In this document: one piece after another, positions 1 to 64,000 of the stretch
How the letters are laid out: every line of letters starts with the position of its first letter
Position numbering within the stretch: position 1 is the stretch's first letter
Source of the DNA: Atopobiaceae bacterium
GTDB taxonomy: Bacteria > Actinomycetota > Coriobacteriia > Coriobacteriales > Atopobiaceae
Direction of reading: 5' to 3'
Length of the DNA: 64,000 nt
Assembly (NCBI GenBank): GCA_017941705.1
Contig: JAGAVX010000146.1
Coordinates: 1-64,000, forward strand
The notes under the pieces: generated by a model
What the model was told of the DNA's origin: nothing
Database searches by the model: none
Seen by the model: the letters and a program-made list of their open reading frames with translations, nothing else
Translations under genes and position numbers: made by a program

Positions 1-1139
1 CTTCTGAGGCTGTCGAGATAGCTAGTGTCGACATAGTTCTTCTTGTAGTACGCGGATATGTCGGCGGCTATGCTGACCGTGTTCTCGTCGTCATGCAGTA
101 TCTCCCTGAGCACCGAGACCACGAGTGCCTCGATATCCTCCTTGCGAACGTTTCTCTTTTGGCACTTGTGCTTGAGCCTGTTTTTGCAGGCATAGTAGTA
201 CTTATCTCCGTGCTTACCCGTGCCATGCACCCCATGCATCGTATTCCCGCACATGCCGCAGTAGAGCTTTCCCGTGAGCCAGTAGCGCGGTGCGTCATCT
301 TTGCCGATGCCGTTGGCTCGCTGGGAACCTTGCCTCTTGTTCAGCGCTAACTGCTCCTGGGCCTTGTCGAACGTTTCCCGCTCGACGATAGGAGGCATTC
401 CGTCAGGTATGGTGATGTCGGAATAGCGGTAGACACCGATGTAGCGGTCGTTCTGGAGGATGTGACGGAGGCCGTTGATCGTGAATGGACCGCCCTTCAA
501 GGTACGGAGCCCCTGGTCGTTCAGATCCTTGGCAATCTCCGCCATGGCCTTGCCCTCGGCATACATGGCGAAGATACGTCGAACGATGGGGGCCGTGTCC
601 GGATCTATCTCATAGTAGCCGTCATCGGACTTACGGTACCCGAGCAGATTATGGCCGTTGAACCTCGCCCGGCTTGCGTTGTATAGCATGCCCCGGGTGG
701 TGTTCACGCTGAGCTGCGAGGAGTAGAACTCAGCGAGGGAGTCGAAGATCCCCTCAATGAGCCTGCCCTCGGGCGTGTCGTCCGGAGTCGTCTCGGCGAC
801 GTACTCGATGTCACACCCTGCGTCTCGAATCATCTTCTTGGCGAATGAAGCTAGGGCTTGATCTCGGGCGAGGCGGTCGGTCTTCCATAGGATGAGGGTG
901 GAGGGCTTGATGTCCCCCACCTCGGAGAGCATGAGCTGGAAGCCGGGGCGGTCGGCTCTTCTACCAGAAATGCCCGCATCCTCGTACTCCTGCACGATGG
1001 TGAAGCCGCGCGCCTCAGCATATTTATGCGCCGACTCCCTCTGCTGCTCAATCGATGCCTCGTTCTGGGCGGCACTTGAATACCTGTAGTATGCGATTGC
1101 AAGGTTGTTGTCATTGCGTACGAACTTCTTAGCTGACAT
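1..1139 (-). CDS. Large serine recombinase (resolvase/integrase), partial at left edge
   Basis: Reading from an ATG at 1139 toward the left edge, the frame stays open for about 379 codons and runs off the window. The N terminus carries the serine-recombinase catalytic motif YYRYSS (residues 17-22), followed by a typical resolvase fold (EYEDAGISGRRADRPGF, then LILWKTDRLAR). The middle matches the recombinase domain (RFNGHNLLGYRKSDDG, NDRYIGVYRY). Near the edge lies a zinc-ribbon motif, LYCGMCGNTMHG followed by YYYACKNRLKHKC. Such proteins integrate or excise phages and conjugative elements by strand exchange through a covalent serine intermediate. Its C terminus, partner genes and att site would lie to the left. 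A REP-like hairpin sits directly upstream of the start. The family call is firm; which mobile element it serves is unknown. Confidence 0.93.
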   Translation of the reverse strand, partial: MSAKKFVRNDNNLAIAYYRYSSAAQNEASIEQQRESAHKYAEARGFTIVQEYEDAGISGRRADRPGFQLMLSEVGDIKPSTLILWKTDRLARDQALASFAKKMIRDAGCDIEYVAETTPDDTPEGRLIEGIFDSLAEFYSSQLSVNTTRGMLYNASRARFNGHNLLGYRKSDDGYYEIDPDTAPIVRRIFAMYAEGKAMAEIAKDLNDQGLRTLKGGPFTINGLRHILQNDRYIGVYRYSDITIPDGMPPIVERETFDKAQEQLALNKRQGSQRANGIGKDDAPRYWLTGKLYCGMCGNTMHGVHGTGKHGDKYYYACKNRLKHKCQKRNVRKEDIEALVVSVLREILHDDENTVSIAADISAYYKKNYVDTSYLDSLR

Positions 1140-1141
1140 GA

Positions 1142-1199
1142 GACTAGGGGACACGCCCCCTTTGCTCCTGTGGGCAAAAAGGGCGTGTCCCCTAGTTTC
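1142..1199. repeat. Long REP-like palindrome, GGGGACACGCC family, copy 1
   Basis: Two 16-base arms, ACTAGGGGACACGCCC (1143-1158) and its exact reverse complement (1181-1196), enclose a short spacer. The same core recurs at 3151, 39488 and 51408. It lies 5 prime of the recombinase start. Folding into a hairpin is certain from the sequence; function is unknown. Confidence 0.85.
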
Positions 1200-1253
1200 A
1201 AGGCAGCTGTCGGATTATGTCCTCAAACGGGGAATGGAGGCTTTCCGTCTGTC

Positions 1254-1289
1254 GGAAACGTTTCCAACCACAGACAAAAGTGCTATAAA
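1254..1289 (+). promoter_or_regulatory. LacI-type operator and promoter of the glucosidase gene
   Basis: The perfect palindrome GGAAACGTTTCC (1254-1265), with the central CG of LacI-family operators, sits over the expected -35 region. A -10-like TATAAA follows at 1284-1289, within GTGCTATAA, a string also found in the second operator region near 3402. The leader from there to the glucosidase ATG is about 170 bases. Repression by the LacI-type protein encoded at 3475 is inferred from the shared operator sequence. Confidence 0.7.
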
Positions 1290-1466
1290 GGAGTCGATGG
1301 CGCAGCTGTGTTTCCGTAGGACAACGCAGATCTCTCCCTGGACCATACCCATGAACGTATCCGTAGCCCGTCCTTTCGACGCAGGTTTATCCATGGCCCT
1401 ATCTCGCAATGACGTGTGAGGCATGGGCCTCGACTCAGACACAATGAGAGATTGAAGGCGTTCAGT

Positions 1467-3134
1467 ATGACCAAGAAACAAGACCTTGCCTGGTGGCAGA
1501 AGACCATCGCCTACGAAATCTACCCCAAGAGCTTCTATGACACGGCGGCCCAGGGGACAGGCACCATCGCCGGCATCACGGCCAAGCTCGACTACCTGGC
1601 CTCGCTGGGAGTCGGTGCCATCTGGATCACCCCCTGCTACAAGAGCCCCATGGTCGACAACGGCTACGACGTGGAGGACTATCGCCAGATCGACCCCTCC
1701 TTCGGCACCATGGCAGACATGGACGAGCTGATTGCCAAGGGCAACGAGAAGGGCGTGCGTGTGGTGATGGACCTTGTGTTCAACCACACCTCCGAGCAGT
1801 GCGCCTGGTTCAAGGAGTCGCGCAAGAGCCGCGACAACGCCTATGCCGACTGGTACATCTGGCGCGACGCGCGTCCCGACGGCAGCGCCCCCACCAACTG
1901 GCGCTCCATCTTCGGCGGCAGCGCCTGGGCGTGGTGCGAGGAGCGCCAGCAGTACTACCTGCACACCTTCGCGCCCCAGCAGCCCGACCTCAACTGGGAG
2001 AACCCCGATGTCCGCCGTGCGCTCATCGACACCGCCAACTTCTGGGCCGACAAAGGCGTAGGCGGATTCCGCATCGACGCGATCACCTACATCAAGAAGC
2101 CCGCCGAGTTCGCGGACGGCCCGGCCGACGGCGAGGACGGCATGTATGCCGTGCATGCCGCCACGGCCAACACCCCCGGCATCCTCGACTTCCTGCACGA
2201 GTTCAAGGCGGGCGTGCGCGACGGCCGCGACATCTTCCTCGTGGGCGAGGCCAACGGCGTCGGCGCCGATGAGCTGGGAGACTGGGTCGGCGAGCGCGGC
2301 GTCTTCGACATGCTCTTCGAGTTCAGCCACACCAAGGCCGTGTCGTGCGAGGACGAGGTCTGGTGCCGCCCGATCGAGTGGAAGCTCACCGACCTCAAGC
2401 GCGTGCTCGCCGAGAGCCAGGCGAACACCGCAGACAACGGCTGGTACCCCGTCTTCTTCGAGAACCACGACCAGCCGCGCTCGACGGTCAACTTCTTCCG
2501 CTGCGAGGGGAGTATCTCCGACAAGGCCAAGGCCCTGGGCACCGTCCTGCTCACCCTGCGCGGAACCCCCTTCGTCATGCAGGGCGAGGAGCTCGGCTAC
2601 GCCAACCGCGTGTGGAAGTCCCTCGATGAGTTCGACGACCTGCAGACGCGCTCGCAGTACGAGTTCGCGCTGAGCGAGGGCCGCACCGAGGCCGAGGCGC
2701 TTGCTGGATGCAACCGCTTCAGCCGCGACAATGCCCGCACGCCCATGCAGTGGGACGCGAGCGCCAACGCCGGGTTCTCCGCGGCTACGCCCTGGCTCCC
2801 CGTGCACGACGACTACACTCAGGTGAACGTGGAGGCGGAGTCCGCCGACCCCGACTCCCCGCTCTCGTGGTACCGCAAGCTGGCGGCGCTGCGTGCGGAG
2901 CGCGACGAGCTCGTCGCCGGGAGCTTCGAGGAGCTTTTGGCCGACGACGAGCAGGTCTACGCCTACCGCCGCCAGGGGGAGGGGAGCGCGGCCGTGGTGC
3001 TGGCCAACCTCTCGGGCGAGGAGGCGTCGTACGACGCGGCGCTGGTCGCCGACATGAAGCTGCTTGCGGGCACGCACGGCAGCACGGAGCCGGGCACGCT
3101 GCGCCCGCTCGAGGCCGTGGTGTTCGGCGACTAA
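1467..3134 (+). CDS. malL: GH13 alpha-glucosidase (oligo-1,6-glucosidase type)
   Basis: A 555-residue cytoplasmic glycoside hydrolase of family 13, the usual length for oligo-1,6-glucosidases and sucrose isomerase relatives. It opens with WWQKTIAYEIYPKSF. It shows the conserved regions DLVFNHTS, GGFRIDAI (nucleophile Asp204), VGEANG (acid/base Glu261) and FENHDQPR (transition-state Asp335). It should hydrolyse isomaltose-like or other short alpha-glucosides to glucose. I chose ATG 1467, with GAAGG upstream, because homologues begin at this point; an ATG 51 bases earlier adds unrelated residues. The gene is preceded by a LacI-type operator and followed by a regulator and an ABC sugar importer, so its substrate is probably the sugar that importer carries. 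The exact sugar cannot be read from the sequence. Confidence 0.93.
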   Translation: MTKKQDLAWWQKTIAYEIYPKSFYDTAAQGTGTIAGITAKLDYLASLGVGAIWITPCYKSPMVDNGYDVEDYRQIDPSFGTMADMDELIAKGNEKGVRVVMDLVFNHTSEQCAWFKESRKSRDNAYADWYIWRDARPDGSAPTNWRSIFGGSAWAWCEERQQYYLHTFAPQQPDLNWENPDVRRALIDTANFWADKGVGGFRIDAITYIKKPAEFADGPADGEDGMYAVHAATANTPGILDFLHEFKAGVRDGRDIFLVGEANGVGADELGDWVGERGVFDMLFEFSHTKAVSCEDEVWCRPIEWKLTDLKRVLAESQANTADNGWYPVFFENHDQPRSTVNFFRCEGSISDKAKALGTVLLTLRGTPFVMQGEELGYANRVWKSLDEFDDLQTRSQYEFALSEGRTEAEALAGCNRFSRDNARTPMQWDASANAGFSAATPWLPVHDDYTQVNVEAESADPDSPLSWYRKLAALRAERDELVAGSFEELLADDEQVYAYRRQGEGSAAVVLANLSGEEASYDAALVADMKLLAGTHGSTEPGTLRPLEAVVFGD

Positions 3135-3150
3135 AGGCAGGCATACACTA

Positions 3151-3214
3151 GGGAAACTAGGGGACACGCCCTTTTTGCCCAGCTGGGAAACTAGGGCGTG
3201 TCCCCTAGTTTCCC
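3151..3214. repeat. Long REP-like palindrome, GGGGACACGCC family, copy 2
   Basis: Arms of about 20 bases (GGGAAACTAGGGGACACGCC from 3151, mirrored at 3194-3214) flank a loop containing a T run. It lies 16 bases after the glucosidase stop, where it could also act as a transcription terminator or protect the mRNA 3 prime end. The arms share their core with copies at 1142, 39488 and 51408. Confidence 0.85.
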
Positions 3215-3354
3215 CGCATGTGTCGGCTGGGCAAAAAGGTATGCCCCCAGCGCACGCTACCTTCCCTATCTGTGTCAGATGCCGGGACATGTTCCACCCG
3301 ACGGGCGAGCCCACTGCCGTTCGCTCGGGAAAAGGCCTCGCTCGCCGACGCATT

Positions 3355-3440
3355 TCTGGAAACGTTTCCAGATTGTCAGTGCCAACTCCCGTGGCAGGTG
3401 CTATAACGGTGTTGGAAACGTTACCAGAAACGTTTCCAAC
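3355..3440 (+). promoter_or_regulatory. Triple LacI-type operator region before the regulator and transporter genes
   Basis: Three operator-like palindromes occur in 86 bases: TCTGGAAACGTTTCCAGA (3355-3372, perfect), GGAAACGTTACC (3414-3425, one mismatch) and AGAAACGTTTCC (3426-3437). A -10-like TATAAC lies at 3402-3407, so the last two sit at the expected transcription start. The arrangement suggests autoregulation of the LacI gene and control of the importer. No good -35 hexamer at 17 bases was seen. Confidence 0.75.
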
Positions 3441-3474
3441 GAGGGAAACCAAATGAGCTGCGAGGGGAGGATGC

Positions 3475-4491
3475 ATGACCATCAAGGATGTTGCCGCCTA
3501 CTGCGGCGTTGCGGTGAGCACAGTGTCTCGAGTGCTCAACAACCATCCCGACGTGAGCCCCGAGACGCGTGCCCGCGTGCTTGAGGCGGTGGACAAGCTG
3601 CACTACATCCCCAACAACAGCGCGCGTGATCTTGTCTTGGCGCCTGCGGACACCATCGGACTGGTCGTTCGTGGCGCAGAGAACCCCTTCTATACCCCCA
3701 TCATTCGCACCATCGAAGAGCGGTGCGAGGAGGCAGGCTACACCATGGTCCTGCACCAGATACCCGTGGGGGCAGACGAGATTTCCGCTGGCGCGACCCT
3801 CGTGCGCTCGAAGCGCCTGAAGGGCCTCATCTTCCTTGGTGGCCGCTTCGACTACAGCCGTGCCGAGGGAGACGCCATCGGCATCCCCTTCGCGTGCTGC
3901 ACCAACACCAACCAGTTCGGAGACCTTGACAAGGGCGTCTACTCGTCTGTCTCCATCGATGACTATGCCGAGGGCTACAAGGCAACCAAGCTGCTCATAG
4001 ACCACGGGCATACCAAGATTGCGGTACTGTTGGACAGCGTGCGCGACCATTCGATCAGCGAGCTGCGCTATGCCGGTTACCGTCAGGCGCTTGTCGATGC
4101 GGGCATACCCCTTGACGAGGGCCTCGTGCTCGAGACCGTGGACTTCACCATGAGTGCCGCCTACGCGCGCACCTTGGCTGCGCTCGAGGCGCGTCCCGAT
4201 ATCACCGCCATCTTTGCCGTAGCGGATTCCATGGCCATTGCCGCCATGAAGGCCTTGCATAACGTGGGGTTCAGTGTGCCTGGGGCGTGCTCGGTCGTCG
4301 CCATCGACGGCATCGAGATCTCGCAGTACACGATACCCACGCTCACCACGCTGGTACAACCGCAGGAGACATTGGGAGAGGAGGCATTCAAGACCCTGTT
4401 GGATGTCATCGAAGGCACGGCGCCCAACCGGCATGTGCGGTTGGAGACAAGCCTCAGGGAAGGAGAGACCCTGGGGAAGGCGAGGAGCTAG
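3475..4491 (+). CDS. LacI/GalR-family transcriptional regulator of the alpha-glucoside locus
   Basis: A 338-residue regulator of standard LacI length. The N terminus is a helix-turn-helix plus hinge (MTIKDVAAYCGVAVSTVSRV, then NNHPDVSPETRARV and YIPNNSARDL). The rest is a periplasmic-binding-protein-like sensor domain (IGLVVRGAENPFYTPII to the end). GAGGGGAGG six bases upstream fixes the start. It sits between the glucosidase and the ABC importer, next to repeated GGAAACGTTTCC operators, so it most likely represses both until the imported sugar or a derivative binds. The inducer is not identifiable. Confidence 0.92.
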   Translation: MTIKDVAAYCGVAVSTVSRVLNNHPDVSPETRARVLEAVDKLHYIPNNSARDLVLAPADTIGLVVRGAENPFYTPIIRTIEERCEEAGYTMVLHQIPVGADEISAGATLVRSKRLKGLIFLGGRFDYSRAEGDAIGIPFACCTNTNQFGDLDKGVYSSVSIDDYAEGYKATKLLIDHGHTKIAVLLDSVRDHSISELRYAGYRQALVDAGIPLDEGLVLETVDFTMSAAYARTLAALEARPDITAIFAVADSMAIAAMKALHNVGFSVPGACSVVAIDGIEISQYTIPTLTTLVQPQETLGEEAFKTLLDVIEGTAPNRHVRLETSLREGETLGKARS

Positions 4492-4601
4492 GTCAAGTGT
4501 CCGAAAAGGGGCGCATACGAGGCTGCTGCAACAGCCCCGGACGTGCCAAGACAGCCACAAGTAAGTTCATGTGTTGGGCAACACAGGATAGGAGAACTCT
4601 C

Positions 4602-5915
4602 ATGGCAAGCAACAATATTACCCGTCGTTCGTTCCTTGGTGCGGCCGGAATCGCGGCCTCCACTCTTGCAGCATGCGGTGGCGCAGGTGGCGCAGGCGAG
4701 GGTGGCGGTAACGCCGCTGCCGGCAAGGTGTACTGGCTCAACTTCAAGCCCGAGCTCGACGAGACCCTCCAGACCATCAAGGACATGTACAAGGAGGCCA
4801 AGGGCATCGAGCCCAAGATTGTGACCGCTGCGTCGGGAACCTATAATCAGACCCTTACCTCTGAGATGGACAAGACCGACGCGCCGACCATGTTCGTTAT
4901 CGGCAATGCCGCCGGCGTCAAGGAGTGGGGCGACTTCGCACTGGACCTCAAGGGCACGGCCATCGAGTCGGAGCTCAACACCGATGCCTACAACCTGTAT
5001 GACGAGAGCGGTAAGCTCGTCTCCATGGGCTACTGCTACGAGTGCTACGGCATCGTCGCCAACGCCGACCTCATCGCAAAGGCCGGCCACGACGTCGCCG
5101 ACATCAAGGACTTCGCAAGCCTCGAGGCCGTGGCTACCGACATTCACAGCCGCGCCGGCGAGCTGGGCTTTGATGCCTTTGTTGCCACCGACATGGACGA
5201 CTCGTCCAGCTGGCGCGTGACCGGACACCTTGCCAACCTCGACTACTTCTACGAGGAGCGCGATGACGGCGGTTGGGACGAGTGCCCCGCTACCATCAAG
5301 GGCACCTATGTCGAGAACTACAAGAAGCTGTACGACCTGGCCATCAACAACTCCACGGTGGAGCCCAAGACGCTGGCCACTGGTGGCCATGACCCCGCGC
5401 AGCAGTTCAAGGATGGCAAGGCCTGCTTCTTCTTCACGGGCTCCTGGGACTACGCCGACCTCGCGGCAGCTCAACCGAACATCCATATGCTCCCGTACTA
5501 TTGCGGCGTAGACGGCGAGGAGAAGGCCGGCCTGAACTGTGGCACCGAGAACTGCTGGGCCGTGAACGCCAACGCCTCCGAGGCCGATCAGCAGGCCACC
5601 ATCGACTTCATGGTCTGGCTGGTGACCGACCCCGACGCGTCCGCGCTGCTCGTCGAGCAGCTGGGCATCATGCCCTACAACAACGCCGCCGAGTCCACCA
5701 ACGGTTTCCTCAACGACGCCGCCGACTACACCTCCAACGGCTGCTACGTGATGGACTGGGCCACCAACTACCAGCCCAACGTGGACGATTACCGTGCTGC
5801 CCTCGTGAGCGCCCTTAACGCCTACAACGCCAATCCTTCTGACAAGACCTGGGCAGACGTCCGGACCGCTTTCGTCGATGGCTGGGCCACCCAGTACAAG
5901 AAGGCCAACGCCTAA
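4602..5915 (+). CDS. ABC sugar importer, solute-binding lipoprotein
   Basis: A 437-residue extracellular solute-binding protein of the MalE/UgpB type. It has a Tat-like twin-arginine signal (TRRSFLG) merging into a lipobox, LAAC, with the lipid-bearing Cys25, so it should be exported and tethered to the outer face of the membrane. The central sequence shows family features such as FKDGKACFFFTGSWD and the late region FMVWLVTDPDASALL. ATG 4602 follows a GGATAGGAG ribosome site; a longer upstream frame reads through the end of the regulator gene and was discarded. A small palindrome (TGTGTTG-GG-CAACACA, 4570-4585) lies just upstream. It leads the operon of two permeases and an ATPase. The ligand is probably an alpha-glucoside, judging from the adjacent glucosidase. 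Confidence 0.93.
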   Translation: MASNNITRRSFLGAAGIAASTLAACGGAGGAGEGGGNAAAGKVYWLNFKPELDETLQTIKDMYKEAKGIEPKIVTAASGTYNQTLTSEMDKTDAPTMFVIGNAAGVKEWGDFALDLKGTAIESELNTDAYNLYDESGKLVSMGYCYECYGIVANADLIAKAGHDVADIKDFASLEAVATDIHSRAGELGFDAFVATDMDDSSSWRVTGHLANLDYFYEERDDGGWDECPATIKGTYVENYKKLYDLAINNSTVEPKTLATGGHDPAQQFKDGKACFFFTGSWDYADLAAAQPNIHMLPYYCGVDGEEKAGLNCGTENCWAVNANASEADQQATIDFMVWLVTDPDASALLVEQLGIMPYNNAAESTNGFLNDAADYTSNGCYVMDWATNYQPNVDDYRAALVSALNAYNANPSDKTWADVRTAFVDGWATQYKKANA

Positions 5916-6089
5916 GGTCGTGCCTTCGCATCCTCGGGCCGGGGTTGCATGAGACCACCCCGGCCCAGATCGGTTCGCATACACACGTGGCTAGGCTCCC
6001 GCGCATGGTACGCCATGGCGGGGGCTCGACCACATGCGTCCTTGCGTCCCTATGGCACCGGAACATTCCCACAGAAAGGAGGAACGGGC

Positions 6090-6992
6090 ATGAGCAAGAA
6101 GATCGGCCGAGGCAACTCGCAGACGCAGGCCACCAGACGTTGGGCGTGGCTCTTTTTGGGACCGGTGGTGGCTGCCTTCACGATCGGGTTCGTCTGGCCT
6201 TTCATCCAGGGTATCTACCTTTCGTTCTGCAAGTTCCGCATCACCTCTGACGCCACCTTCGTCGGAATCTCCAACTACCAGGCGGCACTGGCCGACCCAA
6301 GCTTCCAGCACTCGTTCTGGTACACCGCAGCCACCGCCGTGGTGAGCCTCGTGCTCATCAACGTCTTTGCCTTTGCGGTGGCCTATGCCCTCACGCAGGG
6401 TATCCGCGGGTCCAACCTGTACCGCACGGTCTTCTTCATGCCCAACCTCATCGGTGGCATTGTGCTGGGCTACATCTGGTCGATGATCTTTGATGGCATT
6501 CTCTCGCACTATGACACCTCAATCCTGCTGGAGACCAAGTACGGCTTCTGGGGACTGATCATCCTGATGTGCTGGCAGCAGATCGGCTATATGATGATCA
6601 TCTACATCGCCGGACTCCAGGCGGTGCCCGAGGACATGATCGAGGCGGCCAAGATCGACGGGGCCACCAAGTGGCAGACACTCTTCAGGGTGATCATTCC
6701 CAATGTCATGCCTTCGATTACCATCTGCACCTTCCTGTCGCTCACCAACGGCTTCAAGCTGTTCGATCAGAACCTGGCGCTGACGGGAGGCCTGCCCTAT
6801 CTCATCCAGCCGGACGGGTCCACCATCAACACGACCGAGATGCTGGCCCTCAACATCTACAACACCTTCTACAACTCGAGCACCGCGGCGCGTGGCACCG
6901 CCCAGGCCAAGGCCGTGATCTTCTTTGTCCTGGTTGCGGGGTTGGGCCTGGCGCAGCTCGCCTACACGCGCAAGAGGGAGGTGCAGCAGTAA
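6090..6992 (+). CDS. ABC sugar importer permease, MalF/UgpA type
   Basis: A 300-residue inner-membrane permease with about six hydrophobic segments, beginning with RRWAWLFLGPVVAAF. The cytoplasmic EAA loop that contacts the ATPase is seen as EAAKIDGATKWQTLFRVIIP. AAAGGAGG seven bases before ATG 6090 settles the start. A frame open from 5949 has no such site. Its stop codon shares one base with the next start, so the two permeases are translationally coupled. Together they form the channel of the importer whose binding protein lies 174 bases upstream. Confidence 0.93.
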   Translation: MSKKIGRGNSQTQATRRWAWLFLGPVVAAFTIGFVWPFIQGIYLSFCKFRITSDATFVGISNYQAALADPSFQHSFWYTAATAVVSLVLINVFAFAVAYALTQGIRGSNLYRTVFFMPNLIGGIVLGYIWSMIFDGILSHYDTSILLETKYGFWGLIILMCWQQIGYMMIIYIAGLQAVPEDMIEAAKIDGATKWQTLFRVIIPNVMPSITICTFLSLTNGFKLFDQNLALTGGLPYLIQPDGSTINTTEMLALNIYNTFYNSSTAARGTAQAKAVIFFVLVAGLGLAQLAYTRKREVQQ

Positions 6993-7852
6993 TGGACAAA
7001 CAGCAGACGTTGGCGGCCGAGCGCCGCAACAAGGCGATCCTGTCAGTTGTGCTTGCGGCCATCTGCATACTGTGGGTGCTGCCCGTGGTGGCCGTGGTCA
7101 TCAATTCGTTCAAGCTCAACACCTTCGTCAAGACGGACACGTTCGCTTTGCCCACCAGCGAGAGCTGGGCGGGGATGGCCAACTTCGTCAAGGGCATGAC
7201 CTTTGGCAACTATCCCTTCAAGAGCTCGGTTCTCTATAGCGTAGTCATCACGGTGCTCTCGACCGGACTCATCTTGGTGTTCTGCTCTATGGCCGCCTGG
7301 TACATCGCTCGCGTGGACTCGCTGTTCTGCAAGGCCCTCTACTTCCTGTGCGTGTTCTCCATGGTGGTGCCCTTCCAAATGGTGATGTTCACGCTCTCCA
7401 AGACCGCTGATGTTCTGAAGCTGAACACGCCCTGGACCATTCCGATCGTGTACCTCGGCTTTGGTGCGGGACTGGCCATCTTCATGTTTGTGGGCTTTGT
7501 CAAGTCCATCCCTCTTGAGATCGAGGAGGCGGCCGCCATCGACGGATGCGGACCCGTGCGCACCTTCTTCAGCGTCGTGCTTCCCATGCTCAAGCCTACC
7601 CTTATCAGCGTGGGCATCCTCGAGATCATGTGGGTGTGGAACGACTACCTGCTGCCGGTGCTCGTGCTTGACATCAACAAGTATCGGACCATCCCCATCC
7701 ACATCCAGTACCTCAAGGGCAGCTATGGCACGGTGGATCTTGGTGCCACGATGGCGCTGATCCTGCTGTCCATCATTCCAGTCATCATCTTCTACCTGGC
7801 GTGCCAGAAACACATCATCAAGGGTGTCGCGGCAGGCGCGGTCAAGGGCTAG
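6992..7852 (+). CDS. ABC sugar importer permease, MalG/UgpE type
   Basis: A 286-residue permease with hydrophobic segments starting at ILSVVLAAICILWVLPVVAV. The EAA loop is present (IEEAAAIDGCGPVRTFFSVV), followed by WVWNDYLLPVLVL, a common sequence in this family. The start overlaps the preceding stop (TAATG). It pairs with the 6090 permease to form the membrane pore and is followed 16 bases later by the ATPase. The carboxyl end (HIIKGVAAGAVKG) is the usual ending for sugar permeases of this group. Confidence 0.93.
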   Translation: MDKQQTLAAERRNKAILSVVLAAICILWVLPVVAVVINSFKLNTFVKTDTFALPTSESWAGMANFVKGMTFGNYPFKSSVLYSVVITVLSTGLILVFCSMAAWYIARVDSLFCKALYFLCVFSMVVPFQMVMFTLSKTADVLKLNTPWTIPIVYLGFGAGLAIFMFVGFVKSIPLEIEEAAAIDGCGPVRTFFSVVLPMLKPTLISVGILEIMWVWNDYLLPVLVLDINKYRTIPIHIQYLKGSYGTVDLGATMALILLSIIPVIIFYLACQKHIIKGVAAGAVKG

Positions 7853-7868
7853 GAAGGACGCAAGAACA

Positions 7869-9080
<1,212 letters not shown>

Positions 9081-9156
9081 GCGTAGCGAGACGATAGGGG
9101 GCCTGCGGCGTAAGTACGTTGAAATGAGGGGGCTGTATCAAGAGTCTCTGGACAGT

Positions 9157-9204
9157 CGGCCCGCAATCACAGAATCCACTGTGGTCGCGGGCCGGCGTTT
9201 TTTC
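9157..9204 (+). terminator. Rho-independent-like terminator, possibly within an IS end
   Basis: GGCCCGC (9158-9164) pairs with GCGGGCC (9187-9193), with an inner CACAG/CTGTG pairing, and T6 follows at 9198-9203. It would stop transcripts of the importer operon. The surrounding GGGGGCTGTATCAAGAG just before it resembles the end of an IS1182-type element, so the hairpin may have arrived with that element. Confidence 0.6.
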
Positions 9205-9224
9205 ACGGAGGGCAAGGGGACGCC

Positions 9225-9689
9225 CTACACCGCCAGGGCGTAGGTCAGCTTGCGTATGTTGTGGCTCATGGCCACCATCCGCATCTCGTGGTCGACCTTC
9301 TCGAGGCCCCTCAGGAGGAACCGCCTGAAGCCCCAGTTGCGCTTGATGTCGCCGAATATGGTCTCGACGTCCACGGACCTCCGCCTCCCGAGCGCCGACC
9401 CTCGCTCGGCGCGCAGCATCTCCGACGCCCTCCTCTTGAACGCGTCGAGGGTGGGGTTCACGCGCAGGACGCGCACGGCGTCGGGGTCCTTGGCCCTGAA
9501 GCACTTCTTCCTGAGCGGACACCCCGGGCAGCCCTCGCCCACGTACGCCCTGGTCACGGACTCGTGGCCCAGCTTGGACCTGGTCCTCCTCTCGCCCGAG
9601 AACGAGAGCGTCCGGCCGCCGGGGCAGGAGTAGGTGTCGGACTCCCCGTCGTATGCCCAGTTGGCGGACGAGGGCCGTTCAAATCGACC
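9225..9689 (-). pseudogene. IS1182-family transposase, C-terminal remnant
   Basis: About 150 codons at the end of a DDE transposase. A cysteine cluster (GCPGCPLRKKCF) is followed by the C-terminal block containing the conserved Glu (VDVETIFGDIKRNWGF, then RRFLLRGLEKV and the ending IRKLTYALAV). The frame can be traced back to about 9675 (NWAYDGESDTYSCPGG) and then meets a stop at 9690-9692, so the N-terminal two thirds, with the first two catalytic Asp residues, are missing. One IS end seems to survive near 9129. The break point abuts the start of a McrB-like fragment on the other strand, suggesting the element inserted into or recombined with that gene. Confidence 0.85.
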
Positions 9690-9946
9690 TCACTGACGTC
9701 TCCACCCACGAGCCGAAAGGTGCGGAGCCCTGGTTCGACGAGGGACGCCTGAGGAGGCTGATCGGGCTCTACAAGGCAGACTTCGGGAGGTTCCGGGGCG
9801 ACGGCGCCCCGAAGGGTGACCAGGAGTCATACAAGTGGGACCGCGTCGCAAACTACCAGGAGAACTGGGACATCGACGCGGACGATTTCTCCAGCCAAGC
9901 GATAGCGGTCCTCAAGCCGGCGGCGCAGGGGATGGGGCAGCTTTCC
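9671..9946 (+). pseudogene. McrB-type restriction protein, N-terminal region, first fragment
   Basis: The plus frame from 9671 encodes a recognisable soluble segment (WFDEGRLRRLIGLYKADF, then ESYKWDRVANYQENWDIDAD and FSSQAIAVLKPAAQGMGQL). From memory this resembles the region that precedes the AAA+ GTPase of McrB-like type IV restriction proteins. It has no convincing start: the transposase remnant abuts it on the left. On the right it stops at a REP-like motif (9945) and the reading then becomes unrelated. The missing continuation appears 2.9 kb away at 12832 on the same strand and in matching order. Alternative: a stand-alone uncharacterised protein of the same fold. Confidence 0.65.
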
Positions 9947-9975
9947 GAACAACGGTGCCTGTCCCAGTTGTATGG
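9945..9975. repeat. REP-like short palindrome at the left junction of the interrupted gene
   Basis: CCGAACAACGGTGCCTGTCC followed by CAGTTGTATGG. It matches the copy at 12801-12831 in all but a few bases of its right arm (TTGTATGG here, TTGTTCGG there). It marks the point where the McrB-like reading frame is lost. Confidence 0.75.
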
Positions 9976-10101
9976 GTGCGAAAGCGGGGCGCCGTGGGAC
10001 CTGAAGTACTGGATTATCCATGCCGGCGCCGCCTGGCCGTAGCCCTTGCACTGCTCGTGCTGGTCGATTGCTGCCCTCTGTCTCCGTTGTTAGAAACCCT
10101 G

Positions 10102-12465
10102 TCAGGCCTCTGGCTCGGCCTGGGCCGGGTCAGGCTGAGCCTCGACCTCAGTCGCGGGCGCGGGCGTTGGCTCGGGCTGGGAAACGGGTTCAGGCTGAGC
10201 CTCGACCTCAGTCACGGGCGCGGGCGTCGGTTCGGGTTGGGAAACGGGTTCAGGCTGAGCCCCGACCTCAATTGCAGGCGCGGGCTCCGTCCCTGGCTCT
10301 GATGCGGGCTCGACCTCATCCTCAAGGTCATGGGCGGCCTCGGCTTGTGTGCCCGTCGTCGTGGCTTCCGACAGCGAAATCCCCTGTTGCCCTGACTGCT
10401 CGTTGCTTGAATCCGCGGTCCTCACCCCCAGCGTATCTGGATCGGACTTTCCGCCGCCAATTGCAGCCGTGTCGCTCTTTACGGTAGAAGGAATCAACTC
10501 GTAGGAATCGATGATCTTCAAATAGTCTGAGGAATCCTGCTTGTTTTGGTCGAGCAGCGTCGTATACCGCTTGCTAAAGTCCTCAAGGATGGATCCGGTG
10601 GGATGTTCACCCTCTGGCAGATTGTTATCCAGATAGAGGAGGTAGTTGAGCAGCGTGGTCACGAACGACAGCGATTCGCTGTCGCCCCTATACATGCCAT
10701 CGGATCCCTGCTCACCCTTTATGAACAGGTCTTCGAACGATGCGGCGTCCTTGTAGAGGGGCTTTCCGTTGCTGTCGTTGGGCGAGATCGTTGCAATGAG
10801 GGAGTCCAATGTATCGTCCTCGTGCATCCATTTGAGCAGGTTGTCAAGGCCTCCGCGAAGCCTGTTGGAGTCCACGGTCGTCACGCCGTCCACGACCTTG
10901 ACCGACGATTCGTTGTTGTATGCATAGCGCGATGCGAGCTCACACAGGTAGAGGGTCGCGAGGTAGCCCGTCACATAGTTTGAACGCTCTGTGTCGATTG
11001 TGCCTCCATCGGAATCCTTTCCGCCTTCGGAGAACCCAATGTCGTTGTACATAAACCGACCGTCGTTGAAGTACCCGCCAACGTAGGTGTCGATGAGCAG
11101 TGCTGTCGTGTATGTTGAGTTGAGTTCTCCTGTGCCAAACCTGCCGTCATCGCCCTGCAGCCTGCGAAGGTCTTGGAACGCCTGGTTGCGGTACGTATAG
11201 ACTTGCTCGACAGCGCTGGCGCTGCCCTCAATGAACCAGGAAGGGAACCTGAGTGCAAGATAGCGCTTCTCGGCCTCTTCGGAGATGAGATCGCCTTTTG
11301 CATCCGTGCGAAGGTCATCGAGATTGGTGGCACCAGCCATGCCGGCGCGATTGTAGTCGTGCATGAGTGTTTGGAAGAGCTCGCGCACGATTGTGTTTTG
11401 GAAGGTCTCCATTGCCTGGCCCTCACGAATAATTGAGCATTTTCCATTAATGGGATTTAGTATGGGATTGCCATCATCGTTTTTCTTCAGAAGACTGTCG
11501 ATGTTCACAGCAAGCATGTAGCAGTACTTGAGCTCGCCATCATCAGTCTCTTTGGCACGGGCAGTTACATACGCGAGGGTGTCGTCCGTGTCCTCGTGTT
11601 CTTCGGCACCGTCCTTGTCTCCCTTTTTGTAAAAGACGTACAGGCTGATTTCCTTGCCAATCTCGTCACACATTGCGGCGGCGTCGAAGGCCGGGAATTT
11701 GTCGAGCAGGAGGTTTACCGCTTGCGGCTCTAGGTGGTCGATGATGAGCTCAACGAGCCATTCGAGGTCCTCGTCGGAAAGGTCGTCGCGTGCCGTCTGT
11801 GCGCAGTGCATATCGACGAGCGTTCTTTCATTGCCAACTTCGTGTGCCATGTCGCTGGTTGCATGCCGTTCCGGCGCAGCGACGGGGAGGTCGGCTTGTG
11901 CGATCGCAGTCTCGGTCTGCGCGGCCATTTCTTCGATTGCAGGTTGCGGGGATGCCTCCTCGCGCTGGGCTTTCACAAACAGGTCTCTGAGCGAGCCGGG
12001 AAGAATGTACGTGATGTCAGTGGCTGCGTCGTAGACCGATATGATCTCGTGGGTTTCAAACAACTCAGAAAGTGAGTCTGAGAGGGTAACGGTGAACACA
12101 TCCTCTGCCAGTGCGTAGCCTTGTGGCACATAGAAGGCGAGAACTGGGAGATAGGTTTGACCTTCGACTGCCACGTCGCTGTCGATTTGAAGGCCGTCAC
12201 GTACCCACATAACGGGAATCTCCCAGTTGGCGTCGTTCTCGGCGACAACGACGGCGTTCTGGTCGAGCTCGATGCCAGCGGTGGGCCTGTCTACGCCGTC
12301 GATTGTGATGTCACGGAGGACCATGGTCTGGTCGGTTTGCATCGTGTGGTTTTCCAACTCAACCGTGCGCTCCGTGGCTAGCGCGACAAAGGGCAGAATC
12401 CCTTGCAGCGTGAGCGCAAGTGTAACGGAGGTGGCCAGCAGCTTGTTGAGTCTTGTTTGCTTCAT
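10102..12465 (-). CDS. Secreted gluzincin-like protein with degenerate zinc motif and Pro/Glu-rich tail repeats
   Basis: A 787-residue secreted protein. The start at 12465 has GAAAGGG upstream and begins a Sec signal peptide (KLLATSVTLALTLQGILPFV, cleavage near ALA-TE). Residues about 355-430 resemble a peptidase-MA/gluzincin domain: an amphipathic helix followed by MHDYNRAGM and later WFIEGSASAVEQVYTYR. At the HExxH position the sequence reads RELFQ (11371-11385), so both zinc histidines are replaced while Glu is kept. The C terminus is about two and a half copies of a 22-residue Pro/Glu repeat (EVEAQPEPVSQPEPTPAP). No LPXTG motif is seen. It lies inside the disrupted McrB-like gene and looks less GC-rich than its neighbours, consistent with acquisition. 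Likely a non-catalytic surface protein. Confidence 0.8.
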   Translation of the reverse strand: MKQTRLNKLLATSVTLALTLQGILPFVALATERTVELENHTMQTDQTMVLRDITIDGVDRPTAGIELDQNAVVVAENDANWEIPVMWVRDGLQIDSDVAVEGQTYLPVLAFYVPQGYALAEDVFTVTLSDSLSELFETHEIISVYDAATDITYILPGSLRDLFVKAQREEASPQPAIEEMAAQTETAIAQADLPVAAPERHATSDMAHEVGNERTLVDMHCAQTARDDLSDEDLEWLVELIIDHLEPQAVNLLLDKFPAFDAAAMCDEIGKEISLYVFYKKGDKDGAEEHEDTDDTLAYVTARAKETDDGELKYCYMLAVNIDSLLKKNDDGNPILNPINGKCSIIREGQAMETFQNTIVRELFQTLMHDYNRAGMAGATNLDDLRTDAKGDLISEEAEKRYLALRFPSWFIEGSASAVEQVYTYRNQAFQDLRRLQGDDGRFGTGELNSTYTTALLIDTYVGGYFNDGRFMYNDIGFSEGGKDSDGGTIDTERSNYVTGYLATLYLCELASRYAYNNESSVKVVDGVTTVDSNRLRGGLDNLLKWMHEDDTLDSLIATISPNDSNGKPLYKDAASFEDLFIKGEQGSDGMYRGDSESLSFVTTLLNYLLYLDNNLPEGEHPTGSILEDFSKRYTTLLDQNKQDSSDYLKIIDSYELIPSTVKSDTAAIGGGKSDPDTLGVRTADSSNEQSGQQGISLSEATTTGTQAEAAHDLEDEVEPASEPGTEPAPAIEVGAQPEPVSQPEPTPAPVTEVEAQPEPVSQPEPTPAPATEVEAQPDPAQAEPEA

Positions 12466-12751
12466 GGCATGCCCTTTCAGAGTGTGGATGCATACATCAT
12501 ACCTGTGCAAACATGCCGAAAAGCAGGCGACACGGAGATTCGGTGTCATATCGCGTCTCCTCGGCTCCTCGAAGCAGGGGACGATTCGCGCGACGCATAT
12601 CGATCTTGAGAGGTATATCAGCCGAGTTCAGGTGTCGCGGCAGCTAGATTGAGAGGTCGTCAGCACGAAGGTGTGGTCGTTTGCCCATCGTCGGAGTACC
12701 CTCGGCGATGGTTCGTGCGGCTCTACGCCAACCTACCGCGAGCGCGGTTGC

Positions 12752-12831
12752 CGCGTGCGTTGGGGGGTGCCCCCTAACGCACGCGTATCGCACAACGGAC
12801 CCGAACAACGGTGCCTGTCCCACTTGTTCGG
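12752..12831. repeat. Two adjacent REP-like palindromes at the right junction
   Basis: The first hairpin has perfect 10-base arms CGCGTGCGTT (12752-12761) and AACGCACGCG (12776-12785). The second has perfect 8-base arms CCGAACAA (12801-12808) and TTGTTCGG (12824-12831) around CGGTGCCTGTCCCAC. The second is nearly identical to the copy at 9945. The rest of 12466-12751 holds no recognisable gene; it contains the promoter side of the minus-strand secreted protein. Confidence 0.8.
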
Positions 12832-13275
12832 ATTTTCTAGGAAGCGGCCACGAGTACTCATTCGACCGTCTGGCGAAGCTGCTCGACTTCGACCAGGAGG
12901 GCGTCCGCGGCGCTTTCAGGGCCCTGTACGACACGGACTCCGATGTCGCGGCTTCATACGGGACCTTCTCTGGGCTGGTGGACGACCTGGTGAGGCGATA
13001 CAACGAGTCCTCCGGCAGCACGATGGACGACGCGTACCAGAACGCCAGGGCGGCCAGCGTCTACCTGTTCTTCAGGTACCCCGAGCGGTACCACTACTAC
13101 AAACCTACGGTCGCCGACTCCCTCTGCGCCGCCGTCGGGAGCGTGCTGCCGAGCGACCCGGCGGAGAGGTTCGTCGCCTACGAGGCGCTCTGCGACGCCA
13201 TGATGCCGGCCGTGCTGTCGGACAAGGACCTCGTCGCCCTGAGCGACTCCGTGCTCGACGGGCGCCAGCTGGCCG
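12832..13275 (+). pseudogene. McrB-type restriction protein, N-terminal region, second fragment
   Basis: The plus frame resumes protein-like sequence immediately after the palindrome: FLGSGHEYSFDRLAKLLDF, then GAFRALYDTDSDVAASYG, ARAASVYLFFRYPERYHYY and SDKDLVALSDSVLDGRQL. This continues the 9671 fragment without obvious loss (GMGQL joined to LGSGHEY), as in McrB-like proteins where a FRYPE-type motif follows the WDIDADDF motif. After about 13275 the similarity ends and no AAA+ GTPase domain follows, so the gene is also truncated on the right. There is no start codon or ribosome site here, so it is probably not expressed as a functional protein. Confidence 0.65.
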
Positions 13276-13420
13276 CAGTCGGCAGTCGCGCTGACGTCAC
13301 CCAAAGCGGGATGTGGGAGGGGCCTGCGACGGTGTGCGAGGCTTGCCCGCAGGGAGACCGAAGAGGATCAGAACTTGTTCGGGTTGGGGTGACGGGGCGC
13401 CGATCGTCGCTCGGCGGGGC

Positions 13421-13458
13421 GGAAAAGAAAAAGGAGCAGGGCAATCTAGCCCTGCTCC
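13421..13458 (-). terminator. Rho-independent terminator of the tRNA-Glu gene
   Basis: On the minus strand GGAGCAGGGC pairs with GCCCTGCTCC across a six-base loop (13433-13458), followed by TTTTTCTTTTCC. It lies about 60 bases after the tRNA 3 prime end. Confidence 0.9.
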
Positions 13459-13516
13459 ATCCATATTCTCAGTGCGAACCGGTATCTACCAATACCGAGT
13501 TCGACGCTTCGCAGTT

Positions 13517-13590
13517 TGGTGCCCCCAGCGGGAGTCGAACCCGCCTCTTAACCTTGAAAGGGTTACGTCCTAACCGATAGACGATGGGGA
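13517..13590 (-). tRNA. tRNA-Glu (anticodon TTC)
   Basis: On the minus strand the sequence starts TCCCCATCG and ends with an encoded CCA. The anticodon loop CTTTCAA sits between AACC and GGTT stems, giving TTC. The T arm GCGGGTTCGACTCCCGC is intact. A strong terminator follows. Confidence 0.97.
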
Positions 13591-13628
13591 CTATTGCGAA
13601 CAAACAGTATAACAGACCGGGAGAGCCG

Positions 13629-14603
13629 CTACCAGCCAAAGCCGTTGCGTTCAGCAAAGATGCGTGCTTGATCGCCAAAGTTAGCCTGCTGCTCTGCCCA
13701 CGCGCAGAAGTCGGGAACGTCGCACACGACGGGGTCCGCTTCGTGTACGGCTAGGGTGACCTCGGCGAACGAGTATGGTTCGGCCGCGGGCCGGTCGGGG
13801 AGGTAGGTGTCCACCATAACCGGGCGCAGCAGCGCGTAAGGCCCGCCCTCGCAAAGGTTGGCAAAGCCCATCAGCGCCCTTCGTGCGGCGGGCATGCGGC
13901 CGAGCTTGTAGAACAGAATGGTCCTGCCCAGCTGCTGCCACGAGTCTCCGCGCCTGTCAAAGCGCGCGTCGAGCGCCTCGAAGCCCTCCTCGTCCTCGAG
14001 CCGCGCGAGCGAGAGCGCGCAGGTATGCCGAGCTCCCAGCGCGTCGCATGGCGAGTCGGCGATCAGTGCCTGTCCGTAATCGTTCGCCATGCGATAGCGT
14101 GCGGAGTCGAGGCACGTCCGCGACAAGGCGGCCTTGATGCGCAGGCGTCCGCGCAGGAACACGTCCGTCCATGCATCACCCGACTCGGGCAGGGTCATCG
14201 GTCCTAGCTCGGCATCGACGCTGCGGTCGAGCTCGAGTAGCTCGTCGAGCTGCCGGTCAGGCTCGTAGTCCGACGCAAGGATGCGCAGCAGGCGCGCATG
14301 GATGCTGTCCGGGGCCACCGCAAGTGCCTGCGCGCAGTCACGGCCAAAGCGCGCCATGCGTTGCGTCCGCTCCTCCATGAACGACTCGTCATCGCGGAAC
14401 TCGTCGTCGTCGCGTGATCGAAGAACTCGGTCGACGGCATCGACAAGCTGCATGAATGCCTGGTCATGAGGGTCATCGACATACGAAGACGGCGACTCGC
14501 GCACGGTAAGCAGCAGCTCGGCATAGGCCGCTGGAGAGAGTCCGCCCAGCTGGGCGCTCCGCCTGTGCGCCAGACGCTCCATGAGCTCCTCGTGCAGATT
14601 CAT
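13629..14603 (-). CDS. Hypothetical helical-repeat protein, paralogue of its upstream neighbour
   Basis: A 324-residue, apparently cytoplasmic protein rich in Ala, Leu, Arg and acidic residues, with the helical periodicity of TPR-like proteins but no clear consensus repeat. No signal peptide or membrane segment. Its ATG (14603) overlaps the stop of the upstream gene as ATGA, so the two are translationally coupled. The two products look like distant paralogues: compare CALSLARLEDEEGFEAL here with CAIAYAKLEDEAGLERF there. A longer frame reading back to 14909 lies inside the neighbour and is not the gene. Function is unknown. Confidence 0.8.
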   Translation of the reverse strand: MNLHEELMERLAHRRSAQLGGLSPAAYAELLLTVRESPSSYVDDPHDQAFMQLVDAVDRVLRSRDDDEFRDDESFMEERTQRMARFGRDCAQALAVAPDSIHARLLRILASDYEPDRQLDELLELDRSVDAELGPMTLPESGDAWTDVFLRGRLRIKAALSRTCLDSARYRMANDYGQALIADSPCDALGARHTCALSLARLEDEEGFEALDARFDRRGDSWQQLGRTILFYKLGRMPAARRALMGFANLCEGGPYALLRPVMVDTYLPDRPAAEPYSFAEVTLAVHEADPVVCDVPDFCAWAEQQANFGDQARIFAERNGFGW

Positions 14604-15601
14604 CGCCTGCCCTCCCACGAGCTGCCCAGGCCTGCGTGGCGTGCGACCCATGTGCCCAAGACGCCGCGGCCGGCATCGTCGCGACCTTCCTGCAGCAGCA
14701 CCGTTCCCTCCGAGACGGCCAGGATCAGCTCGTCCTCGCTCAGCGGAGCGACTGCCAGGCGAGCGAACACGCCGTCGGGAAGCTCCTTTTGGCTGGTCAG
14801 TGCGAGGGCGGCGTGCGGATAGCTGCCGATGAGCCTGCCGAGCAGCCTGCTTGCCTCGTCCATGTCGTGGCGCTTGTGTGCGAGCGATATGCGCGCGAGC
14901 TGCATCCATGCGTCCTCGGTGCCTGCGCGCATGAGCGGCTTGGTTCGTGCGGCAAAGCGCTCCAGGCCCGCCTCGTCCTCGAGCTTCGCATAGGCGATTG
15001 CGCAGGTAAAGCGCACATCCGAGCTGTCCTGCGGGTCAAGGTCCAGCAGCTTTTCGCCCAAGCGGATGGCCTCGCGGTTGCGCCCGCAGATGACGGCCTT
15101 CCCAGCTTGAGTCGCAAGCCAACGGTAGTACGGGCGCATGGCGATGTCGGCCTCGAGCAGCGCGCGCTCCGGCGATTCGTCATGCGTCTGGGCGCGTGCC
15201 TCCTCGCATGAGGCGCGGACGCTGTCGGCGTTGCTGGCCAGAAAGTCGTAATAGCTCTCAAAGGAGTGGCTTTCGGCGGCCTGCTTCATGCGGATGGCGT
15301 CATGGCAGCGCTCGTCGAGGGCGATTGCCTCGTCGAGGAGGTGGTGCCCCTGGTCAATGAGCTGCTCTGCGTGGTCGTCATCTGCAAAGGGGAGCTCGTA
15401 GTCGATGAGCGTTGCCGCCTCGGCAACGAGGTGAAAGGCCCGGTCGGCGTCTGACTGGGGGAGCGAGTCACGGTTCTGCGAAAAGCGTCGGCTGAACGAG
15501 GCGAAGGCGCGCGTGGCGGCGGCGGGGTCCTTCCCGTCGAGCGAACGCGCAAAGCGCAGGCCGAGACGCTGATAATCCTCTCTGTGAGGGTCGTATGACA
15601 C
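14600..15601 (-). CDS. Hypothetical helical-repeat protein, first of a coupled pair
   Basis: A 333-residue soluble protein. I chose the GTG at 15601 (VSYDPHREDYQRLGLRFARS) because GGGAGGAG stands nine bases upstream; the frame remains open to 15739 but nothing supports starting there. It has a tetratricopeptide-like helical composition, with segments such as ALDERCHDAIRMKQAAE and LGEKLLDLDPQDSSDVRF, the latter typical of a TPR helix pair ending in DP. It is coupled to the gene at 13629 by an ATGA overlap and resembles it. Possibly a scaffold or peptide-binding protein; no specific role can be assigned. Confidence 0.8.
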   Translation of the reverse strand: MSYDPHREDYQRLGLRFARSLDGKDPAAATRAFASFSRRFSQNRDSLPQSDADRAFHLVAEAATLIDYELPFADDDHAEQLIDQGHHLLDEAIALDERCHDAIRMKQAAESHSFESYYDFLASNADSVRASCEEARAQTHDESPERALLEADIAMRPYYRWLATQAGKAVICGRNREAIRLGEKLLDLDPQDSSDVRFTCAIAYAKLEDEAGLERFAARTKPLMRAGTEDAWMQLARISLAHKRHDMDEASRLLGRLIGSYPHAALALTSQKELPDGVFARLAVAPLSEDELILAVSEGTVLLQEGRDDAGRGVLGTWVARHAGLGSSWEGRR

Positions 15602-15735
15602 GGACTTGTCTCCTCCCGTTTGGTGTGAGAACCCATGGTAGCGCAACGCCGACCGGCTGACAGGTTGTAGGGACTGCTTGGCGGAAAGTGCGCACCAAAT
15701 GCTAAGTGCGGGACTGTGGGCGCGCGCTGCTGCGC

Positions 15736-15762
15736 GCAAAACAAAAGCTCCCCGTGGGGAGC
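15736..15762 (-). terminator. Rho-independent terminator of the tRNA-Val gene
   Basis: On the minus strand GCTCCC pairs with GGGAGC (15747-15762) and is followed by TTTTGTTTTGC. It lies 11 bases from the tRNA 3 prime end and before the coupled hypothetical genes. Confidence 0.88.
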
Positions 15763-15772
15763 CTGAGAGTCA

Positions 15773-15847
15773 TGGTGGGCGATGACAGATTCGAACTGCC
15801 GACCTTATCCTTGTAAGGGATCTGCGCTACCACTGCGCCAATCGCCC
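15773..15847 (-). tRNA. tRNA-Val (anticodon TAC)
   Basis: Minus strand. The acceptor GGGCGAT pairs with ATCGCCC, followed by ACCA. The T arm is GGCAGTTCGAATCTGTC. The anticodon loop CTTACAA between ATCC and GGAT gives TAC. Reading the plus strand would suggest a Thr anticodon, but the T loop and CCA end are only correct on the minus strand. Confidence 0.95.
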
Positions 15848-16117
15848 GTGGGCAGAAATTCTAGCACAGCCGGGGGCGGTGATGCCCCGGCAAACAGAAG
15901 CAACGCTTTACCTATAACTTTTACTGCGCCTCCACGGTGCTGATGCCTTGCCGGCCCTTGGCCTCGTTAGCGCCTGACGCCGGCCCGCGACAGGCAGGAT
16001 GGCACCTGCCTGAGCAAACCATAGCAGTAGGCTATACTGTTCTCCCGGCGTGCGGGGCGTCTCGCAACGCGACAAAGAGCCGGCATCACACATGCATGCA
16101 ACACGAAGGTAGGAACT

Positions 16118-17659
16118 ATGCCAGCGTATACCACCGTTGGCGCGCTTGCCGCGCTGCTCAAGGAGAAGGACCTGTTGGCGGAAGAGAGCGACCTCAAGGG
16201 CCGCGAGGCACTCCCTGTGGAGGGGGCCGACTGCGACTCGCGCGTGGTTGCTCCAGGCCATGTGTTTGTGTGCAAGGGAGCGGCGTTCAAGTCGGCCTAC
16301 CTCGTCTCCGCCATTGAGAGCGGGGCCGTTGCGTATCTGTGCGCGCAGGAGAAGGCCGCTGAGCTCGCAAAGACTTGTCCCGACGCGCCGGTTCTGGTCG
16401 CCACGGACCTGCGTCGGGCGATGGCGCTTGTTTCGGCCGAGGCGTGGGGGCATCCGGACCAGGACATAGAGATCCTGGGGATTACGGGCACAAAGGGCAA
16501 GTCGACTGTGGCGTACATGCTGCGGACGATCATCGATGCGGGCGTCGCTGCGCCGCAGGTTGGCATCATGGGCTCCATCGACACCTTTGACGGCATCGAG
16601 AGCTTCGAGAGTGTCAACACCACGCCCGAGGCCCCTGACCTGTGGAGGCATCTGGCCCATACCCGTGACGCGGGGCTTCGCGGCATGGTCATGGAGGTGT
16701 CGAGCCAGGCGCTCAAGTACGATCGCGTGGACGAGCTGCACATGGACGTGGCCTGCTTCCTCAACATCGGGCGCGACCATATCTCGCCTATTGAGCACCC
16801 CAGCTTCGAGGACTATTTTGAGAGCAAGCTCCGCATTTTTGACCAGGCTCGCGTGGCCGTAGTCGGCCTTGACATGGACCATGCAGACGAAGTGCTCGCC
16901 CGAGCCAGTCGCTGCGAGCGCGTGGTGACCTTCTCGGTGGCGGACGATGCGTCGCAGCGTGGGGCCGACGTGTGGGCGAGCGACATTCGCTCGGAGCGCG
17001 GCGGCATTACGTTTGAGGTCCATAGCGCACGGGGCGACCGTACGATGCATGTCTCGATGCCGGGCCTGTTTAACGTGGACAACGCTCTTGCTGCCATCGC
17101 CATGTGCGAGGTCGCGGGCATCGCCGACGAGTGTGTGCGCGAGGGGCTCGCCCACGTGCGGGTTCCCGGACGCATGGAGCTTGTCGAGACGGCCGACCCA
17201 AAGGTGTGCGCGCTCGTCGACTATGCGCACAACAAGCTCTCGTACCAGCGCTTCTTCTCGTCTGTGAGCAAGGAGTTTGCAGGCAGGTCCGTCATCGCGC
17301 TGTTTGGAGCCCCTGGTGGCAAGGCCTTCGAACGCCGCCGCGAGCTTCCCGAGGAGGCTTCGCGCTGGGCGGACCTGATCATCTACACCGAGGAGGACCC
17401 GGCTCACGAGCGCGTCGAGGACATCTGCGCAGAGATGGCTGCCAATACGCCCGACGGACAGGCGTACGAGGTCATTTGCGATCGCCCCGCGGCCATTGCG
17501 CGCGCGGTCGATGCGGCCTTCGACGCCCCGAACGGAGCGATCGTGTGCCTGCTGGCAAAGGGCGATGAGACCCTTCAGCACGTGGGCGATCGCTTTGTTC
17601 CGTGCGAGACCGATGGCGCCATCTTTGAGCGCGAGGTCGCACGAAGGCTCAAGGGATAG
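16118..17659 (+). CDS. murE: UDP-MurNAc-tripeptide synthetase (MurE), probably lysine-adding
   Basis: A 513-residue Mur ligase that adds the third amino acid to the peptidoglycan stem peptide. It shows the ATP loop GITGTKGKST (about residue 127), the conserved TTPEAPDLW and VMEVSSQALKYDRV, and FLNIGRDHISPIEHPSFEDY. The Mur C-terminal domain includes CALVDYAHNKLSYQRFF and GAPGGKAFERRRELP. DAP-adding MurE enzymes carry DNPR in the substrate pocket. Here the matching stretch is YTEEDPAHERV, closer to the lysine-adding streptococcal type, which also shares the IEHPSFEDYF signature. GAAGGTAGG precedes the ATG. Lysine specificity is inferred; another diamino acid is possible. Confidence 0.9.
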   Translation: MPAYTTVGALAALLKEKDLLAEESDLKGREALPVEGADCDSRVVAPGHVFVCKGAAFKSAYLVSAIESGAVAYLCAQEKAAELAKTCPDAPVLVATDLRRAMALVSAEAWGHPDQDIEILGITGTKGKSTVAYMLRTIIDAGVAAPQVGIMGSIDTFDGIESFESVNTTPEAPDLWRHLAHTRDAGLRGMVMEVSSQALKYDRVDELHMDVACFLNIGRDHISPIEHPSFEDYFESKLRIFDQARVAVVGLDMDHADEVLARASRCERVVTFSVADDASQRGADVWASDIRSERGGITFEVHSARGDRTMHVSMPGLFNVDNALAAIAMCEVAGIADECVREGLAHVRVPGRMELVETADPKVCALVDYAHNKLSYQRFFSSVSKEFAGRSVIALFGAPGGKAFERRRELPEEASRWADLIIYTEEDPAHERVEDICAEMAANTPDGQAYEVICDRPAAIARAVDAAFDAPNGAIVCLLAKGDETLQHVGDRFVPCETDGAIFEREVARRLKG

Positions 17660-17716
17660 CGCCGTCGCATCCAGGTAAACGACCCTGACGCAGCGTGCCG
17701 CAAGAGAGGGAGACCA

Positions 17717-18451
17717 ATGACAGATACCGCGAGTACCCGTTCATTTGGGCGTGCGAACGACCAGATGCGCCCCGTCACGCTGACGCCGGGCGTGATGAAG
17801 AACGCGGACGGATCGTGCCTTGCCGAGTTTGGTGACACTAGGGTCTTGTGCACCGCGACGATCGAGGAGGGCGTGCCCAATTGGCGTCGTGGGCAGAAGG
17901 CCGGTTGGGTGACGGCCGAGTACGCCATGTTGCCTGCGTCGACCAACCGTCGGACTCCCCGCGAGCAGCGCGGTCGCAAAGGGCGCTCAATGGAGATCGA
18001 GCGTCTCATTGGCCGCAGCCTGCGCACGGTGGTTGACCTGCGGCGTTTGGGTGAGCTCACGGTAACCTGCGACTGCGACGTGATTCAGGCGGATGGAGGC
18101 ACGCGCACGGCTTCGGTTACGGGCGCGTGGGTGGCGCTGCACGAGGCGCTGCGCTCTTGGGTCGTAGTGGACAAGATTCATCGGATGCCCCTGACTGGTC
18201 AGGTGGCCGCCGTGTCTATGGGCGAGGTCAACGGGGTCCTGATGCTCGACCTCGACTATCCGGAGGACAGCCACGCGCAGGTTGACATGAACCTCGTCGG
18301 AACCGCCGACGGGCGCATTATCGAGGTGCAGGGGACCGGCGAGAAGACTCCCTTCGACCGCGCGCAGCTCGATGCGCTGCTCGACCTTGGGCAGGCGGGT
18401 GTCGCCGACCTGATCCGCATCCAATCCGATGTCACGGGATTCACCTGCTAA
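17717..18451 (+). CDS. rph: Ribonuclease PH
   Basis: A 244-residue phosphorolytic 3 prime to 5 prime exoribonuclease that trims tRNA 3 prime ends, and the normal length for the family. Recognisable blocks are [58 protein letters not shown] and [29 protein letters not shown] lies eight bases before the ATG. It is followed 23 bases later by the rdgB-type gene, a frequent bacterial gene order (rph-rdgB). Confidence 0.97.
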
Positions 18452-18474
18452 CAAGCCACGTGAAAGGAATGCAT

Positions 18475-19113
18475 ATGGCAACTATTGACATCAATACGCT
18501 CGATCCGCAGAAGACCGTCGTGGTGGCAACGGGCAATGCGCACAAGCTCACCGAGATAGAGGCCATCCTCGGGCAGATCATGGACGACTGCCGCTTTGTG
18601 GCGCTGGGAGACCTGGGTGACTATCCCGATCCCGAGGAAAACGGCGAGACCTTCTACGACAATGCGCTGATCAAGGCGCAGGCGGCGCTTGACGAGACGG
18701 GGCTGCGCATGGCGGTTGCCGATGACTCCGGCCTGTGCGTGGATGCGCTGGGCGGCGATCCCGGAATCCATTCGGCGCGCTGGGCTGGCGAGCACGGCAA
18801 CGATGATGCGAACAACGACAAGCTACTGCTGCAAATGCAGGATGTGCCTGAGTCCGAGCGCACCGCGCGATTCCACTCGACTGTCGTGCTGGTCACGCGA
18901 GACGAGGATGGGGAGGAGATTCTTGCGGGCAATGGCGACTGCGAGGGCACTATTGCCTACGATCGCCGTGGTACCAACGGCTTTGGCTACGATCCGCTGT
19001 TCAACCTCGCGGACATTCCCGGCCGCCGTATGGCCGAGCTCGAGCCCGAGGAGAAGAACGCCATCAGCCATCGCCGCCGCGCGTTGGATGATCTCGTGAG
19101 CAAGCTGGGATAG
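18475..19113 (+). CDS. rdgB: Non-canonical purine NTP pyrophosphatase (RdgB/HAM1)
   Basis: A 212-residue house-cleaning enzyme that hydrolyses dITP, XTP and related nucleotides to monophosphates. Motifs: VVATGNAHKLTEIEAIL, then VADDSGLCVDALGGDPGIHS and the C-terminal GTNGFGYDPLF. I set the start at ATG 18475 because GAAAGGA stands eight bases upstream; a GTG at 18460 in the same frame overlaps that site. It is co-directional with rph and followed by a strong terminator. Confidence 0.96.
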   Translation: MATIDINTLDPQKTVVVATGNAHKLTEIEAILGQIMDDCRFVALGDLGDYPDPEENGETFYDNALIKAQAALDETGLRMAVADDSGLCVDALGGDPGIHSARWAGEHGNDDANNDKLLLQMQDVPESERTARFHSTVVLVTRDEDGEEILAGNGDCEGTIAYDRRGTNGFGYDPLFNLADIPGRRMAELEPEEKNAISHRRRALDDLVSKLG

Positions 19114-19137
19114 CAGTGGGTTGACTCGAGCCTGCAA

Positions 19138-19177
19138 CCGCCCTGGTCCGCTATCTGCGTGGACCAGGGCGGTTTTT
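19138..19177 (+). terminator. Rho-independent terminator after rdgB
   Basis: CCGCCCTGGTCC (19138-19149) pairs perfectly with GGACCAGGGCGG (19161-19172) and is followed by T5. It ends the murE-rph-rdgB run. Confidence 0.95.
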
Positions 19178-19250
19178 ACTGTAGACCCGAGGTCCGGCGG
19201 TGCCCTCCATGGCGCCAAATCCTCCTCGCCGAGTTTGTGCGACATGGGTC

Positions 19251-19451
19251 ACGCCTAAGCTGAAGAAAATCGGCGTTATGGCAATCTTCTTTTCGTAACA
19301 GTAATACGGGCTCTAGATATGGCCAAGCGAGGCTCAAGAAGCTGCAGGTCAGAGGCTTGTCTATTACTGGTCCCATTTCTCAGGTGGCACGGTTTCGTCG
19401 CTACCAGAAGAATGGATTACCATAACGCCGATTTTCTTCAGCTTTGGGCGT
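19251..19451. repeat. MITE-like element with long terminal inverted repeats
   Basis: An inverted repeat of about 32 bases, CACGCC then AAGCTGAAGAAAATCGGCG and TTATGG (19251-19282), is mirrored at 19420-19451. The inner 25 bases match perfectly; the outer part has one indel. About 137 bases lie between, without a convincing ORF. Size and structure suggest a non-autonomous transposable element, though a structured RNA is possible. Apart from this element and the terminator, 19114-19626 holds nothing I can recognise. Confidence 0.7.
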
Positions 19452-19626
19452 GCCTAACTTACAGTGGTTGGCCCAGGCGCACCAAAAGCACTAACAGATA
19501 GATGGTATATGTCAAATTGGAAGACAGCGTCCGTCATTTTGAGCCTGCGTGAGCGGATGCCACCCCACACTGGGGCGGCATCCGACGTCCAACCGGTCAA
19601 CAGTAGATGAAGCTCCGGTCTTGGCC

Positions 19627-20715
19627 CTAGACGTCAAGCACGCAGACGTCGTGCGGATAGTGGTTGATGACCTCACACCCGTCCTCAGTGACGATGACCA
19701 GGTCCTCGATGCGTACCCCGATGTCGCCGGGCAGGTAGATGCCCGGCTCGATGGAGAAGCACTGCCCGGGACGAACGGGCTTGCCGTGCGACGCGCTTAC
19801 GTCACCGGGCTCGTGGTCGACCAGACCTATCTGATGACCCAGGCGATGGGTGAAGTAAGGCCCGTATCCAGCGTCTTCGATGACGCTTCGTGCCGCGTAG
19901 TCAATTTCGGCAAAGGTGACGCCGGGCTCTATGATGGCCTCGGCGGCCTCGTTGGCGCGCCGCACCGTCTCGTAGATCTCGAGCTGATGGGCGGTTGGCT
20001 CGGCTGTAAAGAAGACGCGCGTCATGTCCGAGCAGTACCAGTCGTACTTGCACCCCACGTCAAACAGCACCATGTCGCCCTTATGGAAGACGGTCTGGTC
20101 GGGCTCGTGGTGCGGGTCTGCCGCGTTGGCTCCAAAGCTCACGATGGGCGTGAACGAATGGTCCTGTGCGCCTAGGCGACGGTACTCGCCCAAAAGACCA
20201 GACGCGATCTCCTCCTCGGTCACGCCCTCGCGCACTTGCGCGGCAAGCCAGCCCATCGCCTCGTCGTTGATGCGGCTTGCCTTGCGCATGAGCTCCTGCT
20301 CGCGCCCGTCCTTGACCGAGCGGACATCATCTACAACGTCAGACGCGAGGACGAATCCCGTGGCAGCGCGCGCGTCCATAAGGGGCAGCAACCAACGTGC
20401 GGCGAGGTCCTTGTCCACGCCAAGGGCGGCATTGTGGTCACAGGCGTTTGCCACCAGTGGAACGGGGCTGTTGGTGTCCGAGAAGAGGACAACGTTTGGG
20501 CACGCATCACCGGCATCGGGAAAGAGGCGGTTGCAGAAAAGCGTGGCTGTTGGCGCATCCTGCCGGCTGGTGAGGTAGAGTGCAAGGAAGCGTTCGAATG
20601 GCTCGGTGTAGTAGCCGGTCAGGTACCAAATTGAGAGGGGGTCGCAGATGAGCGCCTGCGTGAGCCCCTTGCCTTCCAGCCCCTCCAAAACTCGCTGTAC
20701 ACGCTGATCGTTCAT
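19627..20715 (-). CDS. M24-family aminopeptidase (Xaa-Pro dipeptidase/aminopeptidase P type)
   Basis: A 362-residue cytoplasmic metallopeptidase that releases the N-terminal residue before proline. The N-terminal domain is creatinase-like (ALICDPLSIWYLTGYYTEPF). The pita-bread domain carries the metal-binding series: VLFDVGCKYDWYCSDMTRVF (two Asp), FTHRLGHQIGL (His), FSIEPGIYLPGDIGVRIED (two Glu). GCAAGGAGAACC precedes ATG 20715, so the longer frame back to 21291, which crosses veg, is rejected. It stands alone on the minus strand opposite veg-ispE. Confidence 0.94.
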   Translation of the reverse strand: MNDQRVQRVLEGLEGKGLTQALICDPLSIWYLTGYYTEPFERFLALYLTSRQDAPTATLFCNRLFPDAGDACPNVVLFSDTNSPVPLVANACDHNAALGVDKDLAARWLLPLMDARAATGFVLASDVVDDVRSVKDGREQELMRKASRINDEAMGWLAAQVREGVTEEEIASGLLGEYRRLGAQDHSFTPIVSFGANAADPHHEPDQTVFHKGDMVLFDVGCKYDWYCSDMTRVFFTAEPTAHQLEIYETVRRANEAAEAIIEPGVTFAEIDYAARSVIEDAGYGPYFTHRLGHQIGLVDHEPGDVSASHGKPVRPGQCFSIEPGIYLPGDIGVRIEDLVIVTEDGCEVINHYPHDVCVLDV

Positions 20716-20967
20716 ATTGGTTCTCCTTGCTCGCATATGTCCTGCCACGAGTTTAGCGCAGACTGACGGCCGGGCATTGACGCTTTTGTCACGGGAATGG
20801 CTGCTGTGGCCGCGGCTTGCCGTCACGCAGAGCGGTGCTTGCGTAGTGCTTATATGCCGAATCTGTCTACCTTTCGTGAACGACCGTTTGGCGTAGTAAA
20901 GTAGTAAAGCTACGCATACAATTCGGGCGCGTTCTGTACCTCTGACGCCGCTCGAACAGGAGGTCAG

Positions 20968-21258
20968 ATGGAAACCGAGATTCCGCCCGTCAACAGGATC
21001 GACACCATTCGCGATGAGCTTGGCGCCATGGCCGGCACACGCATCAAGGTGCGCGCGAACATGGGCCGCTCTCGCATCGTTGAGCGCACGGGCACGCTCA
21101 TCGCAGTTCATCCCCAACTCTTTGTGGTAGAGGTCGAGGAGCGTCGTGGTCGCACGGCGCGTCAGTCCTATCAGTACGTCGACGTTCTCACGGGTACGGT
21201 CGAGATCTACGACACCGATACCGGGGAACGCCTGCTTGACTTTTCGATAGAGGAGTAG
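20968..21258 (+). CDS. veg: Veg family protein
   Basis: A 96-residue protein of the Veg family (SH3-like fold), implicated in biofilm formation and sporulation-related processes in Bacillus. Family marks are IDTIRDELGAMAGTRIKVRA, NMGRSRIVERTGTL and the beta-rich tail ending SYQYVDVLTGTVEIYD. GAACAGGAGGTCAG precedes the ATG. It lies 20 bases before ispE, the conserved neighbour in Firmicutes and relatives. A -10-like TACAAT is at 20917-20922. Confidence 0.9.
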   Translation: METEIPPVNRIDTIRDELGAMAGTRIKVRANMGRSRIVERTGTLIAVHPQLFVVEVEERRGRTARQSYQYVDVLTGTVEIYDTDTGERLLDFSIEE

Positions 21259-21278
21259 GCGCACCGTCGCCGCAGGCC

Positions 21279-22163
21279 ATGGCTGCAACATCTATCGAGC
21301 TGCTCGCGCCTGCCAAGCTCAATCTTCATCTGGGCATCTACCCTGGTCGTGACGAGCGCGGTTACCACAGGGCCGATTCGGTCATGGTGGGCGTCGCGCT
21401 GGCCGACCGCGTGCGCATCGAGCCGGCGGAGGAGCTGGCGCTGACCACCAGCGTTGATTGCGGTGTCCCTCAGGAGAAGAACACGGTATATCGTGCGGCG
21501 CAGGAGCTGTGCCGGGCCTTTGGTCGCACCGAGGGCTATGCCATACATGTGGAGAAAAACATCCCCTCGCAGAGCGGCATGGGCGGGGCATCGTCTGATG
21601 CGGCGTCGACCTTGTTGGGGCTGTGCCGGTTGTGGGGCGTGGATCCGCTGGATGAGCGGGTGGTTCAGGTCGCGCGTGCGATTGGTGCGGACGTGCCCTT
21701 CTTCCTGACGATGGCGCCGGCGCTGCTGGTCGGTGCGGGAGACGTGCTTGCCGAGACGTTTCCGACGCTTGCGGGTGTGCCAGTCGCGCTGGTGAGGCCC
21801 GATGCGGGTGTCTCGACGGTGGAGGCGTACCGTGCGTTTGACGCGAACCCCATCGAGCCGGTGAGCGCCGAGGGCATGTGTGCGGCGCTGCGCGCGAGCG
21901 ATGCGGCGCAGGTGGCGGCGTGCCTGTACAACAACCTCGAGCCTGCGGCAAATGTGCTGGCGCCGGTTACGGCGGAGGTCCGGTCATGGCTTGCCGCGCA
22001 GCCCGGAGTGGTGGCGGCGCAGCTCACGGGGTCGGGAAGCTGCGTGTTCGCGCTGTGCGAGAGCGACGATGCCGCGGCTTGCATTGCAAAAGATGCGCAG
22101 GAAACGAGAAATTGGTGGGCATGTGCGACAACGACGGTTGGCGAAGGCGAACAGTTCTGCTAA
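21279..22163 (+). CDS. ispE: 4-diphosphocytidyl-2-C-methyl-D-erythritol kinase
   Basis: A 294-residue GHMP kinase that phosphorylates CDP-methylerythritol in the non-mevalonate isoprenoid pathway. The N terminus LLAPAKLNLHLGI and the ATP loop NIPSQSGMGGASSDAAS are diagnostic. The third GHMP motif, QLTGSGSCVFALC, is near the end. The start follows veg after 20 bases, without an obvious ribosome site of its own beyond GTCGCCGCAGG, so coupling with veg is likely. A tRNA-Pro gene begins 16 bases after the stop. Confidence 0.95.
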   Translation: MAATSIELLAPAKLNLHLGIYPGRDERGYHRADSVMVGVALADRVRIEPAEELALTTSVDCGVPQEKNTVYRAAQELCRAFGRTEGYAIHVEKNIPSQSGMGGASSDAASTLLGLCRLWGVDPLDERVVQVARAIGADVPFFLTMAPALLVGAGDVLAETFPTLAGVPVALVRPDAGVSTVEAYRAFDANPIEPVSAEGMCAALRASDAAQVAACLYNNLEPAANVLAPVTAEVRSWLAAQPGVVAAQLTGSGSCVFALCESDDAAACIAKDAQETRNWWACATTTVGEGEQFC

Positions 22164-22178
22164 CATATCCGTTTGCAA

Positions 22179-22255
22179 CGGGACGTGGCTCAGCTTGGTA
22201 GAGCGCTCGGTTCGGGACCGAGAGGCCGCTGGTTCAAATCCAGTCGTCCCGACCA
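22179..22255 (+). tRNA. tRNA-Pro (anticodon CGG)
   Basis: Starts CGGGACG and ends CGTCCCGACCA with encoded CCA. The anticodon loop TTCGGGA between CTCGG and CCGAG gives CGG. The T arm CTGGTTCAAATCCAG is intact. Confidence 0.96.
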
Positions 22256-22266
22256 CGATTATGAGG

Positions 22267-22295
22267 AACCGCTAGAAGCTCTAGCGGTTCTTTTT
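22267..22295 (+). terminator. Rho-independent terminator after tRNA-Pro
   Basis: AACCGCTAG (22267-22275) pairs with CTAGCGGTT (22281-22289), followed by CTTTTTG. Confidence 0.93.
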
Positions 22296-22362
22296 GTTTG
22301 AGCAGACCAGTGGTTCTGACCAGCTCCGCAGGCTCGGCTGCGCATGCCACCGGCACAGAAAC

Positions 22363-22399
22363 GCGGGGGCGCCGTCACCTAAACTGACGGCGCCCCCGC
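22363..22399 (-). terminator. Strong hairpin terminator of the ferredoxin gene
   Basis: Perfect 15-base arms GCGGGGGCGCCGTCA and its complement (22363-22377, 22385-22399) around a seven-base loop. On the minus strand GTTTCTG follows, a short T tract. It lies 25 bases after the ferredoxin stop. Confidence 0.8.
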
Positions 22400-22424
22400 T
22401 TGATGCATTTGATATTGCTTGCGA

Positions 22425-22595
22425 CTAGTCAGTGACTGCCTCCGCGGTGCAGACATTGGCGCAGGAGCTGCAGTCAACGCATTTGTCTTCCTTAACGACG
22501 GCGACGCCGCCCACGACCTCGATGGCACCCGTTGGGCAGGCATTGACACAAGCACCGCAGCCAATGCAAGCTTCACTATCAACACTAGCAGCCAT
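22425..22595 (-). CDS. Small 2[4Fe-4S] ferredoxin
   Basis: A 56-residue clostridial-type ferredoxin with two complete cluster motifs, CIGCGACVNACP (about residues 10-21) and CVDCSSCANVC (about 39-49). AAAGGAGAGG precedes ATG 22595, excluding the longer open frame from 22697. It is an obvious electron carrier for anaerobic metabolism and a candidate donor to the Rnf complex at 39729-44870. It is a single-gene transcription unit with its own terminator. Confidence 0.97.
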   Translation of the reverse strand: MAASVDSEACIGCGACVNACPTGAIEVVGGVAVVKEDKCVDCSSCANVCTAEAVTD

Positions 22596-22853
22596 AATGA
22601 TCCTCTCCTTTGTTATGTACAAATACACCCCTGGATGGAGTATAGCAGCTGCAGATACTGACAACAGAGCTTGTGGGCACAGAAAGATGCGCCGCATGCA
22701 TCAATTACGAAACTTTCGCGTGTCAAGAGGTACGCACGGCGGTGTGGGGTAGGAGGCGTGCTGGCTAGCGGTTCGCCTTCCGCTCGAGCGGAAATGACCT
22801 TCCAAATCTGGTCTCCTCGATACGGTCGAAATCGAAAAAAATTGAGAATGCCT

Positions 22854-22884
22854 TTGAGACGGACGCGCCTGCTCTGCGTATAAT
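22854..22884 (+). promoter_or_regulatory. Promoter of the double-glycine peptide gene
   Basis: TTGAGA (22854-22859) and a perfect TATAAT (22879-22884) with a 19-base spacer, 39 bases before the start codon. The remainder of 22596-22923 holds no recognisable gene. Confidence 0.75.
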
Positions 22885-22923
22885 CTCACGAACCGTAAAA
22901 CCGACCAAAAGGAGGTCTTTGTT

Positions 22924-23121
22924 ATGGAAGAGGGCAAGGAACTGAATCTCGAAGAGCTGGAGTGGGTGTCGGGTGGCGAGCTGACCAGCGGGCGGAAGGA
23001 TGACTTGCGTCTTTGGGCACAAGTGGCCAAGTTCGGCGGCTGGACTCTGGAATACGCGAGAGAAAAGCTCGGGTCTAAGTTGTCTGATGAGGAATATGAG
23101 TACCTCAAGACCGTCTGGTAA
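22924..23121 (+). CDS. Small peptide with a double-glycine leader (putative bacteriocin-like or RiPP-type precursor)
   Basis: A 65-residue peptide with a very strong ribosome site (AAAAGGAGGT) and its own promoter and terminator. The N terminus has LNLEELEWVSGG ending at residue 18. This fits the consensus LSxxELxxIxGG of leaders cut by C39-peptidase transporters at every key position: Leu-12, Glu-8, Leu-7, Val-4, Gly-2, Gly-1. The predicted core is 47 residues (ELTSGRKDDLRLWAQVAKFG to the end), charged and amphipathic, without Cys. No C39 transporter, immunity or modification gene is adjacent, so it could be an orphan precursor whose transporter lies elsewhere. A fortuitous match in an ordinary small protein is the alternative. 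Confidence 0.7.
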   Translation: MEEGKELNLEELEWVSGGELTSGRKDDLRLWAQVAKFGGWTLEYAREKLGSKLSDEEYEYLKTVW

Positions 23122-23141
23122 TAGAGTCAACAGAGCTTGCA

Positions 23142-23167
23142 GGGGTCACGTTTGTGGCCCTTTTTTT
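23142..23167 (+). terminator. Rho-independent terminator of the peptide gene
   Basis: GGGTCAC pairs with GTGGCCC across GTTT (23143-23160), followed by T7. Confidence 0.92.
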
Positions 23168-23344
23168 GAGCATCGATTGACTGCGATGTGACCTTGCGAC
23201 TGGAACGGGAGAGCAGGCCTCGGCTGCTTGGGCCATTCGAGATCGAGCTTGCTGCTGGTGCCGCTCAGTGCGTACATCGGCGTGCGTGTCATGGCGGCGG
23301 CGAAGATCGATGAAATTGCTCGCAGCAAATCAAATCGCCTCAGT

Positions 23345-23605
23345 GAGGTTTCAGGACCCCATCATGACGGGGTTCTCTAGCCCCAGAGCAGCATGATGGG
23401 GTTCCAGAACCCCACACCGCCGAGCCTGTTGGATGGGCGCCACAAGAATCAGCAGGTAGACGGCTTGCCGACTATCGAAAAGGCTGAGATGTGCTTTGAT
23501 TCTGGGGTCACGGAACCCCAAAGTGGCGGGATGAGGCTCCGGGACCCCATCATCATGGGGCCCTGAAGCCCCAAAACAGCGAGTTGAGGCTCCGGGACCC
23601 CATTG
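23345..23605. repeat. Cluster of seven GC-rich palindromic motifs
   Basis: Variants of the palindrome GGGGTTCCNGAACCCC recur at 23369-23384, 23398-23413, 23504-23519 and 23557-23572. Shorter forms (GGCTCCGGGACCCC) occur at 23535-23548 and 23588-23601, and a partial one near 23349. Several are joined by CCCATCATCATGGGG-like links. No direct-repeat/spacer regularity is present, so it is not CRISPR. The open frames crossing it are low-complexity artefacts. The stretch 23168-23750 has no credible gene. Confidence 0.75.
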
Positions 23606-23750
23606 CGGGACCAAATGCCTTCCTGACTCCAGCCCAACGACCTTGCCCCAGTGGGGATTAGCTCTGAGTGGCCATCTGTCTATTCTGCAGACGCATCAAA
23701 CCCAGAAGACTTATGCTAAAGGCGACTCAATCGCTAAGGGAAGGGGCGGC

Positions 23751-24647
23751 ATGGATACCGATCGTTGCCGGGAGTTCGTGGTGTTGGCTCAGACCTGCAA
23801 CTATCTTCAGGCGGCCGACCAGCTGTTCATCTCGCAGTCGTCGCTCTCCAAGCACATCAAGTCGCTCGAGCGTGAGCTGGGAGTGGAGCTCTTCAACCGT
23901 ACCACGCGGCGTGTGCAGCTCACCCAGCAGGGGAGAACTTTCCTGCCCTTTGCCCGCAAGCTGGCCTCGACTGCCCATGACGCCGAGGTGGCGCTCAGCA
24001 ACGCCGAGGACAACGAGCGCCGAGTGCTGGAAATCGGCTCCATTCCCGTGATGGTGCCCTATGGCATTACCAAGTTACTCCACGACTATGAGACGGAGCA
24101 TCGTGGTGTCAGGCTGCGTATCATCGAGGGAGAGGCTGATCAACTCAAGGACCTGCTCCGCAACCGCAAGCTCGACATCGCGTTCATCAGGGAGTGGGAC
24201 GGGGATGTTGGCTGTGATTCGAATGAGGATGAGTTTGCGACCATCACGTTTGCGGAGGACCAGCTTGCTGCCGTGCTGCCCGTGGGCCATCCTCTCGCGT
24301 CGCGCGCGAGCGTCAAGCTCTCCGACCTGGCGAACGAGGAGTTCCTCCTGCTGCCGGAAGGCACGGTGATGAACGCTCTTATCACCGATGCATGTGCGGT
24401 GGAGGGCTTCGTTCCCGAGGTCCGCTATCGCGGCACGCGTGCGGAGAACATCATCGACCTGGTGTCTCGAGGTATGGGGGTGAGCCTGCTCATGCGCACG
24501 CCGGCTGCTCATCTCACGCACTCGGCGGTCGCGATTGTCGATCTTGAGCGGCCGATTGTCACGCAAATCAAGTTGTATCGGCTGCGTGACCGCGAGCCGA
24601 GTGTCGAAGCCCAGCAGTTCCTCGACTATCTCCCTCTGGCAAGGTGA
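23751..24647 (+). CDS. LysR-family transcriptional regulator
   Basis: A 298-residue regulator. The winged helix-turn-helix is clear (REFVVLAQTCNYLQAADQLF, then ISQSSLSKHIKSLERELG and FNRTTRRVQLTQQG). It is followed by a LysR effector-binding domain (IGSIPVMVPYGITKLL to the end). ATG 23751 follows GGGAAGGGG; the frame is open from 23643 but the alignment and ribosome site favour this start. It sits directly before, and co-directional with, the amidohydrolase-ceramidase-PTS cluster and is the best candidate for its regulator. The inducer is unknown. Confidence 0.92.
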   Translation: MDTDRCREFVVLAQTCNYLQAADQLFISQSSLSKHIKSLERELGVELFNRTTRRVQLTQQGRTFLPFARKLASTAHDAEVALSNAEDNERRVLEIGSIPVMVPYGITKLLHDYETEHRGVRLRIIEGEADQLKDLLRNRKLDIAFIREWDGDVGCDSNEDEFATITFAEDQLAAVLPVGHPLASRASVKLSDLANEEFLLLPEGTVMNALITDACAVEGFVPEVRYRGTRAENIIDLVSRGMGVSLLMRTPAAHLTHSAVAIVDLERPIVTQIKLYRLRDREPSVEAQQFLDYLPLAR

Positions 24648-24751
24648 GTATTTCCGCAAAGGAATAAAACATCATCGACTTAGAATTGTACTGGAATAAG
24701 TGGCTTCCTACCATGACATTGAGCAGCATAAAGGTGATAGGAGGCTTGAAG

Positions 24752-25789
24752 ATGGTTGTCGACGCAAACATGTACTGGGTTCCCGAGAGCTTGTTCACAA
24801 GCGAGGCGGTGCTGGCGCAATTCGTGAACGAGGCCCCTCAGGACGAGCGCACTCGCGTGTATCTCACCGAGGAGCCGGTGCGCCAGGTGGTGGTGGAAAA
24901 GCCCGCCGGATTCGAGGCGCTCAACTACGCTCAGGGTGACTACGTTCTCGAGCGGATGCTTGCCGACATGGACGAGGCGGGCGTGGATGCCGCGGTGCTC
25001 AAGGTCCCCGGAGCGAACGAGTGGATGTCCATAGACACCTGCCGCTTCTTCAATGACGGCATGGCCGCCTACGCGCGCGAGTCGGATGGGCGAATGGTGC
25101 CGCTTGCCGTGGTCCCGGCCCTCGGCGACCCGTCTGCGATCGAGGCCGAGGTTGACCGCTGCATGGGCGAGCTCGGCTTTGCCGGCGTGCAGCTCTGCAG
25201 CCACTACGGTGACAAGTACCTCGACGACCCCGTCTTTGACCCCCTGTTTTCGGCGCTCGACAAGCATGGGTCCACCGTCTACATCCACCATGTTCCGGTG
25301 CCGGTCGATTGCGCGAGCATCGTCGACTACAACAACCTCCGCCGCAGCTACGGCCGCGTGCAGGATCAGGTCACGGCGGTCGGGCGCGAGCTCTTCAGCG
25401 ACCTCTTCGTGCGCTATCCGCACATCCGCATGGTGCATTCCATGCTCGGAGGCGCATTCTTTGCCGTGAGCAACATGCTTCTTCCGCAGGCGGCCAAACG
25501 CAAGGACGCGGTGCAACGCTTCCAGGCAGATGACGGCAGCCTCGCCGCTCGCCTTGGCAAGCACATATGCTTTGAGATGAGCCATGCCCAGCCATGGGGA
25601 GCCGCGCAGCTCAAGTGCGCCATCGAGGTGCTGGGCGCCGATCATGTAGTCTTTGGCTCGAGCTATCCGGTGCGCAGGGAGTGGCTGCTTGACGGCCCGT
25701 CCTTCGTCCGTGACCTTGGGCTCAGCCCCGAGGACGAGGCTCTGGTCCTCGGTGAAAATGCCAGGCGGCTCTATAGGATGGGGGAGTAG
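24752..25789 (+). CDS. Amidohydrolase-2 family metal-dependent hydrolase
   Basis: A 345-residue TIM-barrel protein of the ACMSD/amidohydrolase-2 family, whose members hydrolyse or decarboxylate small acids and amides. Visible features: VDANMYW at the N terminus where many relatives have DxHxH, then MDEAGVDAAVLKVPG, GFAGVQLCSHYGDKYLDDPVF, YIHHVPVP (metal His), RMVHSMLGG (His) and VVFGSSYPVRREWLLDG, where the usual catalytic Asp of GTDxP is replaced by Ser. The N-terminal HxH and this Asp appear altered, so metal binding may be atypical. ATG 24752 follows ATAGGAGG. The next gene starts two bases after the stop, so they are co-transcribed. Confidence 0.82.
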   Translation: MVVDANMYWVPESLFTSEAVLAQFVNEAPQDERTRVYLTEEPVRQVVVEKPAGFEALNYAQGDYVLERMLADMDEAGVDAAVLKVPGANEWMSIDTCRFFNDGMAAYARESDGRMVPLAVVPALGDPSAIEAEVDRCMGELGFAGVQLCSHYGDKYLDDPVFDPLFSALDKHGSTVYIHHVPVPVDCASIVDYNNLRRSYGRVQDQVTAVGRELFSDLFVRYPHIRMVHSMLGGAFFAVSNMLLPQAAKRKDAVQRFQADDGSLAARLGKHICFEMSHAQPWGAAQLKCAIEVLGADHVVFGSSYPVRREWLLDGPSFVRDLGLSPEDEALVLGENARRLYRMGE

Positions 25790-25791
25790 CG

Positions 25792-26970
25792 ATGCTCAGA
25801 TGCGGAGCGGGAAAGGCAACCATCGACCTCGAGGGCGTCCTTCCGCACGATGGCTTTGCGGGAGTCAACGATGACCTCTGCATGCGTGCCCTCGTGTTTG
25901 AGAACGCGGATGGGAACCGTAGCTGCCTGCTCTCTGCGGAGGAGACCTCGCTTCGTGACGACGCCAGCCTGCGTGCGGCCGCAGCTCAGGCCGTTGGCTG
26001 TGCCGAGGATGCGGTGTGGGTCAGCGTGACGCACACCTTTTCTGCGCCGCACGTTCGCACGCCGGGTCACCTTGCTGACGATGCGGCGCGTGAGCGCAAT
26101 GAGCTCTTTGCCAAGCGGCTGGCAGGGGCTGCGCGCGATGCCTGCGTGCAGGCAGTCGCCTCCCTCGCACCTGCCCGTTTTGCCACCGCTGTCGGTAGTT
26201 GCTCGGTGAACGTGAACCGTGACGTCGAGATGCCGGAGGGCTGGTGGCTCGGCACGAACCCGGACGGCTTTTCCGATCGCACGGTGCGCGTGCTGAGTGT
26301 GCGGTCTGCGGCCGACCCCGAGCAGGTGATCGCCATCGTGTTCACTGCCGATGTTCAGTCGTCGGTGGTGCAGGGCCTGCGCGGCGAAGGCGGCGGGCTT
26401 CTGGTGAGTGGCGATCTTGCTGGTGGGGCGATGCGCCTCCTCGAGAGGGAACTCGATGGGACGGCCATCTTCCTTACGGGTGCCGCGGGCGATCAGGCTC
26501 CCTGTCTGACAGGGACCGAGGCGCTCGCCGAGTTGTCCGAGAAGCTTGCGGCCGAGGTTGTCGCTGCGCTCGGCCATGCTGAGAAGCTCCAGGCTGACGG
26601 ATTTCGCCTTCTGTCAAAGTCCGTCAGCCTACCCGGTCAGCGTCGCGCGGACTTTGCGACGCTTTCGCCGCAGCTCCGCTACGACTTTGAGCCGGCGGGG
26701 CCCGAGCCCACAACCGTCTACCTCGCGCGTTTGGGAGGGCTTGCCGTCGCGGGCATCCAGCCTGAGGTGGAGAGTCGCTTTGGAGCGCGCCTGCGAGGCA
26801 TCGCGTCTCGGCCGTTTGAGCTGGTGACGCTCGTCAACGGCGCACAAAAGTACCTTCCTGGCGCCGATTCGTACGACCGCATCACCTACGAGGCGATGAA
26901 CTCCGGCTTTGCCCGCGGGGCAGAGGAGCGGCTCGAAAAGGCAATTCTCGACCTCGTGAATAAGTCCTGA
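25792..26970 (+). CDS. Neutral/alkaline ceramidase-like protein, zinc ligands not conserved
   Basis: A 392-residue protein resembling the N-terminal domain of neutral/alkaline ceramidases, but with no signal peptide. Shared landmarks are the start LRCGAGKATIDLEG, the strand VWVSVTHTFSAPHV (compare SHTHSGP in true ceramidases), LLVSGDLAGGAMRLLE and FLTGAAGDQAPCL. In the first motif one His is kept and the second is Phe; where relatives have a second zinc His in a NFAxHP-like motif this protein reads VFTADVQSS. It is therefore unlikely to bind zinc as ceramidases do. It starts two bases after the amidohydrolase stop and is followed by a second family member that retains the residues. Possibly a regulatory or structural partner. 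Confidence 0.75.
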   Translation: MLRCGAGKATIDLEGVLPHDGFAGVNDDLCMRALVFENADGNRSCLLSAEETSLRDDASLRAAAAQAVGCAEDAVWVSVTHTFSAPHVRTPGHLADDAARERNELFAKRLAGAARDACVQAVASLAPARFATAVGSCSVNVNRDVEMPEGWWLGTNPDGFSDRTVRVLSVRSAADPEQVIAIVFTADVQSSVVQGLRGEGGGLLVSGDLAGGAMRLLERELDGTAIFLTGAAGDQAPCLTGTEALAELSEKLAAEVVAALGHAEKLQADGFRLLSKSVSLPGQRRADFATLSPQLRYDFEPAGPEPTTVYLARLGGLAVAGIQPEVESRFGARLRGIASRPFELVTLVNGAQKYLPGADSYDRITYEAMNSGFARGAEERLEKAILDLVNKS

Positions 26971-27013
26971 CCACCTACCGTCCCGATGGGCGAACCACAT
27001 CAAAGGAGAAACA

Positions 27014-28114
27014 ATGAACATCGGATGTGCACGTCGCTGCCTCACCCCGCAGAGCGAGGAAGTCTACCTCATCGGCTACCGCAACCTGCCCAACCGGTTG
27101 GAGCCTGCCACAGGCATCTACGACGACGTTTTTGGCAACGCTCTCTACTTTGAGCAGAATGGCGAAGAGCTCTTCGTTCTCTCATGTGACTTCATGGAGA
27201 TCGACGAGGGCACGGCAGAGGACGCAAAGACGCTCCTACACGAGCGCTATGGCATCTCGCGCGACAACGTGTTGCTGTGTGCCACGCACAACCACACCAG
27301 CGTCGTCGCCTACCATCGCACCTGGTGGACGGGCAAGTTCGACCAAGCCTACTACGACTGGTTCATGGATACGATTTGCAGCGCCTTTGAGGAGTGTCGT
27401 GAGAACGCGCGCCACGCCACGTGCCGCCTGGGGCGCTCGTGGATCGAGGGCTTCTACAACAACCGCATCACCAACGAGCCGGCAGACCAGGAGGTGACCG
27501 TCGTCAAGTTCTTCGACGAGCGCGGCGAGGCCTTTGCGGGGCTCGTCAACTGGGCGAGCCACAGCGCAACCTGCGGCAAGGACGAGACTCGCATGAACTC
27601 CGAGTTTGCGGGCATGACCTCCAAGAAGCTCGAGCCATCCTTTGGTTTCTTCCCCGCGATGATCGTGGGAGCGGCAGGGGATTGCTCGAACCGCAACCTC
27701 CGCCAAGGCACGGGCGTGGAGGAGGCCGAGCGCATCTCCTCGGGCATCACTGCGATCATCGCCAAGATTCCCGTGGAGACCGAGGTTTCCCTGAGCGAGA
27801 TTCGCGTGCAGACGGTGCACCACATCGTGCACAACGAGAAGGGCTCAGAGGTTGCGCTCTGCTCTGTGATCAGCCTCGGCGGCCTGCACCTGTTTGTCTC
27901 GCCTTGCGAGTTTGGCGGTAAGTTTGGCGTCCAGATGCGCAAGGAGTGCGCGGTGGAGGGGCTGGTCTTTGGCTATACCAACGGCTACCTCGAGTACTGG
28001 CTGCCCGAAGAGGAGTACGGTCTCTCGTTTGAGACGCAGAAGTCGATGGTCCCCAAAGGCGATCCCGAGATCTTGGTGGGCAAGCTCATCCAAGCGAGCC
28101 AGCTGCTGGGATAG
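27014..28114 (+). CDS. Neutral/alkaline ceramidase-like hydrolase, ligands conserved
   Basis: A 366-residue cytoplasmic member of the neutral ceramidase superfamily, which cleaves N-acyl amide bonds in its studied members. The motif LCATHNHTSVVAYH keeps both His residues. A second His appears in NWASHSATCG, and VGAAGDCSNRNLR matches the conserved AGDxSPN block. AAAGGAGAAACA precedes the ATG. Compared with the preceding paralogue it looks catalytically competent. Substrate is unlikely to be ceramide in a Gram-positive cytoplasm; an N-acylated sugar or amino compound imported by the nearby PTS is an inference. Confidence 0.78.
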   Translation: MNIGCARRCLTPQSEEVYLIGYRNLPNRLEPATGIYDDVFGNALYFEQNGEELFVLSCDFMEIDEGTAEDAKTLLHERYGISRDNVLLCATHNHTSVVAYHRTWWTGKFDQAYYDWFMDTICSAFEECRENARHATCRLGRSWIEGFYNNRITNEPADQEVTVVKFFDERGEAFAGLVNWASHSATCGKDETRMNSEFAGMTSKKLEPSFGFFPAMIVGAAGDCSNRNLRQGTGVEEAERISSGITAIIAKIPVETEVSLSEIRVQTVHHIVHNEKGSEVALCSVISLGGLHLFVSPCEFGGKFGVQMRKECAVEGLVFGYTNGYLEYWLPEEEYGLSFETQKSMVPKGDPEILVGKLIQASQLLG

Positions 28115-28217
28115 GCGGACCTTCCGAGGACGTTGCCATATGCTCGAATGAGGCCCTCGTGGGAGTATGACTCGGCGGGGGTCTCGCATCACATATTTCG
28201 AATGGGGATGCATCAGC

Positions 28218-28772
28218 ATGAAAAGGGAAGCAAAGACAGAGTCGACGGTCGAGACCTGGAAGCCCTCGGCGCTTGATGCGCGGATTGCCGTGTGCGTGCT
28301 CGTGTGCCTGTTGGCCTCGAATGCGCTCACGGCGCTGGACCTCAGGTTTGCTGTGGGCGAGATGCGTCTCGACGTCATTCAGAAGGCCACGGCCTGCATC
28401 TCGTGCCTGCTGTGCTGTCAGGACACGTCGGATGCCAGCCGTAGGGCGGGAGCCATGCGCGTGCTGGTGACGGCAGTGGGTGCTGTCTGCGGTATGGCGG
28501 TGGTGGCAATCGACCAGCTAACGGGCTCCAACCCATGGCTGCTTGCCATGCTCATGACGGTAGGACTGGTGGCCACGCTCTGCCTCTGTCGCATGGCGGG
28601 AGCTCCTGCCTTCAATGCGCGCATCGGTGCGATCTCGTTCCTTCTGGTGGCAAGTACTCTCACTGGAACAGCACGCCTGTGGTACGCCGTCTTTCGCCTG
28701 ATCTCCACCATCTTTGGCGCGCTGGTCACCTGGGCCGTGACGTCCCTTATGTCAAGGGGACAGGTCGTTTGA
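28218..28772 (+). CDS. FUSC/aromatic-acid-exporter-like membrane protein
   Basis: A 184-residue protein with about five hydrophobic segments (for example IAVCVLVCLLASNALTALDL, VLVTAVGAVCGMAVVAI, LLAMLMTVGLVATLCL). The segment CLLCCQDTSDASRRAGAMRV resembles the motif after the second helix of FUSC/ArAE exporters (often MQDTxxxSxxxGxxR), and the tail LISTIFGALVTWAVT fits the last helix. It has only the membrane half, as in short Gram-positive members. ATG 28218 is chosen over an upstream start in frame, with GGGG about 12 bases before. It lies between the ceramidase-like pair and the PTS gene, so it may export a product or toxic intermediate. Confidence 0.65.
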   Translation: MKREAKTESTVETWKPSALDARIAVCVLVCLLASNALTALDLRFAVGEMRLDVIQKATACISCLLCCQDTSDASRRAGAMRVLVTAVGAVCGMAVVAIDQLTGSNPWLLAMLMTVGLVATLCLCRMAGAPAFNARIGAISFLLVASTLTGTARLWYAVFRLISTIFGALVTWAVTSLMSRGQVV

Positions 28773-28962
28773 CTCATTCGCCTGTTGGCCAGGGGGCGTG
28801 CCATTACTTCCAATACGGCAACAATAATGCAGTAAACCGAATTGCTCTGGAATATATGCATACCTACTATGTAATTAGCAACAACGTCCAAGGCAGGAAG
28901 GCGCCTCCGGCCTGAGACACTCCAAACGGGCTTGCGCTCGCGTCTCAAAGGAAGGACATACC

Positions 28963-30414
28963 ATGGGAAAGTACGAACAGCTTAACGCCACGATCCTCGA
29001 GGGGGTCGGCGGGCTTGACAACATCACCAGCCTGTCTCACTGCGTTACCCGCCTCCGCTTCAGGCTCAAGGACGAGAGCATCTGCGACACCGAGGGCCTC
29101 AAGGCCACCAAGGGCGTCCTCGACGTCGTACAGCAGGGCGGTCAGTACCAGGTCGTCGTCGGACCGATGGTCGAGGGAATCTACAACGAGTTCGTCGAGG
29201 CCTATCCGGTGAACAAGGGCGGCGAGGTCGCTGCGGATCCCGGTCAGAACGACGGCCAGAAGACCGACCCGTTCTCCCGTCTCCTCGGCACCATCTCCGA
29301 GATCTTCCAGCCCATCCTGGGCGTGCTCATGGCTGGCGGCTTCATCGTCTCGATCCTGTCGCTCATCTGCGCCTTCGTGCCCGAGTTCAAGGGAACCACG
29401 ACCTACACGGTGCTCTATGCGACCGGCTACGCCGCCTTCCAGTTCTTCCCCATCATCGTCGCCTGGGCTGCGGGCCAGAAGTTCGGCCTCAAGCCGGTGC
29501 TCTCCATGGCCATCGGCGCGGTCCTCATCTACCCTGATCTCGTCGCGATGACCAGCGGCGATCCCACGGGCGTGCTCTTTGAGGGCAACCCCCTGCTGCA
29601 GGCCAACGTCTATGGCGACGTCTTTGGCATCCCCCTGGTCCTGCTCAACTACTATCTCCAGGTCCTGCCTTCCATCCCCATCATCTGGCTTGCCGCCAAG
29701 GTTCACAAGTTCTTTGAGGGTGTCCTGCCCGAGCTCATCCGCGGCATCTTTGCCAACGTCTTCACGATGGTCATCGCCTCGCTGGCCGGTCTGCTCATCA
29801 TCGGCCCTGTGACCACCATCCTCGCCAACGCCGTCGCCGTGGGCATCCAGGGCTTCCTGGCAATCTCGCCCGCACTCGCTGGCCTCGTGGTCGGCACCTT
29901 CTGGAGCCTGCTCGTCATGTTCGGCCTGCACTGGGGCATCATCCCCCTGTGGTTCACCGAGATGAGTGCCGTGGGCTACTCCACCCTCAACCCGCTGAAC
30001 TTCGCCGGCTGCGGCGCAATCATGGGTGCCTGCATCGGCATGGTCCTGAAGTGCAAGGACAAGGAGCTCAACACGAACCTCCACATCCCGGCTCTCATCT
30101 CCAGCATCTTTGGTGTCGCCGAGCCCGCACTCTACGGCATCCTCATCCCTCGCAAGAAGCTCATGTGGGCCACGTTCCTCGGCTCCGGCATCGGTGGCGC
30201 CATCGCCGGTGCGTGCGGTGCGAAGTGGTTCACCCCTGGTGCGAACGGCTGGCTTGGCCTGCCCTGCTACATCGACCCCGTCAACGGTATCGACAAGGGC
30301 TTCATCGGCCTGGCTGTGGGCGGCGTGATTGCCACGGTGGTTGCCATTGTCGCAGTGTTCGTCCTGGGCACCAAGACCGATGCGGAGATCGCAGCCGAGA
30401 AGGCCGCAGCATAG
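28963..30414 (+). CDS. PTS glucose/beta-glucoside-family EIIBC permease
   Basis: A 483-residue phosphotransferase permease that phosphorylates its sugar during uptake. The EIIB domain lies at residues 1-90 with the phosphocysteine Cys27 in SLSHCVTRLRF. The EIIC domain follows from about 105 with ten or so hydrophobic segments, including FGLHWGIIPLWFTEMSAVG and the FGVAEPALYGILIPRKK loop typical of the family. No EIIA domain is attached, so EIIA must come from another gene. GGAAGGACATACC precedes the ATG. It follows the ceramidase-like and FUSC-like genes and precedes an esterase in the same direction. The sugar is probably a glycoside carrying an acyl or aryl group, but this is inference. Confidence 0.9.
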   Translation: MGKYEQLNATILEGVGGLDNITSLSHCVTRLRFRLKDESICDTEGLKATKGVLDVVQQGGQYQVVVGPMVEGIYNEFVEAYPVNKGGEVAADPGQNDGQKTDPFSRLLGTISEIFQPILGVLMAGGFIVSILSLICAFVPEFKGTTTYTVLYATGYAAFQFFPIIVAWAAGQKFGLKPVLSMAIGAVLIYPDLVAMTSGDPTGVLFEGNPLLQANVYGDVFGIPLVLLNYYLQVLPSIPIIWLAAKVHKFFEGVLPELIRGIFANVFTMVIASLAGLLIIGPVTTILANAVAVGIQGFLAISPALAGLVVGTFWSLLVMFGLHWGIIPLWFTEMSAVGYSTLNPLNFAGCGAIMGACIGMVLKCKDKELNTNLHIPALISSIFGVAEPALYGILIPRKKLMWATFLGSGIGGAIAGACGAKWFTPGANGWLGLPCYIDPVNGIDKGFIGLAVGGVIATVVAIVAVFVLGTKTDAEIAAEKAAA

Positions 30415-30513
30415 GCAAAAGCGCTTGCAAACGTGCCCTTCCTTCCCGGGCCCCAGAGCAATCTGGGGTCCGCTACCATATCGTGTGACGGAATCCGAAT
30501 GGAGGAGCCTCTC

Positions 30514-31521
30514 ATGCCAGACAAGCCCACGCTCGTCACCCCCACGCCCGATGTCCCTCTGGCCGAGTTCCCGCGCAACGAGGAGCTGCCCGAAGGCTGC
30601 CTTCTGCTCGAGGGGACCGCTGATGACAACCGCTTGCAGGTGGAATGCCGCGAGCTCACCTACGTAACGCGCACGCTTGCAAACGGCTTGCCGTGCCCGC
30701 GAAAGATCTACGTGCTCATTCCCTCCTCCAAGGACCCCATCTACGCTCAGTATGAGGAGAATGGCTACCCTTGCGTCGTCTTCTGCCAGGGGTCCGCATG
30801 GCACCGCCAAAACCTCTACGTGCACTTTACCGACCACGTGCGTCTTGCGGAGCGTGGCTTTGTGGTGGCTAGCGTGCAGTATCGTGAGAGCGACCTGGCG
30901 CCGTTCCCCGCCCAGATGCAGGATTTCAAGACAGCGGTTCGGTACCTCCGCGCCCATGCCACAGAGTTTCATATCGATCCCGAGCGGCTTGGCTTCTGGG
31001 GAGACTCGTCGGGTGGGCATACGGTGCTCATGGCCTCCCTCACGGCGGAAGGACCTGCCTTTGCCCAGGCTGAAGGCGAGACCATCGTCCTCGACACGCC
31101 CGATTACCAACAATACAGCTGCGTTCCACGTTGCGTGGTCGACTGGTACGGCCCGGCAGAGCTCGGACGCATGAACCTCGTGCCCAGTGCCCAAGACCAT
31201 ACGGAGCCTGGCTCTCCTGAGGGACAGCTGATCGGAGGGCGCAACGTGCTCGAGCATCCCGAGTGGGCGTGGGCGGCGAGCCCGGTTGCCTACGTGCCCG
31301 AGGCGAGCGAGCGTGCGCTGCCTCCCGTCCTGATCATGCATGGTGGTCGCGACCAACTCGTGAACTTTGACCAGTCGTGCCGCATGTATGAGCGACTGCG
31401 CCAAGCAGGCCAGGACGTGACCTTCTACAAGCTGCCGGACGCCAATCATGGCAGCAACGGCTTCCGCTGCCAGGAGGCGCTCGATGTGGTCGAGGAGTTC
31501 CTGCGCACACAGCTCGGATGA
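30514..31521 (+). CDS. Alpha/beta hydrolase, esterase/lipase-like
   Basis: A 335-residue cytoplasmic hydrolase of the HSL/BD-FAE-like group that cleaves carboxylic esters. The nucleophile elbow is GFWGDSSGGH with Ser165. The oxyanion stretch is VVFCQGSAWHRQN, the acid is in MHGGRDQLVNFDQ, and the His is in PDANHGSNGF. I place the start at ATG 30514 because GGAGGAG lies six bases upstream; other in-frame ATG codons come earlier (30499, 30433). It is the last gene of the cluster and could deacylate a glycoside brought in by the PTS. No signal peptide. Confidence 0.88.
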   Translation: MPDKPTLVTPTPDVPLAEFPRNEELPEGCLLLEGTADDNRLQVECRELTYVTRTLANGLPCPRKIYVLIPSSKDPIYAQYEENGYPCVVFCQGSAWHRQNLYVHFTDHVRLAERGFVVASVQYRESDLAPFPAQMQDFKTAVRYLRAHATEFHIDPERLGFWGDSSGGHTVLMASLTAEGPAFAQAEGETIVLDTPDYQQYSCVPRCVVDWYGPAELGRMNLVPSAQDHTEPGSPEGQLIGGRNVLEHPEWAWAASPVAYVPEASERALPPVLIMHGGRDQLVNFDQSCRMYERLRQAGQDVTFYKLPDANHGSNGFRCQEALDVVEEFLRTQLG

Positions 31522-31571
31522 GGTGCGCCAAGGGGAGAGGTGCGCCAAGGGGACGGTCCCTTCGCCGCACC
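31522..31571. repeat. REP-like tandem and hairpin motif
   Basis: GGTGCGCCAAGGGGA occurs twice in tandem (31522 and 31539). The second copy pairs with TCCCTT and CGCACC downstream to form a hairpin (31539-31571). It lies just after the esterase stop. Confidence 0.7.
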
Positions 31572-31682
31572 TTCTGGTTGTAGGCGTATTTCCGATGCGT
31601 CACATGTATGTCCTTGTGCTTTAATCAAATAGTTGGCCTGCCAATGAAGGGCTCAGTGCCGTTTCGTGTCTAGGGAGTGGGT

Positions 31683-34600
31683 ATGCATACCATCTCGCGC
31701 AGATCGTTCTTCGAAGTCATGGCCGGTTCGATCGTGTCGCTGCCGGTGCTTGCCGGTGGCCTCATCGTTGATCCGACGACTGCCCTCGCAGAAGAGGGCG
31801 ACGACAACGAGGACTTCGACTACGGGGCCCTTGATGGCATGGACACGGGTAGGGAGGCTCCGGCCAAGTACACCATCATCGACGTGGTGCGCCCCTACGA
31901 GGTGGGCTTCATCGCCGTAGACGTCACGCAGGTCGTGCCGGACAACAATGGCAAGGACTCCTTCCAGCGCGTGACGGGCAAGAAGGTCCATGTCAAGGTG
32001 ATCTCGCGCTACGGCGACCGCAAGACGGCGGAGAACGACACGAACGTCGACGGTATCGCCAACATCAACATCAAGCAGCTCGCAGAGAACCCCAAAAAGC
32101 AGAACGTGGACAACCTCGAGTCCTATGCCATGAACGCGACGGTCCAGGTGACCTGCGAGGGCTACCGTCCCTTCGAGACCTCGCTCATGCGCGTCGAGGG
32201 CGGGACCGGCCTCATGGTGCCGCTTCACCCTGTGGATGACAAGGGCGTCTGGCCCTATCGCGCCTCCTTCGACGAGTGGGACGTGCTCTACACCAAGAAC
32301 AAGTTCGTGCGCTCGGTTGCCCAGAAAGATGACCACACCATCCAGATCGTGGCGAGGGGCGTGGCCTCCACGAGCTCCGTCACCGTCGAGCTGCTCGTGG
32401 ACGGGGAAAGCAAGCCGCGCCAGAGCGTGCAGGCGACGCCCAGCAACGGCGAGGTGACGGCCACCTTCAAGGCCCACTTCCTGCAGAAGGGCGACGCCGC
32501 GGCGCTCCCGCTGGACAAGATCTGCAAGGTCGTCCTGCACGATGGCAGCGCCACGTATGCCTGGACGCTGGCGCTGGCTCTCGAGGACGCCGTTGTGGAT
32601 GAGCCGGTGAGCAAGGAGGGCATCAAGCTTTCGCCCTTCGACACCAGCAGCACGAGCAAGCCCGGCGCCGACGTCAAGTGGCCGAGCTCGGCCCCGCTTG
32701 TGAGCGGCGGCAGCCTCAAGTTCTGGACGCCCGACCTGCCGGTGGGACTCTACGTCAACCCCTTCGGCTATGCGCAGTTCACGATCAAGTCGCCGAGCTG
32801 GGGCTACCAGAACGACAACGGCGAGGTCTCCAAGAGCGGCTGGGGCAAGTACCCTGTCAAGTCGGTCAGCGACCAGTGGAACAGCATGGTCAAGACGGCC
32901 ACGCTCATGAGCGACAAGACCAACGCGCTCGCCTCCAAGCCCGGCGGCATCCAGCAGATCGACCTCTTCAAGAACTTCTCGCTCAAGGCAAACTTCCAGT
33001 TCGTTGCCTGCGCGAAGTGGGACAAGGAGAAGAACTTCTTCCAAGGTGAAGCGTCGGGTCAGATCCTGGTGTCCGCGAACTTCTCCATCACCGAAAACTT
33101 CTTCGCCGGGCCCATCCCCGTGCTCATCTCCTTTGGCCTGGACGCGAGCTTCATCGCGGCCCTCAATGCCGCATGCTACTCCGCAGCCGTAAAGAAGGAC
33201 GAACCCATCCTCGACGTCATTACTGACATCAGCCGTTGGCGCTGGGACTACGTGAACACCGGCTTCACCATGACCCTCAACCTCACGCCGTTCCTCTCGG
33301 TGGGTGTGGGCATCCGCGGCGTCGCCTCCATCTCGGTCAAGGGCTCCGTCACGCTCACGCTCTTCTTCGGCGTGCCGATGGGGACGCAGCCCGCCGGCGT
33401 CCCTGGCGTGCACTTCACGGCCGGCTGGTCGGCACAGATCTCGCTCGTGCTGCACCTGTTCCTCTTCACCAAGAACTTCACGCTCAAGGACTTCAAGTAC
33501 TCCAGCTTCTATGACAACTGGAAGGACAAGGACAAGGGTATCACCGGCCAGGAGGACATGGCGGGAGCCATGCTCGAGGCCATGTCGCTGGACGACATCA
33601 TGACCAGCATGAGCATCATCACCGATGACATGCTGCGCAGCACGCTGGATGTCAAGCTCAATGCGTCGGGCATGAGCGCACAGGCCGAGGAAGCCGAAGT
33701 CGAGCCCATCGACTGGGACGCGTGCATGCACGAGGAGGTCATCGCACTCGAAGACGGCACGCCCATGACCTACTTGGTCTACGACCTCAACGGCACGGGA
33801 GAGGCGGCGGCCGCGCAGCCCGAGCCCTCTGTGGCAGAGGGGCAGACGTCCGAGGCAGACCCCGCTGCGGTGCCGCAGGAGCCTACGCAGGATGACAACG
33901 CCAGCGCCGTCGAGCCGGTCGAAGTGGTGGAGCAGGAGATGCAGCCTGCCGCGGAGGGCGATGCCGCAGCGGTCCTCGCCGGTATGGCGGCCGTGGCAGA
34001 TGCCGTCGTGCTCGAGCCGGCGACTGATTCCGTCGAAGACGCCGTCGCCCCTGAGAGCATGGTCGCCCAGACGGAGGACGACGCGTCGGGCGAACTCCTC
34101 TTCGACGACGTCCCGCAGGACGAGGCCTCGGATGCCGCAGAGGAGCCGATGGCCACGGACACCATGGAAGAGTCCGAGTTGCCACAGGATGACAGCGTCG
34201 CGGAGGAACCCACCGAAGACGCGACATCAGACCAACCCGTGGACGGCGTCGAGGAGACCCCGGCCGAGGAACGGCAGGCGCAGGAGGACGAGCTGCAGGC
34301 ACAGTCCGAGGAGGACGGGGAGTCCGACGGCATCTGGCTCGCTCCCATGGCGGACGGCGGGCTCGTCAATCCCGGTGTCGCGTCGCTTGGCACCCACGGC
34401 GGCGTACGCCCCTCCTCCGACATCAAGGTGTTCTCGAATGTCTTTGGTGACCCGCGTGCCAAGGTGCTCTCGGTCTCGGCGAAGGCGGAATACTCGAACC
34501 CGAGCATCATTACCGGACGCATCAACTTCGAACTCAAGTCGACGCTCAGCTTCCGCATTGCCGCAGTCGAACTGGCGGACGGCAAGGTGCGCACGCGCGT

Positions 34601-36770
34601 GGTGGTGAACGTCATCGACGGCAGCGAGCGCGGCCTTTCCCGCGTGATCGAGTTCGACACCAAGGCAGGTGCGGGAATCGACCATGCGGACCTGTATGAC
34701 TACGACTTCGATATCGACATCCTGAACGAGACACGCACGTCGTCTATCGGGCCCAGCTTGCCGAGTTTTCCGGAGTCCGGCTCCGGTTTCGTACCCGTCG
34801 GACCCGACCTCCCGGGGTTCCCGTCTGGAGGTGAGCAGGAGTCCTGCACGATCTCGTACGACATGATCGCGATTACGCTCGTGTCGGGACGGCGCCAACA
34901 GGGCGACAACACGCCGCTCGCCAATGCGGCCACCGATCTCGTGTTCAGCTGCCACCTGTTCTACCTGATGGAGATCCTGGGGTACGACATGGTGGGGCTG
35001 AAGGTCAAGAACCCCACGACTGTCATTCATCCTGTCTCGCGCGGCATGACCAGAATGAGCTTCAGCATGCCGGGTGCCAGGGTCATGGGTAACGACCCCA
35101 GTCACGTCCACTCCATCTCGAGTCTGCAGCTCGTGCGCGAGGGCAAGAGCGCGAGTGACGCCAAGTGGCTCGTCAGCTTCCTCGACCGTCGTGCGAGCAA
35201 TGCGGCGGACGTCCTGGGTAACGTGAAGGGCAAGGTTGACATTCGCCTGGGCGTCGCCCTGTGGGACCATGTCAACGGGAAGTTCGTGCCCATATCTACC
35301 GAGTCGACCCATCAGAAGCTCGGCGACATCGAGGACCTGAGCGTCTTCGAGCACGTGCTGTACCCCAAGATCGGCAACGAGTTCACACTCATGTTACGAG
35401 GCTCCGAGCAGTCGTACTACTACCTCATGAGCCTCGACCTCGCCAAGGTCGCATTCAACTCCGCAAAGAAGTGCGAAGCCTACGACGCCTCCGTCCGCCT
35501 CACGTACTGGCCGGGCAACAACGCCTTCCTCGTGTCGTTCCCGAAGGACGAGTCGCAGCTCAAGAAGGCCCCGCGCGAGCGCGACTACAGCTCCTGGACG
35601 CTCCACAAGGCCACGTGGGGAGGCGGTGACAAGCCCAAGCTGCAGATGACGCCGATCGGCCCGGAGAACTTCAACATCTCCTCGTTCGCGCTCAACGACG
35701 CGGGGACCTTCATGTTCTGGCCCGAGGCGCGCGAGAGCGACATCGACCGCGTCTTTGATGCGAGCGGTAACCCCAACGAGCGCGAGCGCGCGGCGAGCTA
35801 CCACGTCATGGCCTGCCGCATGTGGAAGGGCTCGTTCTCCGACCCGTTCATCGTCGCCGACCTCCCGCACGACACCGACGTGCTCGCCGTGCTCAAGACG
35901 AGCCGCGGCGCGACCATCGAGATGCTGGGCACCGAGTTCGTCAAGGGCGCTCAGAGCCTGTACAACGCAGCGAACATCTGGTACACCTCCGTGCCGAGCG
36001 TCCGCAGCGCGACGGCGGTTGGCTGCGAGGCGGCCAGCGCTTTTGTGAGCCCGGACGCCAACGCGACCTTCCGCGTGGCGATCCGCAACGACGGCAACGC
36101 CTTCATCAAGGGCTGCAAGCTCACGCTCTGCGTGAAGAGGGCCGACAGCAACGACTTCGACCGCGTCGAGAGCGCGTCGGCGAGCGTCACCTTCTCCAAG
36201 GACACGATCCAGGAGTCCAACTGGAACCCGATGGTGAACGGCAAGCTCACCAACGTCGAGCCCGACTACGCCCTGGCGCCTGGCAAGACCTCGGTCCACG
36301 CCGTGACCGTTAAGATCCCGGCCGACTGGCAGGGGGAGAAGAAGGTCCTCTTCGTGGCCTCCGAGCCGGTTAAGGCCGACGACGGCCTGACGCCGCAGGC
36401 GGACGGGGAGCAGCTGGTCGAGGTCGAGTTCAGCATCGAGCCGGGCGACTACCAGGTCATCCAGAGCAGGATGGCGCCCGAGGACGACTACGAGATGCGC
36501 TACATGGACACCCTCCAGGTCGAGCCCGCGAGCGAGGAGGAGACGTACTGGCAGTCGCCCGTCACCGTCATCGAGAACAACGGAACGAAGAACGGCGGCA
36601 TCTCCGGCGGCGGGGGCGGCAAGGGCGGCAAGGGCTCCAAGCGCCTGCCCGACACGGGCGACCACGGCAACGGGGCCCTGGGCGTCGGGATGGCGGCCCT
36701 CGGCGCGGCCGTGCTGGCCTACGAGCGCCGCCGCGCTGAGAACGAGGGTGTGGACGAGCAGGACGCGTAG
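31683..36770 (+). CDS. Giant LPXTG cell-wall-anchored surface protein with Tat-like N terminus
   Basis: A 1695-residue surface protein. The N terminus has a twin-arginine motif (ISRRSFFEVMAGSIVSL) and a likely cleavage after TTALA. The C terminus has the full sortase signal: LPDTG at residues 1655-1659, a hydrophobic helix (GALGVGMAALGAAVLAY) and a basic tail. In between are beta-rich stretches without a family I can name. About 190 residues (roughly 690-890) of acidic low-complexity spacer are full of Glu, Asp and Ala, and a Gly/Lys-rich linker lies before the anchor. I use ATG 31683, with AGGGAG five bases upstream, rather than the in-frame GTG at 31677. Probably an adhesin or stalk protein. 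A terminator follows at 36801. Confidence 0.85.
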   Translation: MHTISRRSFFEVMAGSIVSLPVLAGGLIVDPTTALAEEGDDNEDFDYGALDGMDTGREAPAKYTIIDVVRPYEVGFIAVDVTQVVPDNNGKDSFQRVTGKKVHVKVISRYGDRKTAENDTNVDGIANINIKQLAENPKKQNVDNLESYAMNATVQVTCEGYRPFETSLMRVEGGTGLMVPLHPVDDKGVWPYRASFDEWDVLYTKNKFVRSVAQKDDHTIQIVARGVASTSSVTVELLVDGESKPRQSVQATPSNGEVTATFKAHFLQKGDAAALPLDKICKVVLHDGSATYAWTLALALEDAVVDEPVSKEGIKLSPFDTSSTSKPGADVKWPSSAPLVSGGSLKFWTPDLPVGLYVNPFGYAQFTIKSPSWGYQNDNGEVSKSGWGKYPVKSVSDQWNSMVKTATLMSDKTNALASKPGGIQQIDLFKNFSLKANFQFVACAKWDKEKNFFQGEASGQILVSANFSITENFFAGPIPVLISFGLDASFIAALNAACYSAAVKKDEPILDVITDISRWRWDYVNTGFTMTLNLTPFLSVGVGIRGVASISVKGSVTLTLFFGVPMGTQPAGVPGVHFTAGWSAQISLVLHLFLFTKNFTLKDFKYSSFYDNWKDKDKGITGQEDMAGAMLEAMSLDDIMTSMSIITDDMLRSTLDVKLNASGMSAQAEEAEVEPIDWDACMHEEVIALEDGTPMTYLVYDLNGTGEAAAAQPEPSVAEGQTSEADPAAVPQEPTQDDNASAVEPVEVVEQEMQPAAEGDAAAVLAGMAAVADAVVLEPATDSVEDAVAPESMVAQTEDDASGELLFDDVPQDEASDAAEEPMATDTMEESELPQDDSVAEEPTEDATSDQPVDGVEETPAEERQAQEDELQAQSEEDGESDGIWLAPMADGGLVNPGVASLGTHGGVRPSSDIKVFSNVFGDPRAKVLSVSAKAEYSNPSIITGRINFELKSTLSFRIAAVELADGKVRTRVVVNVIDGSERGLSRVIEFDTKAGAGIDHADLYDYDFDIDILNETRTSSIGPSLPSFPESGSGFVPVGPDLPGFPSGGEQESCTISYDMIAITLVSGRRQQGDNTPLANAATDLVFSCHLFYLMEILGYDMVGLKVKNPTTVIHPVSRGMTRMSFSMPGARVMGNDPSHVHSISSLQLVREGKSASDAKWLVSFLDRRASNAADVLGNVKGKVDIRLGVALWDHVNGKFVPISTESTHQKLGDIEDLSVFEHVLYPKIGNEFTLMLRGSEQSYYYLMSLDLAKVAFNSAKKCEAYDASVRLTYWPGNNAFLVSFPKDESQLKKAPRERDYSSWTLHKATWGGGDKPKLQMTPIGPENFNISSFALNDAGTFMFWPEARESDIDRVFDASGNPNERERAASYHVMACRMWKGSFSDPFIVADLPHDTDVLAVLKTSRGATIEMLGTEFVKGAQSLYNAANIWYTSVPSVRSATAVGCEAASAFVSPDANATFRVAIRNDGNAFIKGCKLTLCVKRADSNDFDRVESASASVTFSKDTIQESNWNPMVNGKLTNVEPDYALAPGKTSVHAVTVKIPADWQGEKKVLFVASEPVKADDGLTPQADGEQLVEVEFSIEPGDYQVIQSRMAPEDDYEMRYMDTLQVEPASEEETYWQSPVTVIENNGTKNGGISGGGGGKGGKGSKRLPDTGDHGNGALGVGMAALGAAVLAYERRRAENEGVDEQDA

Positions 36771-36800
36771 GGCGAGACGAGGCACAAGCCAAGCGTGAAT

Positions 36801-36840
36801 GTGCGGGAAGGGGAGAGCCTCTTCCCGCACTTGCATTTGG
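36801..36840 (+). terminator. Hairpin terminator after the surface protein
   Basis: GTGCGGGAAG (36801-36810) pairs perfectly with CTTCCCGCAC (36821-36830), followed by a modest T-rich stretch (TTGCATTTGG). Confidence 0.7.
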
Positions 36841-36934
36841 ATATGCTCGTTGACGGCAAGGCATGAGATGCCAACACGTCTTGGCACGTATCATGATAGA
36901 CATGAGGGGACGCATTCGTTGCGCGGGGGCGGTC

Positions 36935-37366
36935 ATGAAGTTCAAGTACGTGCGCATACAGGGTCGCGAGCAGGCCATCAATACCGGGCAGGGCGCAGGC
37001 ATCTTCAGCATGTGCTGGAAGCTCATCCAACAGGACGTCATGGACGTGGAGGACGAGGCGCTCTTTAAGGAGATCGACTCGTGGTTTGCCGAGGTGCTGC
37101 CGTTTCCCGAGCCCTGCCTGCGCAAGGAGCGCGTGGTCTGCTTCTTCAAGTGCGAGAACTCCGACGAGATGATGCGCATGATCACGCCCGCCATGTGGTT
37201 GCTCGAGCGCTACCATCACCCCTTCTACGTCATCTACACCAACGATCCCGGCGAGATCGTCTACGAGGACGAGTACCAGGTGGCGGTCAAGGTGCCCGAC
37301 GAGGTGCAGACGGTGGAGTTTCATCACCAGTGGACCGAGCCAGACGGATCCATCCACGAGGGGTAA
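36935..37366 (+). CDS. Hypothetical protein, 143 residues
   Basis: A soluble protein starting MKFKYVRIQGREQAINTG. It is acidic, rich in Trp, Tyr and Met, and has no signal or membrane segment. Stretches such as YHHPFYVIYTNDPGEIVYE and VKVPDEVQTVEFHHQW suggest an alpha/beta fold, but I recognise no family. The ATG at 36935 is preferred over the upstream in-frame start at 36863 because the extension has no ribosome site and looks non-coding; no strong site is visible for either. It is 27 bases before the STAS gene in the same direction, so the two may be co-transcribed. Confidence 0.7.
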   Translation: MKFKYVRIQGREQAINTGQGAGIFSMCWKLIQQDVMDVEDEALFKEIDSWFAEVLPFPEPCLRKERVVCFFKCENSDEMMRMITPAMWLLERYHHPFYVIYTNDPGEIVYEDEYQVAVKVPDEVQTVEFHHQWTEPDGSIHEG

Positions 37367-37393
37367 TGCGACCTTGGAACAAGGAGGCAGGCT

Positions 37394-37690
37394 ATGAGCC
37401 ACGTTATCAAAAGGGACGGCGACAGCCTTACCGTGCAGGTGTTTGGGCGCCTCGACATCAATACCGCCCCCGAGCTCGAGGCCGAGCTTGTGCCTCAGCT
37501 CGAGGGCGTAAGCACGCTCACGATCGACCTTGCGCAGGTGAACTACGTGTCGAGCATGGGGCTGCGCCTGCTGCTGTCCCTCCAGAAGCGCATGGCAAAG
37601 CAGGGCTCGATGGTCGTCACCAACGTGAGTCCCGAGGTCATGGAGCTCTTCGAGGAAACGGGCTTCGCGGCGATACTCACCATCGTCTGA
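37394..37690 (+). CDS. STAS-domain anti-sigma factor antagonist
   Basis: A 98-residue SpoIIAA/RsbV-type protein. The conserved strand-turn VFGRLDINTAPELEAEL and the phosphorylation loop VNYVSSMGLRLL are present, with Ser54 at the position phosphorylated in SpoIIAA. Such proteins bind an anti-sigma kinase when unphosphorylated and release a sigma factor. AAGGAGG precedes the ATG. No sigma factor or stand-alone RsbW lies beside it. The window does contain a phosphatase-kinase fusion at 51533 with exactly the enzymatic domains that act on such an antagonist, so the two may be partners. Confidence 0.92.
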   Translation: MSHVIKRDGDSLTVQVFGRLDINTAPELEAELVPQLEGVSTLTIDLAQVNYVSSMGLRLLLSLQKRMAKQGSMVVTNVSPEVMELFEETGFAAILTIV

Positions 37691-37714
37691 GCGTGTCGTA
37701 CGCGCATGGCCTCG

Positions 37715-38119
37715 CTAGGCTATGTTTCCCGTCGAGGTCTCATGCAGTTCGAGGGGCAGTCTGTCGGGGTCAAAGAAGAAGGTCATCTTCTCGCCGGTGA
37801 ACTCGTCGGTACGGATGGGCTCGCAATCGATTCCGCGCGCGAGAAGGTCGGCTACGGTCTGCTCGATGTCCTGCACGGCAAAGGCGAGGTGCCTGAGCCC
37901 GCACGCCTCGGGGTACGATGGCCGTGCCGGAGGGTTCTTGGGTGCGAAGACCTCCAGTTCGGTCGTCTCGTTAATGCGTAGGTCGAGCTTCCAGTCCTGC
38001 TTTTGCGGGCGGTAGTTCTCCCGGATTACCTCAAGGCCGAGCTTTGTGACATAGAAGTCGCGCGAAGCCTCGTAGTCCGAGACGATGATCGCCACATGGT
38101 GGATGGCGGAAAGATTCAC
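37715..38119 (-). CDS. VOC-family (glyoxalase-like) protein
   Basis: A 134-residue metalloenzyme-fold protein of the vicinal oxygen chelate superfamily. The start IHHVAIIVSDYEASRDFYV and the matching second module CGLRHLAFAVQDIEQTVADL show the paired beta-alpha-beta units. The end has FFFDPDRLPLELHE with the metal Glu position. The single-domain length and sequence resemble streptococcal GloA2-type proteins. GGAGGGCTTGCAGTG precedes the ATG. It is convergent with the STAS gene. Its substrate is unknown. Confidence 0.9.
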   Translation of the reverse strand: MNLSAIHHVAIIVSDYEASRDFYVTKLGLEVIRENYRPQKQDWKLDLRINETTELEVFAPKNPPARPSYPEACGLRHLAFAVQDIEQTVADLLARGIDCEPIRTDEFTGEKMTFFFDPDRLPLELHETSTGNIA

Positions 38120-38311
38120 TGCAAGCCCTCCTTAGGTAACACGCGCTTGTGGGGCGTGTGCTGGCTACGGTGCTGCCATCGTACTACGCGCAGCCGCATG
38201 CGGTTGCCCATCTTCGCTCAATATCTGTTGTGCGAGCCGTATGGCAGGCGGCGTCACCGCAAAGCGGTATCCTGTCATAGACATCGTGTTCAAGCAGAAA
38301 GGTGACACAGC

Positions 38312-39475
38312 ATGCAGCAGATTGCAGACGGCATCTTTTACATTGGCGTCAACGACCATCAGCTCGACCTCTTTGAGGGTCAGTACATCGTGCCCAATGG
38401 CATGGCGTATAACTCGTACGTGATCATGGACGAGAAGATTGCGGTCATGGACGGCGTGGACGGCAACTTCGTCGACGAGTGGCTGGACAACCTCACGGCG
38501 GCGCTCGACGGACGTACGCCCGACTACCTCATCGTCCAGCACATGGAGCCCGATCACAGCGGCTCGATCCAGGCCTTTGCCGAGCGCTATCCCGAGGCGA
38601 CGATCGTGGCCAGCGTGGGCGCCTTCAACATGATGCTCAACTACTTTGGCACCAAGTTCGAGGGCCGCAACATGCAGGTCAAGGAGGGAAGCACCCTCTC
38701 TCTGGGCACTAAGGAGCTGACGTTTGTCGCCGCCCCCAACGTGCATTGGCCCGAGGTCATCTTCACGTATGACGCGACCGACAAGGTCCTGTTCACGGCA
38801 GATGCCTTTGGCAAGTTCGGCGCGCTTGACGTCGACGAGGACTGGGACTGCGAGGCCCGCCGCTACTACTTTGGCATCGTGGGCAAGTTCGGCAAGAACG
38901 TGCAGGCTGTTCTGGCCAAGGTCGCCAAGCTCGACGTGCAGGTCATCTGCCCCCTGCACGGTCCCATCCTGTCCGAGAACCTTGAGCACTACATCGGGCA
39001 GTATCAGACCTGGTCGAGCTACGGCGTCGAGACCGAGGGTGTGGTCATTGCCTACAGCAGCGTCTACGGTCACACCAAGGACGCCGTCGAGCTGCTCGAA
39101 GCCAAGCTCAAGGAGAAGGGCTGCCCGCGCGTCGTGGTGACCGACCTTGCGCGCGACGACCAGGCCGAGGCTGTCGAGGACGCCTTCCGTCACGGCCACC
39201 TGGTGCTCGCCACGACCACCTATTGCGGCGGTGTATTCCCGGCCATGGAGCAGTTCATCCATCACCTGCTCGACCATGCGTTCCAAAAGCGCACGGTGGC
39301 CTTCGTGGAGAACGGCAGCTGGATGCCGACGGCGGCCAAGGGCATGCGCGCCCTGATGGAGAAGTGCGCCGACATCACGTTTGCCGAGAACACCGTGACT
39401 GTCAAGGGTTCGCTGAACGACGGCTCACGCGCGCAGGTTGACGCGCTTGCCGCTGAGCTGGCGGCGCAGTTCTAG
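38312..39475 (+). CDS. Flavodiiron protein (FprA family oxygen or nitric oxide reductase)
   Basis: A 387-residue soluble enzyme with an N-terminal metallo-beta-lactamase-like domain carrying a diiron site (VQHMEPDHSGSIQ, CPLHGPILS) and a C-terminal flavodoxin domain (VIAYSSVYGHTKDAVELLE, TTTYCGGVFPAMEQF). Such proteins reduce O2 to water, or NO to N2O, using electrons from rubredoxin or another carrier, and protect anaerobes. AAAGGTGACACAGC precedes the ATG. It is a single gene, followed by a long palindrome and then by the Rnf operon. Confidence 0.95.
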   Translation: MQQIADGIFYIGVNDHQLDLFEGQYIVPNGMAYNSYVIMDEKIAVMDGVDGNFVDEWLDNLTAALDGRTPDYLIVQHMEPDHSGSIQAFAERYPEATIVASVGAFNMMLNYFGTKFEGRNMQVKEGSTLSLGTKELTFVAAPNVHWPEVIFTYDATDKVLFTADAFGKFGALDVDEDWDCEARRYYFGIVGKFGKNVQAVLAKVAKLDVQVICPLHGPILSENLEHYIGQYQTWSSYGVETEGVVIAYSSVYGHTKDAVELLEAKLKEKGCPRVVVTDLARDDQAEAVEDAFRHGHLVLATTTYCGGVFPAMEQFIHHLLDHAFQKRTVAFVENGSWMPTAAKGMRALMEKCADITFAENTVTVKGSLNDGSRAQVDALAAELAAQF

Positions 39476-39487
39476 GTTCAGCACTAT

Positions 39488-39596
39488 CGACTGTGGTCCC
39501 GGGGACACGCCCCTGCGCCGCAGAACTGTTGGCTGGGGGACACGCCCCTGGACCACATTAATGTGGACCAGGGGCGTGTCCCCGGGACCACAGTCG
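39488..39596. repeat. Long REP-like palindrome, GGGGACACGCC family, copy 3
   Basis: Perfect 28-base arms, CGACTGTGGTCCCGGGGACA then CGCCCCTG (39488-39515) and their complement (39569-39596), enclose a second, partial unit (GGGGGACACGCCCCTGGACC from 39536) that itself pairs with the right arm around CCACATTAATGTGG. Two alternative hairpins can therefore form. It sits between the flavodiiron gene and rnfC and may terminate transcription. Confidence 0.88.
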
Positions 39597-39728
39597 CCTC
39601 ATTTTGCGGATTGATGCTTACCTTGAGATGAAAGCAGCCCATGTAGCTGATAGTATGATAAGAAATGATTCGGCAAGGGCGCCGCGGTGCATCCCGCGGC
39701 GTTTGTCAGCAACAGATGGAGAGTGTGT

Positions 39729-41075
39729 ATGGGGCGCTTAGGGGGTGGCGCGCTACCGCGCCGGCGCTCTGTGGAACTAAAGGGAATCCATATCCCGCAC
39801 AACAAGGCTACGGCCGAGCAGGAAACGACAGTCATGCCGCTTCCGAGCAAGGTCATGCTGCCCATGCAGCAGCATGTGGGGGCTCCGTGCGTTCCGCAGG
39901 TCAAGCGCAGACAGCACGTCGAGGTCGGCCAGCTCATCGGTCACTCTGATGCCCGGTTGACCTGCGACATCTTCTCGCCTGTGTCCGGCATCGTGCGCGA
40001 GATCAGGCAGGTCCACTATTCCAATGGCTGGTCGGACGAGGCTGTGGTCATCGAGCCCGACGGCGAGCAGATCGTGCACGAGTCCGTGCAGAAGCCCGAG
40101 GTCACCGACTTCGCCAGCTTGGTGGAGGCCCTCAAGCACAGCGGCATCGTCGGTCTGGGTGGCGCCGGCTTCCCAGCCTGGGCAAAGATGAACACCGACC
40201 TCAGCAGCATTGACACATGGCTGGTCAACGGCGCCGAGTGCGAGCCGTACCTCTCCACCGACTATCGCGAGATGGTGGAGCACGCCGACACCGTCCTCGA
40301 GGGCATCAAGGCCTGCCTCGACTACTCGGGCGTGCCGCGTTCGCTCATCTGCATCGAAGACAACAAGCCCCGTGCCATCGAGCTGCTGCGCAAGATGGCC
40401 GCGGACGACCCACGCATCGACGTGTACGAGCTGCCGGCACGTTATCCGCAGGGAGCCAGCCGCGTGATCCTGCGCAATGTCACCGGTCGATCCGTCCCGC
40501 GCGGCGGGCACCTCACCGACGTGGGCGCGCTCCTCTTTAACGTGACCACCATGAGCGAGATCGGGCGCTACCTGCGTACGGGCATGCCCCTCACCAAGCG
40601 CCGCCTGACGGTGATGGGCGACGCCATCGCGCGCCCGCAGAACCTCGAGGTCGTCGTGGGCACTCCCATCTCCGAGATTCTGGAGTACTGCGGCTGTGCT
40701 CCCGGTCCGCGCAAGGTCATCATCGGCGGCCCGATGATGGGCACCACGCAGGTCGAGCTCGACGTGCCGGTCGTGCGTCAGAACTGCGGTCTGCTTGCGT
40801 TTGGCGTCAACGGGCCCGTGGTCCCGCGCCAGACGGCCTGCATCAAGTGCAGCCGATGCATCGACAACTGCCCCATCCGCCTGTCGCCGATCGAGATCCA
40901 CAAGGCCTATATCAACCGCGACACCGCGCGCCTCGACGAGCTGATGGCTGACCTTTGCGTGGAGTGCGGCACGTGCTCGTACGTGTGTCCCTCCAAGCAG
41001 CCGCTCGTGCAGTCCACCCACCTCGCCCGCGCGCTCTTGCGCGCCGAGCAGCGCAAGGCGAAGGGGAGGCGATAG
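39729..41075 (+). CDS. rnfC: Rnf electron transport complex subunit C
   Basis: A 448-residue peripheral subunit, thought to carry the NAD-interacting FMN site and two 4Fe-4S clusters. It starts with GIHIPHNKATAEQ and PLPSKVMLPMQQHVGAP, typical of RnfC, then GLGGAGFPAWAKM (nucleotide-binding region) and NGAECEPYLSTDYR. The cluster motifs are CIKCSRCIDNCP and CVECGTCSYVCP. ATG 39729 follows GATGGAGAG; an open frame back to 39687 was not used. A GC-rich hairpin (GCCGCGGTGCATCCCGCGGC) lies in the leader. It begins the operon in the order C-D-G-E-A-B, as in Clostridia and Acetobacterium. The complex oxidises reduced ferredoxin, reduces NAD+ and pumps Na+ or H+. Confidence 0.96.
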   Translation: MGRLGGGALPRRRSVELKGIHIPHNKATAEQETTVMPLPSKVMLPMQQHVGAPCVPQVKRRQHVEVGQLIGHSDARLTCDIFSPVSGIVREIRQVHYSNGWSDEAVVIEPDGEQIVHESVQKPEVTDFASLVEALKHSGIVGLGGAGFPAWAKMNTDLSSIDTWLVNGAECEPYLSTDYREMVEHADTVLEGIKACLDYSGVPRSLICIEDNKPRAIELLRKMAADDPRIDVYELPARYPQGASRVILRNVTGRSVPRGGHLTDVGALLFNVTTMSEIGRYLRTGMPLTKRRLTVMGDAIARPQNLEVVVGTPISEILEYCGCAPGPRKVIIGGPMMGTTQVELDVPVVRQNCGLLAFGVNGPVVPRQTACIKCSRCIDNCPIRLSPIEIHKAYINRDTARLDELMADLCVECGTCSYVCPSKQPLVQSTHLARALLRAEQRKAKGRR

Positions 41076-41077
41076 GC

Positions 41078-42097
41078 ATGGCGCTCTTCAAGAGAAGTGA
41101 GGCTCCGGTCAACTTGGATAACCCCGCCAACAATCCCCTGGTTCTGCGTCCTGCGCCGCAGATTTCAAGCGCCGTCACCACGCACATCATCATGCGCGAT
41201 GTCTTGGTGGCGCTCATTCCTGCGACGGTGGCTGCCGTGGCCTACTTTGGGCTTCGGGCCCTGCTGGTCATCGCCACCTCGATTGCCTCATGCGTGGGGT
41301 TCGAGTACCTGTGGTGCCGCCTGCGCAAGACGCCTCAGACCATAGGCGACCTGTCGGCAGCCGTCACGGGACTGCTGCTGGCCTTCAACGTCCCGTCCAC
41401 CCTGCCGCTCTACATGGTGGTGATTGGCGCCTTCGTGGCCATCATCATGACCAAGGAGCTCTTTGGCGGAATCGGCAAGAACTTTGCCAACCCCGCCATC
41501 GTGGGGCGCATCTTTCTTGCGGTCGCCTTCCCGGTGGCCATGACCACCTTCGTAGGTCCGCAGGTGGCCCTCTCGCCGGTCGATGTGGTGAGTTCGGCCA
41601 CGCCCCTGGCGCCGACCGCCCAGCCGCTCTCGTACCTCGAGCTGCTGCTGGGCATGCATATGGGCGTACTGGGCGAGACGAGTGCGCTGGCCCTTCTGCT
41701 GGGCATGGTCTTCTTGCTGTATCGTCCCGTGATCACTTGGCACATCCCTGTGGCCTACGTGGGCACCGTCTGCGTGCTTAGCCTGCTCACCGGGCATGAC
41801 GTGATTGCCGAGGCGCTCTCGGGAGGCCTTCTGCTGGGAGCCATCTACATGGCAACCGACTACAGCACCTGCCCGGCCACCAAGCGCGGCAAGCTGGTCT
41901 TTGGCGTGGGATGCGGCCTGATCACCTGCCTGATCCGCTTCTTTGGCAACCTCAACGAGGGCGTGGCCTACTCCATCCTGTTCATGAACCTGCTGGTGCC
42001 CTATATCGACCAGCTCACGCCCAACATCCCCGTGGGCGGCGAGGCCATCATCGCCGAGCGCCGCCGCGCCAAGAGGGGAGGGAAGGCCCATGAGTAA
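41078..42097 (+). CDS. rnfD: Rnf electron transport complex subunit D
   Basis: A 339-residue integral membrane subunit with about nine hydrophobic helices. It opens LRPAPQISSAVTTHIIMRDV and has the covalent FMN attachment region VVSSATPLAPTAQP, where the usual SGAT is SSAT with Thr kept. Late helices include DYSTCPATKRGKLVFGVGCG. The start at 41078 follows AAGGGGAGG and is two bases after rnfC. The stop overlaps the rnfG start by eight bases. A long in-frame extension back into rnfC is not real. Confidence 0.95.
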   Translation: MALFKRSEAPVNLDNPANNPLVLRPAPQISSAVTTHIIMRDVLVALIPATVAAVAYFGLRALLVIATSIASCVGFEYLWCRLRKTPQTIGDLSAAVTGLLLAFNVPSTLPLYMVVIGAFVAIIMTKELFGGIGKNFANPAIVGRIFLAVAFPVAMTTFVGPQVALSPVDVVSSATPLAPTAQPLSYLELLLGMHMGVLGETSALALLLGMVFLLYRPVITWHIPVAYVGTVCVLSLLTGHDVIAEALSGGLLLGAIYMATDYSTCPATKRGKLVFGVGCGLITCLIRFFGNLNEGVAYSILFMNLLVPYIDQLTPNIPVGGEAIIAERRRAKRGGKAHE

Positions 42098-42638
42098 CGC
42101 CTCATCACGCTCATCGCTTGATGCCGTGCGTCCCGTCTTGGTGCTGGTGATCATCTGCATGGTCGCAAGTGCGCTGCTGGGGGCCGTCCATGCGGCGACC
42201 GCCCCGATCGCCCAGGCGAACGCCGACCAGAAGGCACAGGAGACCTACGCGAAGCTGGTTCCCGAGGCTGCGTCGTTCGAGCCCATGGACTGCAGCGTAG
42301 CCGGTTGTACTGCTGCGCTGCGTGCGCTCGATGACTCGGGCAACGTGCTGGCGCACGTGATTGTCGCCCAGAGCAAGGGGTACGGGGGCCAGGTGCCCAT
42401 CGCGGTGGCCTTTGGCCCCGATGGGACCGTGAGCGCCATCACGACCATGCCCAACGACGAGACGCCTGGCCTGGGCACCAAGATCGCAAACGACTCGTAC
42501 ATCGGTCAGTACGTGGGCATGGCGGCCCAGCCGACGGCGGCCGACGACGTGGACCTCATCAGCGGGGCGACCATCTCGTCAAAGGCGGCGCTCGCTGCGT
42601 TCAACGTTGCTGTCGAGGCTTTTGAGGAGGTGCGCTGA
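42090..42638 (+). CDS. rnfG: Rnf electron transport complex subunit G
   Basis: A 182-residue subunit with one N-terminal membrane helix (PVLVLVIICMVASALLGAVH) and an extracytoplasmic FMN-binding domain. The flavinylation motif is DLISGATISSKA, where Thr is the covalent FMN site (attached by an ApbE enzyme, not in the window). GAGGGGAGGGAAGG precedes the start inside rnfD. It mediates transfer across the membrane. Confidence 0.95.
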   Translation: MSNASSRSSLDAVRPVLVLVIICMVASALLGAVHAATAPIAQANADQKAQETYAKLVPEAASFEPMDCSVAGCTAALRALDDSGNVLAHVIVAQSKGYGGQVPIAVAFGPDGTVSAITTMPNDETPGLGTKIANDSYIGQYVGMAAQPTAADDVDLISGATISSKAALAAFNVAVEAFEEVR

Positions 42639-43450
42639 TGGCTGACACCATGCAAGAGGCCAACGAGCCCACGCTCGCCCACACGTTCTCAAAGGGCCTG
42701 CTCGAGGAGAATCCCGCCCTGCGCCAGATGCTGGGCCTGTGCCCGACGCTCGCTGTGACCACCGCCGTCACCAACGGCCTGGGAATGGGCATGGCGACTA
42801 CCTTTGTGCTGGTGTGCTCGGGCGTGGTGGTCTCGCTGCTGCGCAAGGTCATTCCCTCCACGGTGCGCATTCCCGCGTTCATCACGATCATTGCGAGCTT
42901 CGTGACGCTGGTCATGATGCTCGTCAAGGCCTATCTGCCCGCCCTCGACGAGGCTCTGGGCATCTACCTGCCGCTTATCGTCGTCAACTGCATCGTGCTG
43001 GGTCGTGCGGAGATGTTTGCCTCTAAGCACGGTCCCGTGCAGGCGGCCGCCGACGGTCTGGGCATGGGCTTGGGCTTTACCATCTCGCTGACGCTGATGT
43101 CGGCCATCCGCGAGATCCTTGGCGCGGGCACCTTCCTGGGCGTCCGCGTGCTGCCGCCCTTCATCGAGCCCATGATCATCATGGTCATGCCGGCTGGCGG
43201 CTTTGCGGTGCTGGGCGTCCTCATCGCCGCCTCGGTCTGGATCGAGGAGCATCCGCGTCACAAGACCCGCTACGTGCGCAAGAAGGTGGCTCCCTCGCCC
43301 AGCCTCTGTGCGGCGTGCCCCATCAACTGCGGTATTGGCGACCCCACCGACGACGCGTGTGCCAAGGACGAGTTCGTCGAGATGCTCGAGGCTGCCGTTG
43401 CCGCGGCCAAGCGTGAGAAAGAGGAGAGGGAGAAGGAGGGCGATGCCTGA
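42638..43450 (+). CDS. rnfE: Rnf electron transport complex subunit E with Cys-containing C-terminal extension
   Basis: A 270-residue membrane subunit. The core (ENPALRQMLGLCPTLAVTTA, VNCIVLGRAEMFASKHGP, AIREILGAG) is standard RnfE with six helices and the Cys residues proposed to hold an in-membrane cluster. Beyond the usual end there are about 65 extra residues containing SLCAACPINCGIGD and a further Cys (DACAKDEF), then a charged helix. The role of the extension is unknown; it may bind a metal. The start overlaps the rnfG stop by one base. Confidence 0.94.
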   Translation: MADTMQEANEPTLAHTFSKGLLEENPALRQMLGLCPTLAVTTAVTNGLGMGMATTFVLVCSGVVVSLLRKVIPSTVRIPAFITIIASFVTLVMMLVKAYLPALDEALGIYLPLIVVNCIVLGRAEMFASKHGPVQAAADGLGMGLGFTISLTLMSAIREILGAGTFLGVRVLPPFIEPMIIMVMPAGGFAVLGVLIAASVWIEEHPRHKTRYVRKKVAPSPSLCAACPINCGIGDPTDDACAKDEFVEMLEAAVAAAKREKEEREKEGDA

Positions 43451-44040
43451 TGGCACAGTACGCATCCATTCTCTTCAGCATGATCCTGGTCAACAACTTC
43501 GTGCTGGTAAAGTTCCTGGGCATCTGCCCATTTCTGGGCGTCTCCAAGAAGTTCGACTCTGCCGTGGGCATGGGCGCCGCGGTCACCGTCGTCATGGTCA
43601 TGGCGATTGCCGTCACGTGGCCCATCCAGCAGCTCCTGACCGCCTGGGGCCTCGAGTACCTACAGACCATCGCTTTCATCCTGGTCATTGCCACATTGGT
43701 GCAGCTGCTTGAGATGGCGCTAAAGCGCTACCTGCCGCCGCTGCATGCGTCGCTTGGCGTGTACCTGCCGCTGATCACCACCAACTGCGCGGTGCTGGGT
43801 GTGGCCATCCTCACCATCGACGAGGGCTATACCTATCCCGAGGCGCTGGTGGCTGGCCTTGGAGCCGGCCTGGGCTTCCTTCTCGCCATGGTCATCTTCA
43901 GTGGCGTGCGCCGCCGTGTCGAGGAGGCCGAGCCACCCGAGGTCTTTAAGGGGATGCCCATCACACTCATCTCGGCAGCCATCACGGCCATGAGCTTCAT
44001 GGGATTCTCTGGCGTCATCGACCATCTGTTTGGCGCGTAG
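43450..44040 (+). CDS. rnfA: Rnf electron transport complex subunit A
   Basis: A 196-residue membrane subunit homologous to RnfE and inverted relative to it. It contains NNFVLVKFLGICPFLGVSKK near the start and LITTNCAVLGVAILTIDEG in the middle, each with the Cys expected to ligate the shared 2Fe-2S cluster. Six hydrophobic helices. It begins in the rnfE stop (TGATG), showing translational coupling. Confidence 0.96.
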   Translation: MAQYASILFSMILVNNFVLVKFLGICPFLGVSKKFDSAVGMGAAVTVVMVMAIAVTWPIQQLLTAWGLEYLQTIAFILVIATLVQLLEMALKRYLPPLHASLGVYLPLITTNCAVLGVAILTIDEGYTYPEALVAGLGAGLGFLLAMVIFSGVRRRVEEAEPPEVFKGMPITLISAAITAMSFMGFSGVIDHLFGA

Positions 44041-44051
44041 GGAGGTATGGC

Positions 44052-44870
44052 ATGAACTCTATCGTCCTGACTGTCGCGCTGGTCTCAGCCATCGGTCTCG
44101 TGGGTTCGGTGGTCCTCGTGTTCGCCTCGAAGAAGCTTGCCGTGGAGGAGGACGAGCGTCTTGCCGATGTGGTAGCCATGCTGCCCGGCGCCAACTGCGG
44201 ATCGTGCGGATATCCCGGCTGCGAGGGCTACGCGAAGGCCATGCTTGCAGGCGCCCCGGTCAACTCCTGTGGCCCTGGTGGGCCTGACGCCGCCAAGCGC
44301 CTGGCCGCGTACCTGGGCGTGGACGCCGGTGACGTCGTGGTCAAGCGTGCGATCGTGGCGTGCCGCGGTACGGCCGACCGCGTGGTGCTGCAGGAGCGCG
44401 CCGTGTACCATGGCGCCCACAGCTGCCGCATCTACGCCACCATGGGTCATCTTTCGGACGGTTGCACCGATGGATGCATCGGTTACGGCGACTGCATGGC
44501 CACCTGTCCCTATGGAGCAATCTCGCTCAACAAGAACCAGGTTGCCGTGGTCGATCCCGCGGTCTGCATCGGATGCGGATTGTGCACCACCATCTGTCCG
44601 CGGCACCTCATCAGCCTGGTGGAGAAGAGCGATGTGGACGAGGTCTCGTTTGTCCTCTGCCACAACACGCTTACGGGCAAGCGCGCCAAGGACGCTTGTG
44701 CCAACACCTGCCTCGGCTGCCGCAAGTGCGAGAAGGTGTGCCCGCAAAAGTGCATCGAGGTCGTGGACAACGTGGCCCACATCGACATCTCCAAGTGCGT
44801 CGGCTGCAAGGTCTGCATGGGCGTATGCCCCGAGGGTGCGATCTACCCGCTCTCCTGGGTCACGAGGTAG
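44052..44870 (+). CDS. rnfB: Rnf electron transport complex subunit B
   Basis: A 272-residue subunit that accepts electrons from ferredoxin. It has one N-terminal membrane helix, then the 4Fe-4S motif LPGANCGSCGYPGCEGYAKA, then several ferredoxin-like motifs: CIGYGDCMATCPYGAIS, CIGCGLCTTICPRHLI, CLGCRKCEKVCPQKCIEV and CVGCKVCMGVCPEGAIY. GGAGGTATGGC precedes the ATG. It is the last gene of the six-gene operon, 11 bases after rnfA. Confidence 0.96.
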   Translation: MNSIVLTVALVSAIGLVGSVVLVFASKKLAVEEDERLADVVAMLPGANCGSCGYPGCEGYAKAMLAGAPVNSCGPGGPDAAKRLAAYLGVDAGDVVVKRAIVACRGTADRVVLQERAVYHGAHSCRIYATMGHLSDGCTDGCIGYGDCMATCPYGAISLNKNQVAVVDPAVCIGCGLCTTICPRHLISLVEKSDVDEVSFVLCHNTLTGKRAKDACANTCLGCRKCEKVCPQKCIEVVDNVAHIDISKCVGCKVCMGVCPEGAIYPLSWVTR

Positions 44871-44881
44871 TGCGCACGCGG

Positions 44882-44912
44882 GCGTGCACTGGTGCCTGTC
44901 CCCAATGCACGG
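44882..44912. repeat. REP-like short palindrome, GGTGCCTGTCC family
   Basis: GCGTGCACTGGTGCCTGTCC then CCAATGCACGGC: the arms GTGCA/TGCAC and TGG/CCA pair around the GGTGCCTGTCC core. It lies 12 bases after the rnfB stop. Near-identical copy at 45561. Confidence 0.75.
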
Positions 44913-44941
44913 CCGACGCGACCGAACGGAGGTAGAGTAGC

Positions 44942-45514
44942 ATGGCGCTCGTGGATGAGATTCGTACCTATATGCCGGTGAACCAGCAGGAAGAGGCAGA
45001 CAAGGCTCTCATGCTGGATCATCTGGCAAACGATCCGCTTGCGTTTGACCGCAGTTCTCCGGCTCACTTCACCGCGTCGGCCTGGACGGTGGACCGAGCG
45101 GGAACCAAGACTCTCCTGTGCTATCACAGGATCTACGACTCGTGGAGCTGGGTGGGCGGTCATGCGGATGGCGAGCGCGACCTAGCTGCAGTGGCACAAC
45201 GCGAGCTTGCGGAGGAGACGGGCGTTGCGCATGCGTGCATGGTGCCGGCTGGTGCTAGCCCGATTGCATCCTTGGAGGTGCTGGGCGTCCTTGGCCATCA
45301 GAAGCGTGGCCAGTGGGTCAGCTCGCACGTGCATCTCAACGTGACGTATCTGTTTGTGGCCGATCCTGACGAGCCACTGCGTATCAAGCCCGATGAGAAT
45401 GCGGGAGTGCGCTGGGTGCCTCTCGATGACGTGTTGACGCTCTCCGATGAGCCTTGGATGTGCGAGCATGTCTACCGCAAGCTCATCGCGCGCACGCGGA
45501 GCGTGCTCGGGTAG
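44942..45514 (+). CDS. NUDIX hydrolase
   Basis: A 190-residue NUDIX-fold pyrophosphohydrolase. The Nudix helix is GGHADGERDLAAVAQRELAE followed by ETGV. Compared with the classical pattern the Glu before the helix is shifted by one position, a variation also seen in the GGHADGDEDL-type subgroup. The substrate is not predictable. CGGAGGTAGAGTAGC precedes the ATG. It lies between two REP-like palindromes and is not clearly part of the Rnf operon. Confidence 0.92.
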   Translation: MALVDEIRTYMPVNQQEEADKALMLDHLANDPLAFDRSSPAHFTASAWTVDRAGTKTLLCYHRIYDSWSWVGGHADGERDLAAVAQRELAEETGVAHACMVPAGASPIASLEVLGVLGHQKRGQWVSSHVHLNVTYLFVADPDEPLRIKPDENAGVRWVPLDDVLTLSDEPWMCEHVYRKLIARTRSVLG

Positions 45515-45560
45515 CGCGAAACGGGTGGCGCGCAGGGGGAAGCCTGTCCCCAACGCACAC

Positions 45561-45594
45561 GGGCGTGCACTGGTGCCTGTCCCCAATGCACGCA
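45561..45594. repeat. REP-like short palindrome, GGTGCCTGTCC family
   Basis: GGGCGTGCACTGGTGCCTGT then CCCCAATGCACGC repeats the copy at 44882. A partial unit (GCCTGTCCCCAACGCACACG, 45542-45561) directly precedes it. Confidence 0.8.
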
Positions 45595-45627
45595 GCAGCC
45601 CCGGACGAGCGGGTCATCCGGGGCTGC
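45595..45627. terminator. Hairpin between convergent genes, probable terminator
   Basis: GCAGCCCCGGA (45595-45605) pairs perfectly with TCCGGGGCTGC (45617-45627). T tracts are weak on both strands. It lies between the stops of the NUDIX gene and the minus-strand lipoprotein. Confidence 0.65.
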
Positions 45628-45649
45628 TTCGTGCGGTTGTGGCGTAATG

Positions 45650-46447
45650 CTACTTGACGGTCACGCTCGTGATGTGGGGGTTGGGTCCCTCGTACCAGTA
45701 CAGGAAGCCCTCGAGGTCGACAGTGTCGCCCACCTTGAGGTCATTGCTGACGAGCTTGTAGACGTCGGTGTCCTCGCCGGTGAGGTACGACTCGACCGTG
45801 AAGGCGTACGTGGCCTTGCCGTCGGAGACGTTGAAGTACAGGTCGTCGCCAGGGGCGCCGGAGCCGTCGTAGTTGTAGATGAAGGGGGCTTCCTTGCCGT
45901 CGGCATCCTTGGAGGCGGCGATGGTGAGGCCGGTGAAGGCGACCTTCTGGTTCTGGAAGTCGATGAGCCCCTCGGTGCCCAGCTTGTCGGTCACGTCGAC
46001 GGGCTCGGCGATGTAGGAGCCGTCCATGAGGGCGAGCTCGGCACCCTCGGCAACCTCGACCTCGCCGGACCATTCGGCCTTGTAGCCCTTGACGCTGATC
46101 TTGGCACCCTCGACCAGCTTGTCGTAGGTGGCCTGGTCGCAGGCGGCGTTGTAGATGAAGTAGGCACCATCGGCGTCGGCGGCGTAGATCGAGGCCTTGT
46201 CCTCCCACCAGGACTGCTTGGCCTGGACGAAGCACTCGAGCATAACCGGAGCATCGACCTCGGCGGCGACGTACTCGGCGTAGGTCATGACGCCGTCGCT
46301 CTTGGCATCGGTGCCGTCTCCGGCAGCGGCTGCGGATGAGCCGCCACTGGCGTTGCCGCCACCGCCGCATGCGGTCAGGGCAAGCATCGAGGCGCCGCTG
46401 ACGAGCGTCGTGAGGAAGGACCTTCTGGTCTGTACGAGCTTAGTCAT
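45650..46447 (-). CDS. Lipoprotein with repeated OB-like modules, Tat-type signal
   Basis: A 265-residue exported lipoprotein. The signal has twin Arg (TRRSFLTT) and the lipobox LTAC with Cys27, then a Gly/Ser/Ala linker. The mature part holds two similar beta modules: one from VMTYAEYVAAEVDAPVMLEC to GAELALMDGSYI, the other from KVAFTGLTI to the end (VGDTVDLEGFLYWYEG), reminiscent of OB-fold proteins. GGGAGAGAATCATC precedes ATG 46447; the longer frame to 46735 crosses a terminator and is rejected. Function unknown; possibly binding of a small ligand or nucleic acid at the cell surface. Confidence 0.82.
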   Translation of the reverse strand: MTKLVQTRRSFLTTLVSGASMLALTACGGGGNASGGSSAAAAGDGTDAKSDGVMTYAEYVAAEVDAPVMLECFVQAKQSWWEDKASIYAADADGAYFIYNAACDQATYDKLVEGAKISVKGYKAEWSGEVEVAEGAELALMDGSYIAEPVDVTDKLGTEGLIDFQNQKVAFTGLTIAASKDADGKEAPFIYNYDGSGAPGDDLYFNVSDGKATYAFTVESYLTGEDTDVYKLVSNDLKVGDTVDLEGFLYWYEGPNPHITSVTVK

Positions 46448-46603
46448 GATGATTCTCTCCCATACTGATTGATGGAGTGGAACAAACGCTACACGCACAT
46501 TATTCTGCAAATCCTGCAGGAATGAAAGAAAGAGCCTGACTAAAGTTCGCATCCGTGCCCCAGCCGTTCTCAGACAGGTCGCTCGCGGCGGGTCCCTTGA
46601 GCA

Positions 46604-46639
46604 ACACACAAAAAGTGCCCCTCCGCAGGGGAGGGGCAC
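46604..46639 (-). terminator. Rho-independent terminator of the second ABC importer operon
   Basis: Minus-strand GTGCCCCTCC pairs with GGAGGGGCAC (46615-46639), followed by TTTTTGTGTGT. It lies about 40 bases after the binding-protein stop. Confidence 0.93.
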
Positions 46640-46677
46640 CAAAGGTTCGATCATGTGTGGATGCGCTGACAACGGTC

Positions 46678-48321
46678 CTAGCTCTTGCGTTTCTCCATCT
46701 CGTCGTGCAGGGCCACGGCGGCGATGCCAATCCATGCCACGATCAGGACGCCGATCAGGATCTTTGAGGCGCGTGGAAGCGGTCCTAGGTCCTTGGTACC
46801 ACCGCCTACGCTCCCGCCCAGCTGGTCGAGGTGGTAGAGCGCCATGACGTCGTCAAAGAGCTGGTCGAGGTAGGCGTCATCGATGGTCTCCTTGCGGCGC
46901 ACCGACTTGGTCACGCTCTCGATGAGCTGGCCGGACGCGTCGCGCAGCGATGCGGAGCCGTTGAACACCGGGGTGATGAAGGTGTTGGGCGCGTTCTCGA
47001 GCAGCACGCGCGTGGCGTCGATCTTGACCTGGTAGTGCTCGTTGTTATCCTCGCCCGCACGGGAGAGATACTCCTGGTACTCGGGCGAATCCTGGGCCTT
47101 GGACGTGACGGGCGCATAACCCTCGGTCTGCGCGTAGGCGTTCTGCACGTCGTTGGTGAGCAGGTATTGCGAGAAGAGCCACGAGGCGAGGACCTCGTCT
47201 GCATCGGCCTTGTTGAAGATGCAGATCGAGGGGCCCTGGCTGATCATCTTGGGGCTCGCGGGGTCGTATTGCGGCACCATGCGCACGGCAGTCTCAAACT
47301 GCACGAGCTTGTCGGGTGCGATGTCCACGAGCGGGGCATTCGTGCCCATCCAGGTGGCGCCGGCCGACGAGTCGATGGCAAAGACGCACTGTCCTGCGTT
47401 GAGGAAGTTGGCCGGGTAGCCGCTGATCTTGAACGTCGAGAACGCGCCGGTCTTGGCATGTCCGCTGATGGTCTTGAGGATGTCTCGCGTGTCGTCGTTG
47501 AAGAGCTCGATCTGGCCGTCTTCGGTCGAGTAGCCAGCCCCGCGTTGGGCGAGCATCTGGATCATCATGTTGTCGGTCGACTTGTCGATGAAGGGAATCA
47601 TGACCTTCTGCCCGTTGACCGCGTAGGTGCCGTCAGCGTTCTTAGCGGTTGCCGCCTCGGAGACCTCCCAGATGAAGTCCCAGGTGAGGACCTCGGGCAG
47701 CTCGAAGCCGAGCTTCTCGACGAAGGTCTTGTTGACGTAGCAGATCTCGGTCGAGCGCATGTACGGCAGTGCGTAGTGCGCGTCTCCCAGCACGCACTCC
47801 GACAGGAACTGCGGGACGATCTCGTCGGTAGTGGGGCCGTCAAAGGCGAGCTCGGAGCCACCCAGGCCATACTTCGCGTCGGCCATCAGCTCGTCGAGCG
47901 GTACCACGATGTTCGTACCGGTGAGGTAGGTGGCGATGTGGTCGGGATAGGTGATGCAGACGTTGGGCGTCGTACCCGTCGAGATGTTTGTGATGACGTC
48001 GTTGTAGATCTTGCCGTAATCGGTGTATAGCTTCATCTTGACGTGGATGTTGGGGTAGAGGGCCTCGAAGTCCGAGATTGCCTTCTCGTAGATCTTGGTC
48101 TGGGTCTTGTTGGTGTCGTTCTTGGCCCAGAACGTGATCTCGTAGTCCTTGGAGGCGTCCCACTGCTCGGGCACGGCAAAGGCCTCGGCACCCTTTGATC
48201 CGTGGCATGCGGTGAGCGGGAGGATGCAGGCAAGCGCCGTGACTACCGCGACGATGCCGGCAGACAGAAGGGACAGGCCCCTGCGCCCATTGCGAGTCGT
48301 CTTGAGCTTCTTGGTGTTCAT
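46678..48321 (-). CDS. ABC importer solute-binding lipoprotein with C-terminal membrane helix
   Basis: A 547-residue UgpB/MalE-type binding protein, about 100 residues longer than usual. The N terminus is a lipoprotein signal (LSLLSAGIVAVVTALACILP, lipobox LTAC with Cys39). The body follows the family (DYEITFWAKNDTNKTQTKIYE, GTTPNVCITYPDHIATYL, SGYPANFLNAGQCVFAIDSS). The C terminus adds a linker and a predicted membrane helix (ILIGVLIVAWIGIAAVAL) with a basic tail, so the protein may be held at both ends. It is the last gene of a minus-strand operon ATPase-permease-permease-binding protein; its start shares one base with the permease stop. The ligand could be a sugar or glycerol phosphate. 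Confidence 0.9.
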   Translation of the reverse strand: MNTKKLKTTRNGRRGLSLLSAGIVAVVTALACILPLTACHGSKGAEAFAVPEQWDASKDYEITFWAKNDTNKTQTKIYEKAISDFEALYPNIHVKMKLYTDYGKIYNDVITNISTGTTPNVCITYPDHIATYLTGTNIVVPLDELMADAKYGLGGSELAFDGPTTDEIVPQFLSECVLGDAHYALPYMRSTEICYVNKTFVEKLGFELPEVLTWDFIWEVSEAATAKNADGTYAVNGQKVMIPFIDKSTDNMMIQMLAQRGAGYSTEDGQIELFNDDTRDILKTISGHAKTGAFSTFKISGYPANFLNAGQCVFAIDSSAGATWMGTNAPLVDIAPDKLVQFETAVRMVPQYDPASPKMISQGPSICIFNKADADEVLASWLFSQYLLTNDVQNAYAQTEGYAPVTSKAQDSPEYQEYLSRAGEDNNEHYQVKIDATRVLLENAPNTFITPVFNGSASLRDASGQLIESVTKSVRRKETIDDAYLDQLFDDVMALYHLDQLGGSVGGGTKDLGPLPRASKILIGVLIVAWIGIAAVALHDEMEKRKS

Positions 48322-49196
48322 TAGCCCTTCGTCCCTCCTCTAGATACGCCCTCCATGATCTTCCTGCGGAAGATCAGGAAGAGGATGATCAGCGGGATCG
48401 AGATCACGACGACCGCAGCCATCATGGCCGGGACGTTCTCGCGGCCAAAGCCGTTCTCGCGAATCTCCTGAATGCCGTTGGAAACCAGGAAGTACAGCTG
48501 GTTGTCGGTGATGAGGCGCGGCCACACGTAGGAGTTCCAGCACTCGATGACCTTGAGCAGCACCACCGTGACGATGGTGGGGCGGCAGATGGGGATCATC
48601 ACGTTCGTGAGGTACTTGAAGTCGCTGCAGCCGTCGACCTTGGCGGCCTTGTAGAGGTCGTCGGGAATCTGGTCGAAGTTCTCCTTGAGCAGGTAGATGT
48701 AGAAGACCGACGTCACCGACGGCAGGATGAGGCCAGTGAAGGTGTTGCGCAGCCCCAGGTTGGTGATGGTCACGAAGTTGGTGATGATGACCAGCTCGTT
48801 GGGGATCATCATCAGTGACAGGAAGGCCGTGAAGAGCAGGTCGCGGCCGGCAAAGTCCAGGCGCGAGAACGCGAACGCGGCCAGGACGATGACCACGAGC
48901 ATGAGAGCCGTGGTGATGCCGGTGAAGATCACGGTGTTCATGAAGTAGCGCGCGAGCGGCACAGCCGTGAATGCCTCGGTGTAGTTCTCCAGCGTCGGCG
49001 AGGTGGTGTAGAGCTGCGGCACGTACTCGGCGTTGTAGGAGCTGTAGCTCTTGACTGAGGTCAGCACCATCCAGTAGAAGGGGAAGAGCACGATGAGTGC
49101 CCAGATGGTGAGCAGCGCGTAGGTGACGCCCTTGCGGATCTTCTGGGCGCGGGCAAAGGACTGCTGCTCCTGTTGGTTGTTGTTCATGTCGCTCAT
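48321..49196 (-). CDS. ABC importer permease, UgpE/MalG type
   Basis: A 291-residue permease with a short cytoplasmic N terminus and six hydrophobic helices starting at ALLTIWALIVLFPFYWMVLT. The EAA loop is seen as YKAAKVDGCSDFKYLTNVMI, then CWNSYVWPRLIT. The start overlaps the stop of the upstream permease (ATGA) and the stop overlaps the binding-protein start by one base, so the operon is tightly coupled. Confidence 0.93.
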   Translation of the reverse strand: MSDMNNNQQEQQSFARAQKIRKGVTYALLTIWALIVLFPFYWMVLTSVKSYSSYNAEYVPQLYTTSPTLENYTEAFTAVPLARYFMNTVIFTGITTALMLVVIVLAAFAFSRLDFAGRDLLFTAFLSLMMIPNELVIITNFVTITNLGLRNTFTGLILPSVTSVFYIYLLKENFDQIPDDLYKAAKVDGCSDFKYLTNVMIPICRPTIVTVVLLKVIECWNSYVWPRLITDNQLYFLVSNGIQEIRENGFGRENVPAMMAAVVVISIPLIILFLIFRRKIMEGVSRGGTKG

Positions 49197-50082
49197 GAGG
49201 TCTGCACGCTCCTTCTCTGAATCAGCAGGTTGATGCAGGTGATGGTCAGCACGATGGCAAACAGGACCAGCGCCGCGGCCGACGCGTACGACGGGTATCC
49301 TCCGCCGTTGCCGTAGAGCATGTCGTAGACGTAGCCCACGATGGTGTTCATGCCTGCGGCGTTGAGGTTGGTGCCAAAGATGGCGACCACGTCACCGTAC
49401 GCCTTGAAGGCGCCGATGAAGCCAGTGATGACCAGATAGAAGATCATAGGGCTGATCATGGGCAGCGTGATGCGATAGAAGATGCGCCAGCTGCTGGTGC
49501 CGTCGACCTTGGCCGCCTTGTAGTAGTCGGGGTTGACCGAGGCGAGGGCGCTGGTGAGGATCAGGATCTTGAACGGCAGGACCACCCAGATGGTGTAGAT
49601 GCACATCACGGTCATCTTGGCCCAGTACGGTCCGTCGATGAAGTCCACGGTGCTGCCACCAAAGAAGTGGATGATCTGGTTGACGAAGCCGTCGGTGTAG
49701 GGCGTCTTCTGGAACAGGATCATGAAGACCAGGCCAACGGCCAGCGTGTTGGTCACGTATGGCAGGAAGAAGATGGTCTGGTAGAGCTCCTGCAGTTTGC
49801 TGATCGAGCTCAGGCCCACCGAGATGAGCAGCGCCAGCAGCGTCGAGAGCGGCACCGTCACGATGACCAGTATGAAGGTGTTCTTGAGCGCCTGGATGAA
49901 GTACGGGTCGCGCAGAACGTACTGGTAGTTGTAGATGCCCGTGCCAAAGAAGGTCTGCGACGCGGAGTTGTAGCCCTCCTCAAAGGAGTAGACGATGACG
50001 TCAAAGAGCGGGTACACCACGAAGACGCCGAGGAAGGCAATGGCTGGGATCAGGTAGAGCCAGCCCTTCATGCTTCGGGTGT

Positions 50083-50086
<4 letters not shown>
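49193..50086 (-). CDS. ABC importer permease, UgpA/MalF type
   Basis: A 297-residue permease (KGWLYLIPAIAFLGVFVVYP at the start) with six helices and the EAA loop YKAAKVDGTSSWRIFYRITL. It overlaps the ATPase gene by four bases (ATGA) and the next permease likewise. It forms the heterodimeric channel with the 48321 product. Confidence 0.93.
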
Positions 50087-51270
<1,184 letters not shown>

Positions 51271-51366
51271 AAGCCGCTTCCCTTGGTAGGTGATGCAATT
51301 ACGCATGAAAACGTGCTTATTGTAATGTGGCGCGCGCAGCCGATAGCGGCGAGACCTGCTGATGTT

Positions 51367-51382
51367 TGGTAAACGTTACGCA
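51367..51382 (-). promoter_or_regulatory. LacI-type operator-like site before the second importer operon
   Basis: TGGTAAACGTTACGCA (51367-51382) has the AACGTT centre and partial dyad symmetry of LacI-family operators. It lies about 100 bases upstream of the ATPase start. It differs from the GGAAACGTTTCC sites of the first locus, so a different regulator, not in this window, may bind. Confidence 0.4.
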
Positions 51383-51407
51383 GCGGGTGCGAGGGTGCCG
51401 TAGTGTG

Positions 51408-51465
51408 GTGCCGGGGACACGCCCCCAGACAACATTTCTGTGGTGCCGGGGCGTGTCCCCGGCAC
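51408..51465. repeat. Long REP-like palindrome, GGGGACACGCC family, copy 4
   Basis: Perfect 18-base arms GTGCCGGGGACACGCCCC (51408-51425) and the complement (51448-51465). It lies in the divergent space between the ABC ATPase and the phosphatase gene. Confidence 0.87.
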
Positions 51466-51532
51466 AACACTCCGGCGCAGCAAAGGATAATAGAATACGC
51501 ATACAGGCCTTCTTCGATCGAAAGAGTACAAG

Positions 51533-54262
51533 ATGCGGCTGAGAGACTATGCAAAGGCCAGGGGAAAGACCGGTGAGGATGAGGGCGGTCGCCGACGGAT
51601 CCGCGCGTGGAGGGGCCTCCTCCAGGAAGAGCCGAGGCAACTCAAGATTCAGGTGCTCGCCACCCTTCTCATCATCTCGGCATCCATGACCCTCATGCAA
51701 TGCGGCTTTATCAGCATTGGTCCAAGTGGGCACTACATCGGTTTCGTTCTTGGCCTGCTCGCCCCCGTGGCCATAGCTTCGCTGCTCCTTGGCAGGGCCG
51801 CGGGAGCCCTGCAGGGTGCGCTTACGGGTGCCGTGCTTTACGTGCACTCGATCATTCATCCCCTTGACCTGTTCGAGCGCTACTTTGTCTCGTGGTACAA
51901 CTCGGTGGTGCTGTACGCCATAGTGGGCTACCTGTTCGGGCTGCTTTTGGCGGTGGCGCTGCGAAACGATCCCAAGGGGCTGCGAAGAGTCATCTACCTA
52001 GGGATTGTGTGCCTGTTGATCTCGGTGGTCGTGAGCATCGCCTTTTTCATCAGCTCTCTGATCCAGATCGTCATTCACTATGGGTCGGCTTACGGGCAGG
52101 TGCAGGGTGCAGCCAGTCTACCCACCGAGGGCTATAACGCGCTCGAGGCGCTCGTTCGCTTGATCGGCCAGCCGCTGTTCAACGCGATAGTTACGTTTGC
52201 TTCCATCCTGGTCGTCGATTACGTCAATTACAGGCGTGTGGGGCTTGCCGGCAACGTCAGCGTGCGCACCATCTTCAGGGCTCAGCTCCTGGTCGTTGTG
52301 GCGATCGTGTTCTGCGTGGCCCAGGCCGTGAGCTTCACGGCGATCACCATCCAGGAGGAGAATGCCATCTATGAGGACATGGGTGACGAGCTCGAATACA
52401 TCGGCGATCACATGTCCAAGCAGGTAGAGCACCAGATTGAGCTCTACGAGATAGCTACGGCCTATGGGATTCCCGATGAGGCGCGTAACGCCATTCTAGA
52501 GGCAGAGGTCATCGATGAGGTTCTCGAGGGGTATGACCTGACTGACGGCACGATTCTTGTCATCGATGACGGAATCGTGGCTACCAGCTACAATCCCGCC
52601 TATCCTGTTGGCAAGAGGTACGAGGAACTCTTTGACGTGGCGTTCATTGGCACGCTCGAGGAGCTTGCCAAGCAGACGGGGCCGTGCAAGACCATCTACG
52701 ACACCCAGCCTCTTGAGGCAGCGACCCAGGCGAACGCGGGAACCCGCTTTACTGCGGTGCAACTTGGGTACCTGCGTGTCCTTGAGTCCAACGACATGTA
52801 TATCCTCATGATCGTGCCGTCCTCGACGGTGTTCGCAAACCGGCAGGGCATCGCTAGCTGGGTGTCGCTTGTTGCCATGCTTCTGCTCGCGACGGTGTAC
52901 GTGCTCGCCGCCCGGTTCCTCGCCAAGGACGTGGCGGAGCCGATCGATCGCACCAATGCTTCGCTGGCACGCATCACCGACGGCAATCTCGACGAGACGA
53001 TCTCCGAGGTGGACAGCTTGGAGTTCGCGTCGCTTTCCGCGGGCATCAACGTGACGGTCGATTCGCTCAAGGAGGCCATTGCAGCTGAGGCGGCGCGGAT
53101 CGATCGAGATCTTGCGACCGCAAAAGCCATCCAGGAGTCGGCCCTTCCGCGCGTCTTTCCGCCATTTCCCGAGATCAGCGCCTTTGACATCTATGCCACG
53201 ATGGACGCGGCCAAGGAGGTGGGCGGCGACTTTTACGACTACTTCCTCATTGATGACCACACGCTGGGATTCCTCATTGCCGACGTGTCGGGCAAGGGAA
53301 TCCCGGGGGCGCTGTTCATGATGGCCGCCAAGACCGAGATCGAGAACCATATGGCCGCGGGCGTGGAGCCCGCACAGGCCATCGCCTCGGCCAATCGCTA
53401 CCTGTGTGCCAATAACGACGCTGGCATGTTCGTGACCGTGTGGGCTGCCACGCTCGACTGGGAGACGGGCCTGCTCACGTATGTGAACGCTGGTCATAAC
53501 TTCCCGTTGCTGCGTCGGGGTACAAACGGTACGTGGGAGTGGCTCAAGAAGAAGTGCGGGCTGTTCCTGGGTGCGTTCGAGACGGCAAAGTATCGCCAGG
53601 AGACGCTGACGCTCTCGCCAGGTGATGAGCTGCTCCTTTATACCGATGGCGTCAACGAGGCGTTCAGCCTGGAGGGGGAGGAATACGGCAACGATCGGCT
53701 TGAGGCGTTTGTTGCGTCGCACACGAACCTGCACTCGCGCGACCTCGTGCAGGCGCTGCACGCTGACGTCAAGCACTGGGCGGAGGGTACCGAGCAGTCA
53801 GATGACATCACTGTCCTGGCGATGGAGTACGGCGTGGCGCCCGAGGTCATCGGGTCAATCACCATTCCGGCGGCGCTTGATGGCCTGAGTCAGGCAAGCA
53901 ACCTGGTGGTCGGTGAGCTGAGGCAGCGTCTGTGCCCGCTCGATGTTCTTAACAAGGTCGAGATGGTGCTCGAGGAACTCTTTGTCAATGTATGCCGCTA
54001 CGCCTATGCCGACCAAGACACGCCAGGCAAGGTTCAGATTACCTATGCCTACGGCGCCAACCCCTCGTCTATTACAGTGGAGCTGCGAGATCAAGGCGCG
54101 CCCTTTGACCCAACGCTGGACAGGGGGTCAGCCAAGGTAACAAGTGATGGCAACCTGCGCATTGGTGGTCTTGGCATCCTCATGGTGCGCGAGGCTGTCG
54201 ATGACTTCGCGTATCTGCGCGACGGTGACACCAACGTCACGGCGTTCAAGATACGCTGGTAG
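51533..54262 (+). CDS. Membrane sensor PP2C phosphatase fused to an RsbW-like kinase domain
   Basis: A 909-residue regulator. Residues about 40-270 contain some six to seven membrane helices, followed by an extracytoplasmic sensory region, another helix (about 441-465) and a HAMP-like linker. The PP2C/SpoIIE phosphatase domain runs about 550-760 with the metal motifs VGGDFYDYF, LIADVSGKGIPGALFM and SDDITVLAM. A HATPase_c domain closes the protein (about 780-909; VLEELFVNVCRYAY, the N box, and GGLGILMVREAVDDF). Such domains respectively dephosphorylate and phosphorylate STAS antagonists, so this protein could control a partner switch in both directions. The STAS protein at 37394 is the obvious candidate substrate. 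It is a single gene followed by a bidirectional terminator. Confidence 0.92.
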   Translation: MRLRDYAKARGKTGEDEGGRRRIRAWRGLLQEEPRQLKIQVLATLLIISASMTLMQCGFISIGPSGHYIGFVLGLLAPVAIASLLLGRAAGALQGALTGAVLYVHSIIHPLDLFERYFVSWYNSVVLYAIVGYLFGLLLAVALRNDPKGLRRVIYLGIVCLLISVVVSIAFFISSLIQIVIHYGSAYGQVQGAASLPTEGYNALEALVRLIGQPLFNAIVTFASILVVDYVNYRRVGLAGNVSVRTIFRAQLLVVVAIVFCVAQAVSFTAITIQEENAIYEDMGDELEYIGDHMSKQVEHQIELYEIATAYGIPDEARNAILEAEVIDEVLEGYDLTDGTILVIDDGIVATSYNPAYPVGKRYEELFDVAFIGTLEELAKQTGPCKTIYDTQPLEAATQANAGTRFTAVQLGYLRVLESNDMYILMIVPSSTVFANRQGIASWVSLVAMLLLATVYVLAARFLAKDVAEPIDRTNASLARITDGNLDETISEVDSLEFASLSAGINVTVDSLKEAIAAEAARIDRDLATAKAIQESALPRVFPPFPEISAFDIYATMDAAKEVGGDFYDYFLIDDHTLGFLIADVSGKGIPGALFMMAAKTEIENHMAAGVEPAQAIASANRYLCANNDAGMFVTVWAATLDWETGLLTYVNAGHNFPLLRRGTNGTWEWLKKKCGLFLGAFETAKYRQETLTLSPGDELLLYTDGVNEAFSLEGEEYGNDRLEAFVASHTNLHSRDLVQALHADVKHWAEGTEQSDDITVLAMEYGVAPEVIGSITIPAALDGLSQASNLVVGELRQRLCPLDVLNKVEMVLEELFVNVCRYAYADQDTPGKVQITYAYGANPSSITVELRDQGAPFDPTLDRGSAKVTSDGNLRIGGLGILMVREAVDDFAYLRDGDTNVTAFKIRW

Positions 54263-54313
54263 GAGCAACCGTCGTTTAGTGCCGATTGGGGGACAACGGA
54301 GTCACGTTAAAAA

Positions 54314-54362
54314 GCAAAGAGACGGGGCGGAAGGATTGCCTCCTTCCGCCCCGTCTCTTTGC
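54314..54362. terminator. Strong bidirectional terminator
   Basis: A 22-base perfect stem, GCAAAGAGACGGGGCGGAAG and two more bases (54314-54335), pairs with 54341-54362. A-rich (AAAAA) and CTCTTTG flanks serve both strands. It lies between converging genes ending at 54262 and 54403. Confidence 0.93.
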
Positions 54363-54402
54363 GAGGTGTCCTGTTAGGTCGCGTGGGACCTGCGGGTTCT
54401 TG

Positions 54403-55278
54403 CTACTCCGCCTCGGTCTCCTCTGCGTCATCGTTCAGTTCTTCAAGGCCGTCGAACAACTCGTGGAACTTGATCTCGCGGTCGGCCTCGAGCTCCTCGA
54501 ACGTCTTGGTTGCCTCGGGCATGGCCTCGACGGTGGTGGCGTCAAAGTCCGAGAGGCTGTCGGTTATGTCGTTGATTGCCTCGGGGAACTCGTAGTGCTT
54601 CTTCAGTCCGGCGATGTGGCCATCGGCGTCAAAGTAGATGGTCAGCTGGGCATTCTTGATCGGGTTACCGCTCTTCTCGAGCGCGAGAAGCGCCTCGTCG
54701 GCATCCATGTACTTCCTGGGGTCGAGCGTCAGCTGGTAGGAGGCAGTGTCGCCCACCTGCTCCTTGGAAACGGTGGAGGCGCAGTCGACGAGCGTGTTCA
54801 GATCGCCAAACGTATCCGTGAGGTAGGCATCGGCGCCCTTAAAGTGCGCCAGCTCGAACTGCTCGGTCGTGCCGGAGTAGACTGACCCGTCAGAGACGAA
54901 CACGGCGTTGTCGCCGTCGGAGTAGTACTCCAGCGTGACGCCATTCGTGCTGCCCGTAAGGTGCGTCTTCAGCTGGTCGCCACTTGCATCAAACTCGTAG
55001 ACCGAGTCCTGCTGAATGACCTCGGGACCGCCGTTCGCGTTCACGATCTCCTCGCTCGTGTAGGTGGAGGTGGTGTTCTCGTTAATGGTGACCGACTTGT
55101 AGGCGGGAGCGGCGGCGATGGCGCTCTTGAGCTCGGCGATGATCTCGTCCTGCGTCTGCTCGGCCGCAGCCTCGGCTGCGGGGGCCTCCGTCGAGGTTGT
55201 AGCCTCGGGCTGTTTGCCGCAGCCAGCCATCGCGCTCAGCGTCAGCGCTGCCGCCAGAAAGACCGTAATACGCCTCAT
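54403..55278 (-). CDS. Secreted lipoprotein of unknown function
   Basis: A 291-residue lipoprotein with signal MRRITVFLAAALTLSAMAGC; the lipobox MAGC puts the lipid on Cys20. An Ala/Glu-rich linker is followed by a beta-rich domain (KSVTINENTTSTYTSEEIV, LTIYFDADGHIAGLKKHYEF) that resembles LolA/DUF6612-like lipoproteins, where a long twisted sheet holds hydrophobic ligands. The tail is acidic. AAGGAGAAACT precedes the ATG. It stands alone; the role is unknown. Confidence 0.85.
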   Translation of the reverse strand: MRRITVFLAAALTLSAMAGCGKQPEATTSTEAPAAEAAAEQTQDEIIAELKSAIAAAPAYKSVTINENTTSTYTSEEIVNANGGPEVIQQDSVYEFDASGDQLKTHLTGSTNGVTLEYYSDGDNAVFVSDGSVYSGTTEQFELAHFKGADAYLTDTFGDLNTLVDCASTVSKEQVGDTASYQLTLDPRKYMDADEALLALEKSGNPIKNAQLTIYFDADGHIAGLKKHYEFPEAINDITDSLSDFDATTVEAMPEATKTFEELEADREIKFHELFDGLEELNDDAEETEAE

Positions 55279-55453
55279 AGTTTCTCCTTACTGCGATGTG
55301 TGCAATGTCAGTACGCCTAGAGAGGCAGCGTCATGATATCGCCTTTAACTATTTATGTTGTGAGGACTCTGTCACCTTCTTGTGAGGAGTGTGAGGATGA
55401 CGGAGCGTCACCGTGCCCAGTCACTGCGAGTTTTGGGGTTGTCGAATGCGCTG

Positions 55454-55744
55454 TTAGCAGGCGAGCGCCTCGTGTTCCTTCAGGTACTTGAGGAGTATGG
55501 GGAAGAGCTTTTGCTACGGGATGTCGGGATCGATCTCGCGAGTGGTATAGGGGTCGATCTGGGTCTGCAAGGCTCCCCATCCCGTCTTGCAGACCATCGC
55601 CAGGGGAAGCATCTCTTTGTAATCCTCGTCCATCTCCTTGAGGGTATCAAGCATGAAAGCGATCGTGATGATTGCGATGCCCATGATAAGCTTTGCTAGG
55701 CTGGCCTTCCAGCCTCTGGCAGTGGGTTCATTCAGATCCTCCAT
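55454..55744 (-). pseudogene. Small membrane-protein remnant with an in-frame amber stop
   Basis: From ATG 55744 a 76-codon frame encodes a predicted membrane helix (LAKLIMGIAIITIAFMLDTL) and a soluble tail (LPLAMVCKTGWGALQTQID), then TAG at 55514-55516. The same frame continues with protein-like sequence (QKLFPILLKYLKEHEALAC) to a TAA at 55454. The continuity suggests a gene of about 96 residues broken by a point mutation. No ribosome site is visible, so a chance frame is also possible. The wider 55279-56283 gap contains only this and the inverted repeat at 55851. Confidence 0.4.
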
Positions 55745-55850
55745 ACGTGGAGCTAGGGTGTCCCTAGCCTTTGGCTTCGCTATTCATCTAACCGATTCTT
55801 GGGTTAACGAGGACAGGTTAATCGATTTAGCAGCTTTCTGATGGATGCGT

Positions 55851-55983
55851 CGTGGACAATGTTGGGCTTATGCGTGATTCTTGAGCGGGTAGTCAAGTAG
55901 ATCGGCATCAAAAGCGCAGGTCGCAGATGAGCGATACTCAAAGGATCGCCGAAAATTAACGCATAGGTCCAACATTGTCCACG
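55851..55983. repeat. MITE-like inverted repeat
   Basis: CGTGGACAATGTTGG (55851-55865) is mirrored by CCAACATTGTCCACG (55969-55983), and the match continues with a few differences through CTTATGCGT/ACGCATAGG, giving about 25-base termini around 83 bases. It differs in sequence from the 19251 element. No coding content. Confidence 0.6.
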
Positions 55984-56283
55984 AGACTCCCTGCATGGCG
56001 TGATTTGGGCTGTGTATCCAGTCGTATCGGGCATGGCGGTATACTTTTGATAGTGTAAAAGCATGGATGAGATGACCTATCCTGACGCTCTTGCGGTCGG
56101 GAGGTATGCTGCGTGAAGTAAAGGAACCGGTTCATTTATCTATCCTAATGTTTACCTGCGGATTTTACGATACGCTTTACTTGGTTTGATTTAGAATCAT
56201 ATGACGTCTCCGTGCGGGCGGGGTCGCTCGCTGTCCTCGCTCCGAGACTGTGCCAAAAAACGCATCAAGCAGAGAGAACGCCA

Positions 56284-59200
56284 ATGAAGTTGAATCGTAG
56301 CCTAAGGCGCATTTGCCTGCGCAAGACACTTGCCGTTATCACAAGCGTATCGATGGTGTGGAGCCTTGTGCCCGCTGTCCCCGTGCACGCTACCACGGAG
56401 GAGCGCTGGTCGGATGCCATCGATGCGATGCTTGCCTCGGGTGAGTATGCCGATGGCGAGGCAGTCGTGGCGCTACTTGGGGACGAGGACCATGCGCTTG
56501 CCGCGCAGGCGGAGCTCCCCGTGGACGACTTCGAACCGCTCATGGAAGTAAGCGGGCAGGCAGTCGGTATGGCGGAGGGAGATGGGCTGGTAGCCCAGTC
56601 TGCTGATGAGGTGACGCTCTCGCTCGTGAGCTCGGATAGCCTGTCTACCGAGGAGATCCTGCGATCGCTGGCCAACAATCCTCGCGTGGCCTTTGCCGAG
56701 CCCAACTACTATGCGGAGCTTGCTGAAGAGGATGGCGTTGAGGCCATCGCGACCGCCACGGCAGAGCTGACCGTTGGCTATGCGGTGGAGGACGAGGTCG
56801 CCGAGCTTGACGTCGTGGCGGATGGGGCTGACGAGACGCTGGTTGCAGCGGATGGCGAAGCTCTCGAGGCATCCGAGCAGCAATCCGAAGCAGAGGCGAC
56901 GGAGCCGCTCTCCTTTTCGAGCATCGTGCCCCAGGCAAATGGCGTCGTCAATGACCTCAGGCCCCTGCAGTGGGGCAACTGGGATACGACTGCCCAGGGC
57001 ATGCGCTCTCCCAGTACGACGGGCAACTGGTCTGTCAACGTGCCCGACTTTGACACGCCCGTGGTGGGGGCCAACATGGAAAACGAGGTCGTCGTGGCCG
57101 TCCTTGACGGTGCCGTGCACTTTACCAATCCTGATCTCGCTGACCGTGCCTACACCTTTAGCCCCGAGCTGCAGGCAGAGCTTGGCTGCGACGTACACGG
57201 CTTCAACGCCAGCGCCGAGTCCGAGGACGGCAAGCTGGTCTATCATTCGAACTTCTCCACCGATGGCCACGGCACGCATTGCGCGGGCATCATCGGCGCT
57301 TCGTGGGATGGGCGTGGCATTAGTGGCGTGGCGTCTAAGGCGAGAATCGTCTCGGTGCAGATGGCGGGAACGCGCACCGAGGGGGAGAATGGGAAGACCT
57401 CGCTCGGCAACGGCCTGCGTGCCTTCGGCTTTGTCAAGCGTGCCAATGAGGCCGGTGTGGGCATACAGGTCACCAGCAGCTCGTGGGGCTTCGACCAGAC
57501 GAGCAAGGCGCTCAATGCTGCCATGTACGAAGTGGGGCAGAAGCAGGGTGTCGTGAGCGTTCTGGCTGCCTCCAACTCGGCACGCAACAACGATACCGAT
57601 CCATACATGACCTCGTCCTACAAGGACAATCCCTACGTCATCACAGTCGCGGCAACCGACCAGTTCGATGGGCTTGCGAGCTTTAGCAACTATGGCGCCA
57701 TGACGGTCGAGCTTGCGGCGCCGGGTGTCGACATCCTCTCGACGGCGACAGAGGGCGACAGCATGTACATTCCTGGAGCAGCTGGCTCGGACATTCTGCT
57801 TGAGGACTTCGAGAGCGATACTCCTGCTGTGACTGTCCAACAGATCGACAATGACGGGAACCTGGTCAGCGAACCTGCCACCATCACCGCGCAGACGCAC
57901 CTCACGGGCGAGCACGGCGTCATGGTGCCCATCGACCCCAAATACAACATTGGGGAAAGCAGCTGGTTCCCCATTTACACCAAGGGGATTCGTCTTGACT
58001 TTGACCTTGCGAAAGTCCAGGCGCAGACCGGCGTCGATGTCGTGCGGGCGCTTGCCTCGGCGGAGGACCTCTATGTGGGATTTGGTCTCACCACCGACAG
58101 GGATTGCCAGTTTGCCACGCTCGATTACGTCAAGTCAAACATGACGGGCGGCGAGGAGCTGCCGTCAGGTGGCAAAGGCGGCGTCTCCAATGGGTCGATT
58201 ACCAGCGCCTTTGCACCCCTCGCTGCAGGGGATGTGGAGCGTAACGTCGACGGGCTAAACGGTCACCTTGTGGTCGATCTGTTCATCACAGCAGACGAAA
58301 ACACCTCGCGCATCTATCTTGACACCATCGCCATTGGCACCGAGAAGGTCCCTTATGTCTACAAGTCAGGCACCTCCATGGCATGCCCGATGGTCTCGGG
58401 CGCTACGGCAGTGCTTGCCTCCCAGTCAGGGCTTACGGGTGCCGAGCTGGCGTCGCTCGTGCGCTCCAAGATTAGGATTCCCGACGCAGGCGCCCTGCCG
58501 GTGCGTACGGGTGGCGTGTTCGACTTCAACATGCAGGGCTCTCCTGACGGTGGGGAGAACGCGCTTGCCCCGGCCATCACGTCGATGAAGGTCGAGGGGG
58601 CGACGGTCACGTTTGCCGGATCAAACTTTGGCACGAAGCCGGGGTCGATCGGCCTCTCGCGTTATGTGGTGGCGAAGGACGGCATGCCAGTGGAAGCAGA
58701 GGTCAGCTCGTGGACCGATAGCGAGGTGGTGCTCATCCTGGCCGAGCCATTCACGGGCATCCTTTGCGCAACGATTGCCAATGCGGCGGGCAAGCACGAC
58801 AATGCCATCAAGTTCGTGAGCAAGGGCGAGACGGTCTTTGAGCAGGATCTGCCCTTTGCCTCCGATACGGGCGAGCCGTTCATGTTTGATGGCCTAGGTG
58901 ACTTCGAGACCAGAGGACCGTTGGTGGGCTTGGGCTGCAAGCTCTATTACCTGCCGGCCGAGCAGCCGGTGGAGGAGTCTCCCGCCTATCAGAGCATGCT
59001 CTGCTTTGACCTCAAGACCGAGGCGTGGTCTGCGGCTCCCAGTCTTCCCGAGCCTCTGCAGGGTGTCTCTGCCGTCATGTACGACGGCAAGCTCGTCGTG
59101 GAGGGTGCGACCATGCAGGTGCTTCCCTCGGGCGAGCCGACCCTCGAGTTTGTTGGCGACGAGGAGGTCGAAGAGCGTGTCTACGTGTACGACCCGGCGG

Positions 59201-60084
59201 CATCCGCATGGTCGCGCGCCTCGAATGAGGGCATGATCGAAGGTCAGACCATCGTCAATAACGACGGAAAACTCATGCTGGTAGGCGGTTTGCTGATGAC
59301 GACCGCTCCCGACGACCCCAGCTATAAGTACTCTTCGCCCGCGCCTGCCTATAGCTACAACCTGAGCGGAGGTGCGATTGAGGAGCTCTATCCCGTCTAT
59401 GGCCTCATGAAGAACCCGCAGGCTATTGCCAGGAACGGCAACCTTTACCTCTACAATCCCAAGAGCTACGAGATGTCGTTGGTGATAGACGGGAAGCCGA
59501 GCATGAACTACGACATGCTTCCCACGCCTGCGAATGACACTCGTGACAGCTACTCGTCCGAGCAGGAGGTCGTCGATCCCTTCCTTGGCTGGGGCGTGCT
59601 GATGAACGCAACCGACGGCATCATCTTTGTGGGACCTCCCGCCGCGGACGGCTCGAGCGAGACCTACATCCTTCGCGACGGTGCCGAGAAGTTCGTGCCG
59701 TACGAGAAGCGTGCGTCGGAGGACCGCGTGTACAACCCCGCGGCCTGCACCTACCGTGGACGGCTGTTTGTCATCGGCTCGTCGTGGTTTGAGCCCGGCA
59801 CGCGTCTCTTCCGCGCCACGGCGATGGACGTGCCCGAGTACCCGGGTGACATACCTTGCGAGAAGGATCCCGCGCCTGAGCCGACCCCTGCGCCTGTGAC
59901 GCCAAGCAAACCGACAAAGGACGCTACGAAGACCGCATCGGCAAGCAAGAGCGTGGCGAAGAGTACGTCGAAGGCGCTTCCCAAGACGGGCGATGACGCG
60001 GTTGGCGTGGCCTTCATAGCGGCTGCGGGCACGCTTGCCCTCTGGCTGGGGCTGACCGAACGCAAGCGGAAGGCTCAAGCCTAG
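56284..60084 (+). CDS. Cell-wall-anchored subtilisin-like serine protease
   Basis: A 1266-residue S8 protease. It has a signal peptide (KTLAVITSVSMVWSLVPAV, cleavage near VHA) and a propeptide-like region to about residue 220. The catalytic triad is Asp275 (VVAVLDGAVHFTNPDL), His329 (DGHGTHCAGIIG) and Ser698 (YKSGTSMACPMVSGA). Between the His and Ser motifs is an insertion of about 180 beta-rich residues. After the protease come an IPT/TIG-like module (ITSMKVEGATVTFAGSNFG) and kelch-like beta-propeller repeats (YVYDPAASAWSRA, GKLMLVGGLLM). The C terminus has LPKTG (1232-1236), a hydrophobic helix and a basic tail for sortase. ATG 56284 gives a proper signal peptide; the ribosome site is weak. 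Probably digests host or microbial proteins at the surface. Confidence 0.92.
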   Translation: MKLNRSLRRICLRKTLAVITSVSMVWSLVPAVPVHATTEERWSDAIDAMLASGEYADGEAVVALLGDEDHALAAQAELPVDDFEPLMEVSGQAVGMAEGDGLVAQSADEVTLSLVSSDSLSTEEILRSLANNPRVAFAEPNYYAELAEEDGVEAIATATAELTVGYAVEDEVAELDVVADGADETLVAADGEALEASEQQSEAEATEPLSFSSIVPQANGVVNDLRPLQWGNWDTTAQGMRSPSTTGNWSVNVPDFDTPVVGANMENEVVVAVLDGAVHFTNPDLADRAYTFSPELQAELGCDVHGFNASAESEDGKLVYHSNFSTDGHGTHCAGIIGASWDGRGISGVASKARIVSVQMAGTRTEGENGKTSLGNGLRAFGFVKRANEAGVGIQVTSSSWGFDQTSKALNAAMYEVGQKQGVVSVLAASNSARNNDTDPYMTSSYKDNPYVITVAATDQFDGLASFSNYGAMTVELAAPGVDILSTATEGDSMYIPGAAGSDILLEDFESDTPAVTVQQIDNDGNLVSEPATITAQTHLTGEHGVMVPIDPKYNIGESSWFPIYTKGIRLDFDLAKVQAQTGVDVVRALASAEDLYVGFGLTTDRDCQFATLDYVKSNMTGGEELPSGGKGGVSNGSITSAFAPLAAGDVERNVDGLNGHLVVDLFITADENTSRIYLDTIAIGTEKVPYVYKSGTSMACPMVSGATAVLASQSGLTGAELASLVRSKIRIPDAGALPVRTGGVFDFNMQGSPDGGENALAPAITSMKVEGATVTFAGSNFGTKPGSIGLSRYVVAKDGMPVEAEVSSWTDSEVVLILAEPFTGILCATIANAAGKHDNAIKFVSKGETVFEQDLPFASDTGEPFMFDGLGDFETRGPLVGLGCKLYYLPAEQPVEESPAYQSMLCFDLKTEAWSAAPSLPEPLQGVSAVMYDGKLVVEGATMQVLPSGEPTLEFVGDEEVEERVYVYDPAASAWSRASNEGMIEGQTIVNNDGKLMLVGGLLMTTAPDDPSYKYSSPAPAYSYNLSGGAIEELYPVYGLMKNPQAIARNGNLYLYNPKSYEMSLVIDGKPSMNYDMLPTPANDTRDSYSSEQEVVDPFLGWGVLMNATDGIIFVGPPAADGSSETYILRDGAEKFVPYEKRASEDRVYNPAACTYRGRLFVIGSSWFEPGTRLFRATAMDVPEYPGDIPCEKDPAPEPTPAPVTPSKPTKDATKTASASKSVAKSTSKALPKTGDDAVGVAFIAAAGTLALWLGLTERKRKAQA

Positions 60085-60127
60085 GGCGTGTGTGCAGCGG
60101 TGCCTGTCCCCAACGCACGCCCTAGGC
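60079..60127. repeat. REP-like palindrome that carries the stop codons of two converging genes
   Basis: GCCTAGGGCGTG (60079-60090) pairs perfectly with CACGCCCTAGGC (60116-60127) around the GGTGCCTGTCC core. The TAG stops of the protease (60082-60084) and of nrdG (minus strand, 60122-60124) lie in the two arms. It may also terminate both transcripts. Confidence 0.85.
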
Positions 60128-60844
60128 GCGGCGGAATTCGAAGCTCTCAAATAGCTCGGCGATGCCAGTGGGCGTATCGGAGGGGTAGACCGTCTCGTTG
60201 GGCAGCTCGCCCGTGGTTCCCTGATGGCGGTAGGCTTGCACGGCCCAAGTGCGTACGCCGCGCGCGGCAAGGTCCTGGCCGATGGCTGCGATGTCGTCAC
60301 TCGTAAGAAGAGCGGGATGCCAGGTGGTGCGCGCCTCCATGGCAACGCCGGCGTCAAGGATTGCGTCGAGGCTTGCTTGCGCGAGCTTTCCTGTACCTCG
60401 CGCAAGCGTCACGCTATCGTACTTGGCCCACGGGGCCTTGACGTCGATGCCGACCCAGTCGATATGGGGGAGGATCCGCTCTAGCCGCTCAGGATAGCCC
60501 CCACAGGTGTGGAGCCCGACCTCAAAGCCCATCTCGCGTGCTCTGCGGGCTGCGTCTATGGTGGCCTCCTGTGCCAGCGGCTCGCCCCCTGAGAACACGA
60601 CGCCGTCTAGGAGGCCTCGACGCTGGTCGAGAAAGGCAAACAGGTCCTCGTCCGTCTGCGTTGCAGCGCCAAAGGATTGCAACAGGTGGTTCTGGCAGTA
60701 GGGGCAGCGCCACGGGCAGCCGGCGAGGAAGGCGACACAGGCAAGCTTGCCTGGCCAGTCGACGGTGGAGAACGGGGTGATGCCCCCTATGAGAAGAGAA
60801 CGCCGACCGTCGGGCAGACGGCCGGCGTTGGATGCAGAAGCCAT
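60122..60844 (-). CDS. nrdG: Anaerobic ribonucleotide reductase activating protein (radical SAM)
   Basis: A 240-residue radical-SAM activase. The 4Fe-4S/SAM motif is AGCPWRCPYCQNHLLQS, followed by VFSGGEPLAQEATI, where Gly-Gly-Glu contacts SAM. This protein installs the glycyl radical on class III ribonucleotide reductase. Longer than the E. coli NrdG (about 154 residues) and similar to the NrdG2 type. ATG 60844 begins just nine bases after the stop of the small glycyl-radical protein. The stop lies in a palindrome shared with the protease gene. Confidence 0.94.
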   Translation of the reverse strand: MASASNAGRLPDGRRSLLIGGITPFSTVDWPGKLACVAFLAGCPWRCPYCQNHLLQSFGAATQTDEDLFAFLDQRRGLLDGVVFSGGEPLAQEATIDAARRAREMGFEVGLHTCGGYPERLERILPHIDWVGIDVKAPWAKYDSVTLARGTGKLAQASLDAILDAGVAMEARTTWHPALLTSDDIAAIGQDLAARGVRTWAVQAYRHQGTTGELPNETVYPSDTPTGIAELFESFEFRRA

Positions 60845-60853
60845 GTCGTGCGT

Positions 60854-61051
60854 CTAGTTGCAGCAGACACCCGGCTCGACAAACTCGACGCGCTCGTGGA
60901 ACTCGCCCTTCTTGCCGGTGTTGTAGAACGAGACGGGACGGTAGTAGCCCATGACGCGGGTCCAGACCTCGCAGGGCTGGCGCTCGTCGTTGGAGAGCTC
61001 GACGCCGTCGACGATGACGCCGTTGCTGGTGAGTTCGCTCTTGTTGACCAT
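60854..61051 (-). CDS. Detached glycyl-radical domain of the anaerobic ribonucleotide reductase
   Basis: A 65-residue protein that matches the extreme C terminus of class III NrdD enzymes: RQPCEVWTRVMGYYRPVSFY, then NTGKKGEFHERVEF. In normal NrdD the RVMGY glycine becomes the radical; here that is Gly35. GGAAACGAGGAACC precedes the ATG. The large nrdD product encoded upstream ends before this motif, so this peptide appears to supply it in trans, or to act as a spare radical domain as YfiD does for pyruvate formate-lyase. It is encoded between nrdD and nrdG. The 120 bases separating it from nrdD contain stops in all frames I checked, arguing against a simple frameshift. Confidence 0.85.
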   Translation of the reverse strand: MVNKSELTSNGVIVDGVELSNDERQPCEVWTRVMGYYRPVSFYNTGKKGEFHERVEFVEPGVCCN

Positions 61052-61171
61052 GGTTCCTCGTTTCCTTGATCACATGCTACATTTGGTAGCAACAATCTTA
61101 CAGATACACAATATATGGCGTCAATGGCGATTCCTGATGTGTCATGAGAATCGCTGCGATGGTACGTCGGC

Positions 61172-63187
61172 CTAGTGCGCCGCCCCACGATTGCGCTTGG
61201 CGATGGCAAGCTCCTCGTCGCAGATCGGGCAGTAGGCATGCTCGCCCGCGATGTAACCATGCTTGGGGCAGATGGAGAACGTCGGCGTCACCGTGATGTA
61301 CGGAAGGCGGAAGTTCTCGAGCGAGCGCTTGACCAGTTGCTTGCATGCCTCGGCGCTCGACACGCGCTCGCCCATGTACAGGTGCAGCACCGTGCCGCCG
61401 GTGTACTTCTTCTGCAGCTCCTCCTGCTCGCGCAGGGCCTGGAAGGGGTCGGTCGTGTATCCCACCGGCAGCTGCGAGGAGTTGGTGTAGTACGGCTCGT
61501 CCTTCGTGCCCGCCTGGATGATGTCGGGGTAGCGCTTGCGGTCCTCGCGGGCAAAGCGGTAGGTCGTGCCCTCGGCCGGCGTGGCCTCGAGGTTGTACAT
61601 GTGGCCGGTCTCCTCCTGGAACTCGACCATCTTCTCGCGCACGTGGTCGAGGATGCGGATGGCCATCGCACGGCCCTCGGCGGTGGTAATGTCGTCGGCG
61701 TCATTGCTAAAGTTGCGGATCATCTCGTTCATGCCGTTGACGCCGATGGTGGAGAAGTGGTTGCGGAGCGTGCCAAGGTAGCGCTTGGTGTAGGGGAACA
61801 GGCCGGCGTCGATGAGGCGCTGGATCTCCTTGCGCTTGAGCTCGAGCGAGGTCTTGGCAAGAACCAGCAGGTAGTCGAGCTCCTCGATGAGGGCCTCCTC
61901 GTCGCCCCGGTGCTTGTAGCCCAGACGCGCCATGTTCATGGTGACGACGCCGATCGAGCCAGTCTGCTCGGCCGAGCCAAACAGGCCGTTGCCGCGCTTG
62001 AGCAGCTCGCGCAGGTCGAGCTGCAGGCGGCAGCACATACTGCGCACCATGTGCGGCTCGAGGTCGGAGTTGACGAAGTTCTGGAAGTAGGGGAGACCGT
62101 ACTTTGCCGTCATCTCGAACATGCGCATGGCGTTCTCGGAGTCCCAGGGGAAGTCCTTGGTGATGTTGTAGGTGGGGATGGGGAAGGTGAACACGCGGCC
62201 CTTGGCGTCACCCTCGGTCATGACCTCGATGAACGCACGGTTGACCATGTCCATCTCTTCTTGCAGGTCACCGTAGGTGAAGTCGACGGGTTCGCCGCCC
62301 ACCAGCGGCACCTGGTTGCGGATGTCCTCAGGGCAGGTCCAGTCGAAGGTGAGGTTGGAGAAGGGCGTCTGCGTGCCCCAGCGGGAAGGGACGTTCATGT
62401 TGTACACGAAGCCCTGCATCTCCTGCTTGACCTCCTCGTAGGAGAGGTGGTCGACGCGGATGAAGGGGGCGAGGTAGGTGTCGGTCGAGCTGAACGCCTG
62501 TGCGCCAGCCCACTCGTTCTGCAGCGTGCCTAGGAAGTTGACCATCTGACCCATGGCGGCGCCGAGGTGCTTGGGAGGCGCGGATTCGACCTTGTTGGCG
62601 ACGCCATTGAAGCCCTCGTTGAGCAGGGTGCGCAGGCTCCAGCCGGCGCAGTAGCCACTGAGCATGTCGAGGTCGTGGATGTGCACCGAGCCGTTGCGAT
62701 GCGCGTCGCCAACTGCAGGCGGGTAGACGTGGCTGAGCCAGTAGTTTGCGATGACCTTGCCTGACACGTTGAGGATGAGGCCTCCAAGCGAGTAGCCCTG
62801 GTTGGCGTTGGCGTTGACACGCCAGTCGGCACGTGAGAGGTACTCGTTGACCGATCCGGTCACGTCGATATAGGTCTCACGGTCGCGACGGGTCTGCGTG
62901 CGCTTCTCGCGGTAGACGATGTAGGCGCGGGCCGTCTCAAAGTGATTGGCGGTGATAAGCGTCTGCTCGACGATGTCCTGGATCTCCTCGACGGTGGGGG
63001 AGGCTCCCTCAAAGCGGTGCGCGATGACCTTGCAGACCTGACCGGAGAGAATGATGGCCTCGTCAGGCCCGAACTCTCCCGTTGCGCCGCCGGCCTTCTC
63101 GATGGCGGCAGTGATTTTGTCCTGGTCAAAGGTCGTGAGCGATCCGTCGCGTTTGACGATGGAAGTGGGGTAGGCGATAGGCGACAT
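61172..63187 (-). CDS. nrdD: Anaerobic (class III) ribonucleoside-triphosphate reductase, large part lacking the radical site
   Basis: A 671-residue reductase that makes dNTPs without oxygen. An N-terminal ATP-cone (SIVKRDGSLTTFDQDKITAA) regulates activity. The barrel shows GYCAGWSLRTLL, FNMNVPSRWG-like YNMNVPSRWGTQTPFSN, and the catalytic Cys pair VRSMCCRLQLDLRELLKRG. Near the end a Cys cluster (FSICPKHGYIAGEHAYCPIC) is followed only by DEELAIAKRNRGAAH and the stop, so the RVxGY radical motif is absent; it is encoded by the small gene at 60854. The ATG at 63187 is the start of the recognised ATP-cone. NrdR-like boxes lie about 65 bases upstream. Confidence 0.94.
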   Translation of the reverse strand: MSPIAYPTSIVKRDGSLTTFDQDKITAAIEKAGGATGEFGPDEAIILSGQVCKVIAHRFEGASPTVEEIQDIVEQTLITANHFETARAYIVYREKRTQTRRDRETYIDVTGSVNEYLSRADWRVNANANQGYSLGGLILNVSGKVIANYWLSHVYPPAVGDAHRNGSVHIHDLDMLSGYCAGWSLRTLLNEGFNGVANKVESAPPKHLGAAMGQMVNFLGTLQNEWAGAQAFSSTDTYLAPFIRVDHLSYEEVKQEMQGFVYNMNVPSRWGTQTPFSNLTFDWTCPEDIRNQVPLVGGEPVDFTYGDLQEEMDMVNRAFIEVMTEGDAKGRVFTFPIPTYNITKDFPWDSENAMRMFEMTAKYGLPYFQNFVNSDLEPHMVRSMCCRLQLDLRELLKRGNGLFGSAEQTGSIGVVTMNMARLGYKHRGDEEALIEELDYLLVLAKTSLELKRKEIQRLIDAGLFPYTKRYLGTLRNHFSTIGVNGMNEMIRNFSNDADDITTAEGRAMAIRILDHVREKMVEFQEETGHMYNLEATPAEGTTYRFAREDRKRYPDIIQAGTKDEPYYTNSSQLPVGYTTDPFQALREQEELQKKYTGGTVLHLYMGERVSSAEACKQLVKRSLENFRLPYITVTPTFSICPKHGYIAGEHAYCPICDEELAIAKRNRGAAH

Positions 63188-63249
63188 GGCGGCTCCTTGT
63201 GTGCAGATGGGTGACTCGGCATCCCCCTAGCGGACACCGAGCGCATAGA

Positions 63250-63298
63250 ACACAATACCTTGTGTTTGTTACCGATTCAAGAACACCAGATATTGATT
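63250..63298 (-). promoter_or_regulatory. Predicted NrdR box pair upstream of nrdD
   Basis: ACACAATACCTTGTGT (63250-63265) and ACACCAGATATTGATT (63283-63298) resemble the NrdR consensus ACACWATATNTTGTGT. Their centres are 33 bases apart, close to three helical turns, as known pairs require. The first is a good palindrome; the second matches about 11 of 16 positions. Confidence 0.6.
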
Positions 63299-63424
63299 GT
63301 GCGAGCTCGGCGAACGCAAGTGGGTTATTGCAGGTAAACCCTATCAAGTGCCTCTGACAGATATTGTCGGACGTCATCGGTGGACGGTGCTTGCGTCATG
63401 GCGCAGCGTGGCGGAGGCTTGAAT

Positions 63425-63459
63425 CCAGTGTGACAACAACGATTGATGTGTCACACTGG
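63425..63459 (+). promoter_or_regulatory. Operator-like palindrome before the dehydrogenase gene
   Basis: CCAGTGTGACA (63425-63435) is mirrored exactly by TGTCACACTGG (63449-63459) with a 13-base spacer, about 95 bases before the dehydrogenase ATG. Likely a regulator-binding site; the regulator is not identified. Besides this and the NrdR boxes, 63188-63552 holds nothing recognisable. Confidence 0.5.
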
Positions 63460-63552
63460 CCGAGAGTTGCTGCAGGATATCTCGCCTACGCGGTGGCAAT
63501 CGTGGCAAGATGTCGATGAGTGGTGACGCTGCGTACAGATGGGAGGCTTGCC

Positions 63553-64000
63553 ATGACGACCGATAACCGGCCCTATATCCCGTGGGAACTGATGAACGAC
63601 TTCCTTATCGATGCCTTTGTTGGCTATGGCGTTCCGCGCGAGGACGCGGCCATATGCGCTGACGTTCTGCTCGAGTCGGACCGCCGCGGCATCGAGAGCC
63701 ACGGCTGCAACCGATTCAAGCCCATCTACATCGACCGCATCGTAAAGGGTACCTTGCTGCCGGTGACCAATCTCGAGATCGTGCACGAGACGCCCACCAC
63801 GGTGGTGGCTGACGCGCATGACGGCATGGGCATGGTGGCATCGCATCGCGTGATGACGCGGCTGATCGAGAAGGCGAAGACCTACGGCATGGCGGGTGGC
63901 GCGATCCGAAACTCCACGCACTATGGCATCGCCGGCTACTGGGCGACCATGGCCAGCAAGGAGGGGATGATCGGCCTCACGGGCACCAATGCGCGTCCGT
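63553..64000 (+). CDS. Malate/L-lactate dehydrogenase family protein, partial at right edge
   Basis: The first 149 residues of an NAD(P)-dependent dehydrogenase of the YlbC/ComC/AllD (Ldh2) family, running off the window. Visible family features are PREDAAICADVLLESDRRGI then ESHGCNRF, the later GMGMVASHRVMTRLIEKA and GAIRNSTHYGIAGYWATMA with the conserved His. GGGAGGCTTGCC precedes ATG 63553. Reactions in this family include malate, L-sulfolactate, ureidoglycolate or 2,3-diketogulonate oxidation/reduction; the substrate cannot be fixed from this fragment. A perfect operator-like palindrome lies upstream. Confidence 0.92.
   Translation, partial: MTTDNRPYIPWELMNDFLIDAFVGYGVPREDAAICADVLLESDRRGIESHGCNRFKPIYIDRIVKGTLLPVTNLEIVHETPTTVVADAHDGMGMVASHRVMTRLIEKAKTYGMAGGAIRNSTHYGIAGYWATMASKEGMIGLTGTNARP

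Follow-up and report, generated by a model that had tools for sequence, protein, structure and literature searches.

Recombination and insertion at REP sequences, and their cleavage by RAYTs, are already known (PMC1525189, PMC8266576, PMC3116915, PMC6006769). The locus described here lies in the window, a 64,000-nucleotide stretch of contig C73 from the draft genome of an Atopobiaceae bacterium (2.81 Mb, 171 contigs, 96.65% complete), and compares with three described systems. With REP/BIME/REPIN elements and their RAYTs it shares short palindromic units, which in this genus occur mostly as head-to-head doublets in species-specific families, with RAYTs beside their own REPs. Unlike that system, the locus has two same-orientation singlets with a foreign gene between them, set in the relic of a protein-coding gene. 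As in REP-REP recombination, a chromosomal segment appears to have been exchanged at imperfect REP repeats; in the cases cited in PMC1525189, the F' plasmid F'128 arose by recombination of imperfect Rep sequences, and REPs are found at lambda-bio junctions. Those cases are within E. coli, whereas the present block holds a single gene and has a history of recent transfer between species. With the IS200/IS605 single-strand transposons the locus shares same-orientation hairpins near both ends and the absence of a target duplication, although the insert carries no Y1 transposase of its own. A literature search of limited reach found no description of REPs in this bacterial group.

An McrB relic and its insertion

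An earlier note, made from the DNA letters alone, had read two same-strand fragments as one split McrB-like gene. This reading was borne out, with the bounds shifted to 9943 and 12837, as the joined pieces aligned to two intact McrBs (77% and 46% identity) with no gap at the junction. Homology of the left piece starts at 9671 or 9686 and ends at 9943, bases 12832-12836 belong to the insert and not to McrB, and a single McrB reading frame consists of 9671-9943 and 12837-13276 interrupted by 2,893 bp. McrB of a sister species (G010) matched both plus-strand pieces with 77% identity over query residues 4-238; at the DNA level the match ends at 9942 and restarts at 12837, the corresponding G010 bases being 4736 and 4738. 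From the gapless junction it follows that the insert is 2,893 bp long, with zero target bases lost and a duplication of at most 2 bp (TT). Homologues have the uninterrupted locus that the note had proposed to look for. The features of the locus are as follows.

9225-9670, minus strand: DDE (IS1182-type) transposase relic (Pfam DDE_Tnp_1_6, E=2.5e-23 for the ORF at 9225-9557)
9671-9943, plus strand: McrB relic, left piece (residues ~335-423 of the 1118-aa G010 McrB)
9944-12836, no strand: insert of 2,893 bp, its limits given by the flanks, which when joined match two intact McrBs with no gap
9944-9980, plus strand: left REP unit TCCGAACAACGGTGCCTGTCCCAGTTGTATGGGTGCG, its right part common to genome G007 from base 9950
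9950-12609, no strand: block shared with G007 (contig C268), ~98% identical outside indels
10105-12465, minus strand: cargo gene, 787-aa predicted exported protein of a zincin-like family, Sec-type signal peptide
12752-12785, no strand: hairpin with arms CGTGCGTTGGGG that looks like a remnant of the own REP family, within the insert and upstream of the cargo gene
12800-12836, plus strand: right REP unit CCGAACAACGGTGCCTGTCCCACTTGTTCGGATTTT
12837-13276, plus strand: McrB relic, right piece (residues ~424-572 of G010 McrB)
13281-13421, no strand: 140-bp intergenic repeat, 86% identical to G011 C9, right boundary of the McrB relic

While the McrB homology stood, the description of the target as a gene had to be narrowed. 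The remnant covers residues ~335-572 of ~1118 and is missing the N-terminal third and the GTPase domain, and a search across its own genome found no other piece of the remaining McrB sequence anywhere. It has neither the GTP-binding AAA domain nor the McrC partner of a functional McrB; the intact G010 mcrB sits between an HsdR-type gene and mcrC. The McrB of the window is a dead internal relic. Since both pieces still have an open frame and dN/dS relative to G010 comes to ~0.18, its decay is not old, and mcrB could have been truncated already before the insertion or only now. On its left the relic is cut off by the DDE transposase relic, and the two relics together have an ABC transporter operon on one side and a tRNA-Glu gene (13517-13591) on the other. 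Full or partial copies of the 140-bp repeat on its right occur with 81-93% identity in several other genomes of the genus.

The terminal repeats and the RAYT genes

The near-identical motif which the earlier note had seen at both breaks proved to be a genuine repeat of the REP/REPIN families. An identical 22 bp, CCGAACAACGGTGCCTGTCCCA, is present in the same orientation at both insert ends (9945-9966 and 12801-12822), and the longer stretch of shared end motif matches at 26 of 27 positions. The right copy is a good palindrome with arms of 8-9 bp and the left copy an imperfect one; both are singlets. With zero mismatches the 22-mer has exactly two sites in the 2.81-Mb genome, and these are the two junctions. 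With up to 3 mismatches the same genome has 3 sites, the third (3-mismatch) belonging to another family, compared with 34 sites in G002, 32 in G006 (sister species) and few in others, while a reversed control pattern gave almost no matches in G002 or G006. For the core GGTGCCTGTCCC the window has 6 occurrences where 0.01 would be expected. Head-to-head inverted doublets, the REPIN/BIME arrangement, accounted for 61 of 67 units inspected in relatives. High copy number in relatives, the doublets and the RAYT-linked sister families together place the motif in the REP world.

GT[AG]G was not found at the hairpin foot. Most units of the relatives have GTAG in their head arm, CCGTAGTTCGG, where the window copies have GTTG, and RAYT classes 2.6 and 3 have been reported with non-GTAG repeats (PMC6006769). 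A search of viral contigs found no CCGAAC REP. When a REPIN site was compared between genomes, the equivalent intergenic spot held a different REPIN in G002 and none obvious in G003. The REP family of the source genome itself shares the core, CGTGCANNGGTGCCTGTCCCCAATGCACG, but not the stem, and often forms 33-bp tandem arrays. This family was seen on C26, C166, C122, C145, C100 and other contigs, sometimes at or near contig ends, and within the window at 44891, 45572 and 60099. Several genomes in the genus seem to have REP stems of their own.

Y1_Tnp proteins were detected in 14 of 18 genomes of the genus, with one in the source genome (NF047646 E=8e-17, under the curated cut-off of that model; Pfam Y1_Tnp above cut-off), which has three own-family REP units 110-190 bp upstream of its start. 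The G013 RAYT has REPs on both sides which share this core but have yet another, third stem, and several G002 and G006 RAYTs adjoin other long palindromes. The main rival to the route preferred below, which we consider somewhat unlikely, is that a RAYT (TnpAREP, an IS200/IS605-related transposase of the HuH-Y1 type) treated the directly oriented REPs as left and right ends, cut there and inserted REP-cargo-REP in single-stranded form into mcrB. Terminal REPs of one orientation, a duplication of at most 2 bp and zero target loss are what an insertion of IS200/IS605 type would give, Y1_Tnp proteins are widespread in the genus, with REPs of its own family upstream of the one in this genome, and E. 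coli TnpAREP cuts and rejoins REPs in vitro (PMC8266576). However, this sole RAYT adjoins a REP family of different stem, and specificity of TnpAREPs for the REP family that belongs to them has been reported (PMC6006769). The genomes of the genus yielded no RAYT with CCGAAC REPs on its flanks, although sister families with the same core have one (own genome, G013). We also found no description of gene movement by TnpAREP, and what moves is thought to be the inverted doublet (PMC3116915). Insertion between two CT dinucleotides, where the E. coli TnpAREP cleaves, was considered separately; it would need a codon to have been lost, and the gapless alignment lends that no support.

The cargo gene and its copy in a second species

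As the earlier note had stated, the gene in the insert is a minus-strand gene for a protein of 787 residues with predicted export. Seven more distant homologues show the family pattern HExxH...WFIEG. At residues ~361-366 the cargo protein, here and in G007, has RELFQ instead of HExxH with both histidines lost, so it does not carry the HExxH motif of a metallopeptidase. A flagellinolysin match was weak (E=3.6e-5, far below cut-off), a PDB profile search with the protein returned nothing, and the predicted structure (pLDDT 36) was too poor to use. No transposase match was obtained for this one long gene of the insert. The tail of the protein is rich in proline and glutamate, and is encoded by three in-frame 60-bp tandem repeats (10127-10306), and this region is shorter by 60 bp in the copy of G007. 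Among named organisms, relatives of the cargo gene were seen in an uncultured Coriobacteriaceae bacterium (RUG11201) and in an Atopobiaceae bacterium from sheep jejunum (RGIG5870); a search of plasmids, phages and viral contigs found no match.

Between the source genome and G007 the cargo gene has dN 0.021 and dS 0.016 (dN/dS ~1.3), whereas dS is 0.59, 0.99 and 1.20 for three further genes of this genome pair. This difference is strong evidence that the block was transferred recently between species. A dN/dS near 1 suggests that the cargo is under weak constraint. Homology with G007 begins inside the left REP core and stops 190 bp before the right REP, and that 190 bp includes the hairpin relic resembling the own family. 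In G007 one end of the block abuts GGGACACTTCTGCCGGAGGCATTTGTCCC, which has 41 matches in that genome and at most 1 per genome elsewhere in the genus (3-mismatch), and the opposite end abuts ATTTCAAAAGGGTATCGCCCCTTTGAAAT, with 20 matches, in G007 only. REP-type repeats are thus at 4 of 4 outer junctions of the block, over two species and three families. The idea that the cargo would be found between similar palindromes elsewhere was met in part, since the G007 copy does lie between REPs but of two other families, and none of the seven more distant loci has such REPs at both ends; a routine location of cargo homologues between REPs was rejected on this count. When the G007 downstream neighbor gene was sought in the source genome, only weak paralogue-like matches were obtained. 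The G007 neighbor aminotransferase is represented on C26, a contig ending in a REP array ~290 bp past the matching region.

Recombination at REP units

The earlier note had proposed that REP-like elements act as insertion or recombination sites which move a cargo gene. Its first part fits well, as it is very probable that the REPs were insertion points in some way, and the block did move recently. The reading that we prefer, with a probability of about one half, is that a secreted-protein gene block was acquired horizontally and placed, by way of REP units, in a relic of mcrB that was decaying, by recombination of a REP within the relic with the REPs bounding the block, for instance via a circular intermediate. 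The REPs would then be the points of exchange, a REP would have been present in mcrB already, and the exchange would be RecA-independent or would have used short homology. We favored this route because experiments provide a precedent for it and because it accounts for the same 22 bp at either end with no need of a transposase. Speaking for it are the two exact family copies that are the junctions, the gapless empty site, the low dS of the cargo and the REP ends in G007. Against it, 22 bp is short for homologous recombination, the homology falls 190 bp short at the right REP, and no genome was found with an mcrB bearing a lone REP. When the halves of the two REPs were swapped in silico, the DNA hairpins improved to -10.4 and -12.0 kcal/mol from the present -9.4 and -8.4 kcal/mol, as would be expected, weakly, if the present copies are reciprocal recombinants. 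The left unit, unswapped, is one base off a normal G006 REPIN half, which makes this test a weak one.

The REPs might instead be merely fragile or permissive sites, where hairpin breakage or gyrase-linked illegitimate joining let incoming DNA in, or might have been added later beside fresh junctions. REPs are intergenic targets of insertion sequences and recombination (PMC1525189) and REPINs insert beside existing REPINs (PMC3116915), but illegitimate joining usually costs target bases and none was lost here, and the same 22 bp at both ends, with no further exact copy in the genome, would need to be a coincidence. We consider such an origin quite unlikely. Both the source genome and G007 are fragmented draft assemblies, and several of the 171 contigs end in or near REP arrays, which would allow a contig to be misjoined through the 22-bp repeat. 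An artefact of this kind is nevertheless very improbable, as an exact repeat of just 22 bp is shorter than the k-mers with which assemblies usually finish, a difference of ~2% from the G007 copy shows that the block is not a stray piece of that genome, and a misjoin would still require REPs flanking the cargo on both sides.

A secreted-protein gene that passed recently between two gut-type Coriobacteria and lies between REPs in both suggests that REPs are docking points for moving single genes. A wider proposal, that REPs are interchangeable end sites between which RAYTs or REP-REP exchange pick up and insert genes across species, so that REP-rich genomes trade single genes without a dedicated mobile element, seems unlikely. 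Our literature search, of limited reach, found no description of a single gene that was transferred recently and is bounded in two species by REPs of different families. For the question of what REPs and their domesticated transposases do in the cell, a recent, datable transfer whose junctions all lie on REPs, in two species and three families, makes REP-guided gene capture testable.
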